Shown in pieces: positions 1 to 47,648 of a stretch of DNA of 47,648 nt. Made by a program: the position numbers and the translations under genes. Source of the stretch: Gammaproteobacteria bacterium (GTDB lineage Bacteria > Pseudomonadota > Gammaproteobacteria > Steroidobacterales > Steroidobacteraceae); assembly GCA_028870275.1 (NCBI GenBank), contig JAGWPY010000206.1, positions 1-47,648 of the forward strand, written 5' to 3'. The notes under the pieces are model-generated. The model saw only the letters and a list, made by a program, of their open reading frames with translations, was not told the DNA's origin and made no database searches. The stretch's first letter is position 1. Every line of letters begins with the position of its first letter.

Positions 1-27
1 ATCGACGTCGATAGAGGGCCTCGTTCA

Positions 28-342
28 ATGAAGCGCGTCTACCGCGCGGCGACCCTGATGCAGGCGGCGCATGCGCGCAATCTGCTGCTCGCGGCCGGGA
101 TCGACAGCGAGCTGCGCAATCAGTATCTCGCCGGTGCGGCGGGCGATCTGCCGATGTTCGAGACCTGGCCGCAGGTACTGGTCGAGGATGGCGACGAGGC
201 CCGTGCCCTCGCGGTGCTCGCGCGGGCCGAGCGGCCGGCCGAGGGACCCACGTGGACTTGCGAGCGTTGCGGCGAGCAGCTAGAGCCGCAGTTCACGAGC
301 TGCTGGCGCTGCGCCGAATCCGACTCCGACGAGCACCGCTGA
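28..342 (+). CDS. DUF2007-family protein with C-terminal zinc ribbon
   Basis: A 104-residue soluble protein. Residues about 1-70 resemble DUF2007, a small alpha/beta domain annotated as putative signal-transducing and related to the PII fold: an N-terminal MKRVYRAATLMQAAHARNLL helix, then a short strand pattern ending in WPQVLVEDGDEARA. The tail has two CxxC pairs (Cys78/81 and Cys92/95), so a structural zinc is likely. It converges on ubiB, 77 bp away, and nothing upstream is visible. The biochemical role of the family is unknown. Family assignment is fairly confident; any specific function would be a guess. Confidence 0.75.
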   Translation: MKRVYRAATLMQAAHARNLLLAAGIDSELRNQYLAGAAGDLPMFETWPQVLVEDGDEARALAVLARAERPAEGPTWTCERCGEQLEPQFTSCWRCAESDSDEHR

Positions 343-419
343 GCGCGTAGCCGCGCGACGCGCATCGGCGCCGCCCTGGTCATGGGCGTGGGCGTCAGTC
401 GCGGCCGCGGTCGCGGCCG

Positions 420-2087
420 TCAGCCGCCGGCGGCCGGGTGGCTGCGCGTCCAGCGCAGCCGCAGTCCGAGCGCCGCAGCCGCGGCAAGCTGTACCCAGCC
501 GACCACCGGGTGGGGCGCGCCGAGTGCGAGCCACAGGAGTCCGGCGATCCACAGCGTGCCGGCGAGCAGCGCGGATTCGCGGCGTGCGTGCTCGCGCTCG
601 ATGGTGGCGCGCAGCTCCGCGAGCTGCACGCCTTGCTGGGTCCAGGGCAGATCGCCGTCGGCCGCCGCGCGCACCCCGGCCTTGAAGATCCGCGGCACGG
701 CCTTCAGGGTCTCGATCGCGTCGGGCAGTTGGGCGCGCAACCCCGTGAACAGCGTGCGCGGGCTCATGCGGTCGCGCATCCAGGCGCGCAGGATCGGCTG
801 CGCGGTCTTCCAGAGGTCGAGCTCGGGATAGAGCTGGCGGCCGAGTCCCTCGATGTTGAGCAGGGTCTTCTGCAGCAGGATCAGCTGCGGCTGGATCTGC
901 ATGTCGAAGCGGCGCGCGGTCTCGAACAGCCGCAGCAGCACCTGCGCGAAGGAGATGTCCTTGAGCGGTTTGTTGAAGATCGGCTCGCAAACGGTGCGCA
1001 CCGCCGATTCGAGCTCGTCGACGCGGGTGCCGCGCGGCACCCAGCCGGATTCGACGTGCAGAGCCGCGACGCGCGCATAGTCGCGGTCGAAGAAGGCCAT
1101 GAAGTTCTCGGCCAGGTAGTGCTGATCGCGCGCCTCGAGCGTGCCGACGATGCCGAAGTCGATCGCCGCGTAGCGTGGATTCGCCGGATCGTCGACCTGC
1201 ACGAAGATGTTGCCGGGGTGCATGTCCGCGTGGAAAAAGTTGTGGCGGAACACCTGTGTGAAGAAGATCTCGACGCCGTTCTCGGCGAGCTTGGCGAAAT
1301 CGGTGTTGCGCGCCTTCAGTTCATCGATGCGGCTGATGATGATCCCGTGGATGCGCTCCATGACCATCACGTTCGACCGGCAGTAGTCCCAATACACCGC
1401 CGGCACGTACAGCAGGTTCGAGCCCTGGAAGTTTCGCTTCAGTTGCGCGGCGTTGCCGGCCTCGCGCATCAGGTCGAGCTCGTCGAGGATGGTCTTGCGG
1501 TACTCGGCGACGATCTCGCGCGGCCGCAGTCGGCGGGAAGGCTCCCAGTAGGCGTCGGCGAGCGCAGCCAGCGCCTCGAGCACCCCGAGATCGCGCTCGA
1601 TGATCTCGCGCATGCCGGGTCGAAGGATCTTGACGACGACCTCGGCGCCGTCCTTGAGTCGCGCGGCGTGCACCTGGGCGATCGAGGCGGCGGCGAGCGG
1701 TGTGCGGTCGAATTCCGCGAATATCTCCTCGAGTTTGCGGCCGAAGGTGGATTCGATCGTCGCGACCGCGATCTCGCTGTCGAACGGTGGCACCCGGTCC
1801 TGCAGCAGCGCGAGCTCGTCGGCGATGTCCACCGGCAACAAGTCGCGCCGGGTCGACAGCGCCTGGCCGAATTTCACGAAGATCGGCCCGAGCTCCTCGA
1901 GTGCGAGCCGCAGCCGCTCGCCGCGCGTCTTGCCGGTGCTGCGCTGAAACCAGGTCCAGGGCGAGAGGTAGGCGAGGAAGCGGAACGGACGATACAAATG
2001 GGTCGCGCGGACGAAGTCGTCGAGCCCATGGCGCACCAGTGCGCGCTGGATCACGAGCAGGCGGCCGACGACGCGCGGTCGCATCAT
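420..2087 (-). CDS. ubiB: Ubiquinone biosynthesis kinase-like protein UbiB
   Basis: An atypical ADCK/ABC1-family ATPase needed for aerobic ubiquinone synthesis at the inner membrane. The 555 residues have the family hallmarks: the KxGQ motif (KFGQ, 72-75), the Ala-rich loop AAASIAQVH (132-140) replacing a normal Gly-rich loop, the ATP lysine in VVVKILRP (Lys153), the catalytic-loop motif HADMHPGN (286-293) and DFG (310-312). Two hydrophobic segments near the C-terminus (about 508-545) anchor it in the membrane. The first ATG overlaps the ubiJ stop (ATGA), so the two are translationally coupled; a second ATG at 2084 is possible. It is the last gene of a ubiE-ubiJ-ubiB unit. Confidence 0.96.
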   Translation of the reverse strand: MMRPRVVGRLLVIQRALVRHGLDDFVRATHLYRPFRFLAYLSPWTWFQRSTGKTRGERLRLALEELGPIFVKFGQALSTRRDLLPVDIADELALLQDRVPPFDSEIAVATIESTFGRKLEEIFAEFDRTPLAAASIAQVHAARLKDGAEVVVKILRPGMREIIERDLGVLEALAALADAYWEPSRRLRPREIVAEYRKTILDELDLMREAGNAAQLKRNFQGSNLLYVPAVYWDYCRSNVMVMERIHGIIISRIDELKARNTDFAKLAENGVEIFFTQVFRHNFFHADMHPGNIFVQVDDPANPRYAAIDFGIVGTLEARDQHYLAENFMAFFDRDYARVAALHVESGWVPRGTRVDELESAVRTVCEPIFNKPLKDISFAQVLLRLFETARRFDMQIQPQLILLQKTLLNIEGLGRQLYPELDLWKTAQPILRAWMRDRMSPRTLFTGLRAQLPDAIETLKAVPRIFKAGVRAAADGDLPWTQQGVQLAELRATIEREHARRESALLAGTLWIAGLLWLALGAPHPVVGWVQLAAAAALGLRLRWTRSHPAAGG

Positions 2088-2710
2088 CGGCGGACGCCCG
2101 GTCCGCGGGGTCCGCCGCGTTCGAGCCGCCGGGCGCGCGCTTCGGCGCGGTCGGCAGCCTCGCGCAAATCGTCGACCGCGCGTACGAACTCCTCGACCTC
2201 GGCCTTGGTGGCGAGATCGCGGCTCTCCTCCTGCAGGTACTCGGCGAGATTCTCGCCGAAGGTACGGCCTGCGCGGCGCAGCCAGTCGCCGGTGCCCCGG
2301 GCGAGGCGGCCGAGCCTTCGCGCCGGCAGGTCGCCGAGGATCCGCGCCGCCTCTTCCTCGGGATCGGGCCGCGCGAGTTCGAGCAGCTCCCGGTAGGAGG
2401 CCGCGACCTCGGCGTCGCCGCGCACCTGCATCGAGCCCTTGCCGAGCGGCCGGTCGTGCTCGGCGGTCATCATCCGCAGCAGTGCGCCCGGAGGGCCCGA
2501 GATCGCCGCGTCGGCTGGCGCGTCCTCGCCGACGCCCAGGCAGATTCGCCCGGCGACGCAGACCGCGCGCAGCGCAATCACGCCTTCGAGCTCGATCTGC
2601 AGGGTCTTGCGATCCAGTCGTCGGGCGAGCTGCTGGCCACGGGTCTGCGTGCCGATGTTGCGGTTCAGCACGCCCTCGATCGCGGCGAGCCAGGCGGGGG
2701 TGGCGGACAT
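2084..2710 (-). CDS. ubiJ: Ubiquinone biosynthesis accessory factor UbiJ (SCP2 domain)
   Basis: A lipid-binding accessory protein of the soluble Ubi complex. The 208 residues form an N-terminal SCP2-like half (about 10-110) and a charged helical, probably coiled-coil C-terminus (about 160-200), the usual UbiJ layout. The start is the ATG at 2710, two bases after the ubiE stop; its TGA overlaps the ubiB ATG. Position between ubiE and ubiB is diagnostic, because sequence conservation in this family is low. The family is thought to bind ubiquinone intermediates together with UbiK, which is also in this window near 15.5 kb. Confidence 0.92.
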   Translation of the reverse strand: MSATPAWLAAIEGVLNRNIGTQTRGQQLARRLDRKTLQIELEGVIALRAVCVAGRICLGVGEDAPADAAISGPPGALLRMMTAEHDRPLGKGSMQVRGDAEVAASYRELLELARPDPEEEAARILGDLPARRLGRLARGTGDWLRRAGRTFGENLAEYLQEESRDLATKAEVEEFVRAVDDLREAADRAEARARRLERGGPRGPGVRR

Positions 2711-2712
2711 GT

Positions 2713-3474
2713 TCAGATCTTGAAGCCGCGGTGCAGTGCGACGATCCCGCCGCTCAGGTTGTGATAGCGCGCCTGGCCGAAGCCGGCCGTGCGCAGCATC
2801 TCGAGCAGCGTTTCCTGGTCGGGATGCATGCGGATCGACTCGGCCAGGTAGCGGTAGCTCGCGCGGTCTCTCGCCACCAGCGCGCCGAGTGCGGGCAGCA
2901 CGTTGAAGGAGTAGAGATCGTAGACGAAACCGAGGCCGGGCAGCGTCGGCTTGGAGAATTCGAGCACCAACAGCTGTCCACCGGGTTTGAGAACCCGGTG
3001 CATGGAGGCGAGCGCGGCGGGCTTGTCGGTCACGTTGCGAAGCCCGAAGCCGATGGTCACGCAGTCGAAGGAGTCGTCGTCGAACGGCAGACGTTCGGCA
3101 TCCGCGACCACGCATTCGACGTTGCCGGCAAGGCCCTCGTCGATCAGCCGATCGCGGCCGCGCGCGAGCATCGCCGGATTGATGTCCGAGAGTACGACGC
3201 GGCCGTCCTTGCCCACCTGTCGGGCGAGTCCGGCGGCGAGGTCGCCGGTGCCGCCGGCCACGTCGAGCACGTTCTGGCCGGGCCGAAGTCCTGCGACCTG
3301 CAGGGTGAACTGCTTCCAGAGGCGATGCACGCCGAGCGACATCAGGTCGTTCATGAGGTCGTACTTGCCGGCGACGCTCTCGAACACCGCGCGCACCCGG
3401 CGTGCCTTGTCGGACCAGTCGACGGTCTCGAAGCCGAAATCCACGCTGCGCTCGGGTTCGTTCATCGCGTTCAC
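2713..3474 (-). CDS. ubiE: Ubiquinone/menaquinone C-methyltransferase UbiE
   Basis: An S-adenosylmethionine-dependent class I methyltransferase that methylates C2 of the demethoxyubiquinol ring. The 253 residues carry the SAM-binding glycine-rich motif [10 protein letters not shown] (about 71-80), the acidic end of beta2 (LSDIN), FGLRNVTD and [13 protein letters not shown], all typical of UbiE/COQ5. The N-terminus is extended by about 10 residues (MNAMNEPER); the internal ATG at 3465 is an alternative start. It lies 2 bp before ubiJ and 44 bp after the DUF971 gene, so it is probably read from the hslVU direction. Confidence 0.96.
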
Positions 3475-3518
3475 CGGTAGGACGACGCCGGCATTGTAGC
3501 CGTTTCGGCGCGGCGACT

Positions 3519-3884
3519 TCAGGTCGAGCGCGGCTGGCCGGCCGCGGCGCAGCGCTCCAGGTAGCGCTGCCAGTTCGCCTGGCGCTGCCGGCCGAGATCG
3601 TAGAGCAGGCTGAAACTGTACAGTCCCGTGTCGTGCCCGTCGTCGAACTGGAGCCTCACTGCGTACTGGCCCACCGGCTCGACGCCCCGGATGCCGACGA
3701 GCTCCTTGCCGGTCACGAGCAGGCCCTCGCCGCCGCCGTGGCCCTTGACCTCGGCCGAAGGGGAGAACACGCGCAGATACTCGAATGGCAACTCGAAATG
3801 CGCACCGTCGTCATAGCGGATCTCGAGGATCCGCGAGGCGGTGCGCAGCTTGATCTCGGTGGGGGTCGGGCCCTGGGTCTTCAT
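3519..3884 (-). CDS. DUF971-family protein downstream of hslU
   Basis: A 121-residue protein matching DUF971, the domain also found at the N-terminus of gamma-butyrobetaine hydroxylase. Visible family features are the [15 protein letters not shown] start, [19 protein letters not shown] in the middle, and the [20 protein letters not shown] block. Its ATG overlaps the hslU stop (ATGA), so it is translationally coupled to the protease ATPase. The hslV-hslU-DUF971 order recurs in many proteobacteria. No enzymatic role is established for the stand-alone protein; a metal- or Fe-S-related role has been suggested for the family. Confidence 0.85.
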
Positions 3885-5209
3885 AGGATGTACCTCGACA
3901 GATCCTCGTCCCGGGCAAGCTCGCCGAGATGGCGCTCGACGTAGCCCCGGTCGACCTGCAGATGCGCGCCGGTGCGGTCGGGCGCCTCGAACGACAGTTG
4001 TTCGAGCAATCGCTCCATCACCGTGTGCAAGCGTCGCGCCCCGATGTTCTCGGTGCGCTCGTTGACCTCGAAGGCGACTTCGGCGAGGCGACGGACCCCG
4101 CTTTCGTCGAATTCGACGGTTACGCCCTCGGTGGCGAGCAGTGCGGCGTACTGGCGGCACAGCGAGGCGTCGGGTTCCGTGAGGATCCGTACGAAGTCGT
4201 CCACCGACAGCGAGTCGAGCTCGACGCGGATCGGCAGCCGGCCCTGGAGCTCGGGGATCAGGTCGGAGGGCTTGGACATGTGAAACGCGCCCGAGGCGAT
4301 GAACAGCACGTGGTCGGTGCGTACCACGCCGTACTTGGTGTTCACAGTGCACCCCTCGACGAGGGGCAGGAGGTCCCGCTGCACGCCCTCGCGCGAGACG
4401 TCTGCGCCCGAGGTCTCCTGGCGGCGCGCGATCTTGTCGATCTCGTCGATGAACACGATGCCGTTCTGCTCCGCGTTCTCGACCGCCTGGACCTTGAGAT
4501 CCTCGTCGTTGATCATCTTCGCCGCTTCTTCCTCGGTCAGCAGTCGCAGCGCTTCGGGAATCTTCAGTTTGCGGGTCCGCGACCGGGTGCCGCCGAGGTT
4601 CTGGAACATCGATTGCAGCTGCTGGGTCATCTCCTCCATGCCCGGCGGGGCCATGATCTCGACGCCGGCGGCGAGCGCGCGCACCTCGACGTCGATTTCC
4701 CGGTCATCGAGCGCATGCTCGCGCAGCATCTTTCTCAGTCGCTGGCGCGTGTCCTGATCGCGCGGCGCCTGGTCGCGGGTCTCGTCGGTACGCGAACTCG
4801 GCAGCAGCGCGTCGAGCACCCGCTCCTCGGCGGCGTCGGCGGCCCGATGGCGCACGCGGGTGATCGCCTCCTCGCGGGTCATCTTGACCGAGATTTCCAC
4901 GAGATCGCGTACGATCGAATCGACCTCGCGCCCGACGTAGCCGACCTCGGTGAACTTGGTCGCCTCGACCTTGAGGAAGGGGGCGTGCGAGAGTTTCGCC
5001 AGGCGGCGGGCGATCTCGGTCTTGCCGACCCCGGTTGGTCCGATCATCAGGATGTTCTTCGGCGTGACCTCGGCGCGCAGTCCGGGCTCGATCCGTCCGC
5101 GCCGCCAGCGGTTGCGCAACGCGATCGCCACGGCGCGCTTGGCCGCCGTCTGACCGATGATGTGCTTGTCGAGCTCCTCGACGATCTCGCGCGGCGTCAT
5201 CTGCGACAT
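3881..5209 (-). CDS. hslU: HslU, AAA+ unfoldase of the HslUV protease
   Basis: The ATPase ring that unfolds substrates for the HslV peptidase in the cytoplasm. The 442 residues include the N-domain [15 protein letters not shown], Walker A GPTGVGKT (57-64), the pore-loop region [14 protein letters not shown], an inserted I-domain (about 110-230) and Walker [11 protein letters not shown]. The tail ends LSRYIL, the conserved C-terminus that docks into HslV. Length matches E. coli HslU. It starts 6 bp after hslV and is presumably heat-inducible from the sigma-32 promoter upstream of hslV. Confidence 0.97.
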
Positions 5210-5215
5210 GGGCGA

Positions 5216-5776
5216 CTACAGCTCCTCGATCGTCAGGTTGCGGTTGGTGTAGATGCAGATGTCGGCGGCGATGCCGAGCGCACGTTCGGCGATCTCGCGC
5301 GCACTGAGCTCGGTCGACTGCAGCAGCGCGAGCGCCGCAGCCTGGGCGTAGGCGCCTCCCGAACCGATCGCGATCAGTTCGTGTTCGGGCTCGATCACGT
5401 CGCCGGTGCCGGAAATGACGAAGGAACGGTCGGCGTCGGCGACGCAGAGCAGCGCCTCGAGCCGACGCAGGCCTCGGTCGGTGCGCCAGTCCTTGGCGAG
5501 CTCGATTGCGGCGCGCGTGAGATTGCCGAATTTCTCGAGCTTCGCCTCGAAGCGCTCGAACAGGGTGAACGCGTCGGCGGTGCCGCCGGCGAATCCCGCG
5601 AGCACTTTGCCGCCGTACAGACGGCGGACCTTGCGGGCGTTGCTCTTGACGACGGTCTGGCCGAGCGTGACCTGACCGTCGCCGCCGATGACGACGCGAC
5701 CGCCGCGGCGCACCGCGAGGATCGTCGTGCCGAGCATGCGTCCGGGATCGTGTCGGAAGGGATCGTGGAGGGTCAT
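5216..5776 (-). CDS. hslV: HslV, threonine peptidase of the HslUV protease
   Basis: The proteasome-like peptidase subunit whose N-terminal threonine is the nucleophile. The conserved block [20 protein letters not shown] begins at Thr17, so the ATG at 5776 implies a 16-residue propeptide ending in Gly. An internal ATG at 5737 would leave only MLG before the Thr. Either is compatible with family members that have short leaders. The rest ([34 protein letters not shown]) is standard and the total length is 186 residues. A sigma-32-type promoter lies 31-57 bp upstream and hslU follows after 6 bp. Confidence 0.95.
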
Positions 5777-5806
5777 CGGGATGCGACCTGCGGGGCAAAC
5801 CCCCAT

Positions 5807-5833
5807 GATCGGGGCGAGGTCCGCGGTTTCAAG
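5807..5833 (-). promoter_or_regulatory. Heat-shock (sigma-32) promoter for hslVU
   Basis: On the minus strand, CTTGAAA (5833-5827) is followed after 12 bp by CCCCGATC (5814-5807). The consensus for RpoH promoters is CTTGAAA, 11-16 bp, CCCCATnT, so the -35 is perfect and the CCCC core of the -10 is kept. Predicted transcription would start near 5800, about 24 nt before the hslV ATG. The -35 box contains the TGA stop of xerC, so promoter and coding end are superimposed. Confidence 0.82.
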
Positions 5834-6749
5834 CCCCGCCGCGGCGCCGGGCGCGCGGATGGGCCGAATCGTACACGCTGGCAAGTCGCTGGAAATCGAG
5901 ATGAGTGTAGATCTGGGTCGTACCGATGTCGGCGTGGCCGAGCAGTTCCTGCACGCCGCGCAGGTCCGCGCTCGACTCGAGCATGTGGGTCGCGAACGAA
6001 TGGCGGAACAAGTGGGGGTGGACGTGCGTGGGGATGCCCTGACGTCGCGCCCACAGGGCGACGCGTCGCTGGATCTCGCGCCCGGACAGCCTCCTGCCCG
6101 CCCGGGAGAGGAACAGTGCCGCCCGGCCGTTCGCCGCCCCGCGCGCCGCGTCGGTGCCGCGTTCTGCGAGCCAGGCGCCGAGCGCGGCGCGTGCCTCGCG
6201 GCCGACCGGCAGGATGCGCGTCTTGCCGCCCTTGCCGAGCACGCGCACCGTGGCATCGCGCAGATCGAGATCGCCGAGGTCGAGACCGACCAGTTCGCGA
6301 AGGCGCAGTCCCGACGAATAAAACAGCTCCATGATCGCCTTGTCGCGGGTCGACAGCCGGTCGTCGGTGCGAAACGCGAGGAGTCTCGCCATCTGATCGA
6401 CGTCGAGCGTCGTCGGCAGTCGCCGTCGGCCCTTGGGTGCGCGCACTTCGCCGGCCGGGTTCGCCTGCGCTGCGCCCTCGCGCTGCAGGTAGGCGTAGAA
6501 GCTGCGCACCGCCGACAGTCGCCGCTGCACGCTGCGCGGCGCGAGGCCGGCGCCGTGTTCGGTGGCCGCGAAGGCCTGGATCGACCGGCCGTCGAGGCGC
6601 GACCAGGCATCGAGTGCGTGGCGTTCGGCGTACCGGCGCAGAGCGTCGAGATCGCGACGGTAGGCCGCGGCCGTGAGCGGACTCAGGCGCCGCTCCGTGA
6701 CGAGATGCGTGCAGAAGCGTTCGATCCAGGACTTGAGCGGGGCGTTCAG
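5829..6749 (-). CDS. xerC: Tyrosine recombinase XerC, probable CTG start
   Basis: A site-specific recombinase that acts with XerD at dif to resolve chromosome dimers. All catalytic residues are visible: Arg in GLRLREL, Lys in [10 protein letters not shown], the HxxR of [12 protein letters not shown], and His plus Tyr in [15 protein letters not shown]. The frame has no ATG, GTG or TTG between its upstream stop near 6809 and a GTG at 6530, which would cut off the N-terminal SAM-like domain. A CTG at 6749 has an ideal Shine-Dalgarno (GGGGGAGG, 6762-6755) 5 nt upstream and gives a 306-residue protein. From that start to the conserved LSPLT is 22 residues, against 20 in E. coli. A CTG at 6779 overlapping the preceding stop is a second option. 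A frame error at the start cannot be excluded. Confidence 0.9.
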
Positions 6750-6775
6750 CGGCGCCTCCCCCGGCGGATGCGCGT

Positions 6776-7483
6776 TCAGCGCGTCAGCGCATACGCGATC
6801 AATTCACCGATGCGCAAAAGGAACTCGGTGCTCATGCCCGGGTGGAAGCGCTCGGCGTCGCTCGCCCCGATCGCCAGCAGCCCGATGCTGCCCTTCGGTC
6901 CGAGCGGCACCAGGGCCACCGAGCCGATCTCGATCGTGTCCTGACCGAACAGATAGTCGCGCTGGGAATCGCGGACCTGGCCGCAGCGCGGCTTCGCCGA
7001 CGACAGGAGCGATTCGAAGCTGCGCATCTGCGGGTCGGCCTGTTCGGCGACGCGCAGGAAGCGCGTTCCGCCCGCCTGCAGCGATTGCGCGTCCGGCATG
7101 AAAAGGACCAGCACCGAGTGCATCGCCTCGAAGTCCTCGCGCATCGAGGTCTCGATCGCCTCGACGGTGTGCGCGAGGTCCCTCGCCCGGATCAGCCTCT
7201 GGCTCAACCGGTGGATGCGGTCCGCGAGCGCGTCGTTCGCGCGGGCGACCTCCACCAGGTCGCGCATGCGTCGCTCGAGCGCCTGATTGCGATCGCGCAA
7301 GACCTCGACCTGGCGTTCGACCAGGCTCACGGTCGCGGCCTTGTCGCGAACGTGAGGCAGTCGGAGCTTGGCGAGCAACGCCGCGTTGTGCTCGAAGAAA
7401 TCCGGGTTGGCCTGCAGGTAGTCGGCCACCCTGGCGTCGGTCAGCGCGTCGTCCGTCAGGCCGCGCGCGGAATTCATCGTCAT
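6776..7483 (-). CDS. DUF484-family GAF-like protein
   Basis: A 235-residue DUF484 protein, a GAF-related family of unknown ligand. The N-terminal signature VADYLQANPDFFEHNAALLA is clear, followed by a coiled-coil stretch (VSLVERQVEVLRDRNQALER) and a GAF-like core with SVALVPLGPKGSIGLLAIG near the end. The start is the first ATG of MTMNSARG (7483); the second ATG at 7477 is equally possible. It lies between dapF (28 bp gap) and xerC, the order seen in pseudomonads and xanthomonads, so it is probably co-transcribed with both. Function is unknown. Confidence 0.88.
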   Translation of the reverse strand: MTMNSARGLTDDALTDARVADYLQANPDFFEHNAALLAKLRLPHVRDKAATVSLVERQVEVLRDRNQALERRMRDLVEVARANDALADRIHRLSQRLIRARDLAHTVEAIETSMREDFEAMHSVLVLFMPDAQSLQAGGTRFLRVAEQADPQMRSFESLLSSAKPRCGQVRDSQRDYLFGQDTIEIGSVALVPLGPKGSIGLLAIGASDAERFHPGMSTEFLLRIGELIAYALTR

Positions 7484-7511
7484 GGCGAACCGCTCCGAGC
7501 CGAAAGTCGCA

Positions 7512-8348
7512 TCATATCTCGATCGAGCCCGTGAAGACGACCGTCGCGGGTCCGGTGAGCCAAAGGGGCTCGCCTTCCCCCGGCCAGCGCACCTCGGCAC
7601 GCCCACCGCGCAGGGCCACCTCGACTTGCGCGTCGAGCAGTCCCCGGTGGCGCCCGACCGCCACGGCCGCGCAGGTGCCGGTACCGCAGGCGAGCGTCTC
7701 GCCGACCCCGCGCTCGAACACCCGCAGCGAGACGTGCCTTCGGTCGTGGATCTGCAGGAATCCCACGTTGGTGCGTCGAGGAAATGCTCGATGCCTCTCC
7801 AGCAGGGGCCCGAGCCGCTCGACCGGTGCCTGATCGACGTCCTCGACCTCGAGGACCACGTGCGGGTTGCCCATCGAGACCGCGCCGACCTGCACCGTGG
7901 TGTCCTCGATGGTCAGCGGATAGAGCAGCGCTTCGCGCGGCGCTTCCATCGGCAGGGCGCGCGGGTCGAAATCCGGCACGCCCATCTCGACCGAGATCCG
8001 ATCGGGGTCCAGGATCCGCGCGCGCACCGGACCGCCGGGGCTCGCCATGAGGAACTCCGGGCCGAGACCGGGATCGCGTGCATGGACCAGGGCCGCCACG
8101 CAGCGCGCGCCGTTGCCGCATTGCTCGACCTCGCCGCCGTCGGCGTTGAACACGCGGTAGAACACCCGCTGTCCGGCTTCGCGCGGCGGCTCGAGCATCA
8201 GGGCCTGGTCGAAGCCCACGCCGAGATGGCGGTCCGCGAGCCGGCGGATCATCGCCGGGTCGAGAGGCCGCCCGCGAAACCCGGAGGGCGCGTCGAATAC
8301 CAGGAAGTCGTTGCCGAGCCCCTGCATCTTGCAGAATTCGAGGCGCAT
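7512..8348 (-). CDS. dapF: Diaminopimelate epimerase
   Basis: Converts LL- to meso-diaminopimelate for lysine and peptidoglycan synthesis, in the cytoplasm. The 278 residues contain both catalytic cysteines in their conserved settings: NADGGEVEQCGNGARC in the N-terminal half and LACGTGTCAA in the C-terminal half. Other markers are KMQGLGNDFLV at the start and VSMGNPHVV in the middle. The ATG at 8348 gives the standard MRLEFCKMQGLGNDF N-terminus. It heads the minus-strand run towards DUF484 and xerC and is divergent from the ParA-like gene. Confidence 0.97.
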   Translation of the reverse strand: MRLEFCKMQGLGNDFLVFDAPSGFRGRPLDPAMIRRLADRHLGVGFDQALMLEPPREAGQRVFYRVFNADGGEVEQCGNGARCVAALVHARDPGLGPEFLMASPGGPVRARILDPDRISVEMGVPDFDPRALPMEAPREALLYPLTIEDTTVQVGAVSMGNPHVVLEVEDVDQAPVERLGPLLERHRAFPRRTNVGFLQIHDRRHVSLRVFERGVGETLACGTGTCAAVAVGRHRGLLDAQVEVALRGGRAEVRWPGEGEPLWLTGPATVVFTGSIEI

Positions 8349-8483
8349 GCAGGCAGCATAGCCCATGGCTGCGGATGCGGCGAGCGGCCGCGCCGAGCGC
8401 GCGCGTCGGGGGTTGCGCAATCGGGTCGCGGGACTTAGCCTTGGGCACGAACCCGGGATCGGGTCGTCCAAGAACAAAGGCGG

Positions 8484-9128
8484 ATGCGCATGCGCCACGT
8501 CATGGTCCTCAACGCAAAAGGCGGATGCGGCAAGAGCACCATCGCGACGAATCTCGCGGTGTTTTTCGCGCGCGACGGCCACAACACCTGTATCGCCGAC
8601 TACGATCCGCAGCGCTCGAGCCTCGACTGGCTGGCGAGCCGGCCCGCGGACCTGCCGGCGATCACCGGCGTGAGCGCCTACGAGGACGGCATCCGCAACG
8701 TGCCGCGAAACACCGAGGTCCTGGTGATCGACGCTCCGGCTCGCGTTCACGGCACCGCGCTCAATGAGCTGGTGCGGCGCGCCGAGACCATCCTCGTGCC
8801 GGTGCTGCCCTCGGCGATCGACATCAGGGCCTGCGGGCACTTCATGGGCGAGCTGCTCGAGCTCGGCAAGGTCGCTCGCAAGCAGGCGAGGCTCGCGGTG
8901 ATCGCGAATCGGGTGCGCGAACAGACGCTGATCTTCGAGGAGCTCGACCGATTCCTCGAGCACCTGAAGGTGCCGTATCTGACCGCGCTGCGCGAGGCGC
9001 AGAACTACGTGCGCGCCTATGCCCGTGGCATGGGCGTGCTCGAATTGCCCGAATACCTCGCCTGGCCGGACTGGAAGCAATGGGAGCCGGTGTTCGCCTG
9101 GCTCGACAGCAAGCGCAGCCAGCCTTGA
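8484..9128 (+). CDS. Orphan ParA/MinD-type ATPase
   Basis: A 214-residue deviant-Walker ATPase. The Walker A' motif KGGCGKSTIATNLAVFFA starts near residue 11. The adenine-pocket/Walker A-prime region ADYDPQRSSLDW and VLVIDAPAR (Walker B-like) follow, so it belongs to the ParA group rather than NifH or ArsA. It has no ParB, MinE or cargo gene next to it. Such orphan ParAs position protein clusters or plasmids, or are of unknown role; nothing here specifies the cargo. ATGs at 8484 and 8490 are both possible. Its stop codon lies inside a perfect hairpin shared with the convergent neighbour. Confidence 0.88.
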   Translation: MRMRHVMVLNAKGGCGKSTIATNLAVFFARDGHNTCIADYDPQRSSLDWLASRPADLPAITGVSAYEDGIRNVPRNTEVLVIDAPARVHGTALNELVRRAETILVPVLPSAIDIRACGHFMGELLELGKVARKQARLAVIANRVREQTLIFEELDRFLEHLKVPYLTALREAQNYVRAYARGMGVLELPEYLAWPDWKQWEPVFAWLDSKRSQP

Positions 9129-9160
9129 GGGCTGACCGCGCCGCCGGCGCGGTCAGCCCT
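9128..9160. terminator. Perfect 15-bp hairpin between convergent genes
   Basis: Left arm AGGGCTGACCGCGCC (9128-9142), 3-nt loop, right arm GGCGCGGTCAGCCCT (9146-9160), all 15 pairs perfect. The plus-strand stop (9126-9128) touches the left arm and the minus-strand stop (9155-9153) lies in the right arm. There is no T-tract on either side. It is best read as a bidirectional transcript-end or stability hairpin, not a classical intrinsic terminator. Confidence 0.65.
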
Positions 9161-10022
9161 CGGCGAGGCTCGCGCGGATCCCCTGATCGAGGTCGCGGTA
9201 ACGCAGCTGCACGCCGAGTTCCTCGACCAGCCGCCGGTTGCCGACGCGGCGGGACTCGGCGAGGAATGACCAGGCGGCGGCCGAGGAGGTCCTCTCGGCC
9301 TCGGCCCGGCTGATCAAGGGGGGCGGCGAGAGTCCGGTGATGCGTGCGACACGCATCAGAAAGGCGGTCTGGCTGTCGTCGTTGCCGTCGGCGACGTTGA
9401 CGATCCGCTCCGCGGCCCGCGCGGAGCGGCCCGCCACGATACAGGCCTCGACCAGGTCGTCGACGTGGATCCGGTTGGTCGGGGTCGCCTCCGCCGGCGC
9501 GATCGCAGGTTCGGCGCGCCGCAACCGGTCGAGCCGCAGGCGCTCGGGACCGTAGATGCCGGCGACGCGCAGGATGCACCAGGACGCCGCGCGCGCCGCG
9601 GCCCAGGCGCGTACGCTGTTCTCGGCCGCGAGCCGCCGTGCCGCGCGCGCGGTCCGGGGCTGCGGCGGCGTGTCTTCGTCGACGGGCGCTCCGCCGCGGT
9701 CGCCGTAGACACCGGTGGTGCCGAGGTAGACGAGGCGCTGCGGCCGGCCGGCGAGCGCGCCGAGGAAGCGCTCCAGGCGCAGGTCGCGCGTCCCGGTCGG
9801 CGCCGGCGGAACCATGTATTGGACGATGCGTCCTTCGACGTCGAGCGAGCTCGCGGCTTCGCGATCGAGATCGAGTGCGCAGGCCTCGGCCCCGGTCGCG
9901 GCGACGGCCTCGAGGCTCTGCGGCCGCGTCGCATAGCCGCGTACCGCGATGCCCTCGGCGCGCAGGCGCCGGGCGAGCCGCAGGCCCGTGTAGCCGCAGC
10001 CGACGATCGAGACGGGCATCAT
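9153..10022 (-). CDS. NAD-dependent epimerase/SDR protein, YeeZ-like
   Basis: An extended short-chain dehydrogenase-fold protein of 289 residues. The N-terminus VSIVGCGYTGLRLARRL carries the GxGxxG dinucleotide loop; YLGTTGVYGDRGG carries the strand-end T and the Tyr region; NRIHVDDLVEACIVA is the conserved C-terminal block. The closest family by pattern is YeeZ-type 'NAD(P)-dependent epimerase', whose substrate is unknown. The classical YxxxK pair is not obvious, so catalysis may be altered or lost. Its start is only 27 bp from the divergent ferredoxin-reductase gene. Confidence 0.8.
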   Translation of the reverse strand: MMPVSIVGCGYTGLRLARRLRAEGIAVRGYATRPQSLEAVAATGAEACALDLDREAASSLDVEGRIVQYMVPPAPTGTRDLRLERFLGALAGRPQRLVYLGTTGVYGDRGGAPVDEDTPPQPRTARAARRLAAENSVRAWAAARAASWCILRVAGIYGPERLRLDRLRRAEPAIAPAEATPTNRIHVDDLVEACIVAGRSARAAERIVNVADGNDDSQTAFLMRVARITGLSPPPLISRAEAERTSSAAAWSFLAESRRVGNRRLVEELGVQLRYRDLDQGIRASLAEG

Positions 10023-10049
10023 GGTAAGTTCAGCCTCCGGAGAGCGCGG

Positions 10050-11096
10050 ATGCGCGTGAGTCTAGTCAAATCGGAGCGCAGTTTCAGCGCCGCGGAAGGC
10101 CAGTCGCTGCTCGAGGCCGCGGCCGCCGCGGGCCTGCGGATCGCGCAAGGCTGCCGGGGCGGCAGCTGCGGGGCCTGCGGCGCCCGCTTGCTGCGCGGCG
10201 AGATCGAATATCCGCACGGCCCGCCGCTCGGGTTGTCGGCCGAGGACCGCGCCGCAGGGCGGATCCTCTTGTGCCAGGCGCGCGCCCGCAGCGACCTCGA
10301 GATCGAGGTCGACGAACTACGCCGTCCCGAAGAGGTGATCGTGAAGCGCCTGCCGTGCCGGATCGAGCGCGTGCAGCGGCTCGCCCACGACGTACTCGCG
10401 CTGTACCTGAAGCTGCCCTCGGCTGAGACCTTCGCGTTCCGCCCCGGTCAGTACCTCGACGTGATCCTCGGCGAAGGCCGGCGCCGCAGTTTTTCGATCG
10501 CATCCGCGCCGCACGACGGGGCGCTGATCGAGCTGCACGTGCGCCGCGTGGAAGGCGGGGAGTTCACGGCGCCGCTGTTCGCGGCCGATCCGCACAAGCG
10601 CTTGCTCACGATCGAGGGACCGCTGGGTCGCTCCTACGAGGCCGGTGCCAAGACCCCGCAGGCGCCTTTGCTCTGCGTCGCTGGCGGTACCGGCTACGCG
10701 CCGATCAATGCGATTCTGCGCGACCTGCTCGAGCGCGGCCGTCGGCGGGACCTGCATCTGTATTTCGGAGCGCGCACGCGGGCCGATCTGTATGCCGAGG
10801 CGCACGTTCATGCGCTGCGCCTGCTCGATCCGACCCTGGCTTACGTGCCGGTGCTGTCCGAGCCCTCGCCGGATTGGGCCGGGCGGCGGGGTCTCGTGCA
10901 CGAGGCCGTGCTCGCCGATCACGAGCGTCTCGACCGCTTCGACGTCTACGTCTGTGGTCCGCCGGGGCTGATCGAGGCGGCCCGCCGCACGTTCGCCGCG
11001 CGCGGCGCCGATCCGAGCCGCATTTTCTTCGACTCGTTCGATTACGCGCCGGATGCACTCGCGCGCCAGCGCAGCAGCGCCTCGACCAGGGATTGA
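10050..11096 (+). CDS. 2Fe-2S ferredoxin/FAD reductase (CDP-6-deoxy-glucoseen reductase-like)
   Basis: An electron-transfer protein of 348 residues with three modules. A plant-type [2Fe-2S] ferredoxin has Cys35, Cys40, Cys43 and Cys75. An FAD domain has RSFSIAS, and an NAD(P)H domain has VAGGTGYAPI and YVCGPPGLIEAA. This arrangement is annotated as CDP-6-deoxy-delta-3,4-glucoseen reductase in many gammaproteobacteria although no dideoxysugar genes are present, so it more likely serves another acceptor. The ATG at 10050 has a GGAG upstream. The 3' end overlaps the convergent hemD coding end by 55 bp. Confidence 0.88.
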   Translation: MRVSLVKSERSFSAAEGQSLLEAAAAAGLRIAQGCRGGSCGACGARLLRGEIEYPHGPPLGLSAEDRAAGRILLCQARARSDLEIEVDELRRPEEVIVKRLPCRIERVQRLAHDVLALYLKLPSAETFAFRPGQYLDVILGEGRRRSFSIASAPHDGALIELHVRRVEGGEFTAPLFAADPHKRLLTIEGPLGRSYEAGAKTPQAPLLCVAGGTGYAPINAILRDLLERGRRRDLHLYFGARTRADLYAEAHVHALRLLDPTLAYVPVLSEPSPDWAGRRGLVHEAVLADHERLDRFDVYVCGPPGLIEAARRTFAARGADPSRIFFDSFDYAPDALARQRSSASTRD

Positions 11097-11818
11097 TCGA
11101 GCGCGGAATCGGCGACGATGCGTCTTGCGCCGAGGCCGAGTCGCTCGAGGCCCGCGGCGACCCGGGCGCCGGCCACGAGCCAGTGGATCGAGGCGAGCGC
11201 CGAGCGCAACGGCGGAGGGCTGAGATCGAGCAGGGCCGAAGCGATTTCCAGGCTGGTGGCGGTGACGACATTCAGCTCGCCCGCCGAGATCGCCGCGGTC
11301 ACGGCGGCGATCTCGGCGGGCGCGGGTTTCGCTCTTTCGCGGCGATAGACCTCCACGGCGTGCACTTGGGCGCCGCGCGCGGCGAGCTCGTGGGCGAGCA
11401 GTTCGCGACCGTCCACACCCTTGATGATCGCGATGCGCGCACCGCGTGGGTCGCGCAGCCGTGGATCGGCCAGCAGGTGCTCGGAGTCGAAGCCCACCGC
11501 CGGTTCGATCGCGATCCGGTGGCCGGCATCGCGCAGCGCGCGTGCGGTGGACGGACCGATCGCGGCGAGCGCGACCTCGCGACCGCGCAGCAGCGCCGCG
11601 CCAAAGCGCACCGCGTTGGCGCTGGTGAAGATCACCAGATCGGCCTCGCCGACCCGGTCGGTCTGCGCGGCGAGTCGGTCGGCGTCGGCAAGCGGCGTGA
11701 TCTCGATCGCGGCGAGTTGCCGGATGTTTGCTCCTTGCGCCGCGAGCGCCGCGCACAGCCCGGCGGCCTGGTTCCGCGGACGGGTGACGAGCACGCCGAC
11801 ACCGTCCAGAGCGCCCAT
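11042..11818 (-). CDS. hemD: Uroporphyrinogen-III synthase
   Basis: Closes and inverts ring D of hydroxymethylbilane to give uroporphyrinogen III in heme synthesis. The 258 residues show the weakly conserved HemD pattern: VLVTRPRNQAAGL at the start, DLVIFTSANAVRFG, AIGPSTARAL and the C-terminal VTATSLEIASALLDL and WLVAGARVAAGLERLG blocks. It starts 3 bp after hemC, the standard hemCD pairing. The last 55 bp overlap the convergent reductase gene, so the C-terminal residues are constrained by two frames. Confidence 0.92.
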   Translation of the reverse strand: MGALDGVGVLVTRPRNQAAGLCAALAAQGANIRQLAAIEITPLADADRLAAQTDRVGEADLVIFTSANAVRFGAALLRGREVALAAIGPSTARALRDAGHRIAIEPAVGFDSEHLLADPRLRDPRGARIAIIKGVDGRELLAHELAARGAQVHAVEVYRRERAKPAPAEIAAVTAAISAGELNVVTATSLEIASALLDLSPPPLRSALASIHWLVAGARVAAGLERLGLGARRIVADSALDQSLVEALLRWRASASGA

Positions 11819-11821
11819 GGC

Positions 11822-12754
11822 TCAGCCCGTCCGCAGATCCCGCAACAGCGCCTCGGCGCCGGCGTGCAGGAGCCGCTCGGCGAGCGCCGCACCGAGCGCC
11901 GCGGCCGAGGCCGCGGGGCCCCGCGCGGCGTCGCTCAGCACGCGATGACCGTCGGGCGCGGCGACCAGTCCCCGCAGGGCGATCTCATCGCCGCGCAGTT
12001 CGGCATATGCGGCGACCGGCGACTGACAGCTGCCGCCGAGGCGACGCGAGAACGCGCGTTCCGCCTCGACCGCCGTGCGCGTCGCACCGTGTTCGAGCGC
12101 CGCGAGCAGGCCGCGAACCCTCCCGTCCCCGGCACGGCATTCGATGCCGATCACTCCCTGGCCGACCGCGGGCAGGGAGACCTCCACGGACAGATGCGCG
12201 GCGATCCGCGACTGCCAGCCGAGGCGCTCGAGGCCGGCGCTCGCCAGCACGATCGCATCGAGTTCGCCCTCGTCGAGACGGCGCAGGCGGGTGTTCAGAT
12301 TGCCGCGCAGCGGCTCGATGCGAAGGTCCGGCCGCAGGGCGAGGAGCTGTGCCTGCCGGCGCAAGCTCGAGGTGCCGATCCTGGCGCCGATGGGCAGATC
12401 CTCGATCCGCCGGGCTTGGGTCGACACCAGCGCATCGCGCGGGTCGGCGCGATCGAGCACCGCGGCGATCGCGAAGCCGGCCGGCAGGTCCGCGGGCACG
12501 TCCTTCATCGAATGCACCGCGAGGTCCGCCTGACCCTGCTCGATGGCGATTTCCAGTTCCTTGATGAACAGGCCCTTGCCGCCGATCGCCGCGAGGCTGC
12601 GATCGAGGATCTGATCGCCCTTCGTGGACATCGGCACCAGCTCGACGGCGAGATCCGGATGGGCCGCGCGCAAACGGCCGGCGACGTGTTCGGCCTGCCA
12701 GAGCGCCAGCTGGCTCTTGCGGGTCGCGATGCGCAGCGTCGGGCCGGCGGACAT
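11822..12754 (-). CDS. hemC: Porphobilinogen deaminase (hydroxymethylbilane synthase)
   Basis: Polymerises four porphobilinogens to hydroxymethylbilane in the cytoplasm. It has RIATRKSQLALWQAEHVA at the N-terminus, KGLFIKELE, the VHSMKDVPADLP block with catalytic Asp, and the dipyrromethane-cofactor cysteine in GIECRAGDG. I chose the ATG at 12754 (310 residues); a GTG at 12760 directly after the previous stop is possible. hemD follows after 3 bp, and the upstream hydroxyacid dehydrogenase abuts it, so the three genes may be one transcript. Confidence 0.96.
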   Translation of the reverse strand: MSAGPTLRIATRKSQLALWQAEHVAGRLRAAHPDLAVELVPMSTKGDQILDRSLAAIGGKGLFIKELEIAIEQGQADLAVHSMKDVPADLPAGFAIAAVLDRADPRDALVSTQARRIEDLPIGARIGTSSLRRQAQLLALRPDLRIEPLRGNLNTRLRRLDEGELDAIVLASAGLERLGWQSRIAAHLSVEVSLPAVGQGVIGIECRAGDGRVRGLLAALEHGATRTAVEAERAFSRRLGGSCQSPVAAYAELRGDEIALRGLVAAPDGHRVLSDAARGPAASAAALGAALAERLLHAGAEALLRDLRTG

Positions 12755-12760
12755 GCGCAC

Positions 12761-13648
12761 TCAGCTCTTCGGGCCCGGGCCGCCGGCTGCGAACAGTGCC
12801 GACTTGTGACGGTAGATCGTCGAGATGTCCTCGTCGCCGTGGCCCTCGCGGATCAGGGCCGCATATTCCTCGAGCGTCGACTCGACCACCGGCAGACGCA
12901 CGCCGCGGGCAGCCGCCATCTCGTGGCAGATCCTGAGGTCTTTTTCGTGCAGGCGCACGCGAAATCCCGCCGGAAAATCCATCCGCGCCATGAACGGCGC
13001 GCGGTTCACGAAGTACCAGCTCGATCCGGCGCCCTGGCCGAGCGTGTCGATCACGCGCTCGAGCGGCAGGCCTTCGGCTTTCGCGAAGGCCATCGCCTCG
13101 GCCACCGCCTGGATGATGCCGGCGCACATGATCTGGTTGGTCGCCTTGGTCGCCTGGCCGGCGCCGCTCGGGCCGAGATAGGCGATCTTGCGGCCCATCT
13201 TCTCGAGCACCGGCAGTGCGCGGCGGAAGGCCGGCTCATCGCCGCCGGCCATGATCGCGAGCGTGCCCTGCCGCGCGCCTTCGACGCCGCCGCTCACCGG
13301 GCAGTCGAGGAACGCGACGTCGATACTCGCGAGCTCGGCGTGCAGCGCCCGCGCGGTCGCGGCGCCGACCGTCGAACAGTCGATCACGATGGAGCCGGGA
13401 CGCAGCCCGGCGCGCATGAACGCGACCACGTCGCGAAGATCCTGGTCCGCCGAGACGCAGACCACCACGATGTCGCAGTCCGCGGCGAGTTTTGCCGGGT
13501 CCTCGTAGGCCTTGCAGCCGAGTTCCCGGGCGAGTTCGTTCGCCTTGGCGGCGGTACGGTTCCAAACGCCCGAGAGCAGTCCGGCGCGGTGCAGGTTGCG
13601 CGCCATTGGCGCACCCATCGCGCCCAGTCCGACGAATCCGGTTCGCAT
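12761..13648 (-). CDS. 3-hydroxyisobutyrate/tartronate-semialdehyde reductase family
   Basis: A beta-hydroxyacid dehydrogenase of 295 residues. The NAD(P)-binding GLGAMGAPMARNL starts at residue 7, the substrate-binding DCPVSGG lies at 115-121, and the catalytic Lys168 lies in GQATKATNQ. This is the full family signature, but the substrate (3-hydroxyisobutyrate, tartronate semialdehyde, succinate semialdehyde or another) cannot be read from the sequence. The ATG at 13648 starts the Rossmann fold immediately. It ends directly against hemC with no gap, although it has no known link to heme synthesis. Confidence 0.9.
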   Translation of the reverse strand: MRTGFVGLGAMGAPMARNLHRAGLLSGVWNRTAAKANELARELGCKAYEDPAKLAADCDIVVVCVSADQDLRDVVAFMRAGLRPGSIVIDCSTVGAATARALHAELASIDVAFLDCPVSGGVEGARQGTLAIMAGGDEPAFRRALPVLEKMGRKIAYLGPSGAGQATKATNQIMCAGIIQAVAEAMAFAKAEGLPLERVIDTLGQGAGSSWYFVNRAPFMARMDFPAGFRVRLHEKDLRICHEMAAARGVRLPVVESTLEEYAALIREGHGDEDISTIYRHKSALFAAGGPGPKS

Positions 13649-13708
13649 CGCTTTTCGAGTCCTTCGCTGGCCGAGGTCGCAGCCGCGTAGGTTAAAGCTT
13701 TGCGGGCG

Positions 13709-13725
13709 GGCCGGCAAAGCCGGCC
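13709..13725. terminator. Short GC hairpin between DUF4124 gene and dehydrogenase
   Basis: GGCCGGC (13709-13715), AAA loop, GCCGGCC (13719-13725), a perfect 7-bp stem in the 85-bp gap between two minus-strand genes. No T-run follows on the minus strand, so termination would be weak; it may simply separate the two units. Confidence 0.35.
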
Positions 13726-13733
13726 GGCGCAAT

Positions 13734-14189
13734 TCAGTCGGCGGAATCGCTCTTGCAGAGACTGTCGACCTGCTGTTTCGCGCTCAGCCGCGCCGCGTCG
13801 ATCTGCGCCGAGCTGAGATAGTCGCGTTCGCCGTTCTTGCCGAGCGTATACATGTGCCGGCCGTTGATCAGTTCCTCGTAGTGCGCCTTCGCATCCGCGC
13901 ACTGCTTCTGGCGCGCCGCGGCCACGTCGGCGGCCACTTGTTGCTGCTGTTCGGCCTTGTGCTGGGCCGCGAGCGCCTGGTCGCCGAACGACGGCGCGGA
14001 GGACGCCGGGGCCGGCGCGGCCTCGGACGAGGCGCGAGTCACGGCCAGGTGCACCAGTTCGGCCTTGACGCCGTCCGGCGGCGTGTCGCCATACTGGATA
14101 TGACCGGCCGCGTCCACCCAGCGGTAGACGGCGGCCGAGGCCATCGTCGTGAAGGCGAGCAGGGCGACACACAGTAAAACGCGTTTCAT
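13734..14189 (-). CDS. Secreted DUF4124-domain protein
   Basis: A 151-residue exported protein. The N-terminal signal peptide MKRVLLCVALLAFTTMASA is probably cleaved before AVYRWVDAAG, which begins the DUF4124 domain (W-x-D-x-x-G-x-x-x-Y-G-D-x-P-P). A Gln/Ala-rich helical middle (about 78-95) and a C-terminal part with two cysteines follow. Periplasmic location is inferred. DUF4124 proteins are common in this clade and have no known function. It starts 30 bp after the PII gene stop and may be a read-through partner of it. Confidence 0.8.
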   Translation of the reverse strand: MKRVLLCVALLAFTTMASAAVYRWVDAAGHIQYGDTPPDGVKAELVHLAVTRASSEAAPAPASSAPSFGDQALAAQHKAEQQQQVAADVAAARQKQCADAKAHYEELINGRHMYTLGKNGERDYLSSAQIDAARLSAKQQVDSLCKSDSAD

Positions 14190-14219
14190 GTTCCGTTCCT
14201 CGATGGCGGCCCGGCGGCT

Positions 14220-14564
<345 letters not shown>

Positions 14565-14645
14565 TTACTCCTCGCCGGCCGATGGCGGCGCGCCCGACAG
14601 TGTAGCAATGAAAAAATATCCTCGGATTGATGCGTAGCAGCATGG

Positions 14646-14651
14646 ATTATG
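14646..14651 (-). promoter_or_regulatory. Possible -10 element for glnB
   Basis: The minus strand reads CATAAT at 14651-14646, a 5/6 match to TATAAT, between the intrinsic terminator and the glnB ATG about 90 nt downstream. I find no convincing -35 at 16-18 bp, so this is tentative. The remainder of the 343-bp gap 14559-14901 holds the terminator, an 8-bp hairpin (14819-14839) and a 9-bp inverted repeat (14744-14752 with 14775-14783). I see no gene in it. Confidence 0.3.
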
Positions 14652-14698
14652 GTCTTGCGGTGCGCTATAAACGGGCAGGTTTCGCACCGAATGCATGC

Positions 14699-14735
14699 AA
14701 AAAAACGGCGAGCGCGCTTTGACACGCGCCCGCCG
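14699..14735 (-). terminator. Intrinsic terminator between the two PII genes
   Basis: On the minus strand an 11-bp stem (CGGCGGGCGCG at 14735-14725 pairing with CGCGCTCGCCG at 14716-14706, with one G-U wobble) closes an 8-nt loop and is followed by seven T residues (14705-14699). This is a classical Rho-independent terminator about 165 nt downstream of the Tyr51-less PII gene. It separates that transcript from glnB. Confidence 0.88.
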
Positions 14736-14901
14736 CTCGGGAATTCGCGCCGACGGGGGAGTTGGCTGGGTTGCCGGCGCGAAACGCTCCTAAAACAATA
14801 CGATGGTGATTCATGCGGCGCCCGACTTCCGGTCGGGCGAACGCACCCGTCTCGATCCAATCGCCACTCTAGCCTTTCTTCATGACAAGCCTGCGTACGG
14901 G

Positions 14902-15240
14902 CTAGATCGCCTCCGTTCCGGTTTCCCGGGTGCGAATACGCACCGCACCGGCGAGTTCGGCGACCCAGATCTTGCCGTCGCCGATCTTGCCGGTCCTCGC
15001 GATGTTGCTCACCGCTTCGATCACCTGTTCCGCGATCGTGTCGTCGACGGCCAGTTCGATCTTGCTGCGCGGCACGCTCTGCACCTCGATCTGCGAACCC
15101 CGGTAGAACTCCACGTGCCCTGCCTGCCGTCCATAACCCATCACCTCGGTCACGGTGATGCCCTGGATGCCGAGGTCCGCGATCGCCTGACGAACCTCGT
15201 CGAGCTTGAACGGTTTGACGATCGCGGTGATCAGTTTCAT
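14902..15240 (-). CDS. PII-family protein lacking Tyr51, sigma-54 controlled
   Basis: A 112-residue PII paralogue with intact N-terminal [16 protein letters not shown] and C-terminal DGKIWVAELAGAVRIRTRE nucleotide-binding blocks. In the T-loop the sequence is EFYRGSQIE, so position 51 is Ile, not Tyr: GlnD cannot uridylylate the usual site, though Tyr46 is kept. It lies behind a strong sigma-54 promoter, the regulation expected of glnK, yet no amtB follows; the next gene is the canonical PII. It could be a GlnK derivative sensing only 2-oxoglutarate and adenylate charge. Family membership is certain, the partner unknown. Confidence 0.93.
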   Translation of the reverse strand: MKLITAIVKPFKLDEVRQAIADLGIQGITVTEVMGYGRQAGHVEFYRGSQIEVQSVPRSKIELAVDDTIAEQVIEAVSNIARTGKIGDGKIWVAELAGAVRIRTRETGTEAI

Positions 15241-15317
15241 CCGTTCCTGGTCGATCGCGTCAATTACTCGGGCGCCGCACGGCGTGGCTTTCCGGTTACC
15301 ATGTCCACGATCAACGA

Positions 15318-15334
15318 TGCAGTTTGCGTGCCAA
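15318..15334 (-). promoter_or_regulatory. Sigma-54 (-24/-12) promoter
   Basis: The minus strand reads TTGGCACGCAAACTGCA (15334-15318). Compared with the consensus YTGGCACG-N4-TTGCW, only the first T of TTGC differs. The invariant GG (15332-15331) and GC (15320-15319) are exactly 10 nt apart. Transcription would start near 15307, giving a leader of about 67 nt before the Tyr51-less PII gene. Confidence 0.87.
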
Positions 15335-15382
15335 TCTCGCGATCACGGTGGATCAAGGACTTGACTCCTCGGCGAGATCGGA

Positions 15383-15420
15383 TGCGCACCGTCACGGCGC
15401 AGCCGGCGTACGGGTGCGCA
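15383..15420. promoter_or_regulatory. Inverted repeat upstream of sigma-54 promoter, possible NtrC half-sites
   Basis: TGCGCACC (15383-15390) and GGTGCGCA (15413-15420) form a perfect 8-bp inverted repeat with a 22-nt spacer, about 50-90 bp upstream of the -24 element. NtrC sites are GCACC/GGTGC dyads, but with a shorter spacer, so these may be two half-sites or an unrelated operator. The repeat also lies just upstream of ubiK. Confidence 0.4.
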
Positions 15421-15460
15421 TCAAGGCGGAGCACTGCGGACGCTTTTCGCGGAGGTGTGC

Positions 15461-15718
15461 ATGAGTCTGATGAATACGGGCGCGCTCGACGAGCTCGCCA
15501 GGCGTCTCGCCGATTCGGTGCCGCAGTCGCTGCGCGCCCTCGGGCGCGATCTCGAGAGCAACTTCAAGGCGGTGTTGCAGGCCCAGCTCGGCAAGCTCGA
15601 TCTGGTCACGCGGCAGGATTTCGACGTTCAGACGGCACTGCTCGCGCGAGCGCGCGAGCAGCTTGCGGCGATCGAGGCACGGCTCAAGGAACTCGAGGCG
15701 AACCTGCCCGGCCCCTGA
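15461..15718 (+). CDS. ubiK: Ubiquinone biosynthesis accessory factor UbiK (BMFP domain)
   Basis: A small 85-residue membrane-fusogenic (BMFP/YqiC) protein that works with UbiJ in the aerobic Ubi complex. It has an N-terminal amphipathic helix LDELARRLADSVPQSLRALG, then KAVLQAQLGKLDLVTRQDFD, which is the most conserved family block, and a C-terminal trimeric coiled coil (LLARAREQLAAIEARLKELE). The ATG at 15461 has GGAGG 5 nt upstream. It precedes comM, a pairing common in gammaproteobacteria, and is divergent from the PII gene. Confidence 0.92.
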   Translation: MSLMNTGALDELARRLADSVPQSLRALGRDLESNFKAVLQAQLGKLDLVTRQDFDVQTALLARAREQLAAIEARLKELEANLPGP

Positions 15719-15764
15719 GGTCGCGGGCCTGGCCCGCCCTATACACTTTGAGGCCCCTTCGCCG

Positions 15765-17279
15765 ATGTCACCGCGGGAGCTCGTCGCCACCGTACTGAGC
15801 CGCGCCGCACTCGGGCTGCATGCGCCGCTGGTGCGCGTCGAGGTCCACCTGGCGCCCGGCCTGCCGAATTTCTCGATCGTCGGTCTGCCGGAGGCGACCG
15901 TGCGCGAGAGCCGCGAGCGGGTACGCACGGCGTTGCGCACCTGTGGCCGGGAGTTCCCGCCTGGACGCCTCGTGGTCAATCTCGCGCCCGCGGATCTCCC
16001 CAAGGAGGGAGGGCGATTCGATCTGCCGATCGCGATCGGAGTCCTCGCCGCCACCGGGCAACTACCGATCGATTGTCTGCGCGAACGCGAGTTCTACGGT
16101 GAGCTCTCGCTCGGCGGCGAGTTGCGCGAAACCGGCAAGCTCCTCCCCGCCCTGATCGCCGGACGCGCCGCGGGTCACGAGCTGGTCGTGCCCGCGGCCA
16201 ACGGCGCCGAGAGCGCCATGCTCGAGGGCGCGCGTATCCGCGAGGCGCGCCACCTCGGCGCCCTCTGCGCGGCGCTCGCCGCAAAGGAGCCCTGCCCCGT
16301 CGCGGATCCGCCCGCGGACCTGCCGGCGTCGGCGCCTGACCTGCCGGATCTGCGTGAGGTGCGCGGCCAGCACGCCGCCAAACGCGCGCTCGAGATCGCC
16401 GCGGCGGGTGGCCATGCGCTGCTCATGGTCGGGCCGCCCGGGGCGGGAAAGACCATGCTCGCGCAGCGCCTGCCTGGTCTGCTCTCACCGCTCGAACCGC
16501 AGGAGCGCATGGAAGTCGCCTGTCTGCAGTCGGCCGCCGGACGGCGCCCCACGCTCACCTCGATCCGGCCTTTCTGCGCTCCGCATCACAGCGCCTCGGT
16601 CGCGGCGCTGATCGGTCACGCCGCCCGTCCCGGGGAGATCTCGCTCGCGCACCATGGAGTGCTGTTCCTCGATGAGCTGCCGGAATTCCCGCGCAATGCG
16701 CTCGAGGCTCTGCGCGAACCGCTCGAGACCGGTTCGATCGTGATCGCGCGCGCGCACCGCAGCGCCGAGTGGCCGGCGCGTTTCCAACTCGTCGCGGCGA
16801 TGAATCCCTGCCCCTGTGGTTATCACGGCGCCGCGCGCGGGCGGTGTCACTGCACCGGCGAGCAGGTGCAGCGCTACCGACAGCGGGTCTCGGGGCCACT
16901 GCTCGATCGCATCGACATGCACTTGCGGCTCGCGGCACCGACGGCCGAGGAGTTGCTCGAACGCGATTGCGCCGCACCTGAATCGAGTGGGGACGTCGCG
17001 CTGCGCGCCGAACGAGCGCGGCGTATTCAATCGGTGCGCCAGGGCATGCCGAACGCGCGACTCGCGGTCGACGGTCTCGAGGAGCATTGCCGGCTCGACC
17101 GGGATTCGAGATCGCTGCTCGAGCGGGCGATCGGGCGTTTTGGCCTATCGGCCCGTGCCTGTCACCGCTCGGTGAGGCTCGCGCGCACGATCGCCGATCT
17201 GGCCGCTTCGGCCGAAATCGCCCCGACGCACCTGGCGGAGGCGCTCGGACTGCGTGCGCTCGACCGGCCGCCCGAATGA
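15765..17279 (+). CDS. comM: ComM/YifB AAA+ ATPase (Mg-chelatase-like)
   Basis: A hexameric branch-migration helicase that promotes integration of transformed DNA. The 504 residues comprise an N-terminal Lon-protease-like domain (VEVHLAPGLPNFSIVGLPEA) and an AAA+ core. The core has Walker A GPPGAGKT (223-230), Walker B VLFLDELPEF, and the zinc-like cluster MNPCPCGYHG with RCHC. The C-terminal MgChl lid has LSARACHRSVRLARTIADL. Length matches the family. It lies 46 bp after ubiK and converges on cytochrome c5 16 bp beyond its stop. Its presence is compatible with, but does not prove, natural competence. Confidence 0.95.
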   Translation: MSPRELVATVLSRAALGLHAPLVRVEVHLAPGLPNFSIVGLPEATVRESRERVRTALRTCGREFPPGRLVVNLAPADLPKEGGRFDLPIAIGVLAATGQLPIDCLREREFYGELSLGGELRETGKLLPALIAGRAAGHELVVPAANGAESAMLEGARIREARHLGALCAALAAKEPCPVADPPADLPASAPDLPDLREVRGQHAAKRALEIAAAGGHALLMVGPPGAGKTMLAQRLPGLLSPLEPQERMEVACLQSAAGRRPTLTSIRPFCAPHHSASVAALIGHAARPGEISLAHHGVLFLDELPEFPRNALEALREPLETGSIVIARAHRSAEWPARFQLVAAMNPCPCGYHGAARGRCHCTGEQVQRYRQRVSGPLLDRIDMHLRLAAPTAEELLERDCAAPESSGDVALRAERARRIQSVRQGMPNARLAVDGLEEHCRLDRDSRSLLERAIGRFGLSARACHRSVRLARTIADLAASAEIAPTHLAEALGLRALDRPPE

Positions 17280-17295
17280 GTGGCGGCGATCGGAC

Positions 17296-17802
17296 TCAAT
17301 GCGCGAGCGACACCATGTAATCGACCGCCGCGCGCACCGTGGCGTCCGGCCAGTTCGTGCCACCACGAGCCGGCATCAGATTGAAGCCATGCAGCGCGTG
17401 CTGATAGAGCGTGGCCTTGCCCTTGGCGATCCGCGGTGCCCAGGCGGCGAGGTCACCCGCCTTCGGCGCTCCATTCAGGCCGAGTCCGTGGCAGGAGGAG
17501 CAGACCTTCTCGAACGCTTCCTTTCCGGTCTTCGGCACGTCCGCGGCCGGCGCGGCCGTCGTCGCCGCCGCGGTGACCGCGAGCGCGGAGTTGTCCTGGC
17601 CGGCGATCGCCTCGCGTGCGAAGGGTTCGACGTTAGCCTGCACCGCCGCGCGGGTCGTGGTCTGGCTCATCTGCTCGTCGGTCTGGATATGGCCCATCCA
17701 GCGCGCGAACGCAAAGATGCAGATTGCGACGAAAATCAGCAGACCCAGTACGACACTGAAGGAATTCAGGAAATGGGTATCGGACGATTCGGCGTTGGAC
17801 AC
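17296..17802 (-). CDS. Membrane-anchored cytochrome c5-family protein
   Basis: A 168-residue monoheme cytochrome. An N-terminal uncleaved membrane helix (about 14-36, SFSVVLGLLIFVAICIFAF) is followed by a low-complexity Ala/Thr linker (about 60-90). The heme domain has CSSCH (101-105) and a later LMPARGG supplying the axial Met. The pattern AFEKVCSSCHGLGLNGAPK is diagnostic of cytochrome c5. It likely shuttles electrons in the periplasm to a terminal oxidase. It has its own upstream promoter candidate and converges with comM. Confidence 0.92.
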   Translation of the reverse strand: MSNAESSDTHFLNSFSVVLGLLIFVAICIFAFARWMGHIQTDEQMSQTTTRAAVQANVEPFAREAIAGQDNSALAVTAAATTAAPAADVPKTGKEAFEKVCSSCHGLGLNGAPKAGDLAAWAPRIAKGKATLYQHALHGFNLMPARGGTNWPDATVRAAVDYMVSLAH

Positions 17803-17846
17803 GGTAACTCGCTGATATTTGGCCGGAAAAATATATTCGGGGCGCT

Positions 17847-17875
17847 AGTATAGCCACAGCCGGCGATCGACGGAA
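17847..17875 (-). promoter_or_regulatory. Candidate sigma-70 promoter for cytochrome c5
   Basis: On the minus strand TTCCGT (17875-17870) and TATACT (17852-17847) are separated by 17 bp, about 45 bp before the cytochrome c5 ATG. The -10 matches TATAAT at 5 of 6 positions; the -35 is weak. The surrounding stretch is AT-rich compared with the neighbouring coding DNA. Confidence 0.5.
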
Positions 17876-18007
17876 TAGAGTGTGCCGTCGCGCACCGCCG
17901 GTCGCTGCGCCGCCCCGTCCATCGCGACGGGGCGCCCGGCCCGTCCGGCGCGCGCTAGACTCGCTCCGTCCGGCCGGTGGGCCGCTGCGGATCGCTGGTG
18001 CATCGCC

Positions 18008-18331
18008 ATGACCGACACGCCTGCTGCGGACGGCGCGCCACGCCGATTCGCCGAGTTCTATCCGGTCTATCTCGCCGAACACGCGAATCGCAACTGCCGG
18101 CGCATGCACTTCGCCGGTTCCCTGCTGGTGCTCCTCGCGCTCGCCGCGGCGGTCGCGACCGCCGACGCTCGCTGGCTGCTCGCGATGCCGGTCCTCGGTT
18201 ACGGCTTCGCCTGGGTCGGTCACTTCGTGTTCGAGAAGAACCGGCCGGCCACCTTCCGGCATCCCTGGTACAGCCTGCTCGGCGACTGGGTCATGTTTCG
18301 CGACGTGCTGCTCGGACGGGTGCGACTTTGA
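18008..18331 (+). CDS. Mpo1-like/DUF962 membrane protein
   Basis: A 107-residue DUF962 protein. The family motif YPVYLAEHANRNCRRMHFAG (residues about 18-37) contains the conserved His and Arg/Asn residues, followed by two or three hydrophobic segments and HFVFEKNRPATFRHPWYSLL. Yeast Mpo1 is an Fe(II)-dependent dioxygenase for 2-hydroxy fatty acids, so a lipid alpha-oxidation role is possible. The ATG at 18008 is the first start in frame that keeps the motif. It begins a plus-strand series of closely spaced genes; its TGA overlaps a possible TTG start of the next. Confidence 0.88.
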   Translation: MTDTPAADGAPRRFAEFYPVYLAEHANRNCRRMHFAGSLLVLLALAAAVATADARWLLAMPVLGYGFAWVGHFVFEKNRPATFRHPWYSLLGDWVMFRDVLLGRVRL

Positions 18332-18333
18332 CC

Positions 18334-19197
18334 GTGCGGACAAGCGCGGCCCGGCGAAAAGCCGCCGTGACGATCCGCCCGCCTACCGCCGCCGACGAGG
18401 CGCCGCTCGCGCGCGCCGCGAGATGGGCATTCGCGATCACTTGGATCGCGATCGGCGCCGCTGTTCTTCTGACCGGGCGGCCCGGTCCGATTTTCGCGCC
18501 GCTGCCGCCGCTCTTCGCGGCGCATGCAGCGCCGATCGCCCGCCTTTGCGGGTGCGTCGTCCTGTTTGGCGGCATCGGCTTGCTCTGGCGGCGCACGGTC
18601 GCGGCTGCCGCCGGCCTGCTGCTCGTGCATCTGCTTGGCTGGTTCATGCTCGGCCGCCTGCGCCTCGTCGTCTCGTCCCCGGGCGTCGAAGCGTCCTACC
18701 AGGCCTGCGGCGAGAGCATGGTGCTGATCGCCGGCGTCTGGGTGCTCTACGCCGGGTTCGCGCGACGGACGGATCGATGGTGGGGTTACGCGGGCGCCGC
18801 GGGCGGCCTGCGCGCCGCGCGCGCGCTCTACGGGCTCGCGCTGCTCGCCTTCGGGCTGTCGCACTTCGTCTACCTGGGTTTGACCGCGCCGCTCGTGCCG
18901 CGCTGGCTGCCGTGGCACGAGGGCTTCGCCTATGCGACCGGCGCGGCCTACCTGCTCGCCGGTCTTGCGGTGCTGTTGGGTCGGCGCGCCCGGCTCGCGG
19001 CGACGCTCGCTGCCCTGCAGATGGCGGGATTCACGGCGCTCGTCTGGGTTCCGCGGATCGCGCATCGTGGCGCCTCGCTCGATTCGATCGACGAATTCAC
19101 CGTGTCCTGGTGTCTCACGGTGGCTTCGTGCCTCGTGACCGCCTCGTATGGCCGCGGCCGGTCGCACTCGTTCGACAGTCCCGTCGAAATACGCTAG
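18334..19197 (+). CDS. Polytopic membrane protein of unknown function
   Basis: A 287-residue hydrophobic protein with about eight predicted membrane helices, roughly at residues 30-50, 55-95, 97-117, 127-145, 165-190, 200-225 and 230-285. Four-helix stretches such as ALYGLALLAFGLSHFVYLGL recall DoxX-like folds, but I do not recognise a family. No ATG is available: candidate starts are TTG at 18328 (TTGA overlap with the previous stop), GTG at 18334 (used) and GTG at 18367. It is packed against the Mpo1-like gene, which suggests a shared membrane or lipid function, by context only. Confidence 0.7.
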   Translation: MRTSAARRKAAVTIRPPTAADEAPLARAARWAFAITWIAIGAAVLLTGRPGPIFAPLPPLFAAHAAPIARLCGCVVLFGGIGLLWRRTVAAAAGLLLVHLLGWFMLGRLRLVVSSPGVEASYQACGESMVLIAGVWVLYAGFARRTDRWWGYAGAAGGLRAARALYGLALLAFGLSHFVYLGLTAPLVPRWLPWHEGFAYATGAAYLLAGLAVLLGRRARLAATLAALQMAGFTALVWVPRIAHRGASLDSIDEFTVSWCLTVASCLVTASYGRGRSHSFDSPVEIR

Positions 19198-19282
19198 GGT
19201 CGCCTCTCGCACGCGGATTGCTCCGACCCGCAAGACCGGTCGCGCAGGCGCGATTGCAGCGCAATCAACCGGAGAAAACCAG

Positions 19283-19822
19283 GTGATCGACGCAGGCGCG
19301 TTCCCGATCGAAGGCGGCTGCGACTGCCGGCTGATCCGTTATCGGATGACCGGCGCGCCGCTCTTCACGCATTGTTGTCATTGCCGCTGGTGCCAACGCG
19401 AAACCGGCAGCGCGTTCGCGTTGAACGCAATGATCGAGACCGATCGGATCGTCGCTCTCGGCGGCGAAGTCGACTGGGTCGACACGCCCTCGGCGAGCGG
19501 CGCCGGTCAACGCATCGCCCGATGCCCACGCTGCCGGCTCGCGTTGTGGAGTCACTACGCCGGCGCGGGACCGGTGATCGCCTTCCTGCGCGTCGGCACG
19601 CTCGATGAGCCGGACCGGATGCCACCCGACATCCACATCTTCACGTCGACCAAGCAGCCCTGGGTGATCCTGCCCGAGGGTGTGCCGGCCGTCGCCGAGT
19701 ACTACGACCGCAAGATCTACTGGCCCGCCGGGAGCCTCGCGCGTCGCGCCGCGCTCGCCGAGCGCATCGATGCCTACCGATCGGGACGGTCGAAGCCGAA
19801 TTCTCCGGGGGCCATGCGATGA
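19283..19822 (+). CDS. GFA-family (CENP-V-type) zinc protein
   Basis: A glutathione-dependent formaldehyde-activating-enzyme fold of 179 residues. Its zinc ligands are in GGCDCRLIRY, HCCHCRWCQRETGSAF and RCPRC, the complete set for this family. Despite the name, most GFA members have no proven formaldehyde activity. The GTG at 19283 is preceded by GGAG at 8 nt, and gives the normal compact N-terminus; the longer upstream frame would add about 45 basic residues without family similarity. Its stop overlaps the ATG of the Rid protein (ATGA). Confidence 0.87.
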   Translation: MIDAGAFPIEGGCDCRLIRYRMTGAPLFTHCCHCRWCQRETGSAFALNAMIETDRIVALGGEVDWVDTPSASGAGQRIARCPRCRLALWSHYAGAGPVIAFLRVGTLDEPDRMPPDIHIFTSTKQPWVILPEGVPAVAEYYDRKIYWPAGSLARRAALAERIDAYRSGRSKPNSPGAMR

Positions 19823-20307
19823 GCGCGGTCGGACGACGCCTCGCCGAGCTGCAACTGACTTTGCCGCCGCCGCTCGCCCTGCCCGCGGGTACCGCGCTGC
19901 CCTTTCCCTGGGTGCGGGTGCTAGGCACGCGCGCGGTGTTCTCGGGCCATGGCCCGACCCGCGCCGACGGCACGCTCGCCGAGCCGCTCGGAAAGCTCGG
20001 CCGGGACCTGTCGGTGGAACAGGGCTATGCCGCCGCGCGCCTCGCCGGTCTCGCGGTGCTCGGCAGCCTGCAACGCGCGCTCGGAGATCTCGATCGCATC
20101 GTCTGCTGGACGCGAGTCTTCGGCATGGTCAATTCGGCGGCCGGATTCGATCGCCAGCCGGCCGTGATCAACGGCTTCACCGACCTGATCATCGAGGTAT
20201 TCGGCGCAGAGCGCGGTGCACACGCGCGCAGCGCCGTCGGTATGGCGGAATTGCCGTTCGCGATCCCGGTCGAGGTCGAGGGCGAAGTGGAACTGCGAGC
20301 CGGCTGA
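19819..20307 (+). CDS. Rid-family protein with conserved Arg
   Basis: A YjgF/YER057c/UK114 superfamily protein of 162 residues, longer than RidA (about 128) and closest to the YjgH-like or 'RidA family' type with an N-terminal extension LAELQLTLPPPLALPAG. The C-terminal motif ARSAVGMAELPFAIPVEVE retains the Arg corresponding to RidA Arg105, which holds the imine/enamine carboxylate, so deaminase activity is possible. ATG overlaps the GFA stop. A second, Arg-less Rid protein is encoded 1.8 kb downstream in the same gene string. Confidence 0.86.
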   Translation: MSAVGRRLAELQLTLPPPLALPAGTALPFPWVRVLGTRAVFSGHGPTRADGTLAEPLGKLGRDLSVEQGYAAARLAGLAVLGSLQRALGDLDRIVCWTRVFGMVNSAAGFDRQPAVINGFTDLIIEVFGAERGAHARSAVGMAELPFAIPVEVEGEVELRAG

Positions 20308-20325
20308 ATGGACCCGAGGAGAAGC

Positions 20326-20874
20326 ATGCACGCAGACATCGATGAAATCAGCATCCGTCGGGGGACCGTCGCCGACGCGCGGATGCTCGCGGCGTTCGCG
20401 GCGCACACCTTCGCCGATGCGTTCGGCGCGGACAACGATCCGCAGGATCTGCACGACCATCTGTCGGCGGCCTTCGGGGAGCGCCAGCAGGGCGCGGAGC
20501 TTCGCGATCCCGATGTCGTTACCTTGATCGCGGAGCGGGGCGATACGCCACTCGGATTCGCGCAGGTGCGCCGCAATCCACCGCCCGAAGGCATCATCGC
20601 CACGGACAGCGTCGAGCTGCAACGCTTCTACGTCGAGCGCAGTGCCCACGGCAGCGGTCTCGCACAGCGCCTGATGGCGGCGGCCTGGGCGAGTGCGCGC
20701 GAGCTCGGTGCACGGCGGATCTGGCTCGGCGTCTGGGAGCGCAATCCTCGCGCGATCGCCTTCTATCGGAAGGCGGGCTTCGTCGACGTCGGATTCAAGC
20801 ATTTCGATGTCGGATCGGATCGCCAGACGGACCGCGTGCTCGTCGCGGATCTGGGACTCTCCACGGTACCGTAG
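20326..20874 (+). CDS. GNAT-family N-acetyltransferase
   Basis: An acetyl-CoA-dependent acyltransferase of 182 residues. The central strand ELQRFYVERSAHGSGLAQRL contains the pyrophosphate-binding loop, and RNPRAIAFYRKAGFVDVG is the conserved C-terminal motif with the Tyr. Acceptor substrate is not predictable. I chose the ATG at 20326, preceded by GAGGAG (20316-20321); a start at 20308 directly after the Rid stop would add six residues. The TAG stop overlaps the GTG of the next gene by one base. Confidence 0.88.
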   Translation: MHADIDEISIRRGTVADARMLAAFAAHTFADAFGADNDPQDLHDHLSAAFGERQQGAELRDPDVVTLIAERGDTPLGFAQVRRNPPPEGIIATDSVELQRFYVERSAHGSGLAQRLMAAAWASARELGARRIWLGVWERNPRAIAFYRKAGFVDVGFKHFDVGSDRQTDRVLVADLGLSTVP

Positions 20875-21473
20875 TGCGGCCGACGCCACGCGCGCTGATC
20901 ACCGGCCTCTGGTTGTCCTGGGCGGTGTACTGGTGGATCGCCGCACGCGGCGTGAAGCGCAATCAATGGCGCGAGTCGACTCTGTCCCGCATGGTGCACG
21001 GGCTGCCGCTGGTCGCCGCGTTCCTGCTGCTGTCGCCGACGAATTCCCCGAGCCTCACCGGCGCCTCGGCCGCGGCGCGCATCTGCGCCTGGATTGGCAT
21101 GACAGCAACGGCGGCCGGTCTCGGCTTCGCGGTCTGGGCCCGCCGGCACATCGGCCGCAACTGGAGCGGAGTGATCACGGTCAAGGAGGATCACGAACTC
21201 GTCACCAGCGGTCCCTATTCGCTCGTGCGACATCCGATCTACAGCGGGCTGCTGCTGGCGTTCGCGGGTTCCGCGCTCGCGTCCATGCATTGGCGGGGCG
21301 CCGCCGCGCTCGCGCTCGCAACGATGGCGATCATGCTGCGCGTGCGTGGCGAGGAGGTCGTGATGCGGGGTCGATTCGGCGAGGACTATCTACGCTATGC
21401 GGCCCGCGTCGCTCCGCTCGTGCCGTTCCTGCGTGGGCGCCGCCCCCGCCCGGGGCGGCCGAGAGTGTTGTAG
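20874..21473 (+). CDS. Isoprenylcysteine carboxyl methyltransferase-family membrane protein
   Basis: A 199-residue ICMT/PEMT-type membrane methyltransferase with four or five hydrophobic segments. The signature is TSGPYSLVRHPIYSGLLLAF, with the RHPxY motif that binds SAM, and the C-terminal EEVVMRGRFGEDYLRYAARV block, where the Glu and the Tyr-x-x-Y pattern are typical. Bacterial members modify phospholipids or small hydrophobic substrates; no prenylated protein is expected here. The start is the GTG overlapping the GNAT stop. The C-terminus is unusually Arg/Pro-rich. Confidence 0.85.
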   Translation: MRPTPRALITGLWLSWAVYWWIAARGVKRNQWRESTLSRMVHGLPLVAAFLLLSPTNSPSLTGASAAARICAWIGMTATAAGLGFAVWARRHIGRNWSGVITVKEDHELVTSGPYSLVRHPIYSGLLLAFAGSALASMHWRGAAALALATMAIMLRVRGEEVVMRGRFGEDYLRYAARVAPLVPFLRGRRPRPGRPRVL

Positions 21474-21516
21474 GATCTTCAGCGACCCGACGAGCGACCG
21501 TGAGTGAACTGTTGCG

Positions 21517-22098
21517 ATGCGTGCCCACCTGAATCGATCGACGAAACGCGGTGAGTCCGTGGCTGCGCCGGCGGCCCCGCCGCCGATCGCCTGCGGCTTC
21601 GAGCCGATCGGCGACCGGGGCGCCCGGGTCCTGGTGCTCGGTAGCCTGCCGGGGCGGGTCTCGCTCGCGCGCGGCGAATACTACGCGCAATCGCAGAACG
21701 CGTTCTGGCCGATCCTGGGCTGCGTGTACGGCGCGGCTCCATCCTCGACCTATGCCGAACGGTGCGAACTCCTGATCCGGCACCGAGTCGCGCTCTGGGA
21801 CGTGTGCGCGAGCGCGCGCCGTCGCGGCAGTCTCGACGCCTCGATCGATCGTGACAGCGTCGTGATCAACGATTTCACGAGCTATTTCGCGGCTCATCCC
21901 GGTGTAGAACGGATCCTGTTCAACGGCGCGGCGGCGTTCACGCTCTACGAGCGGCGGGTGTTGCCGAAACTCGCGGGGCAGGCGGCCGCACTGGAGCGCT
22001 TGCGCCTGCCCTCGACCAGTCCCGCCAACGCGTCGATTTCCTATGATCGCAAGCTCGCCGCATGGCGCTCGTCGCTCGCCCGGAGCGTCGAGCGATGA
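21517..22098 (+). CDS. DNA-deoxyinosine glycosylase (UDG superfamily family 6)
   Basis: A hypoxanthine-DNA glycosylase-type member of the uracil-DNA glycosylase superfamily, 193 residues. The hallmark is RVLVLGSLPGRVSLARGEYY followed by AQSQNAFWPILG, where the Asn of QNAFW is the catalytic-region residue of family 6, plus VALWDVCASARRRGSLDASI and the C-terminal LPSTSPANAS loop. It would remove deaminated adenine from DNA by base excision. Its TGA overlaps the ATG of the second Rid protein, so a DNA-repair enzyme is coupled to a metabolite-repair enzyme. Confidence 0.88.
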   Translation: MRAHLNRSTKRGESVAAPAAPPPIACGFEPIGDRGARVLVLGSLPGRVSLARGEYYAQSQNAFWPILGCVYGAAPSSTYAERCELLIRHRVALWDVCASARRRGSLDASIDRDSVVINDFTSYFAAHPGVERILFNGAAAFTLYERRVLPKLAGQAAALERLRLPSTSPANASISYDRKLAAWRSSLARSVER

Positions 22099-22498
22099 AC
22101 GGCGGGCGCCGGCTGATCAGTTCGGGCTCACGATTCGAACAGGAAATCGGCTACTCGCGGGCCGTGGTGGACGGCGGCTGGGTATTCGTCTCCGGCACCA
22201 CGGGGTTCGACTATTCGCGGATGACCATCGCCGATGGAGCGGCCGCGCAGACCGAGCAGGCGCTACGCAATGTGGAGGCCGCCCTCAAGGAGGCCGGCGC
22301 CGCCCTCGAGGACGTCGTCCGCGCGACCTATTATCTGGCGGACGGCACGGATCCGGCGGAGTGCTGGCCGGTCCTGAAGCGATTCTTCGGGGAAATCCGT
22401 CCGGCGGCGACCATGGTGCGTGCCGGATTGATCGATCCGCGCATGAAAATCGAGATCGAGGTGACTGCGCGCCAGTCGAGTTCCGGGAGGCAACCAAA

Positions 22499-22502
<4 letters not shown>
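22095..22502 (+). CDS. Rid-family protein lacking the RidA arginine
   Basis: A 135-residue YjgF/Rid protein. Fold markers are present: VVDGGWVFVSGTTGFDY, EQALRNVEAALKEAGAALED, VVRATYYLADG and MKIEIEVTA. At the position of RidA Arg105 the sequence reads RPAATMV instead of PARxTV, so the carboxylate-binding Arg is Ala. Enamine/imine deamination of the RidA type is therefore unlikely; Arg-less Rid subfamilies have other or unknown activities. ATG overlaps the previous stop and its stop overlaps the following GTG. Confidence 0.88.
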
Positions 22503-24096
<1,594 letters not shown>

Positions 24097-24115
<19 letters not shown>

Positions 24116-24681
24116 GCGGCTCCTTCGATCCGTCGGTCGGGTACGAACCAGATACAGGCGACCAGCACGTAGATGCCGAGCGCAGCCCGCGTCGAGACGA
24201 ACGAGGCGGCGATCCCGCCCGAATAGAGCACGATCGAGATCAGTCCTTTGAGATCGCGGCCGAAGGCGCGGGCGAGCGCCGAGTCCCGTCCGTTGGTCGC
24301 GGCCAGGCAGCGGGCGAGATTGTAGTAGGCGATCGCGGCCATCAACAGCACGATGCCGTAGACGGCGACCGGAGCCGTCGCGAAGTGGTTGCGGTCCATC
24401 CAGCTGGTGACGAACGGGATCAGCGACAACCAGAACAACAGGTGCAGATTGGCCCAAAGCACCGCGCCGCTCACGCCGCGCGCGGCATGCAGCATGTGGT
24501 GATGGTTGTTCCAGTAGATCCCGACGTAGAGAAAGCTGAGCACGTAGCTGAGAAAGGTCGGCACGATCGCCGCGAGCGCCGCGAAACCCGCGCCGTCCGG
24601 CGGCTTCAATTCGAGCACCATGATCGTGATGATGATCGCGATCACGCCGTCGCTGAAGGCTTCCAGACGACCTTTACCCAT
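24097..24681 (-). CDS. TMEM175-family (DUF1211) potassium channel
   Basis: A 194-residue six-helix membrane protein. The N-terminal helix RLEAFSDGVIAIIITIMVLE contains the FSD motif that defines TMEM175 channels, in which hydrophobic residues on helix 1 form the potassium filter. YVGIYWNNHHHMLH and NLHLLFWLSLIPFVT are further family blocks. Bacterial members have one repeat and form tetramers. The ATG at 24681 places FSD at residues 9-11. It lies 62 bp after the DsbA-like gene and overlaps the GFA start. Confidence 0.92.
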
Positions 24682-24743
24682 GCGGACTCCGATGGTCGCC
24701 GGGAAAGGGCCGCGGCGCGTCGTGGCGCCGCGGCCGTGGACGG

Positions 24744-25634
24744 TCAGTGCTTGTGCTCGATCGCCGCGAGATCGTTGACCAGGTCGATCAGGCGTTGCTC
24801 GCCGCCCGCCGTGCCGACGTCGGCGACGTATTTGCCGTTGATCACGAAGGTCGGCACACCGGTGATGTGATAACGCTGCATCTGCTCGTCGGCGCGCTGC
24901 AGATCGGTCTCGACCGTGAACGAGTGGTAGGCGTTCTTGAAGTCGGCGGCCGACACCCCGTGCTTGGTCACGAAGGCGAGCTGCATCTGCTCGGACTGCG
25001 CGTCGGTATCGCCGGTCAGGGGATCGTTGTTCACGTGGATCTCGTTGAAGATCGCGGTGTGCAGCTGGTCGAGCTTGCCGAGGACCTGCAGCGTGTAGAA
25101 GAGACGCGCAAGCGACCGATGGCTCGGCGACCACATCACCGGGATCCGCGAGAACGAAATGTACGGCGCCTTGGTCTTGCGCCATGCCTCGACCAGGGGG
25201 TCGAGCGCATAGCAGTGCGGGCAGGCGTACCAGAAGAACTCGAGCACCTCGACCTGACCGGGAGGAGCGAAAGTCGGCTGGGCCGGCACGAGGCGGGTGT
25301 AGTTGACGCCCTCCTGCCACATCGACGGTCCGTTCAGCGAGCCCGCCACCGCGGTTCCGGAGACGGCGGCGACGGCCTCGTACAGCGGGTTGTCGACCCC
25401 GGTGTTGCCCTTGGCCTTTTCGACGGTCTCGGAGCCCGCCTGGTCGAGCTTCTTGAGCGTGCCGGGCGCGAGCTTCATCGTGGCGCCGTTGTCCGCCGTG
25501 GAAGCCGCCGAAGCCGCGCTTGCGGCCGGAGCCGTCGAGCCGGGCGCGGCCGATTCAGTCGAGGGCTGCTTCGAGCAGGCGGCGAGCAGCAGGCCCGCGC
25601 CGAGCAACAGGGCGAAACGACGGTGCTTGATCAT
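24744..25634 (-). CDS. DsbA-like thiol:disulfide lipoprotein
   Basis: A periplasmic oxidoreductase of 296 residues. A lipobox LLLAAC (Cys20) indicates membrane anchoring by lipidation, followed by an Ala/Ser/Thr-rich linker to about residue 50. The thioredoxin-fold region has EFFWYACPHCYALDP with the CPHC active site (138-141) and the cis-Pro loop TGVPTFVING. About 90 residues lie between the lipid anchor and the catalytic domain, unlike E. coli DsbA. The ATG overlaps the cytochrome c4 stop by one base; the c4-dsbA order is conserved in pseudomonads and suits cytochrome c maturation. Confidence 0.92.
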   Translation of the reverse strand: MIKHRRFALLLGAGLLLAACSKQPSTESAAPGSTAPAASAASAASTADNGATMKLAPGTLKKLDQAGSETVEKAKGNTGVDNPLYEAVAAVSGTAVAGSLNGPSMWQEGVNYTRLVPAQPTFAPPGQVEVLEFFWYACPHCYALDPLVEAWRKTKAPYISFSRIPVMWSPSHRSLARLFYTLQVLGKLDQLHTAIFNEIHVNNDPLTGDTDAQSEQMQLAFVTKHGVSAADFKNAYHSFTVETDLQRADEQMQRYHITGVPTFVINGKYVADVGTAGGEQRLIDLVNDLAAIEHKH

Positions 25635-26248
25635 CAGCGCATCCCCTTCACGTAGGAAGCCACGTTGCGCATGTCGTCGGCCGTCAGGCGCTTGGCGATC
25701 ATCTGCATGATGCCGTTCGGCCCGGTGCCGCGGGCTCCGGAGGCATAGTCCTGAAGCTGCTTGATCACGTAGGTGGCATGCTGGCCGCGCAGAGCCGGGA
25801 TCTTGCCGGGCTCGTTGCCCGCGCCGGTCGGACCGTGGCAGCCCATGCAGGCCGGCACGCCGCGCGCGGTATCGCCGCCGCGATAGAGCTGCTGCCCCGC
25901 CTTCCAGTAGCTCGGATCGGCTTCGAGACCGGTATTCACGAGGCTGTCGAAGTAGGCGCCGAGATCCTCCATGTCCTGAGGCGTGAGCGCCGCGACGTTC
26001 GCGGACATGATCGGATTCTGCCGCTTGCCGCTCTTGAAGTTCTGCAGTTGTTCGGTGATGTAGCCCGCGCCGAGACCCGCGAGGCTCGGCCACTGCGGGT
26101 TCACGCTGTTGCCGTTGGCGCCATGGCAGGCGTGGCAGACGACGGCCTTGGTCTCGCCGGACTGCACGTTGCCCGCGGACCAGGCGGTACCGCCGACGAC
26201 CGCGCCGGTGAACGTAGCTGCAAGAATCAGGAACCGCTTCATGATCAC
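25634..26248 (-). CDS. Diheme cytochrome c4
   Basis: A periplasmic diheme cytochrome of about 204 residues. After a signal peptide (cleavage near AWSA-GNVQ) there are two homologous heme domains with CHACH (38-42) and CMGCH (134-138), each followed by a Met-containing segment (PIMSANVAALT and GIMQMIAKRLT). It probably donates electrons to a cbb3-type or other heme-copper oxidase. The GTG at 26248 has AGGGG 6 nt upstream; the ATG at 26242 would also keep the signal peptide. The 79-bp divergent gap to engB is AT-rich and must hold both promoters. Confidence 0.95.
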   Translation of the reverse strand: MIMKRFLILAATFTGAVVGGTAWSAGNVQSGETKAVVCHACHGANGNSVNPQWPSLAGLGAGYITEQLQNFKSGKRQNPIMSANVAALTPQDMEDLGAYFDSLVNTGLEADPSYWKAGQQLYRGGDTARGVPACMGCHGPTGAGNEPGKIPALRGQHATYVIKQLQDYASGARGTGPNGIMQMIAKRLTADDMRNVASYVKGMR

Positions 26249-26327
26249 GCTTAACCCCTAACTGGCCGAAACCCTTTGGGCCGCAAATTGTACACTAGGG
26301 TCAATAATTTACGTGCAACGAAAGATC

Positions 26328-26912
26328 ATGTCGACTCATTGGAACGTGAAATTCCTGACAAGTGCCGCGAGCGCGGGCGCGCTGGTCGCCGATCACGGCC
26401 GCGAAGTCGCGTTCGCGGGGCGGTCGAATGCCGGAAAATCGACGGCGATCAATGCGATCACCGCCCGATCGGGACTCGCCCGGGTGAGCCGCACGCCGGG
26501 GCGTACGCAGTTGATCAATTTCTTCGAGGTCGCGCCGGAACGGCGCTTGGTCGATCTGCCCGGCTACGGCTACGCGAAGGTGCCGGAGGCGGTGCGCGAG
26601 CGGTGGCTGGAGCTGATGCGTCATTATTTCGACCGGCGCGAGTCGCTGGTCGGGCTGGTGCTGATCGTCGACAGCCGGCGCGGGCTCGGTGCCCAGGACG
26701 TCGCGATGCTCGAGTGGGTGCTCGCCCGCGGCCGAGGCGCCCTCGTCCTGCTCAGCAAGGCCGACAAGCTGAACCGCCGCGACCAGTCCCAAGTGCTGCG
26801 TGAGACCCGCAGCGCCTGCGAGGGGACCCCGGTGGTCGTGCAGCTGTTTTCCGCGCACGACAAGCTCGGTATCGACGAGGCACGCGCCGTGATGAACGGC
26901 TGGCTCGCATAA
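26328..26912 (+). CDS. engB: Ribosome biogenesis GTPase EngB/YihA
   Basis: An essential TRAFAC GTPase for 50S assembly and cell division, 194 residues. G motifs: G1 GRSNAGKST, G2 around RTPGRTQLINFF, G3 DLPGYGYAKV, G4 SKADKLN, and a final FSAHDKLG (G5). The ATG at 26328 gives the normal short N-terminus; the GTG at 26313 is less likely. The TAA stop lies within a run of seven A residues that is the T-tract of a minus-strand terminator, so its mRNA tail is antisense to the candidate small RNA. Confidence 0.96.
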   Translation: MSTHWNVKFLTSAASAGALVADHGREVAFAGRSNAGKSTAINAITARSGLARVSRTPGRTQLINFFEVAPERRLVDLPGYGYAKVPEAVRERWLELMRHYFDRRESLVGLVLIVDSRRGLGAQDVAMLEWVLARGRGALVLLSKADKLNRRDQSQVLRETRSACEGTPVVVQLFSAHDKLGIDEARAVMNGWLA

Positions 26913-26952
26913 AAAAAGGCCCCGACGGTTGCCTTGCGGCATCCATCGGGGC
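26911..26952 (-). terminator. Intrinsic terminator of the polA-engB small RNA
   Basis: On the minus strand GCCCCGA (26952-26946) pairs with TCGGGGC (26925-26919), extended inside by a GG/CC pair after one mismatch, and is followed by seven T residues (26917-26911). The strong stem and U-tract make a textbook Rho-independent terminator. It lies 240-280 nt beyond the polA stop. Confidence 0.88.
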
Positions 26953-27090
26953 AGACCAACCCGGCATGGGGATGACAGACCGGGTCTACCCGCTCAGGGA
27001 GAAGAGCGGGGAGCGATTGGGTCGCTCGAAGAGTTGGATGCGCAGCGTTGCGGAAAGTTCCGGTAGGCGAGGGATTTTTTTGACGAGCGC
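26911..27090 (-). ncRNA. Candidate Hfq-type small RNA with C-rich loops, polA-engB interval
   Basis: About 180 nt transcribed from the minus strand. A -10 like TATAAG (27102-27097) would start RNA near 27090, and an intrinsic terminator ends it at 26911. Reading 5' to 3' on that strand there are three hairpins: GAGCGA/TCGCTC with loop CCCAA (27027-27011), CCCGCTC/GAGCGGG with loop TTCTCCCT (27010-26989), and ACCCGG/CCGGGT with a 15-nt loop containing CCCC (26985-26959). C-rich loops complementary to Shine-Dalgarno sequences are typical of trans-acting sRNAs. The slot between polA and engB houses Spot 42 in E. coli and ErsA in Pseudomonas. No -35 is evident and no ORF fits. Confidence 0.72.
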
Positions 27091-27116
27091 TAAGCGCTTA
27101 TAGATGCTCGTTTTTT
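27083..27116 (+). terminator. Possible plus-strand terminator after engB
   Basis: ACGAGC (27083-27088) pairs with GCTCGT (27106-27111) around a short inner CGCTAAGCG palindrome and is followed by T residues to 27116. It would end the engB message about 200 nt after its stop codon, making the engB 3' UTR fully antisense to the small RNA. The stem is only 6 bp, so strength is uncertain. Confidence 0.45.
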
Positions 27117-27190
27117 CCGTCGGACCGGTGTCTGGGAGCGACGATCACGCCAACCCGTCCGCCATCGCCGCAGTGCGCCAGACCGCCCGC

Positions 27191-29980
27191 TCAGTGGGCT
27201 TCGTCCCAGTTCTCGCCGCGGCCGATGTCGACCTTCAGGGGCACGCGCAGTTCCGCCGCCGCGGCCATGCGCGCACGCAGTTCTCCGGCGACCGCCTCCT
27301 CGGCTTCGAGCGCGACCTCGAGGACGAGTTCGTCGTGGACCTGCATGATCAGCCTCGCCGGCACGCGCTCGCGCCGCAACCACGCGTCCACGTCGATCAT
27401 CGCGCGCTTGATGATGTCCGCCGCGGTGCCCTGCATCGGCGCGTTGATCGCGCTGCGCTCCGCGTACTGACGCTGAGCCTGATCGCGCGAGCGGATCTGC
27501 GGTAGATAGAGCCGCCGGCCGAAGACGGTCTCGACGTAGCCGGCTTCGCGCGCCTTGAGGCGCGTTTCCTCCATGTAGCGGCGCACGCCCGGGTAGCGCT
27601 CGAAGTAGCGGTCGACGTAGGCCTGTGCCTCGGCGCGGCCGATGCCGAGTTGTCGCGCGAGGCCGAACGCCGACATGCCATAGATCAGCCCGAAATTGAT
27701 CGCCTTGGCCGAACGGCGCTGAGTCTCGTCGACCGCCGACTCGGCGACGCCGAACACTTCGGCCGCGGTGGCCCGGTGCACGTCCCGATCGTCGGCGAAC
27801 GCGCGCAGCAGCGCCGGGTCGCCGGACAGGTGGGCCATGATCCGCAGCTCGATCTGCGAATAATCCGCCGCGACCAGCGCGTGCCCGGCCGCCGCGACGA
27901 ACGCCTGGCGGATGCGCCGGCCCTCGGGCGTGCGGATCGGAATGTTCTGCAGGTTCGGATCTGAGGACGACAGGCGACCGGTCGCCGCGACCGCCTGATG
28001 ATAGGAGGTGTGGATGCGGCCCGTGGTCGGTTCGATCTGCTCCGGGAGTTTGTCCGTATAGGTCGACTTGAGCTTGGCGATCCCGCGATATTCGAGGATC
28101 AGGCGGGGCAGTTCGTGTTCGGCGGCGAGCTCTTCGAGCACGTCCTCGGCGGTCGACGGCTGACCGGTCGGTGTCTTGCGGATCACCGGAATGCCCAGCT
28201 TGCCGAAGAGGATCTCCTGCAGCTGTTTCGGGGAATCGAGGTTGAACGGACCGCCCGCCACACTATGCACCTCGCCCTGGAGCTCGCCCATGCGGGTCGC
28301 GAGCTCGGCGCTCTGTGCGCGCAGCCGTTCGCGATCGACCAGCACGCCGTTGCGCTCCATGCGGTACAGCACCGGCACGAGCGGCTGTTCGATCGTCTCG
28401 TAGAGTGACTTGAGCGCAGGCACCGCCGCGACGCGCGGCCATAGCGCCTCATGCAGCTGCAGCGTCACGTCGGCATCCTCGGCCGCGTAGCGCGTCGCGG
28501 CGTCGACGTCGACCTGACCGAAGGGGATCTGCTTGGCGCCCTTGCCGGCCACGTCCTCGTAGTGGATCGTGTGGATGCCGAGATAGGCGAGCGCGAGCGA
28601 GTCCATGTCGTGTCGGCTCGCCGTGCTGTTCAGCACGTAGGACTCGAGCATCGAATCGTAACGATGTCCGGCGAGCGCGATGCCGTGGTTGGCGAGCACG
28701 TGTGTGTCGTACTTGAGGTGGTGGCCGAGCTTGTGGCGGTCGCCATCCTCGAGCCAGTCCTTGAGCGCAGCGAGCGTCTCCTCGCGTCCGAGCTGCGGCG
28801 GCGCGCCCGCGTAGTCGTGGGCGAGCGGCACATAGGCGGCCTCGCCCGGCGTGATCGAGAACGACAGCCCGACGATGCGCGCGCGCAGGTAGTTGAGACT
28901 GTCGGTCTCGGTGTCGAACGAGACCAGAGGCGCGCGGCGCAGTTTCGCGATCCATGCCGCGAGAGTCTCCCGATCGACGATCGTCTCGTAGCGGCGCGCC
29001 GGCGCACCGGCGGGCAGGGCCGGACTCGCGGCCGGATCTGCGGCTGCGGCCGCGCTCGACGCACGCGGCGCGTCGGTGCCGGCTGCGGCGGGCGCCGACG
29101 GTTCGGCGGGCGATGCGGCGGGCGATGCGCCGTCATCCAGCGACTTCAGCAACAGGCGGAATTCCAGCCGCGCGTACAGGTCGCGCAGCGCCGGCCGGTC
29201 CGGGGGCGTCGCCTGCAGGTCCTGCGGAGCGCGGGCGAGCTCGAGATCGGTGACGATGGTCGCGAGGCGCCGCGACAACTTAAGCGTGCCGAGTTCATTG
29301 CGCAGGTTCTCGCCAACCTTGCCGGGGATCTGCGCCGCGTTGGCGATGATCTCGTCCAGGGTGTGGAATTGGTTCAACCACTTGGCCGCCGTCTTCGGCC
29401 CGACTCCGGTCACGCCCGGAATGTTGTCCGACGCATCGCCGACCAGGGCGAGATAGTCGATGATCTGTTCCGGGTAGACGTCGAATTTCGCCTTGACGCC
29501 CTCGCGGTCGAGGCGCGTGTTGCTCATGGTGTTGACGATCGAGATCCCCGGCCCGACCAGCTGCGCCATGTCCTTGTCGCCGGTCGAGATCAGCACCGTG
29601 AAGCCGGCCGCCGCGCCGCGCCGCGCGAGCGTACCGATCACGTCGTCCGCCTCGACCCCCTCGATGCGCAGCAGCGGCAGTCCCATCGCCGCGACCACTT
29701 CGAGCAGTGGCTGGGTCTGGGCGCGCAGGTCGTCGGGCATCGGCGGTCGATGTGCCTTGTACTCTTCGAACAGGTCGTCCCGGAAGGTGCGTCCCGGCGC
29801 ATCGAACACCACGGCGATCCGCTCGGGCGACTCCTCCTTGAGGAGCCGATTGAGCATGTTGACCACGCCGAGGACCGCGCCGGTCGGCTCGCCGCGCGAG
29901 TTGGTGAGCGGCGGCAGGGCATGAAACGCCCGATAGAGGTAGGAGGAGCCGTCCACCAGGACGAGCTTGCGGACGCTCAT
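27191..29980 (-). CDS. polA: DNA polymerase I
   Basis: A full-length 929-residue polymerase for repair and Okazaki-fragment processing. The N-terminal 5'-3' flap exonuclease shows LVDGSSYLYRAFHAL and VEADDVIGTLA. The 3'-5' proofreading domain keeps its metal-binding acids (SFDTETDSLNY). The polymerase domain has SSSDPNLQNIPIRT, ADYSQIELRIMAHLSGD (motif A), KAINFGLIYGMS (motif B) and MQVHDELVLEV (motif C). An Ala/Pro/Ser-rich linker (about 288-330) between the exonucleases is longer than usual. It follows lptM by 28 bp and the small-RNA locus lies downstream. Confidence 0.97.
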   Translation of the reverse strand: MSVRKLVLVDGSSYLYRAFHALPPLTNSRGEPTGAVLGVVNMLNRLLKEESPERIAVVFDAPGRTFRDDLFEEYKAHRPPMPDDLRAQTQPLLEVVAAMGLPLLRIEGVEADDVIGTLARRGAAAGFTVLISTGDKDMAQLVGPGISIVNTMSNTRLDREGVKAKFDVYPEQIIDYLALVGDASDNIPGVTGVGPKTAAKWLNQFHTLDEIIANAAQIPGKVGENLRNELGTLKLSRRLATIVTDLELARAPQDLQATPPDRPALRDLYARLEFRLLLKSLDDGASPAASPAEPSAPAAAGTDAPRASSAAAAADPAASPALPAGAPARRYETIVDRETLAAWIAKLRRAPLVSFDTETDSLNYLRARIVGLSFSITPGEAAYVPLAHDYAGAPPQLGREETLAALKDWLEDGDRHKLGHHLKYDTHVLANHGIALAGHRYDSMLESYVLNSTASRHDMDSLALAYLGIHTIHYEDVAGKGAKQIPFGQVDVDAATRYAAEDADVTLQLHEALWPRVAAVPALKSLYETIEQPLVPVLYRMERNGVLVDRERLRAQSAELATRMGELQGEVHSVAGGPFNLDSPKQLQEILFGKLGIPVIRKTPTGQPSTAEDVLEELAAEHELPRLILEYRGIAKLKSTYTDKLPEQIEPTTGRIHTSYHQAVAATGRLSSSDPNLQNIPIRTPEGRRIRQAFVAAAGHALVAADYSQIELRIMAHLSGDPALLRAFADDRDVHRATAAEVFGVAESAVDETQRRSAKAINFGLIYGMSAFGLARQLGIGRAEAQAYVDRYFERYPGVRRYMEETRLKAREAGYVETVFGRRLYLPQIRSRDQAQRQYAERSAINAPMQGTAADIIKRAMIDVDAWLRRERVPARLIMQVHDELVLEVALEAEEAVAGELRARMAAAAELRVPLKVDIGRGENWDEAH

Positions 29981-30008
29981 CGGGCGCGCCGGGCGGGAAC
30001 GCGCCGCT

Positions 30009-30233
30009 TCAAGGCGGAGGCGCGGTCGCCGCCGAGGCGGCCGGGCCCGCCGGCGCGGCCGGCGCGGAATTGCTCGCGGCGGGTACCGTCGAGGCAGGCG
30101 CGGATGAGGCGGCGCCGACGGTCGTCGAGTGGGTCGTGCGGTCGGGCAGGATCAGCGCACCCTTCTGGCCGCAACCGCTCAACGCGGCCGCGGCCGCCAC
30201 GGCCACGATGAGCCATCGCTTGCCGCCGCGCAT
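30009..30233 (-). CDS. lptM: LptM/YifL-like small lipoprotein
   Basis: A 74-residue lipoprotein. The signal peptide ends at the lipobox LSGCGQKGAL (Cys21), and CGQKGxLxLP directly after the lipidated Cys is the signature of LptM (YifL), which assists disulfide maturation of LptD in the outer membrane. The remainder is a disordered Ala/Pro/Ser-rich tail longer than in E. coli. It lies between the FKBP isomerase (15 bp upstream) and polA, whereas in E. coli it is upstream of dapF. Confidence 0.85.
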   Translation of the reverse strand: MRGGKRWLIVAVAAAAALSGCGQKGALILPDRTTHSTTVGAASSAPASTVPAASNSAPAAPAGPAASAATAPPP

Positions 30234-30248
30234 CGTCCGGGCCGTCGG

Positions 30249-31070
30249 TCAGCGGTTCGGCGTCGTCGCCTTCGGCGCTGCCGCAGGCGGTGCGGGGGGC
30301 GCAGGGGGCGTCGCCGCCGCCGGGGGCTTCACGCTCAGCAGGTCGACGTCGAAGATCAGCAGCGATCCCGGCGGAATGCCAGGACGGGGGCTCTCGCCGT
30401 AGGCGAGTTCGGGCGGCACGAACAGCCGCCATTTGGCGCCCGGCTTTATCATCGGCAGCGCCTCCTGCCAGCCCTTGATGACCGCATCGACCGGGAACGT
30501 TGCCGGCTGGCCGCGCTTGTAGGAGCTGTCGAACTCGCTGCCATCGAGCAGACGGCCGCGGTAATTCACCGTGACGAGGTCGGTCGGTTTGGGTGAGGGC
30601 GCCTGCGCGTCGCCTTCCGAGAGCACCTGGTACTCGAGACCGGACCCGGTGGTCTTCACGCCGGGCTTGCGGCCGTTCGCGGCCAGGAACGTGCGCGCCA
30701 TCGTCTCGCGACGCTCGAGGCTGCGGGTCATGACTTCGCGCACGAAGGACTGGAGGCGCTGCTGATCGGCCGGATCGGCTTTCTTGCCGGCGAGCCCCGC
30801 CTTGATCCCGCGGTCGATCGCGGCCACCGAGACTTCGTTGGTGATGCCCGCGGAGTGCATCTGCGCGCCGAAGTTCAGGCCGATGATGTAGCCGGCCTGG
30901 TCCGGAGTCGGTGTGGCGGCCGCCGCGGCTCCGCCGCCGGTTGGCGTACCCTGGGCCTTGCCCGAAGGCGCGCCGAATGCGGCGCCAGAGGGTCCGAAGG
31001 CAATCGCCGCAGCGCCGACCAGTATCATCGCGCGGGAGCGGACCAGGGATCGAACGACGGGGTGGTTCAT
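30249..31070 (-). CDS. Periplasmic FKBP-type peptidyl-prolyl isomerase (FkpA/Mip-like)
   Basis: A 273-residue exported folding catalyst. An N-terminal signal region with a slightly long n-segment (MNHPVVRSLVRSRAMILVGA) is followed by a dimerisation domain (about 50-140, with YIIGLNFGAQM). The FKBP domain (about 150-250) has VTVNYRGRLLDGSEFDSSY, IKGWQEALPMI and RLFVPPELAYG. The C-terminal 25 residues are Pro/Ala-rich. FkpA and Mip relatives assist outer-membrane and secreted protein folding. It lies between argH (57 bp) and lptM, probably as a separate unit from the arginine genes. Confidence 0.92.
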   Translation of the reverse strand: MNHPVVRSLVRSRAMILVGAAAIAFGPSGAAFGAPSGKAQGTPTGGGAAAAATPTPDQAGYIIGLNFGAQMHSAGITNEVSVAAIDRGIKAGLAGKKADPADQQRLQSFVREVMTRSLERRETMARTFLAANGRKPGVKTTGSGLEYQVLSEGDAQAPSPKPTDLVTVNYRGRLLDGSEFDSSYKRGQPATFPVDAVIKGWQEALPMIKPGAKWRLFVPPELAYGESPRPGIPPGSLLIFDVDLLSVKPPAAATPPAPPAPPAAAPKATTPNR

Positions 31071-31127
31071 GGGGGGCCTTCAGCCTCTTGGGGGAGCTGC
31101 AATATCCCGTAAATGCCCCGCGCTCGT

Positions 31128-32318
31128 CTACTCCTTTCGGGCGAGCCGGGTCGCGATCCGGCGGTAGGCTTCGCGAAACGGAATGCCTTCGGCGACCACC
31201 AGCGCGTTGGCCTCGGCGGCGGCATCGATGCTCGGGTCGAGCCGGATGTGCTCGGGCCTGAAACGGATCCCCGCCAGTGCCGGCGGCAGGATCTCGAGGG
31301 ATTGCCCGCAGGAGTCGATCGCCCGGAACAGCGGCGGTTTGATCAGCTGCAGGTCGCGGTGATAACCCGACGGGAGCTTCTGGGTGATGCCGAGCACCTC
31401 GGCGAGCGCCGCCTGAGCCACGGCACTGCGGCCGCGCAGCAGTTCGAACACGTCCGGATTGCGCTTTTGCGGCATGATCGAGGAGCCGGTGGTGAATTCC
31501 TCCGGCAGACGGACGAAGCCGTATTCCTGGGTATAGAACAGCAGCAGGTCCGCCGCCAGGCGTCCTAAGTCCTGGGTGAGCAGCGTGATCTCGAATAGCA
31601 GCGCCGCCTCGGCCTTGCCGCGCGAGAGTTGCACCGCGGTGACCGGTTCGTGGACGGCGGCGAATCCGAGGCGCTTGCGGGTCGATTGCCGGTCGATCGG
31701 CAGGTTCGGCGTTCCGTAGCCGGCGGCCGAGCCGAGGGGGTTGCGATCGAGGCGGCGTTGGCAGGCGAGCAGGCCCTCGGCGTCGTCGCGGATCTCGGCC
31801 GCGAAGCCACCCGCCCACAGCGCGACGCTGCTCGGCATGGCCTGCTGCATATGCGTGTATCCGGGCAGACGGATCGAACCCTCGCGCGCCGCGAGATCAT
31901 CGAGCGCCTCGGCCACCGCGAGCGCCCCCGTGCGCAGGCCCGCGGCGGCGTCGCGCAGGTACAGGCGCAGCGCGACGAGCACCTGGTCGTTGCGCGAGCG
32001 ACCGGCGTGGATCCGCCCGCCGGCGGCGCCGACCCGCGCCGTCAGGCGGTTCTCGATCGCGGTCTGTCCGTCCTCTTCCTCCAGCGTCACGCGCCACTCG
32101 CCGCGGGCATGTTCCGCGCCGATCTCGAGCAGCGCCGCGCGGATCGCCGCCAGATCCTCGGCGCCGAGCAGACCCTGGGCCGCGAGCATCTCGGCGTGTG
32201 CGATCGAGGCCTCGACGTCGTAGCGAACCAGACGATCGTCGAGCCCGTGGTCATCGCCCGCGGTGTAGGCGAGCACCCGGGCATCGAGCGGCTTGCCCTT
32301 GTCCCAGAGGCGGCTCAT
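31128..32318 (-). CDS. argH: Argininosuccinate lyase, short C-terminus
   Basis: Splits argininosuccinate into arginine and fumarate. Key regions are HAGRSRNDQVL, TYGTPNLPIDR-like nucleotide and substrate contacts, and the fumarase-superfamily signature GSSIMPQKRNPD with the catalytic Ser. At 396 residues it is some 60 shorter than E. coli ArgH and stops just after EGIPFREAYRRIA, so the usual C-terminal helical domain is missing. The downstream DNA shows no continuation in another frame, so this is not an obvious frameshift. Start ATG at 32318; last gene of the arginine operon, 23 bp after argB. Confidence 0.93.
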   Translation of the reverse strand: MSRLWDKGKPLDARVLAYTAGDDHGLDDRLVRYDVEASIAHAEMLAAQGLLGAEDLAAIRAALLEIGAEHARGEWRVTLEEEDGQTAIENRLTARVGAAGGRIHAGRSRNDQVLVALRLYLRDAAAGLRTGALAVAEALDDLAAREGSIRLPGYTHMQQAMPSSVALWAGGFAAEIRDDAEGLLACQRRLDRNPLGSAAGYGTPNLPIDRQSTRKRLGFAAVHEPVTAVQLSRGKAEAALLFEITLLTQDLGRLAADLLLFYTQEYGFVRLPEEFTTGSSIMPQKRNPDVFELLRGRSAVAQAALAEVLGITQKLPSGYHRDLQLIKPPLFRAIDSCGQSLEILPPALAGIRFRPEHIRLDPSIDAAAEANALVVAEGIPFREAYRRIATRLARKE

Positions 32319-32341
32319 TGGCGCGGCTCCGCGAGCATCGC

Positions 32342-33289
32342 TCAGGCCGAGGCCGACGCGACGTGCTGTTCGGCCGGCGTCAGCGCATTGAGATCCGCCA
32401 CCACCAGGGTGCCGGTGCCCTCGTTCGTGAACACCTCGGCGAGCAGGCTGTCGCCGGTCTTGTACGAGATCACGTGCACGCGACGCACGCCGCCGCGGAT
32501 CGCATTCTCGATCGCGGCGGCCTTCGGCAGCATGCCGTCGACGAGGCTGCCCTGTTCGCGCAGCTTCTTCAGTCCCTTCAGGTCCGTGTACGAGATCAGC
32601 GAGCCTGGCTCGTCGGGCCGCTCGAGGATGCCCGGTGCGCCGGTGCAGAGCACGAGTTTCTCGGCGGCGAGGCCCGCGCCGATCGCCGCGGCCACCGTAT
32701 CGGCGTTGATGTTGAGCAAAGTCCCTCCCGCATCGGAGGACAGCGGACTGACCACCGGCATGAGCCCGTCGGCGAGGAGCTTTTCGATCGCGCTCGTGTC
32801 GACGTCGTCGATGTCGCCGACGAAGCCGTAGTCGACCAGATCGCCGCTGCCGTCGCCACTGCGGACCAGCGGCCGCTTGTGGGCGCGGATCAGGCCGGCG
32901 TCGACGCCGCTCACGCCGATCGCCTCGATGGCGAGTTCGCGGCAGATCGCCAGGATCCGCGTGTTGATCAGGCCGTTGAGCACCATCGCCGTCGCGTCGA
33001 TCGACTGCTGGTCGGTCACGCGGCGTCCGCCGATCATGCGCGTCTCGATGCCGAGCGCAGCCTGCAGCTGATCGAGCTGCGGTCCGCCGCCGTGTACCAG
33101 CACCGTCTTGATGCCCACCTGGTGCAGGATGGCCACCTGTTCGATCAGGGCGCGGGTGGACTCGCGATCGGCGAACACCGCGCCGCCCGCCTTGATGACG
33201 AACACCTTGCCCTTGTACATGCGGATGTAGGGCGCCGCGCTCTTCAGTGCGCGCACGGCGATCGAAGGGTCCGGTCGACTGGTGATCAT
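32342..33289 (-). CDS. argB: N-acetylglutamate kinase family (acylglutamate kinase)
   Basis: Phosphorylates the gamma-carboxylate of N-acylglutamate in the second step of arginine synthesis. The 315 residues contain the amino-acid-kinase motifs VIKAGGAVFAD, TVLVHGGGPQLDQL, LLNINADTVAAAIG and GMLPKAAAIENAI. Lys in VIKAGG is the phosphate-binding lysine. It is not fused to an acetyltransferase domain, unlike the ArgB of Xanthomonas, so the acyl-group donor enzyme must be elsewhere. It is coded 36 bp after argF' and 23 bp before argH. Confidence 0.93.
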   Translation of the reverse strand: MITSRPDPSIAVRALKSAAPYIRMYKGKVFVIKAGGAVFADRESTRALIEQVAILHQVGIKTVLVHGGGPQLDQLQAALGIETRMIGGRRVTDQQSIDATAMVLNGLINTRILAICRELAIEAIGVSGVDAGLIRAHKRPLVRSGDGSGDLVDYGFVGDIDDVDTSAIEKLLADGLMPVVSPLSSDAGGTLLNINADTVAAAIGAGLAAEKLVLCTGAPGILERPDEPGSLISYTDLKGLKKLREQGSLVDGMLPKAAAIENAIRGGVRRVHVISYKTGDSLLAEVFTNEGTGTLVVADLNALTPAEQHVASASA

Positions 33290-33325
33290 TGCGTAGTGAC
33301 TCCGCTCTGGTGGCCGTGGCGAGGT

Positions 33326-34321
33326 TCAGGCGAGCATGCGATGCAGTACGGCCATCTGCACCACCATACGGTTGTAGGCCTCGCGCCGAACGACGGCGCG
33401 GGGTCCATCGAGCGCTTCGTCGGCGATCGCGACGTTGCGGCGCACCGGCAGGCAGTGCATCAGCTTCGCATCGGCCGCGGCGCCCGCGAACCAGCGCTCG
33501 CGCACGCACCATTCGCCGAGCGATGCGCGCAGTCGCGCATCCGCCTCGACGTCGCCGTAATAATCGGTCGTGCCCCACTCCTTGGCATACAGCACCTGGG
33601 CGCCCGCCATCGCGCTCGCGCGGTCGGTGGTTTCGCTGACGCTGCCGCCGGATTCGGCCGCGGCGCGCCGCGCTTTCTCCATGATCCTCTCGGGCAGGGC
33701 GAAGCCCTCGGGCCGCAGCACGACGACTTCCATGCCGCGCATCGCCGCCATGTGCACGGTCGCCGCCGGCACCGCCAGCGGCAGCGGCCGCGGGTGATAC
33801 GCCCAGCTCAGCACGAACTTGCCCCGACGCGGCACGCCGAGCTCATCGAGGGTGCGCCAGTCGGCCAGGGCCTGGCAGGGATGGTTGACCGCCGATTCGA
33901 GGTTCACGAGCGGCTTGTCGCAGAGCCCGTCGATCATGCCGAACAACGACTCGCCGAGGTCGGCCTCGAGGTTCTTGCCCTCGGCGAATGCCCGCACGCC
34001 GAGCGCGTCGCAGTAGGAGGCGAGCACCGGGATGCCTTCGCGGATGTGTTCTGCCGCGGCGCCGTTCATGACGGCCTTCAGTCGGGTTTCGAGCTGCCAG
34101 GTGCCCTGGCCCGGCGAGATCACGAAGGAACTGCCGCCGAGCCGGGCCATGCCGGCCTGAAACGAGGAGAGGGTGCGCAACGAGGGGTTGAAGAACACCA
34201 GCCCGAGGATCTTGCCGGCGAGCGCCTGCGGTTGCGGGTGGTCCTTGAGCGACTGAGCGAGCGCGAGCAGATCGAGTACCTGTTCGCGCGAGAAATCGGC
34301 GAGATCGAGAAACCGCTTCAT
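33326..34321 (-). CDS. argF': N-acylornithine transcarbamylase (ArgF'-type)
   Basis: Transfers a carbamoyl group to N-acetyl- or N-succinylornithine rather than ornithine. Carbamoyl-phosphate motif is FFNPSLRT (43-50); HPCQALADW, SWAYHPRPLPLAVPAA and HCLPVRRNV are characteristic of acetyl/succinyl-ornithine enzymes, and ordinary OTCase motifs (DVWVSMG, HCLPAFHD) are absent. From published structures, residue Glu92 of the Xanthomonas enzyme and Pro90 of the Bacteroides enzyme select acetyl or succinyl; here the matching position in NGAAAEHI is Ala90. The lysine after HCLPLRRNV in Xanthomonas is Ala here. The acyl group used is therefore open. 331 residues, 10 bp after argD. Confidence 0.9.
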   Translation of the reverse strand: MKRFLDLADFSREQVLDLLALAQSLKDHPQPQALAGKILGLVFFNPSLRTLSSFQAGMARLGGSSFVISPGQGTWQLETRLKAVMNGAAAEHIREGIPVLASYCDALGVRAFAEGKNLEADLGESLFGMIDGLCDKPLVNLESAVNHPCQALADWRTLDELGVPRRGKFVLSWAYHPRPLPLAVPAATVHMAAMRGMEVVVLRPEGFALPERIMEKARRAAAESGGSVSETTDRASAMAGAQVLYAKEWGTTDYYGDVEADARLRASLGEWCVRERWFAGAAADAKLMHCLPVRRNVAIADEALDGPRAVVRREAYNRMVVQMAVLHRMLA

Positions 34322-34331
34322 GTTCGGCTCT

Positions 34332-35498
34332 TCACGGATGAATCTGGGCGAGCGCGTCGCATAACTGGTCGACGTGGCTTTCGTTGAGGATGTAGGCGGG
34401 CAGCAGCCGCAGCACCTGCGGATCGCCGGCCGTGCCGGTGAGGATGTTTCGCTCCATCAGCGCGGCTTGCACTTCGCGCGCCGGCCGCGAGGTCCGCAGG
34501 CCGAGCAGCAAACCCTCGCCCTGGACGCCGGTGACCGGGCCAACCAGGCAGTTGGCGCGAATATAGGTCGAGACCGTGCGCACGTTGTGCAGGAGCGATT
34601 CGGACTCGATCGCATCGATGACCGCCTCGGCGACCGCGCAGGCCATCGGTCCGCCACCGAAGGTCGTACCCATGTCGTCGTAGCGGATCTGCCGCGCGAT
34701 GCGCCGGGCGATGAGCAGCGCGGCAACCGGAAAGCCATTGCCGAGCGCTTTGGCGGTGGTCAGCAGGTCGGGCGTCACCCCGTAGTGGTTGGCCGCGAAC
34801 GGCGAGCCGCTGCGACCCATGCCGCATTGCACTTCGTCGAAGATCAGCAGCGCACCGGTGTCGTCGCAGCGGCGCCGCAGCGCTTCGAGCATGGGCTTGC
34901 CGAGGTCGTAGGCCCCGCCGACGCCCTGAATCGGCTCGACGATCACGGCCGCGGTGTCGCGATCGACGTACTGCTCGATCGCCTCCGGCCGATCACGCGG
35001 CGCGAAACTCACGTCGAACGGGCGTCGGGGAAAGCCATACCACTTCTCGATCGCACCCCAGGTCACCGCGCCGGCCGCGGCCGTGCGCCCATGCCAACCT
35101 TGTTCCAGGGCGACCGCCTTGGTGCGGCCGGTGAGTTTGAAGGCGAGCTTGAGCGCGTTCTCGTTCGCCTCGGCGCCGCTGTTGATCCAGAACACGGTGT
35201 CGAGCCCGAGGCCGGCGAACTTGACCAGTTTCGCCGCGGCGCGCTCGCGGATCGCCATCGGCAGCGCGTTCGTCTGGAAGGCGATCTGCCGGGCTTGCCG
35301 CTCGAGCGCCGCCAGCCAGCGAGGATGACCATAGCCCAGGCCCGCGACCGCGTGGCCGCCGTAGAAATCGAGGAACTTGCGGCCGTCGCGCGCGTGGATC
35401 CAGACCCCCTCGCCGCGAACGACATCGATCGGATATTGCGCGAACACCCGCGCGAGGTGCGAGGCGGCACCTTCCGCCGCATGCGTCGCCGTAGACAT
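34332..35498 (-). CDS. argD: Acetylornithine (acylornithine) aminotransferase
   Basis: A PLP-dependent class III aminotransferase of 388 residues making N-acylornithine from the semialdehyde. The Schiff-base Lys250 lies in TTAKALGNG, the PLP-ring Asp221 in IFDEVQCGMGRSG, and NSGAEANENALKLA and GTTFGGGPMACA are standard. Acetyl and succinyl forms cannot be told apart by these motifs. It is 9 bp after argC and 10 bp before argF', consistent with a linear acylated pathway. Start ATG at 35498 gives a usual N-terminal segment ending in VFAQYPIDVVRGEG. Confidence 0.95.
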   Translation of the reverse strand: MSTATHAAEGAASHLARVFAQYPIDVVRGEGVWIHARDGRKFLDFYGGHAVAGLGYGHPRWLAALERQARQIAFQTNALPMAIRERAAAKLVKFAGLGLDTVFWINSGAEANENALKLAFKLTGRTKAVALEQGWHGRTAAAGAVTWGAIEKWYGFPRRPFDVSFAPRDRPEAIEQYVDRDTAAVIVEPIQGVGGAYDLGKPMLEALRRRCDDTGALLIFDEVQCGMGRSGSPFAANHYGVTPDLLTTAKALGNGFPVAALLIARRIARQIRYDDMGTTFGGGPMACAVAEAVIDAIESESLLHNVRTVSTYIRANCLVGPVTGVQGEGLLLGLRTSRPAREVQAALMERNILTGTAGDPQVLRLLPAYILNESHVDQLCDALAQIHP

Positions 35499-35507
35499 CG
35501 ATGCTCC

Positions 35508-36569
35508 TCAGGTCCAGCCAGGCGCAGGCGCGGCGAGTCCTGCGGTCTCGTCGAAGCCGAACAGGCGGTTCATCCACTGTACCGCCCCGCCCGCGGCGCC
35601 CTTGTCGAGGTTGTCGAGGACCGCGGTCACCACGGCCGTGGTCCCGTCGGCGGCGACGCCGAGATGCGCGTAGTTGCTCGCCACCACGTCCTTCAGGCGC
35701 GGCATGGCCTCGGTCACGCGCACGAACGGCTGGCCCGCGTAGTAGTCGCGCAGCGCGTCGCGCACCGCCGAGCCCGACATCGGTTTGCGCAGTCGCGCCT
35801 GCACCGTGACATGGATGCCGCGGGCGAACGGGCCCGAGTGCGGCACGAAATGCACCTGCGCGGCGACGCCGCTCGCCGCTTCGGCGCAGGCGAGGATCTC
35901 CGGCACATGTCGATGGGCGAGCGGATTGTAGGCGTACAGGTCCGAGTGCCGACGCGGGTGATGGGTGCCCTCGACCGGCTTGCGCCCGGAGCCCGTGCTG
36001 CCGGTCACCCCGCTCACGAACAGCGTGGGTTCGGCGATCCCGGCCGCGAGCAGGGGCACGACGCAGAGCAGGATCGCACTCGCGAAACAGCCGGGATGGG
36101 CGACGTGCGCCGTCGGCGAGCGGGCGAGATGTTCGGGCAGGGCGCAGGTGAACTCGGCGATGCGCGCCGGCGCGCCATGCGCATGCCCGTAGACCGCGCC
36201 GTAGGCGTGGGCGTTGCGATAGCGGAAGTCCGCGGAGATGTCCACGCAGTGCACGTCGGTGGCGCCGCTCTCGGCGACCTGGAGCAGCCGGTCGATCAGG
36301 GCCGCGGCCACGCCGTGGGGCGCCGCCGAGAACAGCGCGGCACGCGGCGCGGCGCCGAGCAGCGCCTCGATCTCGGCGAGGTCGAGGAACGAACGGCCGG
36401 CGTAGGCGCTCTGCAGATGCGGGAACGCCTCGGCGATCCCGCCTCCGGCCTGGCTGTCGGAGAGGACACCCGCGAGCTCGAAATGGGGGTGTCCGGCAAT
36501 CAGCCGCAGGAGCTCCCCGGCCACGTAGCCGGTGCCGCCGAGCACGAAGGCCGGGACGCGCGCGTTCAT
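35508..36569 (-). CDS. argC: N-acetyl-gamma-glutamyl-phosphate reductase
   Basis: Reduces N-acylglutamyl phosphate to the semialdehyde with NADPH. The 353 residues show the cofactor loop GGTGYVAGELL (11-21), the catalytic Cys161 in HPGCFASA, GVTGSTGSGRKP and the acid/base His region FVPHSGPFARGI. This is the type with the substitution HPGCF rather than HPGCYPT. The ATG overlaps the stop of the P-loop gene (ATGA), so translation is coupled. argD follows after 9 bp. Confidence 0.94.
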   Translation of the reverse strand: MNARVPAFVLGGTGYVAGELLRLIAGHPHFELAGVLSDSQAGGGIAEAFPHLQSAYAGRSFLDLAEIEALLGAAPRAALFSAAPHGVAAALIDRLLQVAESGATDVHCVDISADFRYRNAHAYGAVYGHAHGAPARIAEFTCALPEHLARSPTAHVAHPGCFASAILLCVVPLLAAGIAEPTLFVSGVTGSTGSGRKPVEGTHHPRRHSDLYAYNPLAHRHVPEILACAEAASGVAAQVHFVPHSGPFARGIHVTVQARLRKPMSGSAVRDALRDYYAGQPFVRVTEAMPRLKDVVASNYAHLGVAADGTTAVVTAVLDNLDKGAAGGAVQWMNRLFGFDETAGLAAPAPGWT

Positions 36570-37645
36570 TCGGCGGCCGACCGGGGTTCGCGTGCCTTGG
36601 CGATGCCGAGACGGGAGATCACGTGGTCGCCGAGGTCGGCCGGATTGCTGATCGCGTTGAAGGCCTCGACCCCCATCTGCTCGCGGATGATCTGCACGCC
36701 GACCTGATTGTCGGTCGCGGGGCCCGTGACCACGCAAGGTTCGATGCCGAACTTCTCGCGCAGCAGCTTCACGCCGCCCCAGGCGGCGACCGGGTCGTTG
36801 GCCGACAGCGCCACCGCGGTCAACGAGCCCTTGATCGCCGGATCGAGCAGGATCGCCTCCACCCCATAGGCGCCGAGCAAGCCGTCGCCGAGTTCGAAGA
36901 CGATCGCATCCGGCGTGCCGGCGGCCATTTCGCTCAGCATGGTGCGCGTGAGCGCCGGTCCGTTCTTCTCGGTGGTCGTGACCACGCCGAGATCCGTGAA
37001 GATCATGGTGCGGCGTGCCCCGGCGTCCTCGAAGGCGAGAATGTCGCGGCGAAGCGAGACCCCGGTCGCCTTGAACGCATCCACGGTGAGTCCGCGGTGG
37101 CGCATGCGCGCGATGATCGCCGCCGCGGCGGCGGTCTTGCCCGCTTCCATGCAGGTGCCGGCCAGGGCAACCACCGGCACGCCGCGCGCGTCGACCGCGG
37201 CGCCGTAGTCGAGCGCCTTGAAGCCGGCGCGGGCGGGCACGCCGATCCGCTCGCCGAGATAGGGGAAGGTGAGCACCGCACCGAGCACGCGGCAGTCGAA
37301 CGGCTTGCCCTTCTCGGGGTTCGCCGAATCACAGATGCCGAGTACGCCGCCGATGTTGAGCATCTGGATCACGTCGCCCGGCTTCAAGCTCGCCGGGATG
37401 TGCCCGGAGTAGCCGAACAGGGCGCGGCGGTGGCCGAGCGCGCCGACCACGACGTCGCCGCGCGAGACCTTCGCCATGCGGCCGCTGGTCAGCTCGAGCG
37501 TGTTGTAGCTCGACTTGTTGTTCAGCACCTCGACGACGATCAGGTTGCCTTCCTCGCAGACGATGTTCGGCGAGATCCGCACCTCGTGCGACAACGCACA
37601 GGCCTGGGTCACCGAGGCGATCTTGTCGACGACGACGCTGCGCAT
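36566..37645 (-). CDS. Unrecognised P-loop protein inside the arginine operon
   Basis: A 359-residue soluble protein I cannot assign. Residues 1-140 form a beta-rich region with Gly turns (RGDVVVGALGHRRALFGYSG, LNIGGVLGICDS). Residues 155-345 look like a MinD/BioD/DUF1611-type P-loop domain: Walker A GTCMEAGKTAAAAAI (163-177), KATGVSLRRD, TDLGVVTTTEKNG, and a hydrophobic strand ending FELGDGLLGAYG (250-261) that may be Walker B. ATG at 37645 is 5 bp after argG; a GTG at 37654 would overlap its stop. The stop overlaps argC ATG. An ATP-dependent step or regulatory role in arginine synthesis is inferred from context only. It does not resemble ArgA, ArgE or ArgJ. Confidence 0.85.
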   Translation of the reverse strand: MRSVVVDKIASVTQACALSHEVRISPNIVCEEGNLIVVEVLNNKSSYNTLELTSGRMAKVSRGDVVVGALGHRRALFGYSGHIPASLKPGDVIQMLNIGGVLGICDSANPEKGKPFDCRVLGAVLTFPYLGERIGVPARAGFKALDYGAAVDARGVPVVALAGTCMEAGKTAAAAAIIARMRHRGLTVDAFKATGVSLRRDILAFEDAGARRTMIFTDLGVVTTTEKNGPALTRTMLSEMAAGTPDAIVFELGDGLLGAYGVEAILLDPAIKGSLTAVALSANDPVAAWGGVKLLREKFGIEPCVVTGPATDNQVGVQIIREQMGVEAFNAISNPADLGDHVISRLGIAKAREPRSAAE

Positions 37646-37650
37646 GCCGC

Positions 37651-38877
37651 TCACGGCTGCTTCGCCCCGGCGCGCTGGTAGAACATGCCCGGCAGAGCGA
37701 GGATCTTCGAGTAGCCGAGCGCGTCTGCCGGGGTCCACTCGCCCGCAGCCTCGCCGTAGACGCCCTTCGAGGCGGCCATGAGCGAATGAGGCGAGCTGAC
37801 GCCCTCGACGAACGCGCTGCCCGGGCGCATCAGCACGTGGACCTCGCCGGTCACGCGCGCCTGCGAGGACAGCACTAGCGCCTCGATGTCCCGGCATGCC
37901 GGATCGAGGTGGTGTCCTTCGTGCACCAGATCCCCGTAGGGCTGGGCGAGAGTCTCCTTGACGCGCGCCTGACGCGCGGTGAGCACGAGCTTCTCGAGTT
38001 CGCGATGCGCGTTCAGGAGCACCTCGGCGGCGGGCGCCTCGAAGGCGACCCGGCCCTTGGTGCCGATCACGGTATCGCCCAGGTGGATTCCACGACCGAT
38101 GCCGAACGGGCCGGCGAGGGACTCGAGTCGCTCGATGACCGCGACGGCTGAGAGCCGGTCGCCGTCGAGACCGCAGGGCACGCCGCGCTCGAACGCGATG
38201 ATGTGACGTTCGCTCGGACGCGGCCGCGTGAATGCCTCGCGCGAGAGCACCCAGGCCGACTCCGGGATGCTGCCCTGGGAGGTGAGCGTCTCCTGTCCGC
38301 CGATGGTCACGCCCCAGAGGCCGCGATTGACCGAATAGGCGGCGCCGTACGGCGGCACGGGCAGCGCGCGCTCCTCGAGGTATTTGAGCTGCTCGGGGCG
38401 CTTGAAGGCGCGGTCGCGGACCGGCGCGAGGATCTCCAGGCCAGGGGCGAGCGTGCGCAGCGCCACCTCGAAGCGGACCTGGTCGTTGCCGGCCGCCGTG
38501 CAGCCGTGGGCGACGATGCGGGTGCCCATCTTCACCGCCATCTGCGCGATCGTCTGCGCCTGCAGCACCCGCTCGGCGCCCACGCACAGCGGGTAGAGCT
38601 GGCCGCGGCGCACGTTGCCCATGATCAGGTACTTCAGCACCTGCTCGAAGTATTCGGCACGCGCATCGACGAGCTCGTGTCCGACCGCGCCGAGCGCCCG
38701 CGAGCGTTCGGCGAGCAGTTTCGCCGCCGCGGCGTCGATGCCGCCGGTATCGACGGTCACGGTGACCACCGGCCGGCCGTGGTTCTCGGTGAGCCAGGGC
38801 ACGAGGAACGAGGTGTCCAGTCCGCCGGAGAATGCGAGAAGGATGGGCTCTTTGCCCGCCGAGTGAGTGCTGGTCAT
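37651..38877 (-). CDS. argG: Argininosuccinate synthase
   Basis: Condenses citrulline and aspartate with ATP. The 408 residues carry the PP-loop LLAFSGGLDTSFLVPWL, VAHGCTAAGNDQVRFE and GAAYSVNRGLWGVTIGG, all family hallmarks. The N-terminal ATG at 38877 lies 8 bp after argR and gives an eight-residue lead-in before the PP-loop. Since the pathway proceeds through acylated intermediates, citrulline for this enzyme must come from a deacylase that is not in this window. Confidence 0.96.
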   Translation of the reverse strand: MTSTHSAGKEPILLAFSGGLDTSFLVPWLTENHGRPVVTVTVDTGGIDAAAAKLLAERSRALGAVGHELVDARAEYFEQVLKYLIMGNVRRGQLYPLCVGAERVLQAQTIAQMAVKMGTRIVAHGCTAAGNDQVRFEVALRTLAPGLEILAPVRDRAFKRPEQLKYLEERALPVPPYGAAYSVNRGLWGVTIGGQETLTSQGSIPESAWVLSREAFTRPRPSERHIIAFERGVPCGLDGDRLSAVAVIERLESLAGPFGIGRGIHLGDTVIGTKGRVAFEAPAAEVLLNAHRELEKLVLTARQARVKETLAQPYGDLVHEGHHLDPACRDIEALVLSSQARVTGEVHVLMRPGSAFVEGVSSPHSLMAASKGVYGEAAGEWTPADALGYSKILALPGMFYQRAGAKQP

Positions 38878-38885
38878 GGGTCGGT

Positions 38886-39347
38886 TCAGATTCCGAAGGT
38901 CGCGAGGAGACGCTCGCCGAGCCGGCGCTGGTCGCGCGCGCTCGCCGTGGCGATGAAAATCGTGTCGTCGCCGGAGATCGTGCCGGCGACCTCGGGCCAG
39001 GCGGCCGAGTCGATCGCGACCGCGACGCTCTGCGCGGTGCCGATCTTGGTCTTGATCACGGTGAGATTCGCGCCGGCGGCGACGCGCGAGATCACGAAGC
39101 GGCGCAACGCCGAGAAGTCGTTCACGGAGCGGGTCGCCTCGTCGCTGAGCACATAGCGTCGGCCGAGCTTGGCGACGCCGAGCTCCCGCAGGTCCCGGCT
39201 GACGCTCGACTGGGTCGCCGGATGGCCGCGCCGGCGCAGCAGCTCGACCAGCTCCGCCTGCCGCTCGATGGTTCGCTCGCGCAGGATCTTCGCGAGCAGG
39301 TCGCGCCGGGCGGCGGTTCCGTTCTGGTCGGTCAGGGGCGCGAGCAT
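38886..39347 (-). CDS. argR: Arginine repressor ArgR
   Basis: A hexameric arginine-sensing transcription regulator of 153 residues. The N-terminal winged helix has ERQAELVELLRRRGHPATQS and SSVSRDLRELGVAKL for DNA contact; the C-terminal domain ends with GTISGDDTIFIATASARD, which carries the Asp residues that bind L-arginine. It is the first gene of the arginine operon, with two ARG boxes directly upstream, so it should repress itself and the whole pathway. This contrasts with E. coli, where argR is unlinked from arginine structural genes. Confidence 0.95.
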   Translation of the reverse strand: MLAPLTDQNGTAARRDLLAKILRERTIERQAELVELLRRRGHPATQSSVSRDLRELGVAKLGRRYVLSDEATRSVNDFSALRRFVISRVAAGANLTVIKTKIGTAQSVAVAIDSAAWPEVAGTISGDDTIFIATASARDQRRLGERLLATFGI

Positions 39348-39359
39348 GTTTCTGGCGTG

Positions 39360-39394
39360 TGCATAAATTTGCGCACATGCTGCATAAAGATGCA
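39360..39394 (-). promoter_or_regulatory. Two tandem ARG boxes in front of argR
   Basis: TGCATAAAGATGCA (39381-39394) is a near-perfect ARG half-pair (consensus TGMATWWWWATKCA) and TGCATAAATTTGCG (39360-39373) is a degenerate second one. Their start-to-start distance is exactly 21 bp, the spacing of natural tandem ARG boxes. They lie 13-47 bp before the argR ATG and over the predicted promoter. Confidence 0.8.
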
Positions 39395-39405
39395 GGGGCT
39401 GTCAA
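39377..39405 (-). promoter_or_regulatory. Candidate promoter of the arginine operon
   Basis: On the minus strand a perfect -35 TTGACA (39405-39400) is followed after 17 bp by CAGCAT (39382-39377), a weak -10. The -10 and spacer coincide with the ARG boxes, so ArgR would block polymerase directly. The rest of the 157-bp gap 39348-39504 shows nothing else. Confidence 0.55.
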
Positions 39406-39504
39406 TGTCGACGCGCCCGCGGGGCAAGGCGAGGATGCGCCGCGGCCGGTGGACGACGGCACGGCCGGGTGTTGGCGGCACGGCCGGGTGGCGGCGGTGC
39501 CCGC

Positions 39505-40158
39505 TCAGCCGGGCGAGGGCGGCGCTCCGCCGAGCCCGGCGACCACCATCCAGAGAACCAGGATCGCGACCATCACGAGCCCCTGGCCGAGCAGCCAGAC
39601 GCCGAAGGCGCGGCGCGTGGGCAGACGCTCGACCTCGCTGTAGGCGAGCACCTGCAGCAGGAGACTCCAGCAGACCAGCAGCGCGTGCGCTACGAACTGG
39701 AAGCGCAGCACCAGTATGAGGAACGGTTCGAGCGCGGGGTGCGGTGCGTCGATGAAGCAGGCCCGTCCCGCCAGCGCCGCCGCGACCAGCCAGATCGCGA
39801 GCGAGGCGATCATCGGCACGCCGCTGTAGGCGAGCGCGTGCATGACCTGCGGGCGGGTCGCGCTGCCGCCGGCGCGGCGCCCCAGGCGTAGGTACACCAT
39901 GGTCATCAGGTACAGGCCGATGATTCCGGCGGCGGGGCCCGCGAGCACCGCCCGGCCGAGGATCGCGCCGAGACCGGAGTCGACGCCGGCCGATTGCGCC
40001 CGGCTCAGCGAGAGCCAGCTGACGATGCCCTGGACGGCTCCGAGCAGATAGTCGACGCGCGAGATCGGCGCGTCGGCGAGCTCGCGCAGTACTCGCCGCG
40101 GCCGCAGCCAGACGTCGTGCAGGGGGCGGATCGTTTCTGGGGGGGTGGGGTCGTGCAT
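39505..40158 (-). CDS. Yip1-family membrane protein
   Basis: A 217-residue protein with five hydrophobic helices (about 48-68, 75-100, 115-140, 150-175 and 185-205). The start TIRPLHDVWLRPRRVLRELA and MHALAYSGVPMIASLAIWLV match the bacterial Yip1 pattern, where a W-x-x-P-x-x-x-x-R-x-L motif precedes the first helix. The ATG at 40158 places that motif near residue 13. Function in bacteria is unknown. It is divergent from the histone-like gene and lies upstream of, but is not obviously linked to, the arginine operon. Confidence 0.8.
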   Translation of the reverse strand: MHDPTPPETIRPLHDVWLRPRRVLRELADAPISRVDYLLGAVQGIVSWLSLSRAQSAGVDSGLGAILGRAVLAGPAAGIIGLYLMTMVYLRLGRRAGGSATRPQVMHALAYSGVPMIASLAIWLVAAALAGRACFIDAPHPALEPFLILVLRFQFVAHALLVCWSLLLQVLAYSEVERLPTRRAFGVWLLGQGLVMVAILVLWMVVAGLGGAPPSPG

Positions 40159-40225
40159 CGGCGGGTGCTTGCGGCTGGTGCGGCAGCGTACGAAATCCAC
40201 CCGCGCAACTCCAGTGGCGGCGCAG

Positions 40226-40254
40226 ATGACAGAGACCCGAATCGGGGCTACTCT
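40226..40254 (+). promoter_or_regulatory. Sigma-70 promoter of the histone-like gene
   Basis: ATGACA (40226-40231) and TACTCT (40249-40254) are separated by exactly 17 bp; the -35 matches at 5 of 6 and the -10 at 4 of 6 positions. Transcription near 40261 would leave a leader of about 48 nt containing GAGGAG (40293-40298) 10 nt before the ATG. Confidence 0.6.
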
Positions 40255-40308
40255 CGACCGCGGTGGCAATGGTCTGTGCTGACTCGACCTGCGAGGAGTG
40301 GATTCGTC

Positions 40309-40692
40309 ATGGCAATGAAGAGCAAAGGGAAGAAGCGTCCGATGCCGAAGGCCAAGCGGAAGGCGGCCGTGAAGGGCCGGGCCAAGAAGAAGACGCGTCT
40401 GGTCAAAGTCGCTGGCAAGGCCGCCAAGAAGGCCGCCAGGAAGAGTGCGAAGAAGGTCGTGAGGAAGGCGGCGAAAAAGGTCGCTAAAAAAGCCGTGAAG
40501 AAGGCCGCCAAGGCGCCGGCCCGCCGCGGCGCGCCGCGCCGGAAGGTCAAACCCGCGCCGATTGGTGCAAAGCCGCAAGCCATGGCCCGGCCGATGCCCT
40601 CGAGCCCGGTGCCGGCCGCAGCGCTCGCGCCGGTCGAGACGCCCGCGGCCGCCTTGCCCGCGGCGCCGATGCCGGAACCGCCGATCCTCTAG
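40309..40692 (+). CDS. Histone H1-like Lys/Ala-rich nucleoid protein
   Basis: A 127-residue highly basic protein. Residues 1-85 consist of Lys/Ala/Arg repeats of the AKKA/KAAKK type resembling eukaryotic H1 tails and bacterial Hc1/AlgP-type DNA-binding proteins; residues 86-127 are Pro/Ala-rich and uncharged. No folded domain is expected. Likely roles are DNA compaction or RNA binding. Such repeats vary in length between strains. The start is the ATG at 40309 with GAGGAG upstream; the ATG at 40315 is an alternative. The antisense frame 40248-40583 is a shadow of the repeat. Confidence 0.8.
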   Translation: MAMKSKGKKRPMPKAKRKAAVKGRAKKKTRLVKVAGKAAKKAARKSAKKVVRKAAKKVAKKAVKKAAKAPARRGAPRRKVKPAPIGAKPQAMARPMPSSPVPAAALAPVETPAAALPAAPMPEPPIL

Positions 40693-40694
40693 TC

Positions 40695-40722
40695 CGATCC
40701 TCCGCGGCCCGCGCGCGGATCG
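40695..40722. terminator. Convergent hairpin after the histone-like gene
   Basis: CGATCC (40695-40700) pairs with GGATCG (40717-40722) around a GC-rich inner palindrome in the 30-bp gap between convergent genes. No T-tract is present on either strand, so this is a possible bidirectional transcript end only. Confidence 0.4.
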
Positions 40723-41490
40723 TCAGAGGAACGAGAGCACGGCATTCCAGGCCGTCCTGGCGATCAGCGCGCCGACCGCGATCACGAACGCGATGCGCAC
40801 GAAGCGGCTGCCGTGGCGCAGCGCCGTGTGCGCGCCGGCGATGCTGCCGGCGACGTTGCAGGCGCCGAGCGCGAGTGCGAGCGGCCAACGCACCTGGTCG
40901 TGCGTCCCGAAATACAGCAGGGCCCCGAGATTGGTCGCCGCGTTGACGACGCGCGCGCTCGCGGCCGCATTCAGGAAATCGAAGCCGTACACGCGCACGT
41001 ACAGCAGCATCAGAAAGTTCCCCGTGCCGGGACCGAAGAATCCGTCGTAGGCGGCGACCAGGCCGATGGCGCCGAGCGCCGCCGCGCGGCGCGGACCCCG
41101 CAGCGCGACTGGCGCGTGCCGCGTGCCGAGACCGCGATTGCGCAACACGTAGAGCAGCACGGCGGTGAGGATCAGCGGCACCAGGGCGCGAAAGGCCCTC
41201 GCCGGCAACACGCTCGCGAGACTCGCGCCGAGCAGGGCGCCCGGCACCGCGACCAGCACCGCCGGCAGGAGCATGCGCCAGGGTATGGACACGGAGCGGG
41301 CGTATCTCGCCAGCGCGCTGCTCGTACCGAGCACGCTCGAGAGCTTGTTGGTGCCGAGCAGCGTCGCCGGCATTTCGCGCGCATAGGCGGTCAGCAGCGC
41401 CGGCAGCTGGATCAGTCCGCCGCCCCCGACCATCGCATCGACGAAGCCCGCGGCCGCCGCCGCGGCCAGCACGAACGCGAGGCTCGGCAC
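40723..41490 (-). CDS. TauE/SafE-family membrane transporter
   Basis: A 255-residue permease with about eight membrane helices. AAGFVDAMVGGGGLIQLPAL and AYDGFFGPGTGNFLMLLYV are the two family repeats, each with the conserved G-G-G or F-x-G-P-G motif. TauE/SafE proteins export sulfite, sulfoacetate or organic anions; the substrate is not readable. No ATG is present; I chose the GTG at 41490. Its frame runs back to a CTG overlapping the nudC stop, so coupling is possible. It is the last gene of a flhC-nudC-tauE row. Confidence 0.88.
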   Translation of the reverse strand: MPSLAFVLAAAAAAGFVDAMVGGGGLIQLPALLTAYAREMPATLLGTNKLSSVLGTSSALARYARSVSIPWRMLLPAVLVAVPGALLGASLASVLPARAFRALVPLILTAVLLYVLRNRGLGTRHAPVALRGPRRAAALGAIGLVAAYDGFFGPGTGNFLMLLYVRVYGFDFLNAAASARVVNAATNLGALLYFGTHDQVRWPLALALGACNVAGSIAGAHTALRHGSRFVRIAFVIAVGALIARTAWNAVLSFL

Positions 41491-41513
41491 GCCTCCGTCC
41501 GGCAGGATGCCGG

Positions 41514-42440
41514 TCAGGGCTCCGCTCCCGGCAGGGTCGCGAGCGACGTGCCGCCCGCGTCGAACCAGGCCTCGATCAGCGCATAGGAAATCGACTGGGC
41601 GAGCGGTAGGCGCACCGCGCCCGCGGCGACGTCGGCGCGGGTGAACCAGCGCGCGTCCTCGAGTTCGCGGTCGTTCAGGCGGATCGTGGTCGAGACCGCG
41701 CGGGCCGTGAATCCGAGCATCAGCGATCCCGGGAACGGCCAGGGCTGGGACCCGAAATAGGTGATCTGGTCGACCTCGACGCCCGTCTCCTCCTGGACCT
41801 CGCGGGCCACCGCATCCTCGAGCGCCTCGCCCGGCTCGACGAATCCGGCGATCGTCGAAAATCGTCCCGGCGGCCAGCTCGGCTGCCGACCGAGCAAGGC
41901 CCGCGCGCCGTCGCTGACCAGCACGATGATCGCCGGATCGATGCGCGGAAAATGTTCCAGGCGGCAGGCAGGCGCGGAGCACACCCGGGTATGACCCGCC
42001 CGTGCGGGCAGGGTCGGCGCTCCGCAGGCCCCGCAGTAGCGGTGGCGGGCGCGCCAGGCGAGCAACGCGCGCGCATAGCCGAGCAGGCCGGCGTCCTCGG
42101 CGGCGAGTCGCGGCAGCACCGCACGCAGATCCTCGAAGCGCGCGCCGGGCAGGATCTGCGGCGGTTCCAGCGCGTCGATCTCCGCCGCGAAACACGGGCG
42201 GCCGGCGAAGTGACCGAGCAGGATCAGGTTTTCCGGCGCGCGGCCCTCGGCCGGCAGGTCCGACAGCGCGACCAGCGCGGCGCGCGGCGGATCGCCGTCG
42301 ACGACGAGACTGCGGGCATTCCATTGAACCACCGCGCGACCGTCCGGGTCCGCGTTCGCCGCATCGAACCAGGCGGGCTCGGTGCGCAGGTGTGTCACGC
42401 GGTCTAGGAAGGGGCCCGCGAACGTATAGCGTCGTGCCAT
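41514..42440 (-). CDS. nudC: NADH pyrophosphatase NudC
   Basis: Hydrolyses NADH (and in other bacteria removes NAD caps from RNA). The 308 residues show the zinc ribbon YCGACG...VCSAPAC, the Nudix box GFVEPGEALEDAVAREVQEE and the NudC-specific SQPWPFPGSLMLGF. The N-terminal FAGPFLDRVTHLR matches this family, which supports the ATG at 42440 even though it overlaps the preceding flhC-like gene by 37 bp. A GTG at 42398 without overlap would cut that conserved segment. Confidence 0.94.
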   Translation of the reverse strand: MARRYTFAGPFLDRVTHLRTEPAWFDAANADPDGRAVVQWNARSLVVDGDPPRAALVALSDLPAEGRAPENLILLGHFAGRPCFAAEIDALEPPQILPGARFEDLRAVLPRLAAEDAGLLGYARALLAWRARHRYCGACGAPTLPARAGHTRVCSAPACRLEHFPRIDPAIIVLVSDGARALLGRQPSWPPGRFSTIAGFVEPGEALEDAVAREVQEETGVEVDQITYFGSQPWPFPGSLMLGFTARAVSTTIRLNDRELEDARWFTRADVAAGAVRLPLAQSISYALIEAWFDAGGTSLATLPGAEP

Positions 42441-43051
42441 CGAGCGGATTCTAGCAGGGGCCCGAGGCCTCGCTCGCCAGCGGCTACCCGCGCGGCCGCG
42501 GTTGGCGGCCTTGGGCCGCAATGCGCGCACAGCGGGTCGCGGCGCGCGAGCAGGTCGCGCAGACGCACTCCGCCACAGTCCGTGCAGCGGGCCAGGTCGA
42601 GCTCGGCGCGGCCGGCGAGCGCGGCGAGCAGGAACCAGGCGTGTTCGAACGAGATCCGCGCCGGAGCGTGCAGGTCGACGAAGGCCTCGTACGCCCGGCA
42701 GAGCAGCAACCCCGAATCGACCGCGCCGATGCGATAGCGCGATTCGATGCCGCCGCCCCCGGCGACGATGAGTCCGTGCAGCAGGAAGAGGCTGGCGAGC
42801 TGCGCGGCCTGGAAGCAGGTCTCGGGATTACGGAAGAAGTAGGCGGCCTGACGGGGCGACTTGCCGCGATGGCGGCGTACGGCCGAAGGTCCGCGTTCCT
42901 CGACGTAGCTGCGGTAGAGCTTGCGGATCCGGTCATCGCTCAGTCCGGTCCAGAGCCTGATCGTACAGGTGCGGGCCTCGTGGCGGATCAGGCGCAGGGC
43001 CAGATCGAGCCGCAGCCGGTCGCGTGTATAACGGTCTTCGGACACTCTCAT
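42404..43051 (-). CDS. Orphan FlhC-like transcriptional regulator
   Basis: A 215-residue protein of the FlhC family. It has LALRLIRHEARTCTIRLWTG, LSDDRIRKLYRSYVEE (the DNA-contacting helix of FlhC), SPRQAAYFFRNPETC, and a C-terminal zinc site with two CxxC pairs (RCTDCGG and LCAHCG). In E. coli FlhC needs FlhD to drive flagellar genes. No flhD or flagellar gene is in this window, so it probably controls something else or acts with a distant partner. The ATG at 43051 has GGGAGGGG 5 nt upstream. It is divergent from an unknown gene and overlaps nudC. Confidence 0.82.
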   Translation of the reverse strand: MRVSEDRYTRDRLRLDLALRLIRHEARTCTIRLWTGLSDDRIRKLYRSYVEERGPSAVRRHRGKSPRQAAYFFRNPETCFQAAQLASLFLLHGLIVAGGGGIESRYRIGAVDSGLLLCRAYEAFVDLHAPARISFEHAWFLLAALAGRAELDLARCTDCGGVRLRDLLARRDPLCAHCGPRPPTAAARVAAGERGLGPLLESARWHDAIRSRAPS

Positions 43052-43101
43052 GACGGCCCCTCCCTGTCGATCTCATCCCGGTTTTTTCAGTCTCAAAAAA
43101 T

Positions 43102-43130
43102 TTGACAAAAATTATTCACAAAAGTAGCGT
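43102..43130 (+). promoter_or_regulatory. Candidate promoter of the gene divergent from flhC
   Basis: TTGACA (43102-43107), a perfect -35, is followed after 17 bp by TAGCGT (43125-43130), a weak -10. The whole 43080-43130 stretch is strikingly AT-rich for this genome. The TTG of the -35 has been read as a start codon for a longer ORF, which I consider spurious. Confidence 0.55.
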
Positions 43131-43188
43131 GGCTGCCAATGGGTCGATCGAGGCGCTTTTTGCAAAAAATGCGCGAGGGGGCGGTGCG

Positions 43189-43764
43189 ATGCCGGACGCG
43201 ATCGTCGAACAATGGGCGCGGGAGCCGCCGCTCACCGCCGAGGTCCGCCGGCCGCTCGCCGAATTGAACCGCGGATTCCTCGAGTTGCGCGGTTTTGCCG
43301 CGCCGCAATTCGCGCAACTCGCGCCCGCCCAGATCGCGGCCGCGGCCGACTGTCCCTACGCGCTGTTCGATCTGCGGTTCGACGACCCGGTCTACTGGGC
43401 CGGGCGGCTCGGCCCCGAGGAAGCCTGGCGGGGCGTCGAGGATTCCCAGCCGGCGGACCCCGAGGCCGTCGCCTTCGTGCGCACGGCGCTGTTCTACGGA
43501 TGGCACCTCGCCTCGACCACGGGTCTGCGCGCGAGGTTGCTGCTCGGCATGCACGATCGGACCGTGCTGGCGTTCGCCGCCGCCCCGTTGCGCCGCCTCG
43601 ATGCGCTCGCGATCGCCGAAAGCGGCCAGTTGCGACTACGCTGGCCGGAGCGGGATTCCTTCTGGCGGGCGCTCGCCGAGGCGGCGCGCCACGCCGACAC
43701 CACCGAGCTGCGCCGGGTGCAGCTCCACGGCCTGCAATTCGCCGCCGCGGCACGCCTGCGCTGA
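43189..43764 (+). CDS. Unknown protein divergent from FlhC-like regulator
   Basis: A 191-residue soluble protein that I do not recognise. It starts MPDAIVEQWAREPPLTAEVR and has the helical segment RPLAELNRGFLELRGF, then PYALFDLRFDDPVYWAGRL, VAFVRTALFYGWHLASTTGL and RARLLLGMHDRTVLAFAAAP. No Cys cluster, signal peptide or membrane segment is visible. The ATG at 43189 has a G-rich ribosome site (GAGGGGG) upstream; the longer frame from the TTG at 43102 begins inside a promoter. It could be regulated by or functionally tied to the FlhC-like protein, by position only. Confidence 0.8.
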   Translation: MPDAIVEQWAREPPLTAEVRRPLAELNRGFLELRGFAAPQFAQLAPAQIAAAADCPYALFDLRFDDPVYWAGRLGPEEAWRGVEDSQPADPEAVAFVRTALFYGWHLASTTGLRARLLLGMHDRTVLAFAAAPLRRLDALAIAESGQLRLRWPERDSFWRALAEAARHADTTELRRVQLHGLQFAAAARLR

Positions 43765-43869
43765 CCCGGGCTTCGGTCCGCCGCGTGGATCGCGGTGCTC
43801 CGGCCGTGCGGTGGCTGCCGGCGACGACGATTGCGGTTCCGGCCGCGCGCATTTAATCTTCGCCGTCCT

Positions 43870-44850
43870 ATGACCGACCTCGGCCGCTCCATGCACGCCC
43901 TCGCGCTCCGTCAGCTCACCAAGACCTACCAGAACGGCATCCAGGCGCTGAAGGGCATCGATCTCGAGGTCGAACGCGGCGACTTCTTCGCGCTGCTCGG
44001 CCCGAACGGCGCCGGCAAGACCACGGCGATCGGCATCATCACCTCCCTGGTGACCAAGACCTCCGGAACGGTCGCCGTGTTCGGGCACGACCTCGACCGG
44101 GAACTCGAGGCGGCGAAATCGTGCATCGGCATCGTGCCCCAGGAGATCAACTTCAACCAGTTCGAGTCGGTGCAGACGATCGTCATCAACCAGGCGGGCT
44201 TCTACGGGATCGAGCGGCGGATCGCCAGGGAGCGTGCCGAGACCTATCTGAAGGAGCTGCAGCTCTGGGATCGCCGCAACTCCACCGCCCGTTCCCTCTC
44301 GGGCGGAATGAAGCGCCGGCTGATGATCGCGCGGGCGCTGATGCACGAGCCGGAACTGCTGATCCTGGACGAGCCGACCGCCGGTGTCGACATCGAGGTG
44401 CGGCGCTCGATGTGGGAGTTCCTGCGCAAGATCAACGCGGCGGGGACCACGATCATCCTCACCACCCACTACCTCGAGGAAGCGGAGAATCTCTGCCGCA
44501 ACGTGGCGATCATCGATCGCGGCCGGATCATCGAGCGCGACAGCATGGCGAACGTGCTGCGCAAGCTGCAGACCGAGACCTTCGTGCTGAATCTGCGCGC
44601 GCCGCGCACCTCGGTGCCGCGGCTCGAGGGTTTCCGGCCGACCCTGGTCGACGATCACACGCTCGAAGTCGAGGTCTCCAAGGGGCAGAGCCTGAACGAG
44701 ATCTTCGCCTCGCTGAGCGCCCAGGGCATCGAGGTCGACAGCATGCGCAACAAGGTCAACCGGCTCGAGGAGCTGTTCATCCGCCTGGTCGATTCCGGAG
44801 CGCGCGGCGCCGGGGCCGAGCGGCCGTCGGCCGCGGGAGCGCGTCCATGA
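43870..44850 (+). CDS. yadG: ABC transporter ATPase, YadG-type
   Basis: The cytoplasmic ATPase of a YadGH-type exporter, 326 residues. Walker A GPNGAGKT (44-51), Q-loop VPQEINFNQ, signature LSGGMKRR, Walker B LLILDEPTAG, and the switch His in LTTHYLEEAENL are all intact. About 80 extra C-terminal residues, including NEIFASLSAQGIEVDSM, form the regulatory tail seen in the ABC-2 exporter group. ATG at 43870; MHALAL at 43891 is an alternative. Stop overlaps the permease ATG. Confidence 0.93.
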   Translation: MTDLGRSMHALALRQLTKTYQNGIQALKGIDLEVERGDFFALLGPNGAGKTTAIGIITSLVTKTSGTVAVFGHDLDRELEAAKSCIGIVPQEINFNQFESVQTIVINQAGFYGIERRIARERAETYLKELQLWDRRNSTARSLSGGMKRRLMIARALMHEPELLILDEPTAGVDIEVRRSMWEFLRKINAAGTTIILTTHYLEEAENLCRNVAIIDRGRIIERDSMANVLRKLQTETFVLNLRAPRTSVPRLEGFRPTLVDDHTLEVEVSKGQSLNEIFASLSAQGIEVDSMRNKVNRLEELFIRLVDSGARGAGAERPSAAGARP

Positions 44851-45635
44851 GCGCGCCGGTGTCCCGGGCGATGGCCGAGTGGATCGGCTTCAAGACGATC
44901 CTGATCCGCGAGTTCGGCCGAATCGTGCGTATCTGGGGGCAGACGATCCTGCCTCCGGCGGTGACCTCGACGCTGTACTTCGTGATCTTCGGCAGCCTGA
45001 TCGGCCGGCGGGTCGGCCAGGTGGGCGGCCACGACTACATGCAGTTCATCGCGCCCGGACTCATCATGATGAGCGTGATCCAGAACTCCTACGGCAACGT
45101 GGTCTCCTCGTTCTTCGGCGCCAAGTTCGGCAAGCACGTCGAGGAGCTGCTGGTCTCGCCGCTGCCGAACTGGCTGATCGTGCTCGGCTACGTGATGGGC
45201 GGCGTGATTCGCGGCTTCCTGGTCGGCAGCGTCGTGACCATCGTGTCGCTGCTGTTCACCCGCCTGCATCTCGCGCATCCGGGGGCGATCCTCTCCGCGG
45301 CGTTCCTGACCAGCTTCGTGTTCGCGATCGGCGGGTTCATCAACGCGATGTTCGCCAAGAACTTCGACCAGATCTCCTGGTTCCCGACCTTCGTGCTGAC
45401 GCCCCTGACCTACCTCGGCGGCGTCTTCTATTCGATCCGCATGCTGCCCTCGTGGGCGCTGGCGGCCTCGCACGCCAATCCGATCCTGTACATGGTGAGC
45501 GCATTCCGGTACGGTTTCCTCGATACGACGGACATCGATCTGGCCCACGCTTATGCGATCATGGTAGGGGCCGCCGCCGGAATGTTCGCTCTGGCCGTCG
45601 TGCTGATGAACCGGGGCGCCGGCATCCGCGAGTGA
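44847..45635 (+). CDS. yadH: ABC-2 permease, YadH-type
   Basis: A 262-residue membrane protein with six helices matching ABC-2-type permeases. It has an N-terminal amphipathic start IGFKTILIREFGRIVRIWGQ, LIMMSVIQNSYGNVVSSFFGAKF between helices 2 and 3, and the family loop MFAKNFDQISWFPTFVLTPL followed by YLGGVFYSI. It pairs with the ATPase through a 4-bp ATGA overlap. Substrate of YadGH-type exporters is unknown. Confidence 0.93.
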   Translation: MSAPVSRAMAEWIGFKTILIREFGRIVRIWGQTILPPAVTSTLYFVIFGSLIGRRVGQVGGHDYMQFIAPGLIMMSVIQNSYGNVVSSFFGAKFGKHVEELLVSPLPNWLIVLGYVMGGVIRGFLVGSVVTIVSLLFTRLHLAHPGAILSAAFLTSFVFAIGGFINAMFAKNFDQISWFPTFVLTPLTYLGGVFYSIRMLPSWALAASHANPILYMVSAFRYGFLDTTDIDLAHAYAIMVGAAAGMFALAVVLMNRGAGIRE

Positions 45636-45706
45636 TGGGAGGTCGGAAGCCGCTGCGCGGGCAGCACGGACGATCGGTTGCACACCCTAGCCTAAGGAGT
45701 CGCAGG

Positions 45707-45919
45707 ATGAGCGAGGAAAAACAGCAGAAATTCACCGCCAAGGTCCGCCGCGGACTCGTCTGGGTGCATCGGGTGGCGGGCGCCGAACTGGCCCGCAAGA
45801 AGGCCGAGGCGACCGGCGTGCGGATCGAAGGCTTCACCGCGGCCGAACTCGCCGACGTCGAATCCGCGCTGACCTGGATCGAGCAGAACAAGGAATCCGC
45901 GGAAAAGTCGGCGGATTGA
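45707..45919 (+). CDS. Small charged protein between ABC exporter and receiver protein
   Basis: A 70-residue acidic/basic helical protein, MSEEKQQKFTAKVRRGLVWV at the start and ALTWIEQNKESAEKSAD at the end. AAGG-type ribosome site (AAGGAG) lies 8 nt before the ATG. No domain is recognised; the mix of charged residues and short length suggests a soluble adaptor or an unannotated conserved protein. It is 72 bp after yadH and 53 bp before the receiver gene, so it may belong to either unit. Confidence 0.7.
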   Translation: MSEEKQQKFTAKVRRGLVWVHRVAGAELARKKAEATGVRIEGFTAAELADVESALTWIEQNKESAEKSAD

Positions 45920-45972
45920 CTCGCAACGCCGCAGGGACGGGGCTGTTCGGCCGATGACGCCCAGGGTGAGGC

Positions 45973-47358
45973 ATGGGGAATAAGCGCGTCCTGGTGGTCG
46001 ACGACTCCAAGTCGGCTCGGGTGATCCTGAGCCGGATGCTCGAGAAGTACGGCATCGAGGTGGACACGGCGGAATCCGCCGAACAGTCCATCAGCTATCT
46101 CGAGCACAATCGGCCCGACGCGATCTTCATGGATCACCTGATGCCGGGCATGGACGGCTTGCAGGCGGTTCAGGCGATCAAGGCCAACCCGCAGACCGCG
46201 ACGATCCCGATCATGATGTACACCTCGCAGGAGGGCGAGCTGTACGTGGGCCAGGCGCGCGCCCTGGGTGCGATGGGCGTGCTGCCGAAACAGGTGCGCC
46301 CGGTCGACGTCTCGAAGGTGCTCTACGAACTGCACCTCCTGCAGGATCGGCGCGATACCGAGCAGCCGGCGCTCGCACCGGTCGAGGTCGACGATTCCGG
46401 GGCTCCCAAGGCGCCGCCGCCGGCCGCGCCGGCGGCGCAACCGGCGGACTGGGCGCGCAAGGTCGAAGCGGCGATCCGCGAACAGTCGGCCGACCTGCGT
46501 CGCTTCGTGGTCGCGAGCCTCGACAGTTTCGCCGCGCGCATCGTCGCCGAGGTCCGCGACCTCTCGCCGCGCACCGTCGAACCGCCGCCCCTGCCGCCCG
46601 CTCCACCCGAGCCGAAGGCGCCGCGGGGCTGGATCACGGCCACGGCGGCCGCCGGGGCCTGCGCGCTCGCGTTCGCCGGACTGTGGTTCGCCGCCCGCTC
46701 GGAGCTCGCCGGCGAGCGCGCCGCTTCGGCCGCGCTGTCGGCGCGGGTGAGCGAGCTCGAACGTTCGCGCGATCAGCTGGACGATCAGCTGAAGCGGCTC
46801 ACCAGCGCGCTCGCCAATGCCTCGACGGGCGCGGCGAACGTCGCCAATGCGACCGCGTCGTCCGGGAAGACCGCGTCGGCGCCGGTCGCGAAGACCTCGA
46901 CCATCCAGGCGATCGTGCCCTACGGCGAGGTGCCCCTCGACCGGGCGCGGCTCGACGTGATGCGGGGCCTGCTCGACAAACTGACCGGCGAAGGCTTCCA
47001 CGGCACCGTCAAGGTCACGAGTTACGCGGGACTTTTTTGCCTCACCGGTACGCCGGGCGGCGGCTTCGTGCCCGCGCGCCCGGACCTGCCCGTGGCCAAG
47101 TGCGATGCGATCGGCAATCCCTTCGAGGAATCACTGTCGGGGCAGCAGCGCGAGTCGCTCGCCTTCGGCAACCTGATCGCGAGCGCGCGCGAGCGCAGCG
47201 GCGGTGCGATTTCGGTGACGATCGCGAGCGGAGCGAGCTCGCATGTCACCATGGCCTATCCGCCGCGCACGGACGAGCTCACCGCCGGCGCATGGAACAA
47301 GGCGGCCGCCGCCAACAATCGGGTCGAGTTCTCGCTGGAGCCTTCGCCCTCGCCGTGA
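45973..47358 (+). CDS. Membrane-anchored receiver-domain protein
   Basis: A 461-residue protein of unusual build. Residues 4-122 are a complete response-regulator receiver domain with Asp10/Asp11, phospho-acceptor Asp54 (FMDHLMPGMDG), Thr84 and Lys106. A Pro/Ala linker, one transmembrane helix (about 220-242) and a coiled coil (about 244-286) follow. The C-terminal domain (about 310-455), with FHGTVKVTSYAGLFCLTGTP, probably lies in the periplasm. The cytoplasmic phospho-signal could thus be passed across the membrane through the coiled coil. No histidine kinase is adjacent, and the C-terminal domain is unrecognised. Confidence 0.85.
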   Translation: MGNKRVLVVDDSKSARVILSRMLEKYGIEVDTAESAEQSISYLEHNRPDAIFMDHLMPGMDGLQAVQAIKANPQTATIPIMMYTSQEGELYVGQARALGAMGVLPKQVRPVDVSKVLYELHLLQDRRDTEQPALAPVEVDDSGAPKAPPPAAPAAQPADWARKVEAAIREQSADLRRFVVASLDSFAARIVAEVRDLSPRTVEPPPLPPAPPEPKAPRGWITATAAAGACALAFAGLWFAARSELAGERAASAALSARVSELERSRDQLDDQLKRLTSALANASTGAANVANATASSGKTASAPVAKTSTIQAIVPYGEVPLDRARLDVMRGLLDKLTGEGFHGTVKVTSYAGLFCLTGTPGGGFVPARPDLPVAKCDAIGNPFEESLSGQQRESLAFGNLIASARERSGGAISVTIASGASSHVTMAYPPRTDELTAGAWNKAAAANNRVEFSLEPSPSP

Positions 47359-47359
47359 G

Positions 47360-47375
47360 GCCGCCCGAGGGCGGC
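47360..47375. terminator. GC hairpin between convergent receiver and barrel genes
   Basis: GCCGCC (47360-47365), a CGAG loop and GGCGGC (47370-47375) form a 6-bp stem with a short TTT three bases later on the plus strand. It sits in the 21-bp gap between two convergent stop codons and may end both transcripts weakly. Confidence 0.4.
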
Positions 47376-47379
47376 GCTT

Positions 47380-47648
47380 TCAGAAGGCCAGCCGTACCAG
47401 GAGCTGGGGCCCCTTGGAATCGAAGTCGAAGCGGCCGCTGTTGGCACGCTGGCGCGACACCAGCATGGCGTGCACCGCCTGAATCCCTAGAGCCACCGAG
47501 AGATTCGGCCGGAAGCGGTAGAGCGCGTTGAACTCGTAGTCGCCGAGCGATGCCGTCATGTGATCGACGGCGAGTTTCAGGTACTGGGCGCGTCCCTCGA
47601 AATAGAAACGCCGGCTCGCCACCCAGGTCGCGTCCAGTCCGAGCGTCG
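47380..47648 (-). CDS. Outer-membrane beta-barrel protein, C-terminal part
   Basis: The open frame continues off the window end, so only the last 89 residues are visible; the GTG at 47622 is internal. Alternating hydrophobic/polar strands such as TWVASRRFYFEGRAQYLKLA, GDYEFNALYRFRPNLSVALG and GPQLLVRLAF, and a C-terminal Phe, are typical of Bam-assembled outer-membrane barrels. Family cannot be named. It converges on the receiver protein. Confidence 0.7.
   Translation of the reverse strand, partial: TLGLDATWVASRRFYFEGRAQYLKLAVDHMTASLGDYEFNALYRFRPNLSVALGIQAVHAMLVSRQRANSGRFDFDSKGPQLLVRLAF

Follow-up and report, generated by a model that had tools for sequence, protein, structure and literature searches.

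A P-loop protein encoded in gammaproteobacterial arginine operons is a candidate N-acylglutamate synthase

We identified, in the arginine operon of a gammaproteobacterium, a P-loop protein of 359 residues, hereafter X, that is probably an N-acyl-L-glutamate synthase (at a rough probability of 0.7) with a fold unrelated to those of ArgA, ArgJ and the N-acetylglutamate synthase-kinase (NAGS-K), which it would replace. X is probably a first-step enzyme because it lies in an arginine operon where none of the first-step enzymes that we searched for was found. The window, that is the whole stretch of DNA analyzed, comprises 47,648 nt of contig JAGWPY010000206.1 from Gammaproteobacteria bacterium (Steroidobacteraceae; GCA_028870275.1). 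We found no description of X in the literature searched, most subscription papers being outside our reach. To our knowledge, no P-loop N-acylglutamate synthase has been established, the analogy with DgcN discussed below apart.

The operon lies on the minus strand in the order argR-argG-X-argC-argD-argF'-argB-argH. Its first gene (38886..39347) encodes an arginine repressor of 153 residues that exceeds the Pfam cut-offs for Arg_repressor and Arg_repressor_C and remains below that of NCBIfam argR_whole (108.1 bits, cut-off 130.45). The region upstream of it (39348..39467, minus strand) contains putative ArgR-box-like TTTATGCA repeats by sequence pattern, and TTTATGCA or TGCATAAA occurs in 47 out of 85 upstream regions, as compared to 0.5% of mononucleotide shuffles. 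After a gap of 8 nt follows the 408-residue argininosuccinate synthase gene argG (37651..38877; TIGR00032, 273.1 bits, cut-off 268.2), whose full-length product scores 279.2 bits against PRK00509, below the cut-off of 334. X occupies 36566..37645, with its ATG at 37645 and its TGA stop at 36566, and the frame of 359 codons plus TGA is open throughout; a plus-strand reading of the same interval was rejected as the gene. Five nucleotides separate the argG stop from the ATG of X, and the X stop and the argC start share 4 nt (ATGA). The 359-residue protein tightly coupled to argG and argC that a preliminary description had reported is therefore real, though encoded on the minus strand, and it is conserved in relatives.

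Downstream of X lie the N-acyl-gamma-glutamyl-phosphate reductase gene argC (35508..36569; TIGR01850, 282.7 bits, cut-off 233.6) and an argD-type aminotransferase (34332..35498; Aminotran_3, 6e-88) that scores below the TIGR00707 cut-off (323.5 bits, cut-off 410). They are followed by argF' (33326..34321), whose product passes the N-acylornithine transcarbamylase model NF003384 (AOTCase; 347.8 bits, cut-off 288), in agreement with the earlier remark that this transcarbamylase is atypical. The N-acylglutamate kinase gene argB (32342..33289, 315 residues; TIGR00761, 203.3 bits, cut-off 151.3) contains, according to Pfam, AA_kinase alone and no NAT or GNAT domain, and no NAT was detected elsewhere in the genome. 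The last gene, argH (31128..32318), encodes an argininosuccinate lyase of 396 residues (TIGR00838, 302.4 bits, cut-off 279.5).

To follow X beyond the window, we relied on a contig scan and analyzed the best 80 of at least 475 confirmed relatives as named loci. In these best 80, the nearest arg-gene match is argG upstream in 79 loci (one contig edge) and argC downstream in 78 (two contig edges), and gaps longer than 150 nt are found twice on the argG side and once on the argC side. The 46 relatives that were aligned share 64-86% identity. Because relatives are conserved and the position is constant across the 80 named loci, X is not a chance ORF, and a chance or antisense origin was rejected. 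Across 75 loci, distances between X sequences correlate with those of ArgC (r 0.91) and with those of ArgB (r 0.90).

X passes no curated family cut-off in Pfam and NCBIfam profile searches. It scores 15.0 bits against DUF1611_C (PF07755; gathering cut-off 25), with a match restricted to residues 156-195, 16.9 bits against Pfam MobB (gathering cut-off 26.6) and 21.6 bits against NCBIfam mobB (cut-off 76.2). It is absent among the matches of NCBIfam bioD (TIGR00347, cut-off 83.3) at E<=1, and two distant relatives score 14.9 and 15.2 bits against this model. Nor did X match GNAT, NAT or TIGR01890 at E<=1, or the ArgJ domain PF01960, and a phmmer search of PDB returned just two leucine-rich-repeat proteins (E 0.0036 and 0.06). 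A plain DUF1611, MobB or BioD annotation was therefore rejected: X is a BioD/DUF1611-like P-loop protein that lies under every curated family cut-off.

The Walker A motif GTCMEAGKT, noticed in the preliminary description, corresponds to residues 163-171. Further motifs are K192-x-T-G195, R200-D201, D207-x-G-A210, E251-x-GDG255 and TDN-x-VG at 311-316. The Walker A Lys-Thr, Lys192, Asp201 and Glu251 are invariant in all 18 aligned members of the X superfamily. The predicted model of X consists of a beta-rich N-terminal part of low confidence (residues ~1-150) and a BioD/DUF1611-like P-loop domain (~150-350); the latter has the SIMIBI P-loop fold and carries the Walker A motif, the lysine of KxxxG and acidic residues of the Mg-binding type. 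Its top PDB fold match is the dethiobiotin synthetase 3of5 (E 2e-6; TM 0.40 by query and 0.61 by target). In a profile alignment with BioD, the Walker A motif, the lysine and Thr-Gly of KxxTG and one Asp are in register, and we take E251 to be the equivalent of the Mg-binding acid of BioD. By sequence, BioD proteins in PDB match weakly, with E values from 0.0019 upwards. Unlike BioD, X has an additional N-terminal part of ~150 residues. When 18 X-superfamily sequences were aligned by hhalign with three DUF1611 sequences, the match extended over 179 columns (Prob 89.2, E 2.2e-6). At the level of profile comparison, the C-terminal P-loop domain of X is homologous to DUF1611. DgcN, a member of DUF1611, is an acetyl-CoA-dependent D-glutamate N-acetyltransferase, hence its chemistry, as that proposed for X, is N-acylation of glutamate. 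X differs in its low DUF1611 score and in that true DUF1611 proteins are present beside it in the same genomes (G017, G167 and G288).

We then measured the distribution of X in a class panel of 369 genomes of Gammaproteobacteria. X of the arginine type is found in nine of them, spread over six family labels, and all nine fall within the 13 genomes that have ArgF' over the cut-off; the remaining four are of the Xanthomonas type. The naive probability of this co-occurrence is 2e-15, uncorrected for relatedness, the X genomes being related by ancestry. Three further genomes with ArgF'-like sequences below the cut-off and no match to X were left out as counter-examples to the association. In G153, the sequence (275.7 bits) lies at a contig edge and has Ala at the specificity site; its bin additionally contains ArgA, ArgE, an OTC-like match and a piece of ArgJ, which points to possible contamination. 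In G331 (242 bits, incomplete), the contigs that carry ArgF' and argB measure 3.0 and 3.5 kb, and X may therefore lie in a gap. In G065 (242.6 bits), ArgJ is present in pieces.

The arginine-type clade (~43% identity and up) occurs in arginine loci wherever seen, and its hosts are soil and marine Gammaproteobacteria (Steroidobacter- and Woeseia-like) and one genome of another class. Among 22 weak class-panel matches to distant families (~21-35% identity), 12 loci were inspected and none had an arg-gene match. The preliminary description had regarded homologues lying mostly outside arginine loci as evidence against a role in this pathway: this is true of the distant families and untrue of the arginine-type clade. 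Other branches of the superfamily adjoin M20 peptidases or an ABC transporter. A plasmid search returned seven distant records (25-32% identity), annotated as DUF1611 (two), dethiobiotin synthase, hypothetical, transposase or without annotation (two), and a viral contig scan gave five pattern matches, none of which was confirmed.

The nine X genomes of the class panel lack the known synthases: ArgJ, full-length ArgA over the cut-off and the NAT domain of NAGS-K were each found in 0/9, and ordinary OTC is also absent from all nine. The search covered these three synthases, and a GNAT of the Bacteroidetes ArgA2 type could have escaped it. Conversely, the NAT domain is present in all four Xanthomonas-type ArgF' genomes, and ten ordinary controls, hand-picked among genomes without ArgF' over the cut-off, have ArgJ in 10/10 and ArgA in 8/10 cases. 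In four of the nine X genomes, the ArgA model picks up weak GNAT-type fragments (20-32 bits). Genome G000 comprises 237 contigs with a completeness of 86%, so the absence of synthases there is weak evidence when taken alone.

Genome G618, which belongs to another class, carries X in the order argR-X-argC-argB, together with an ordinary OTC and no ArgF'. It is without ArgJ, which was found in 14/14 other sampled members of its family (in one of them in pieces); the synthase search in G618 covered ArgJ alone, and some of its 14 relatives were searched for X. This gene set therefore ties X to the first steps of the pathway and not to ArgF', ArgG or ArgH. A strict dependence of X on ArgF' was rejected, and the suggested co-occurrence with ArgF'-type operons holds in 9/9 class-panel genomes but not in G618. 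We count G618 in favor of the synthase reading, as an apparent natural replacement of ArgJ by X judged from gene content. X could instead be a non-catalytic regulatory or maturation NTPase, similar to HypB or MobB, that serves ArgB/ArgC function or metabolite channelling. The SIMIBI-class fold, the appearance of MobB and HypB in the profile and fold searches, and the tight coupling to argC are in line with this role. We consider it improbable, as it leaves the joint absence of ArgA, ArgJ and NAGS-K unexplained and, among the relatives of G618, partly searched for X, the sampled family member known to have X is the one without ArgJ.

As a synthase, X would acylate L-glutamate at its alpha-amino group, most likely with succinyl, and thus form the first committed intermediate. 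ArgB, ArgC and ArgD would then lead to N-succinylornithine, ArgF' would carbamylate it, and a desuccinylase, perhaps DapE, would free the amine. If the chemistry is BioD-like, as the fold suggests, the P-loop domain with ATP-Mg would activate a carboxylate to succinyl phosphate, which the glutamate amine would attack; alternatively, X may use succinyl-CoA. The preliminary description had proposed a missing ATP-dependent step: the missing step is well supported by the lack of ArgJ, full-length ArgA and NAGS-K and by the association of X with argB and argC, whereas it is the fold, and only the fold, that points to ATP use. For the assembly or tethering and regulatory roles that it also offered, our analyses gave no evidence. 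Tentatively, at somewhat less than even odds, we propose that X is a P-loop ligase acting on ATP, free succinate or another acid and glutamate with no acyl-CoA, within a succinyl-type pathway, and that an argR-X-argC-argB cassette can move between classes and displace ArgJ. A mechanistic rival within the synthase reading is a serious possibility, if short of probable: acetyl-CoA or succinyl-CoA would donate the acyl group, the P-loop would hold the nucleotide or CoA moiety, as in DgcN, and no ATP would be used. This mechanism agrees with the 179-column similarity to DUF1611, with the acetyl-CoA dependence of DgcN and with the use of acetyl-CoA by ArgA and NAGS-K. However, Lys192, Asp201, Glu251 and the Walker A Lys-Thr, conserved in 18/18 sequences, resemble BioD, as in an NTP-Mg enzyme, and X is under the DUF1611 cut-off.

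The acyl group is most likely succinyl, as suggested by one residue position of ArgF'. In alignment with 3l02 and relatives, Ala90 of the window ArgF' corresponds to Glu92 of the X. campestris enzyme, the acyl-specificity site. This site is Ala, Pro or Val in all 79 readable X loci and Glu in 10/10 Xanthomonas-type sequences. According to PMC7311316, enzymes with S, P, A or V there prefer the succinylated substrate, and therefore succinylated intermediates are predicted. That the group is acetyl or another one, which would be independent of the synthase role of X, is unlikely given these residues; yet the window ArgF' scores as AOTCase, G618 feeds an ordinary OTC, and the Lys302 site, Lys in 10/10 Xanthomonas-type sequences, is A in 49, V in 25 and E in 4 of 78 readable X loci, so that the pocket may be new.

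No M20/ArgE gene was found within X operons. ArgE is over the cut-off in one of the nine X genomes, namely G288, which has a true ArgE, and DapE in eight; in the ninth, G167, the best M20 is a YgeY-type hydrolase, and an interruption splits the DapE-like gene, whose first piece reaches 243.1 of 284 bits. Given the ArgE of G288 and the ordinary OTC of G618, lineages may differ in the acyl group used and in how it is removed. The scarcity of ArgE, together with the weak GNAT fragments in 4/9 genomes, would also fit X being a deacylase or an acyl-recycling transferase, with ornithine or citrulline as the released product, while an unrecognized GNAT makes N-acylglutamate. ArgJ, absent in G618, is bifunctional and performs both synthesis of N-acylglutamate and deacylation. 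We nonetheless regard this role as highly improbable: G618 pairs X with argB and argC only, DapE is over the cut-off in 8/9 genomes with an interrupted frame in the ninth, hydrolysis requires no ATP motif, and the missing enzymes are the known first-step ones.

In bacteria with X, prediction from the genome would find no gene for the first step of arginine synthesis, a gap for which X is one candidate. If the synthase reading is true, a P-loop N-acylglutamate synthase would give a textbook committed step a fold that is new to it and perhaps also a novel ATP-dependent chemistry, succinyl-type arginine synthesis would reach beyond Bacteroidetes, and one branch of the DUF1611/BioD-like superfamily would gain a function. 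ArgA (AAK+GNAT), the short GNAT synthases, NAGS-K and bifunctional ArgJ act at the same pathway step as proposed for X, but X has a P-loop fold and ArgJ, full-length ArgA and NAT are missing in the nine X genomes. With the N-acetyl- and N-succinylornithine transcarbamylase pathways of Xanthomonas and Bacteroides, these genomes share the downstream ArgB, ArgC, ArgD and ArgF'. The Xanthomonas-type pathway differs in having NAGS-K (NAT in 4/4) and, according to PMC1865377, an ArgE, whereas X genomes are without NAT and have ArgE in 1/9. The closest parallel in role is ArgA2 (BT3761), proposed, in PMC9026213 and PMC7311316, as the N-succinylglutamate synthase of Bacteroidetes: it accompanies a succinyl-type ArgF' and fills the same gap as X, but ArgA2 is a GNAT protein and X a P-loop protein.

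The preliminary description had placed a 359-residue protein with the Walker A motif GTCMEAGKT between argG and argC, with nearly overlapping gene ends, and this arrangement is borne out. The gene, here called X, lies on the minus strand (36566-37645; ATG at 37645, TGA ending at 36566), and its Walker A motif spans residues 163-171. It belongs to a minus-strand operon composed of argR (39347-38886) at its head, argG (38877-37651), X, argC (36569-35508), argD (35498-34332), argF' (34321-33326), which encodes the N-acylornithine transcarbamylase, argB (33289-32342) and argH (32318-31128), the last arg gene. The intergenic spacing is 8 nt for argR-argG, 5 nt for argG-X, 9 nt for argC-argD, 10 nt for argD-argF' and 36 nt for argF'-argB, and X and argC overlap by 4 nt (ATGA). 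After argH, on the same strand, lies a gene judged by eye to encode an FKBP-like peptidyl-prolyl isomerase (30249-31070). In a profile search X reaches no Pfam or NCBIfam cut-off; matches below cut-off include DUF1611_C, MobB and CobQ/CobB P-loop models.

In a class panel of 369 genomes, relatives of X at E <= 0.001 occur in 28. Nine of these (G000, G017, G275, G368, G167, G288, G040, G234 and G118) carry X at 262-776 bits and 44-100% identity, and the remaining 22 listed places score at most 103 bits. ArgF' exceeds the NF003384 cut-off in 13 genomes, namely the nine with X (319-427 bits) and four others (G165, G274, G012 and G367; 610-642 bits), which we labelled Xanthomonas-type on the basis of resemblance and of the NAT domain they carry. 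The naive probability of nine X genomes falling among these 13 is 2e-15, uncorrected for kinship, and the nine bear six family labels. All eight fetched stretches with X, and the window, contain matches to argG and/or argC in addition to X, and no arg-gene match was found around the 12 inspected (L039-L050) of the 22 weaker places. A scan of GTDB contigs confirmed at least 475 relatives, the best 80 of which form the named loci. Among these 80, the nearest upstream arg-gene match is argG in 79 and a contig edge intervenes in one; downstream it is argC in 78, with a contig edge in two. They come from Steroidobacteraceae or Steroidobacter, Woeseiaceae, Nevskiaceae or Nevskiales, Chromatiales, two Rhodospirillaceae bins and further Gammaproteobacteria or Proteobacteria, and all are metagenome bins except one isolate, Peristeroidobacter agariperforans (L139). 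The loci are not duplicates, since no pair among the 79 extracted named proteins and the window X is at least 99% identical, and nine further X stretches are at most 86% identical to any of these. Over 75 loci, X distances correlate with those of ArgC (0.906) and ArgB (0.896), the ArgC-ArgB value being 0.833. It is close to certain that X is an arginine-pathway protein.

ArgJ is present in all ten chosen ordinary control genomes, and was found in none of the nine X genomes and none of the four Xanthomonas-type genomes. ArgA above cut-off is likewise missing from both groups (0/9 and 0/4) and present in eight of the ten controls, the other two (G143 and G150) matching it only briefly, over the GNAT part, at 55 and 82 bits. 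In the X genomes the ArgA model picks up ArgB and, in G234, G368, G288 and G167, GNAT-type fragments scoring 20-32 bits. The NAGS-K NAT domain occurs in 4/4 Xanthomonas-type versus 0/9 X genomes, the former in agreement with the Xanthomonas NAGS-K described in PMC1865377. Ordinary OTC above cut-off was found in none of the nine X genomes. As for deacylases, ArgE passes its cut-off in one X genome (G288), in no Xanthomonas-type genome (best 148-159 bits) and in all four controls entered in the search; eight of the nine X genomes pass DapE cut-offs, and the DapE-like gene of G167 is interrupted (first piece 243.1 of 284 bits). Elsewhere in G167, apart from the arginine operon, contig C5 carries at about 49316-51360 (L091, L228) a second knotted transcarbamylase (best model YgeW, 257.5 bits, cut-off 453) adjoining a YgeY-type hydrolase above cut-off, a pair that looks like a YgeW/YgeY-type cluster. 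Among borderline genomes, ArgJ is present in G065 and G153 and absent from G331. G153 also carries ArgA above cut-off and ArgE, besides an ArgF' fragment at a contig edge (C153, L064; 58% identical to the window ArgF', Ala at the specificity site), possibly a contaminant or a copy gained by transfer.

X had been expected to co-occur only with ArgF'-type arginine operons. This holds for all nine class-panel X genomes but not for G618, a genome of another class in the 398-genome phylum panel. In that panel, X of the arginine type occurs only in G000 and G618 (566 bits); of the 28 other genomes with a match, three score 107-150 bits and the rest no more than 24 bits. G618 is X-positive without ArgF', because ArgF' exceeds its cut-off only in G000 and ten other genomes (573-643 bits), 11 of the 398 in all. 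Its locus reads argR-X-argC-argB among otherwise unrelated neighbours, and its OTC is above cut-off (346.5 bits). ArgJ was not found in G618 and is present in 14/14 other sampled members of its family, in pieces in one (G752). A cassette of X, ArgC, ArgB and a repressor in this ArgJ-less genome points to a role in the first step. In 47 of 85 loci, the window and G618 included, TTTATGCA or its complement lies within the 120 nt preceding argR, versus 0.5% of mononucleotide shuffles, a pattern that suggests ArgR autoregulation of the operon.

We predict that X is an N-acylglutamate synthase (probability about 0.7). The earlier proposal that X supplies a missing ATP-dependent step stands as regards the gap, with ArgJ, ArgA above cut-off and the NAT domain all at 0/9; ATP use is predicted, and the chances that ATP rather than acyl-CoA drives the reaction are roughly even.

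The acyl group is probably succinyl. We aligned the window ArgF' to the X. campestris enzyme and its engineered forms 3l02, 3m4n and 3l05; it has Ala at both the Glu92 and Lys302 sites, and the aligned letters fit these residue numbers and the mutant names. The Glu92-site residue is readable in 79 of 89 X loci (75 Ala, 2 Pro, 2 Val), the other ten having no ArgF' match in the stretch, and is Glu in 10/10 Xanthomonas-type enzymes. According to the GapMind paper (PMC7311316), an S, P, A or V in this position confers a preference for succinylated substrates, Bacteroidetes use succinylated intermediates, and BT3761 is probably an N-succinylglutamate synthase. We take this to mean that the pathway encoded by X operons probably proceeds through succinylated intermediates. 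In ArgF' operons of both types, ArgG carries Gly where solved ordinary ArgG carries a Glu (human E270, presumably the citrulline site); this holds in all 92 readable cases (84 X loci and 8 of Xanthomonas type), and Tyr282 is replaced by Phe in 88 of the 92. The window argG spans 37651-38877. Such ArgG may act on acylated citrulline, deacylation then following ArgG or ArgH.

The fold search and structure prediction proposed for X gave a dethiobiotin synthetase-like model. The AlphaFold2 model (47 sequences; mean pLDDT 78.4, pTM 0.63) is uncertain in its N-terminal half, with pLDDT below 50 at residues 1-21 and 126-139. Its top Foldseek match in the PDB is dethiobiotin synthetase 3of5 (E 2e-6; TM 0.40 by query, 0.61 by target), and SRP GTPases and HypB are within the top 50. 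A profile of 18 superfamily members matches BioD (E 0.0019) and MobB (E 0.005) in the PDB, and its alignment to DUF1611 extends across 179 columns (E 2.2e-6). Residues kept in all 18 include G163, M166, G169-K170-T171, K192, T194-G195, D201, G209-A210, F216, G220, T224 and E251. Others, such as Y47-N48, D254-G255, Y260-G261-V262, D312-N313 and V315-G316, are constant in the nine arginine-type rows but not in all 18, and are candidate substrate contacts. Distant relatives in L039, L041 and L222 are 29-31% identical; the first two adjoin an M20 peptidase that is similar to models of glutamate carboxypeptidase/ArgE, L041 also has a flavin reductase, and neighbour sizes in L222 are as in these loci. 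A further branch (L044, L045, L048 and L049), which probably belongs to a separate pathway, has as its neighbour a protein of 568-580 residues. In L045 this neighbour is an MsbA-like ABC transporter, and after it comes a protein with weak similarity to alpha/beta-hydrolases.

Because BioD activates a carbamate at the expense of ATP, we propose that X would synthesize N-succinylglutamate in an ATP-dependent reaction. The closest functional analogy may be DgcN, a DUF1611 protein that N-acetylates D-glutamate. In Bacteroidetes, the probable corresponding synthase BT3761 is a GNAT protein, named ArgA2 in PMC9026213, whose place in the pathway X, a P-loop protein, would occupy in these operons.
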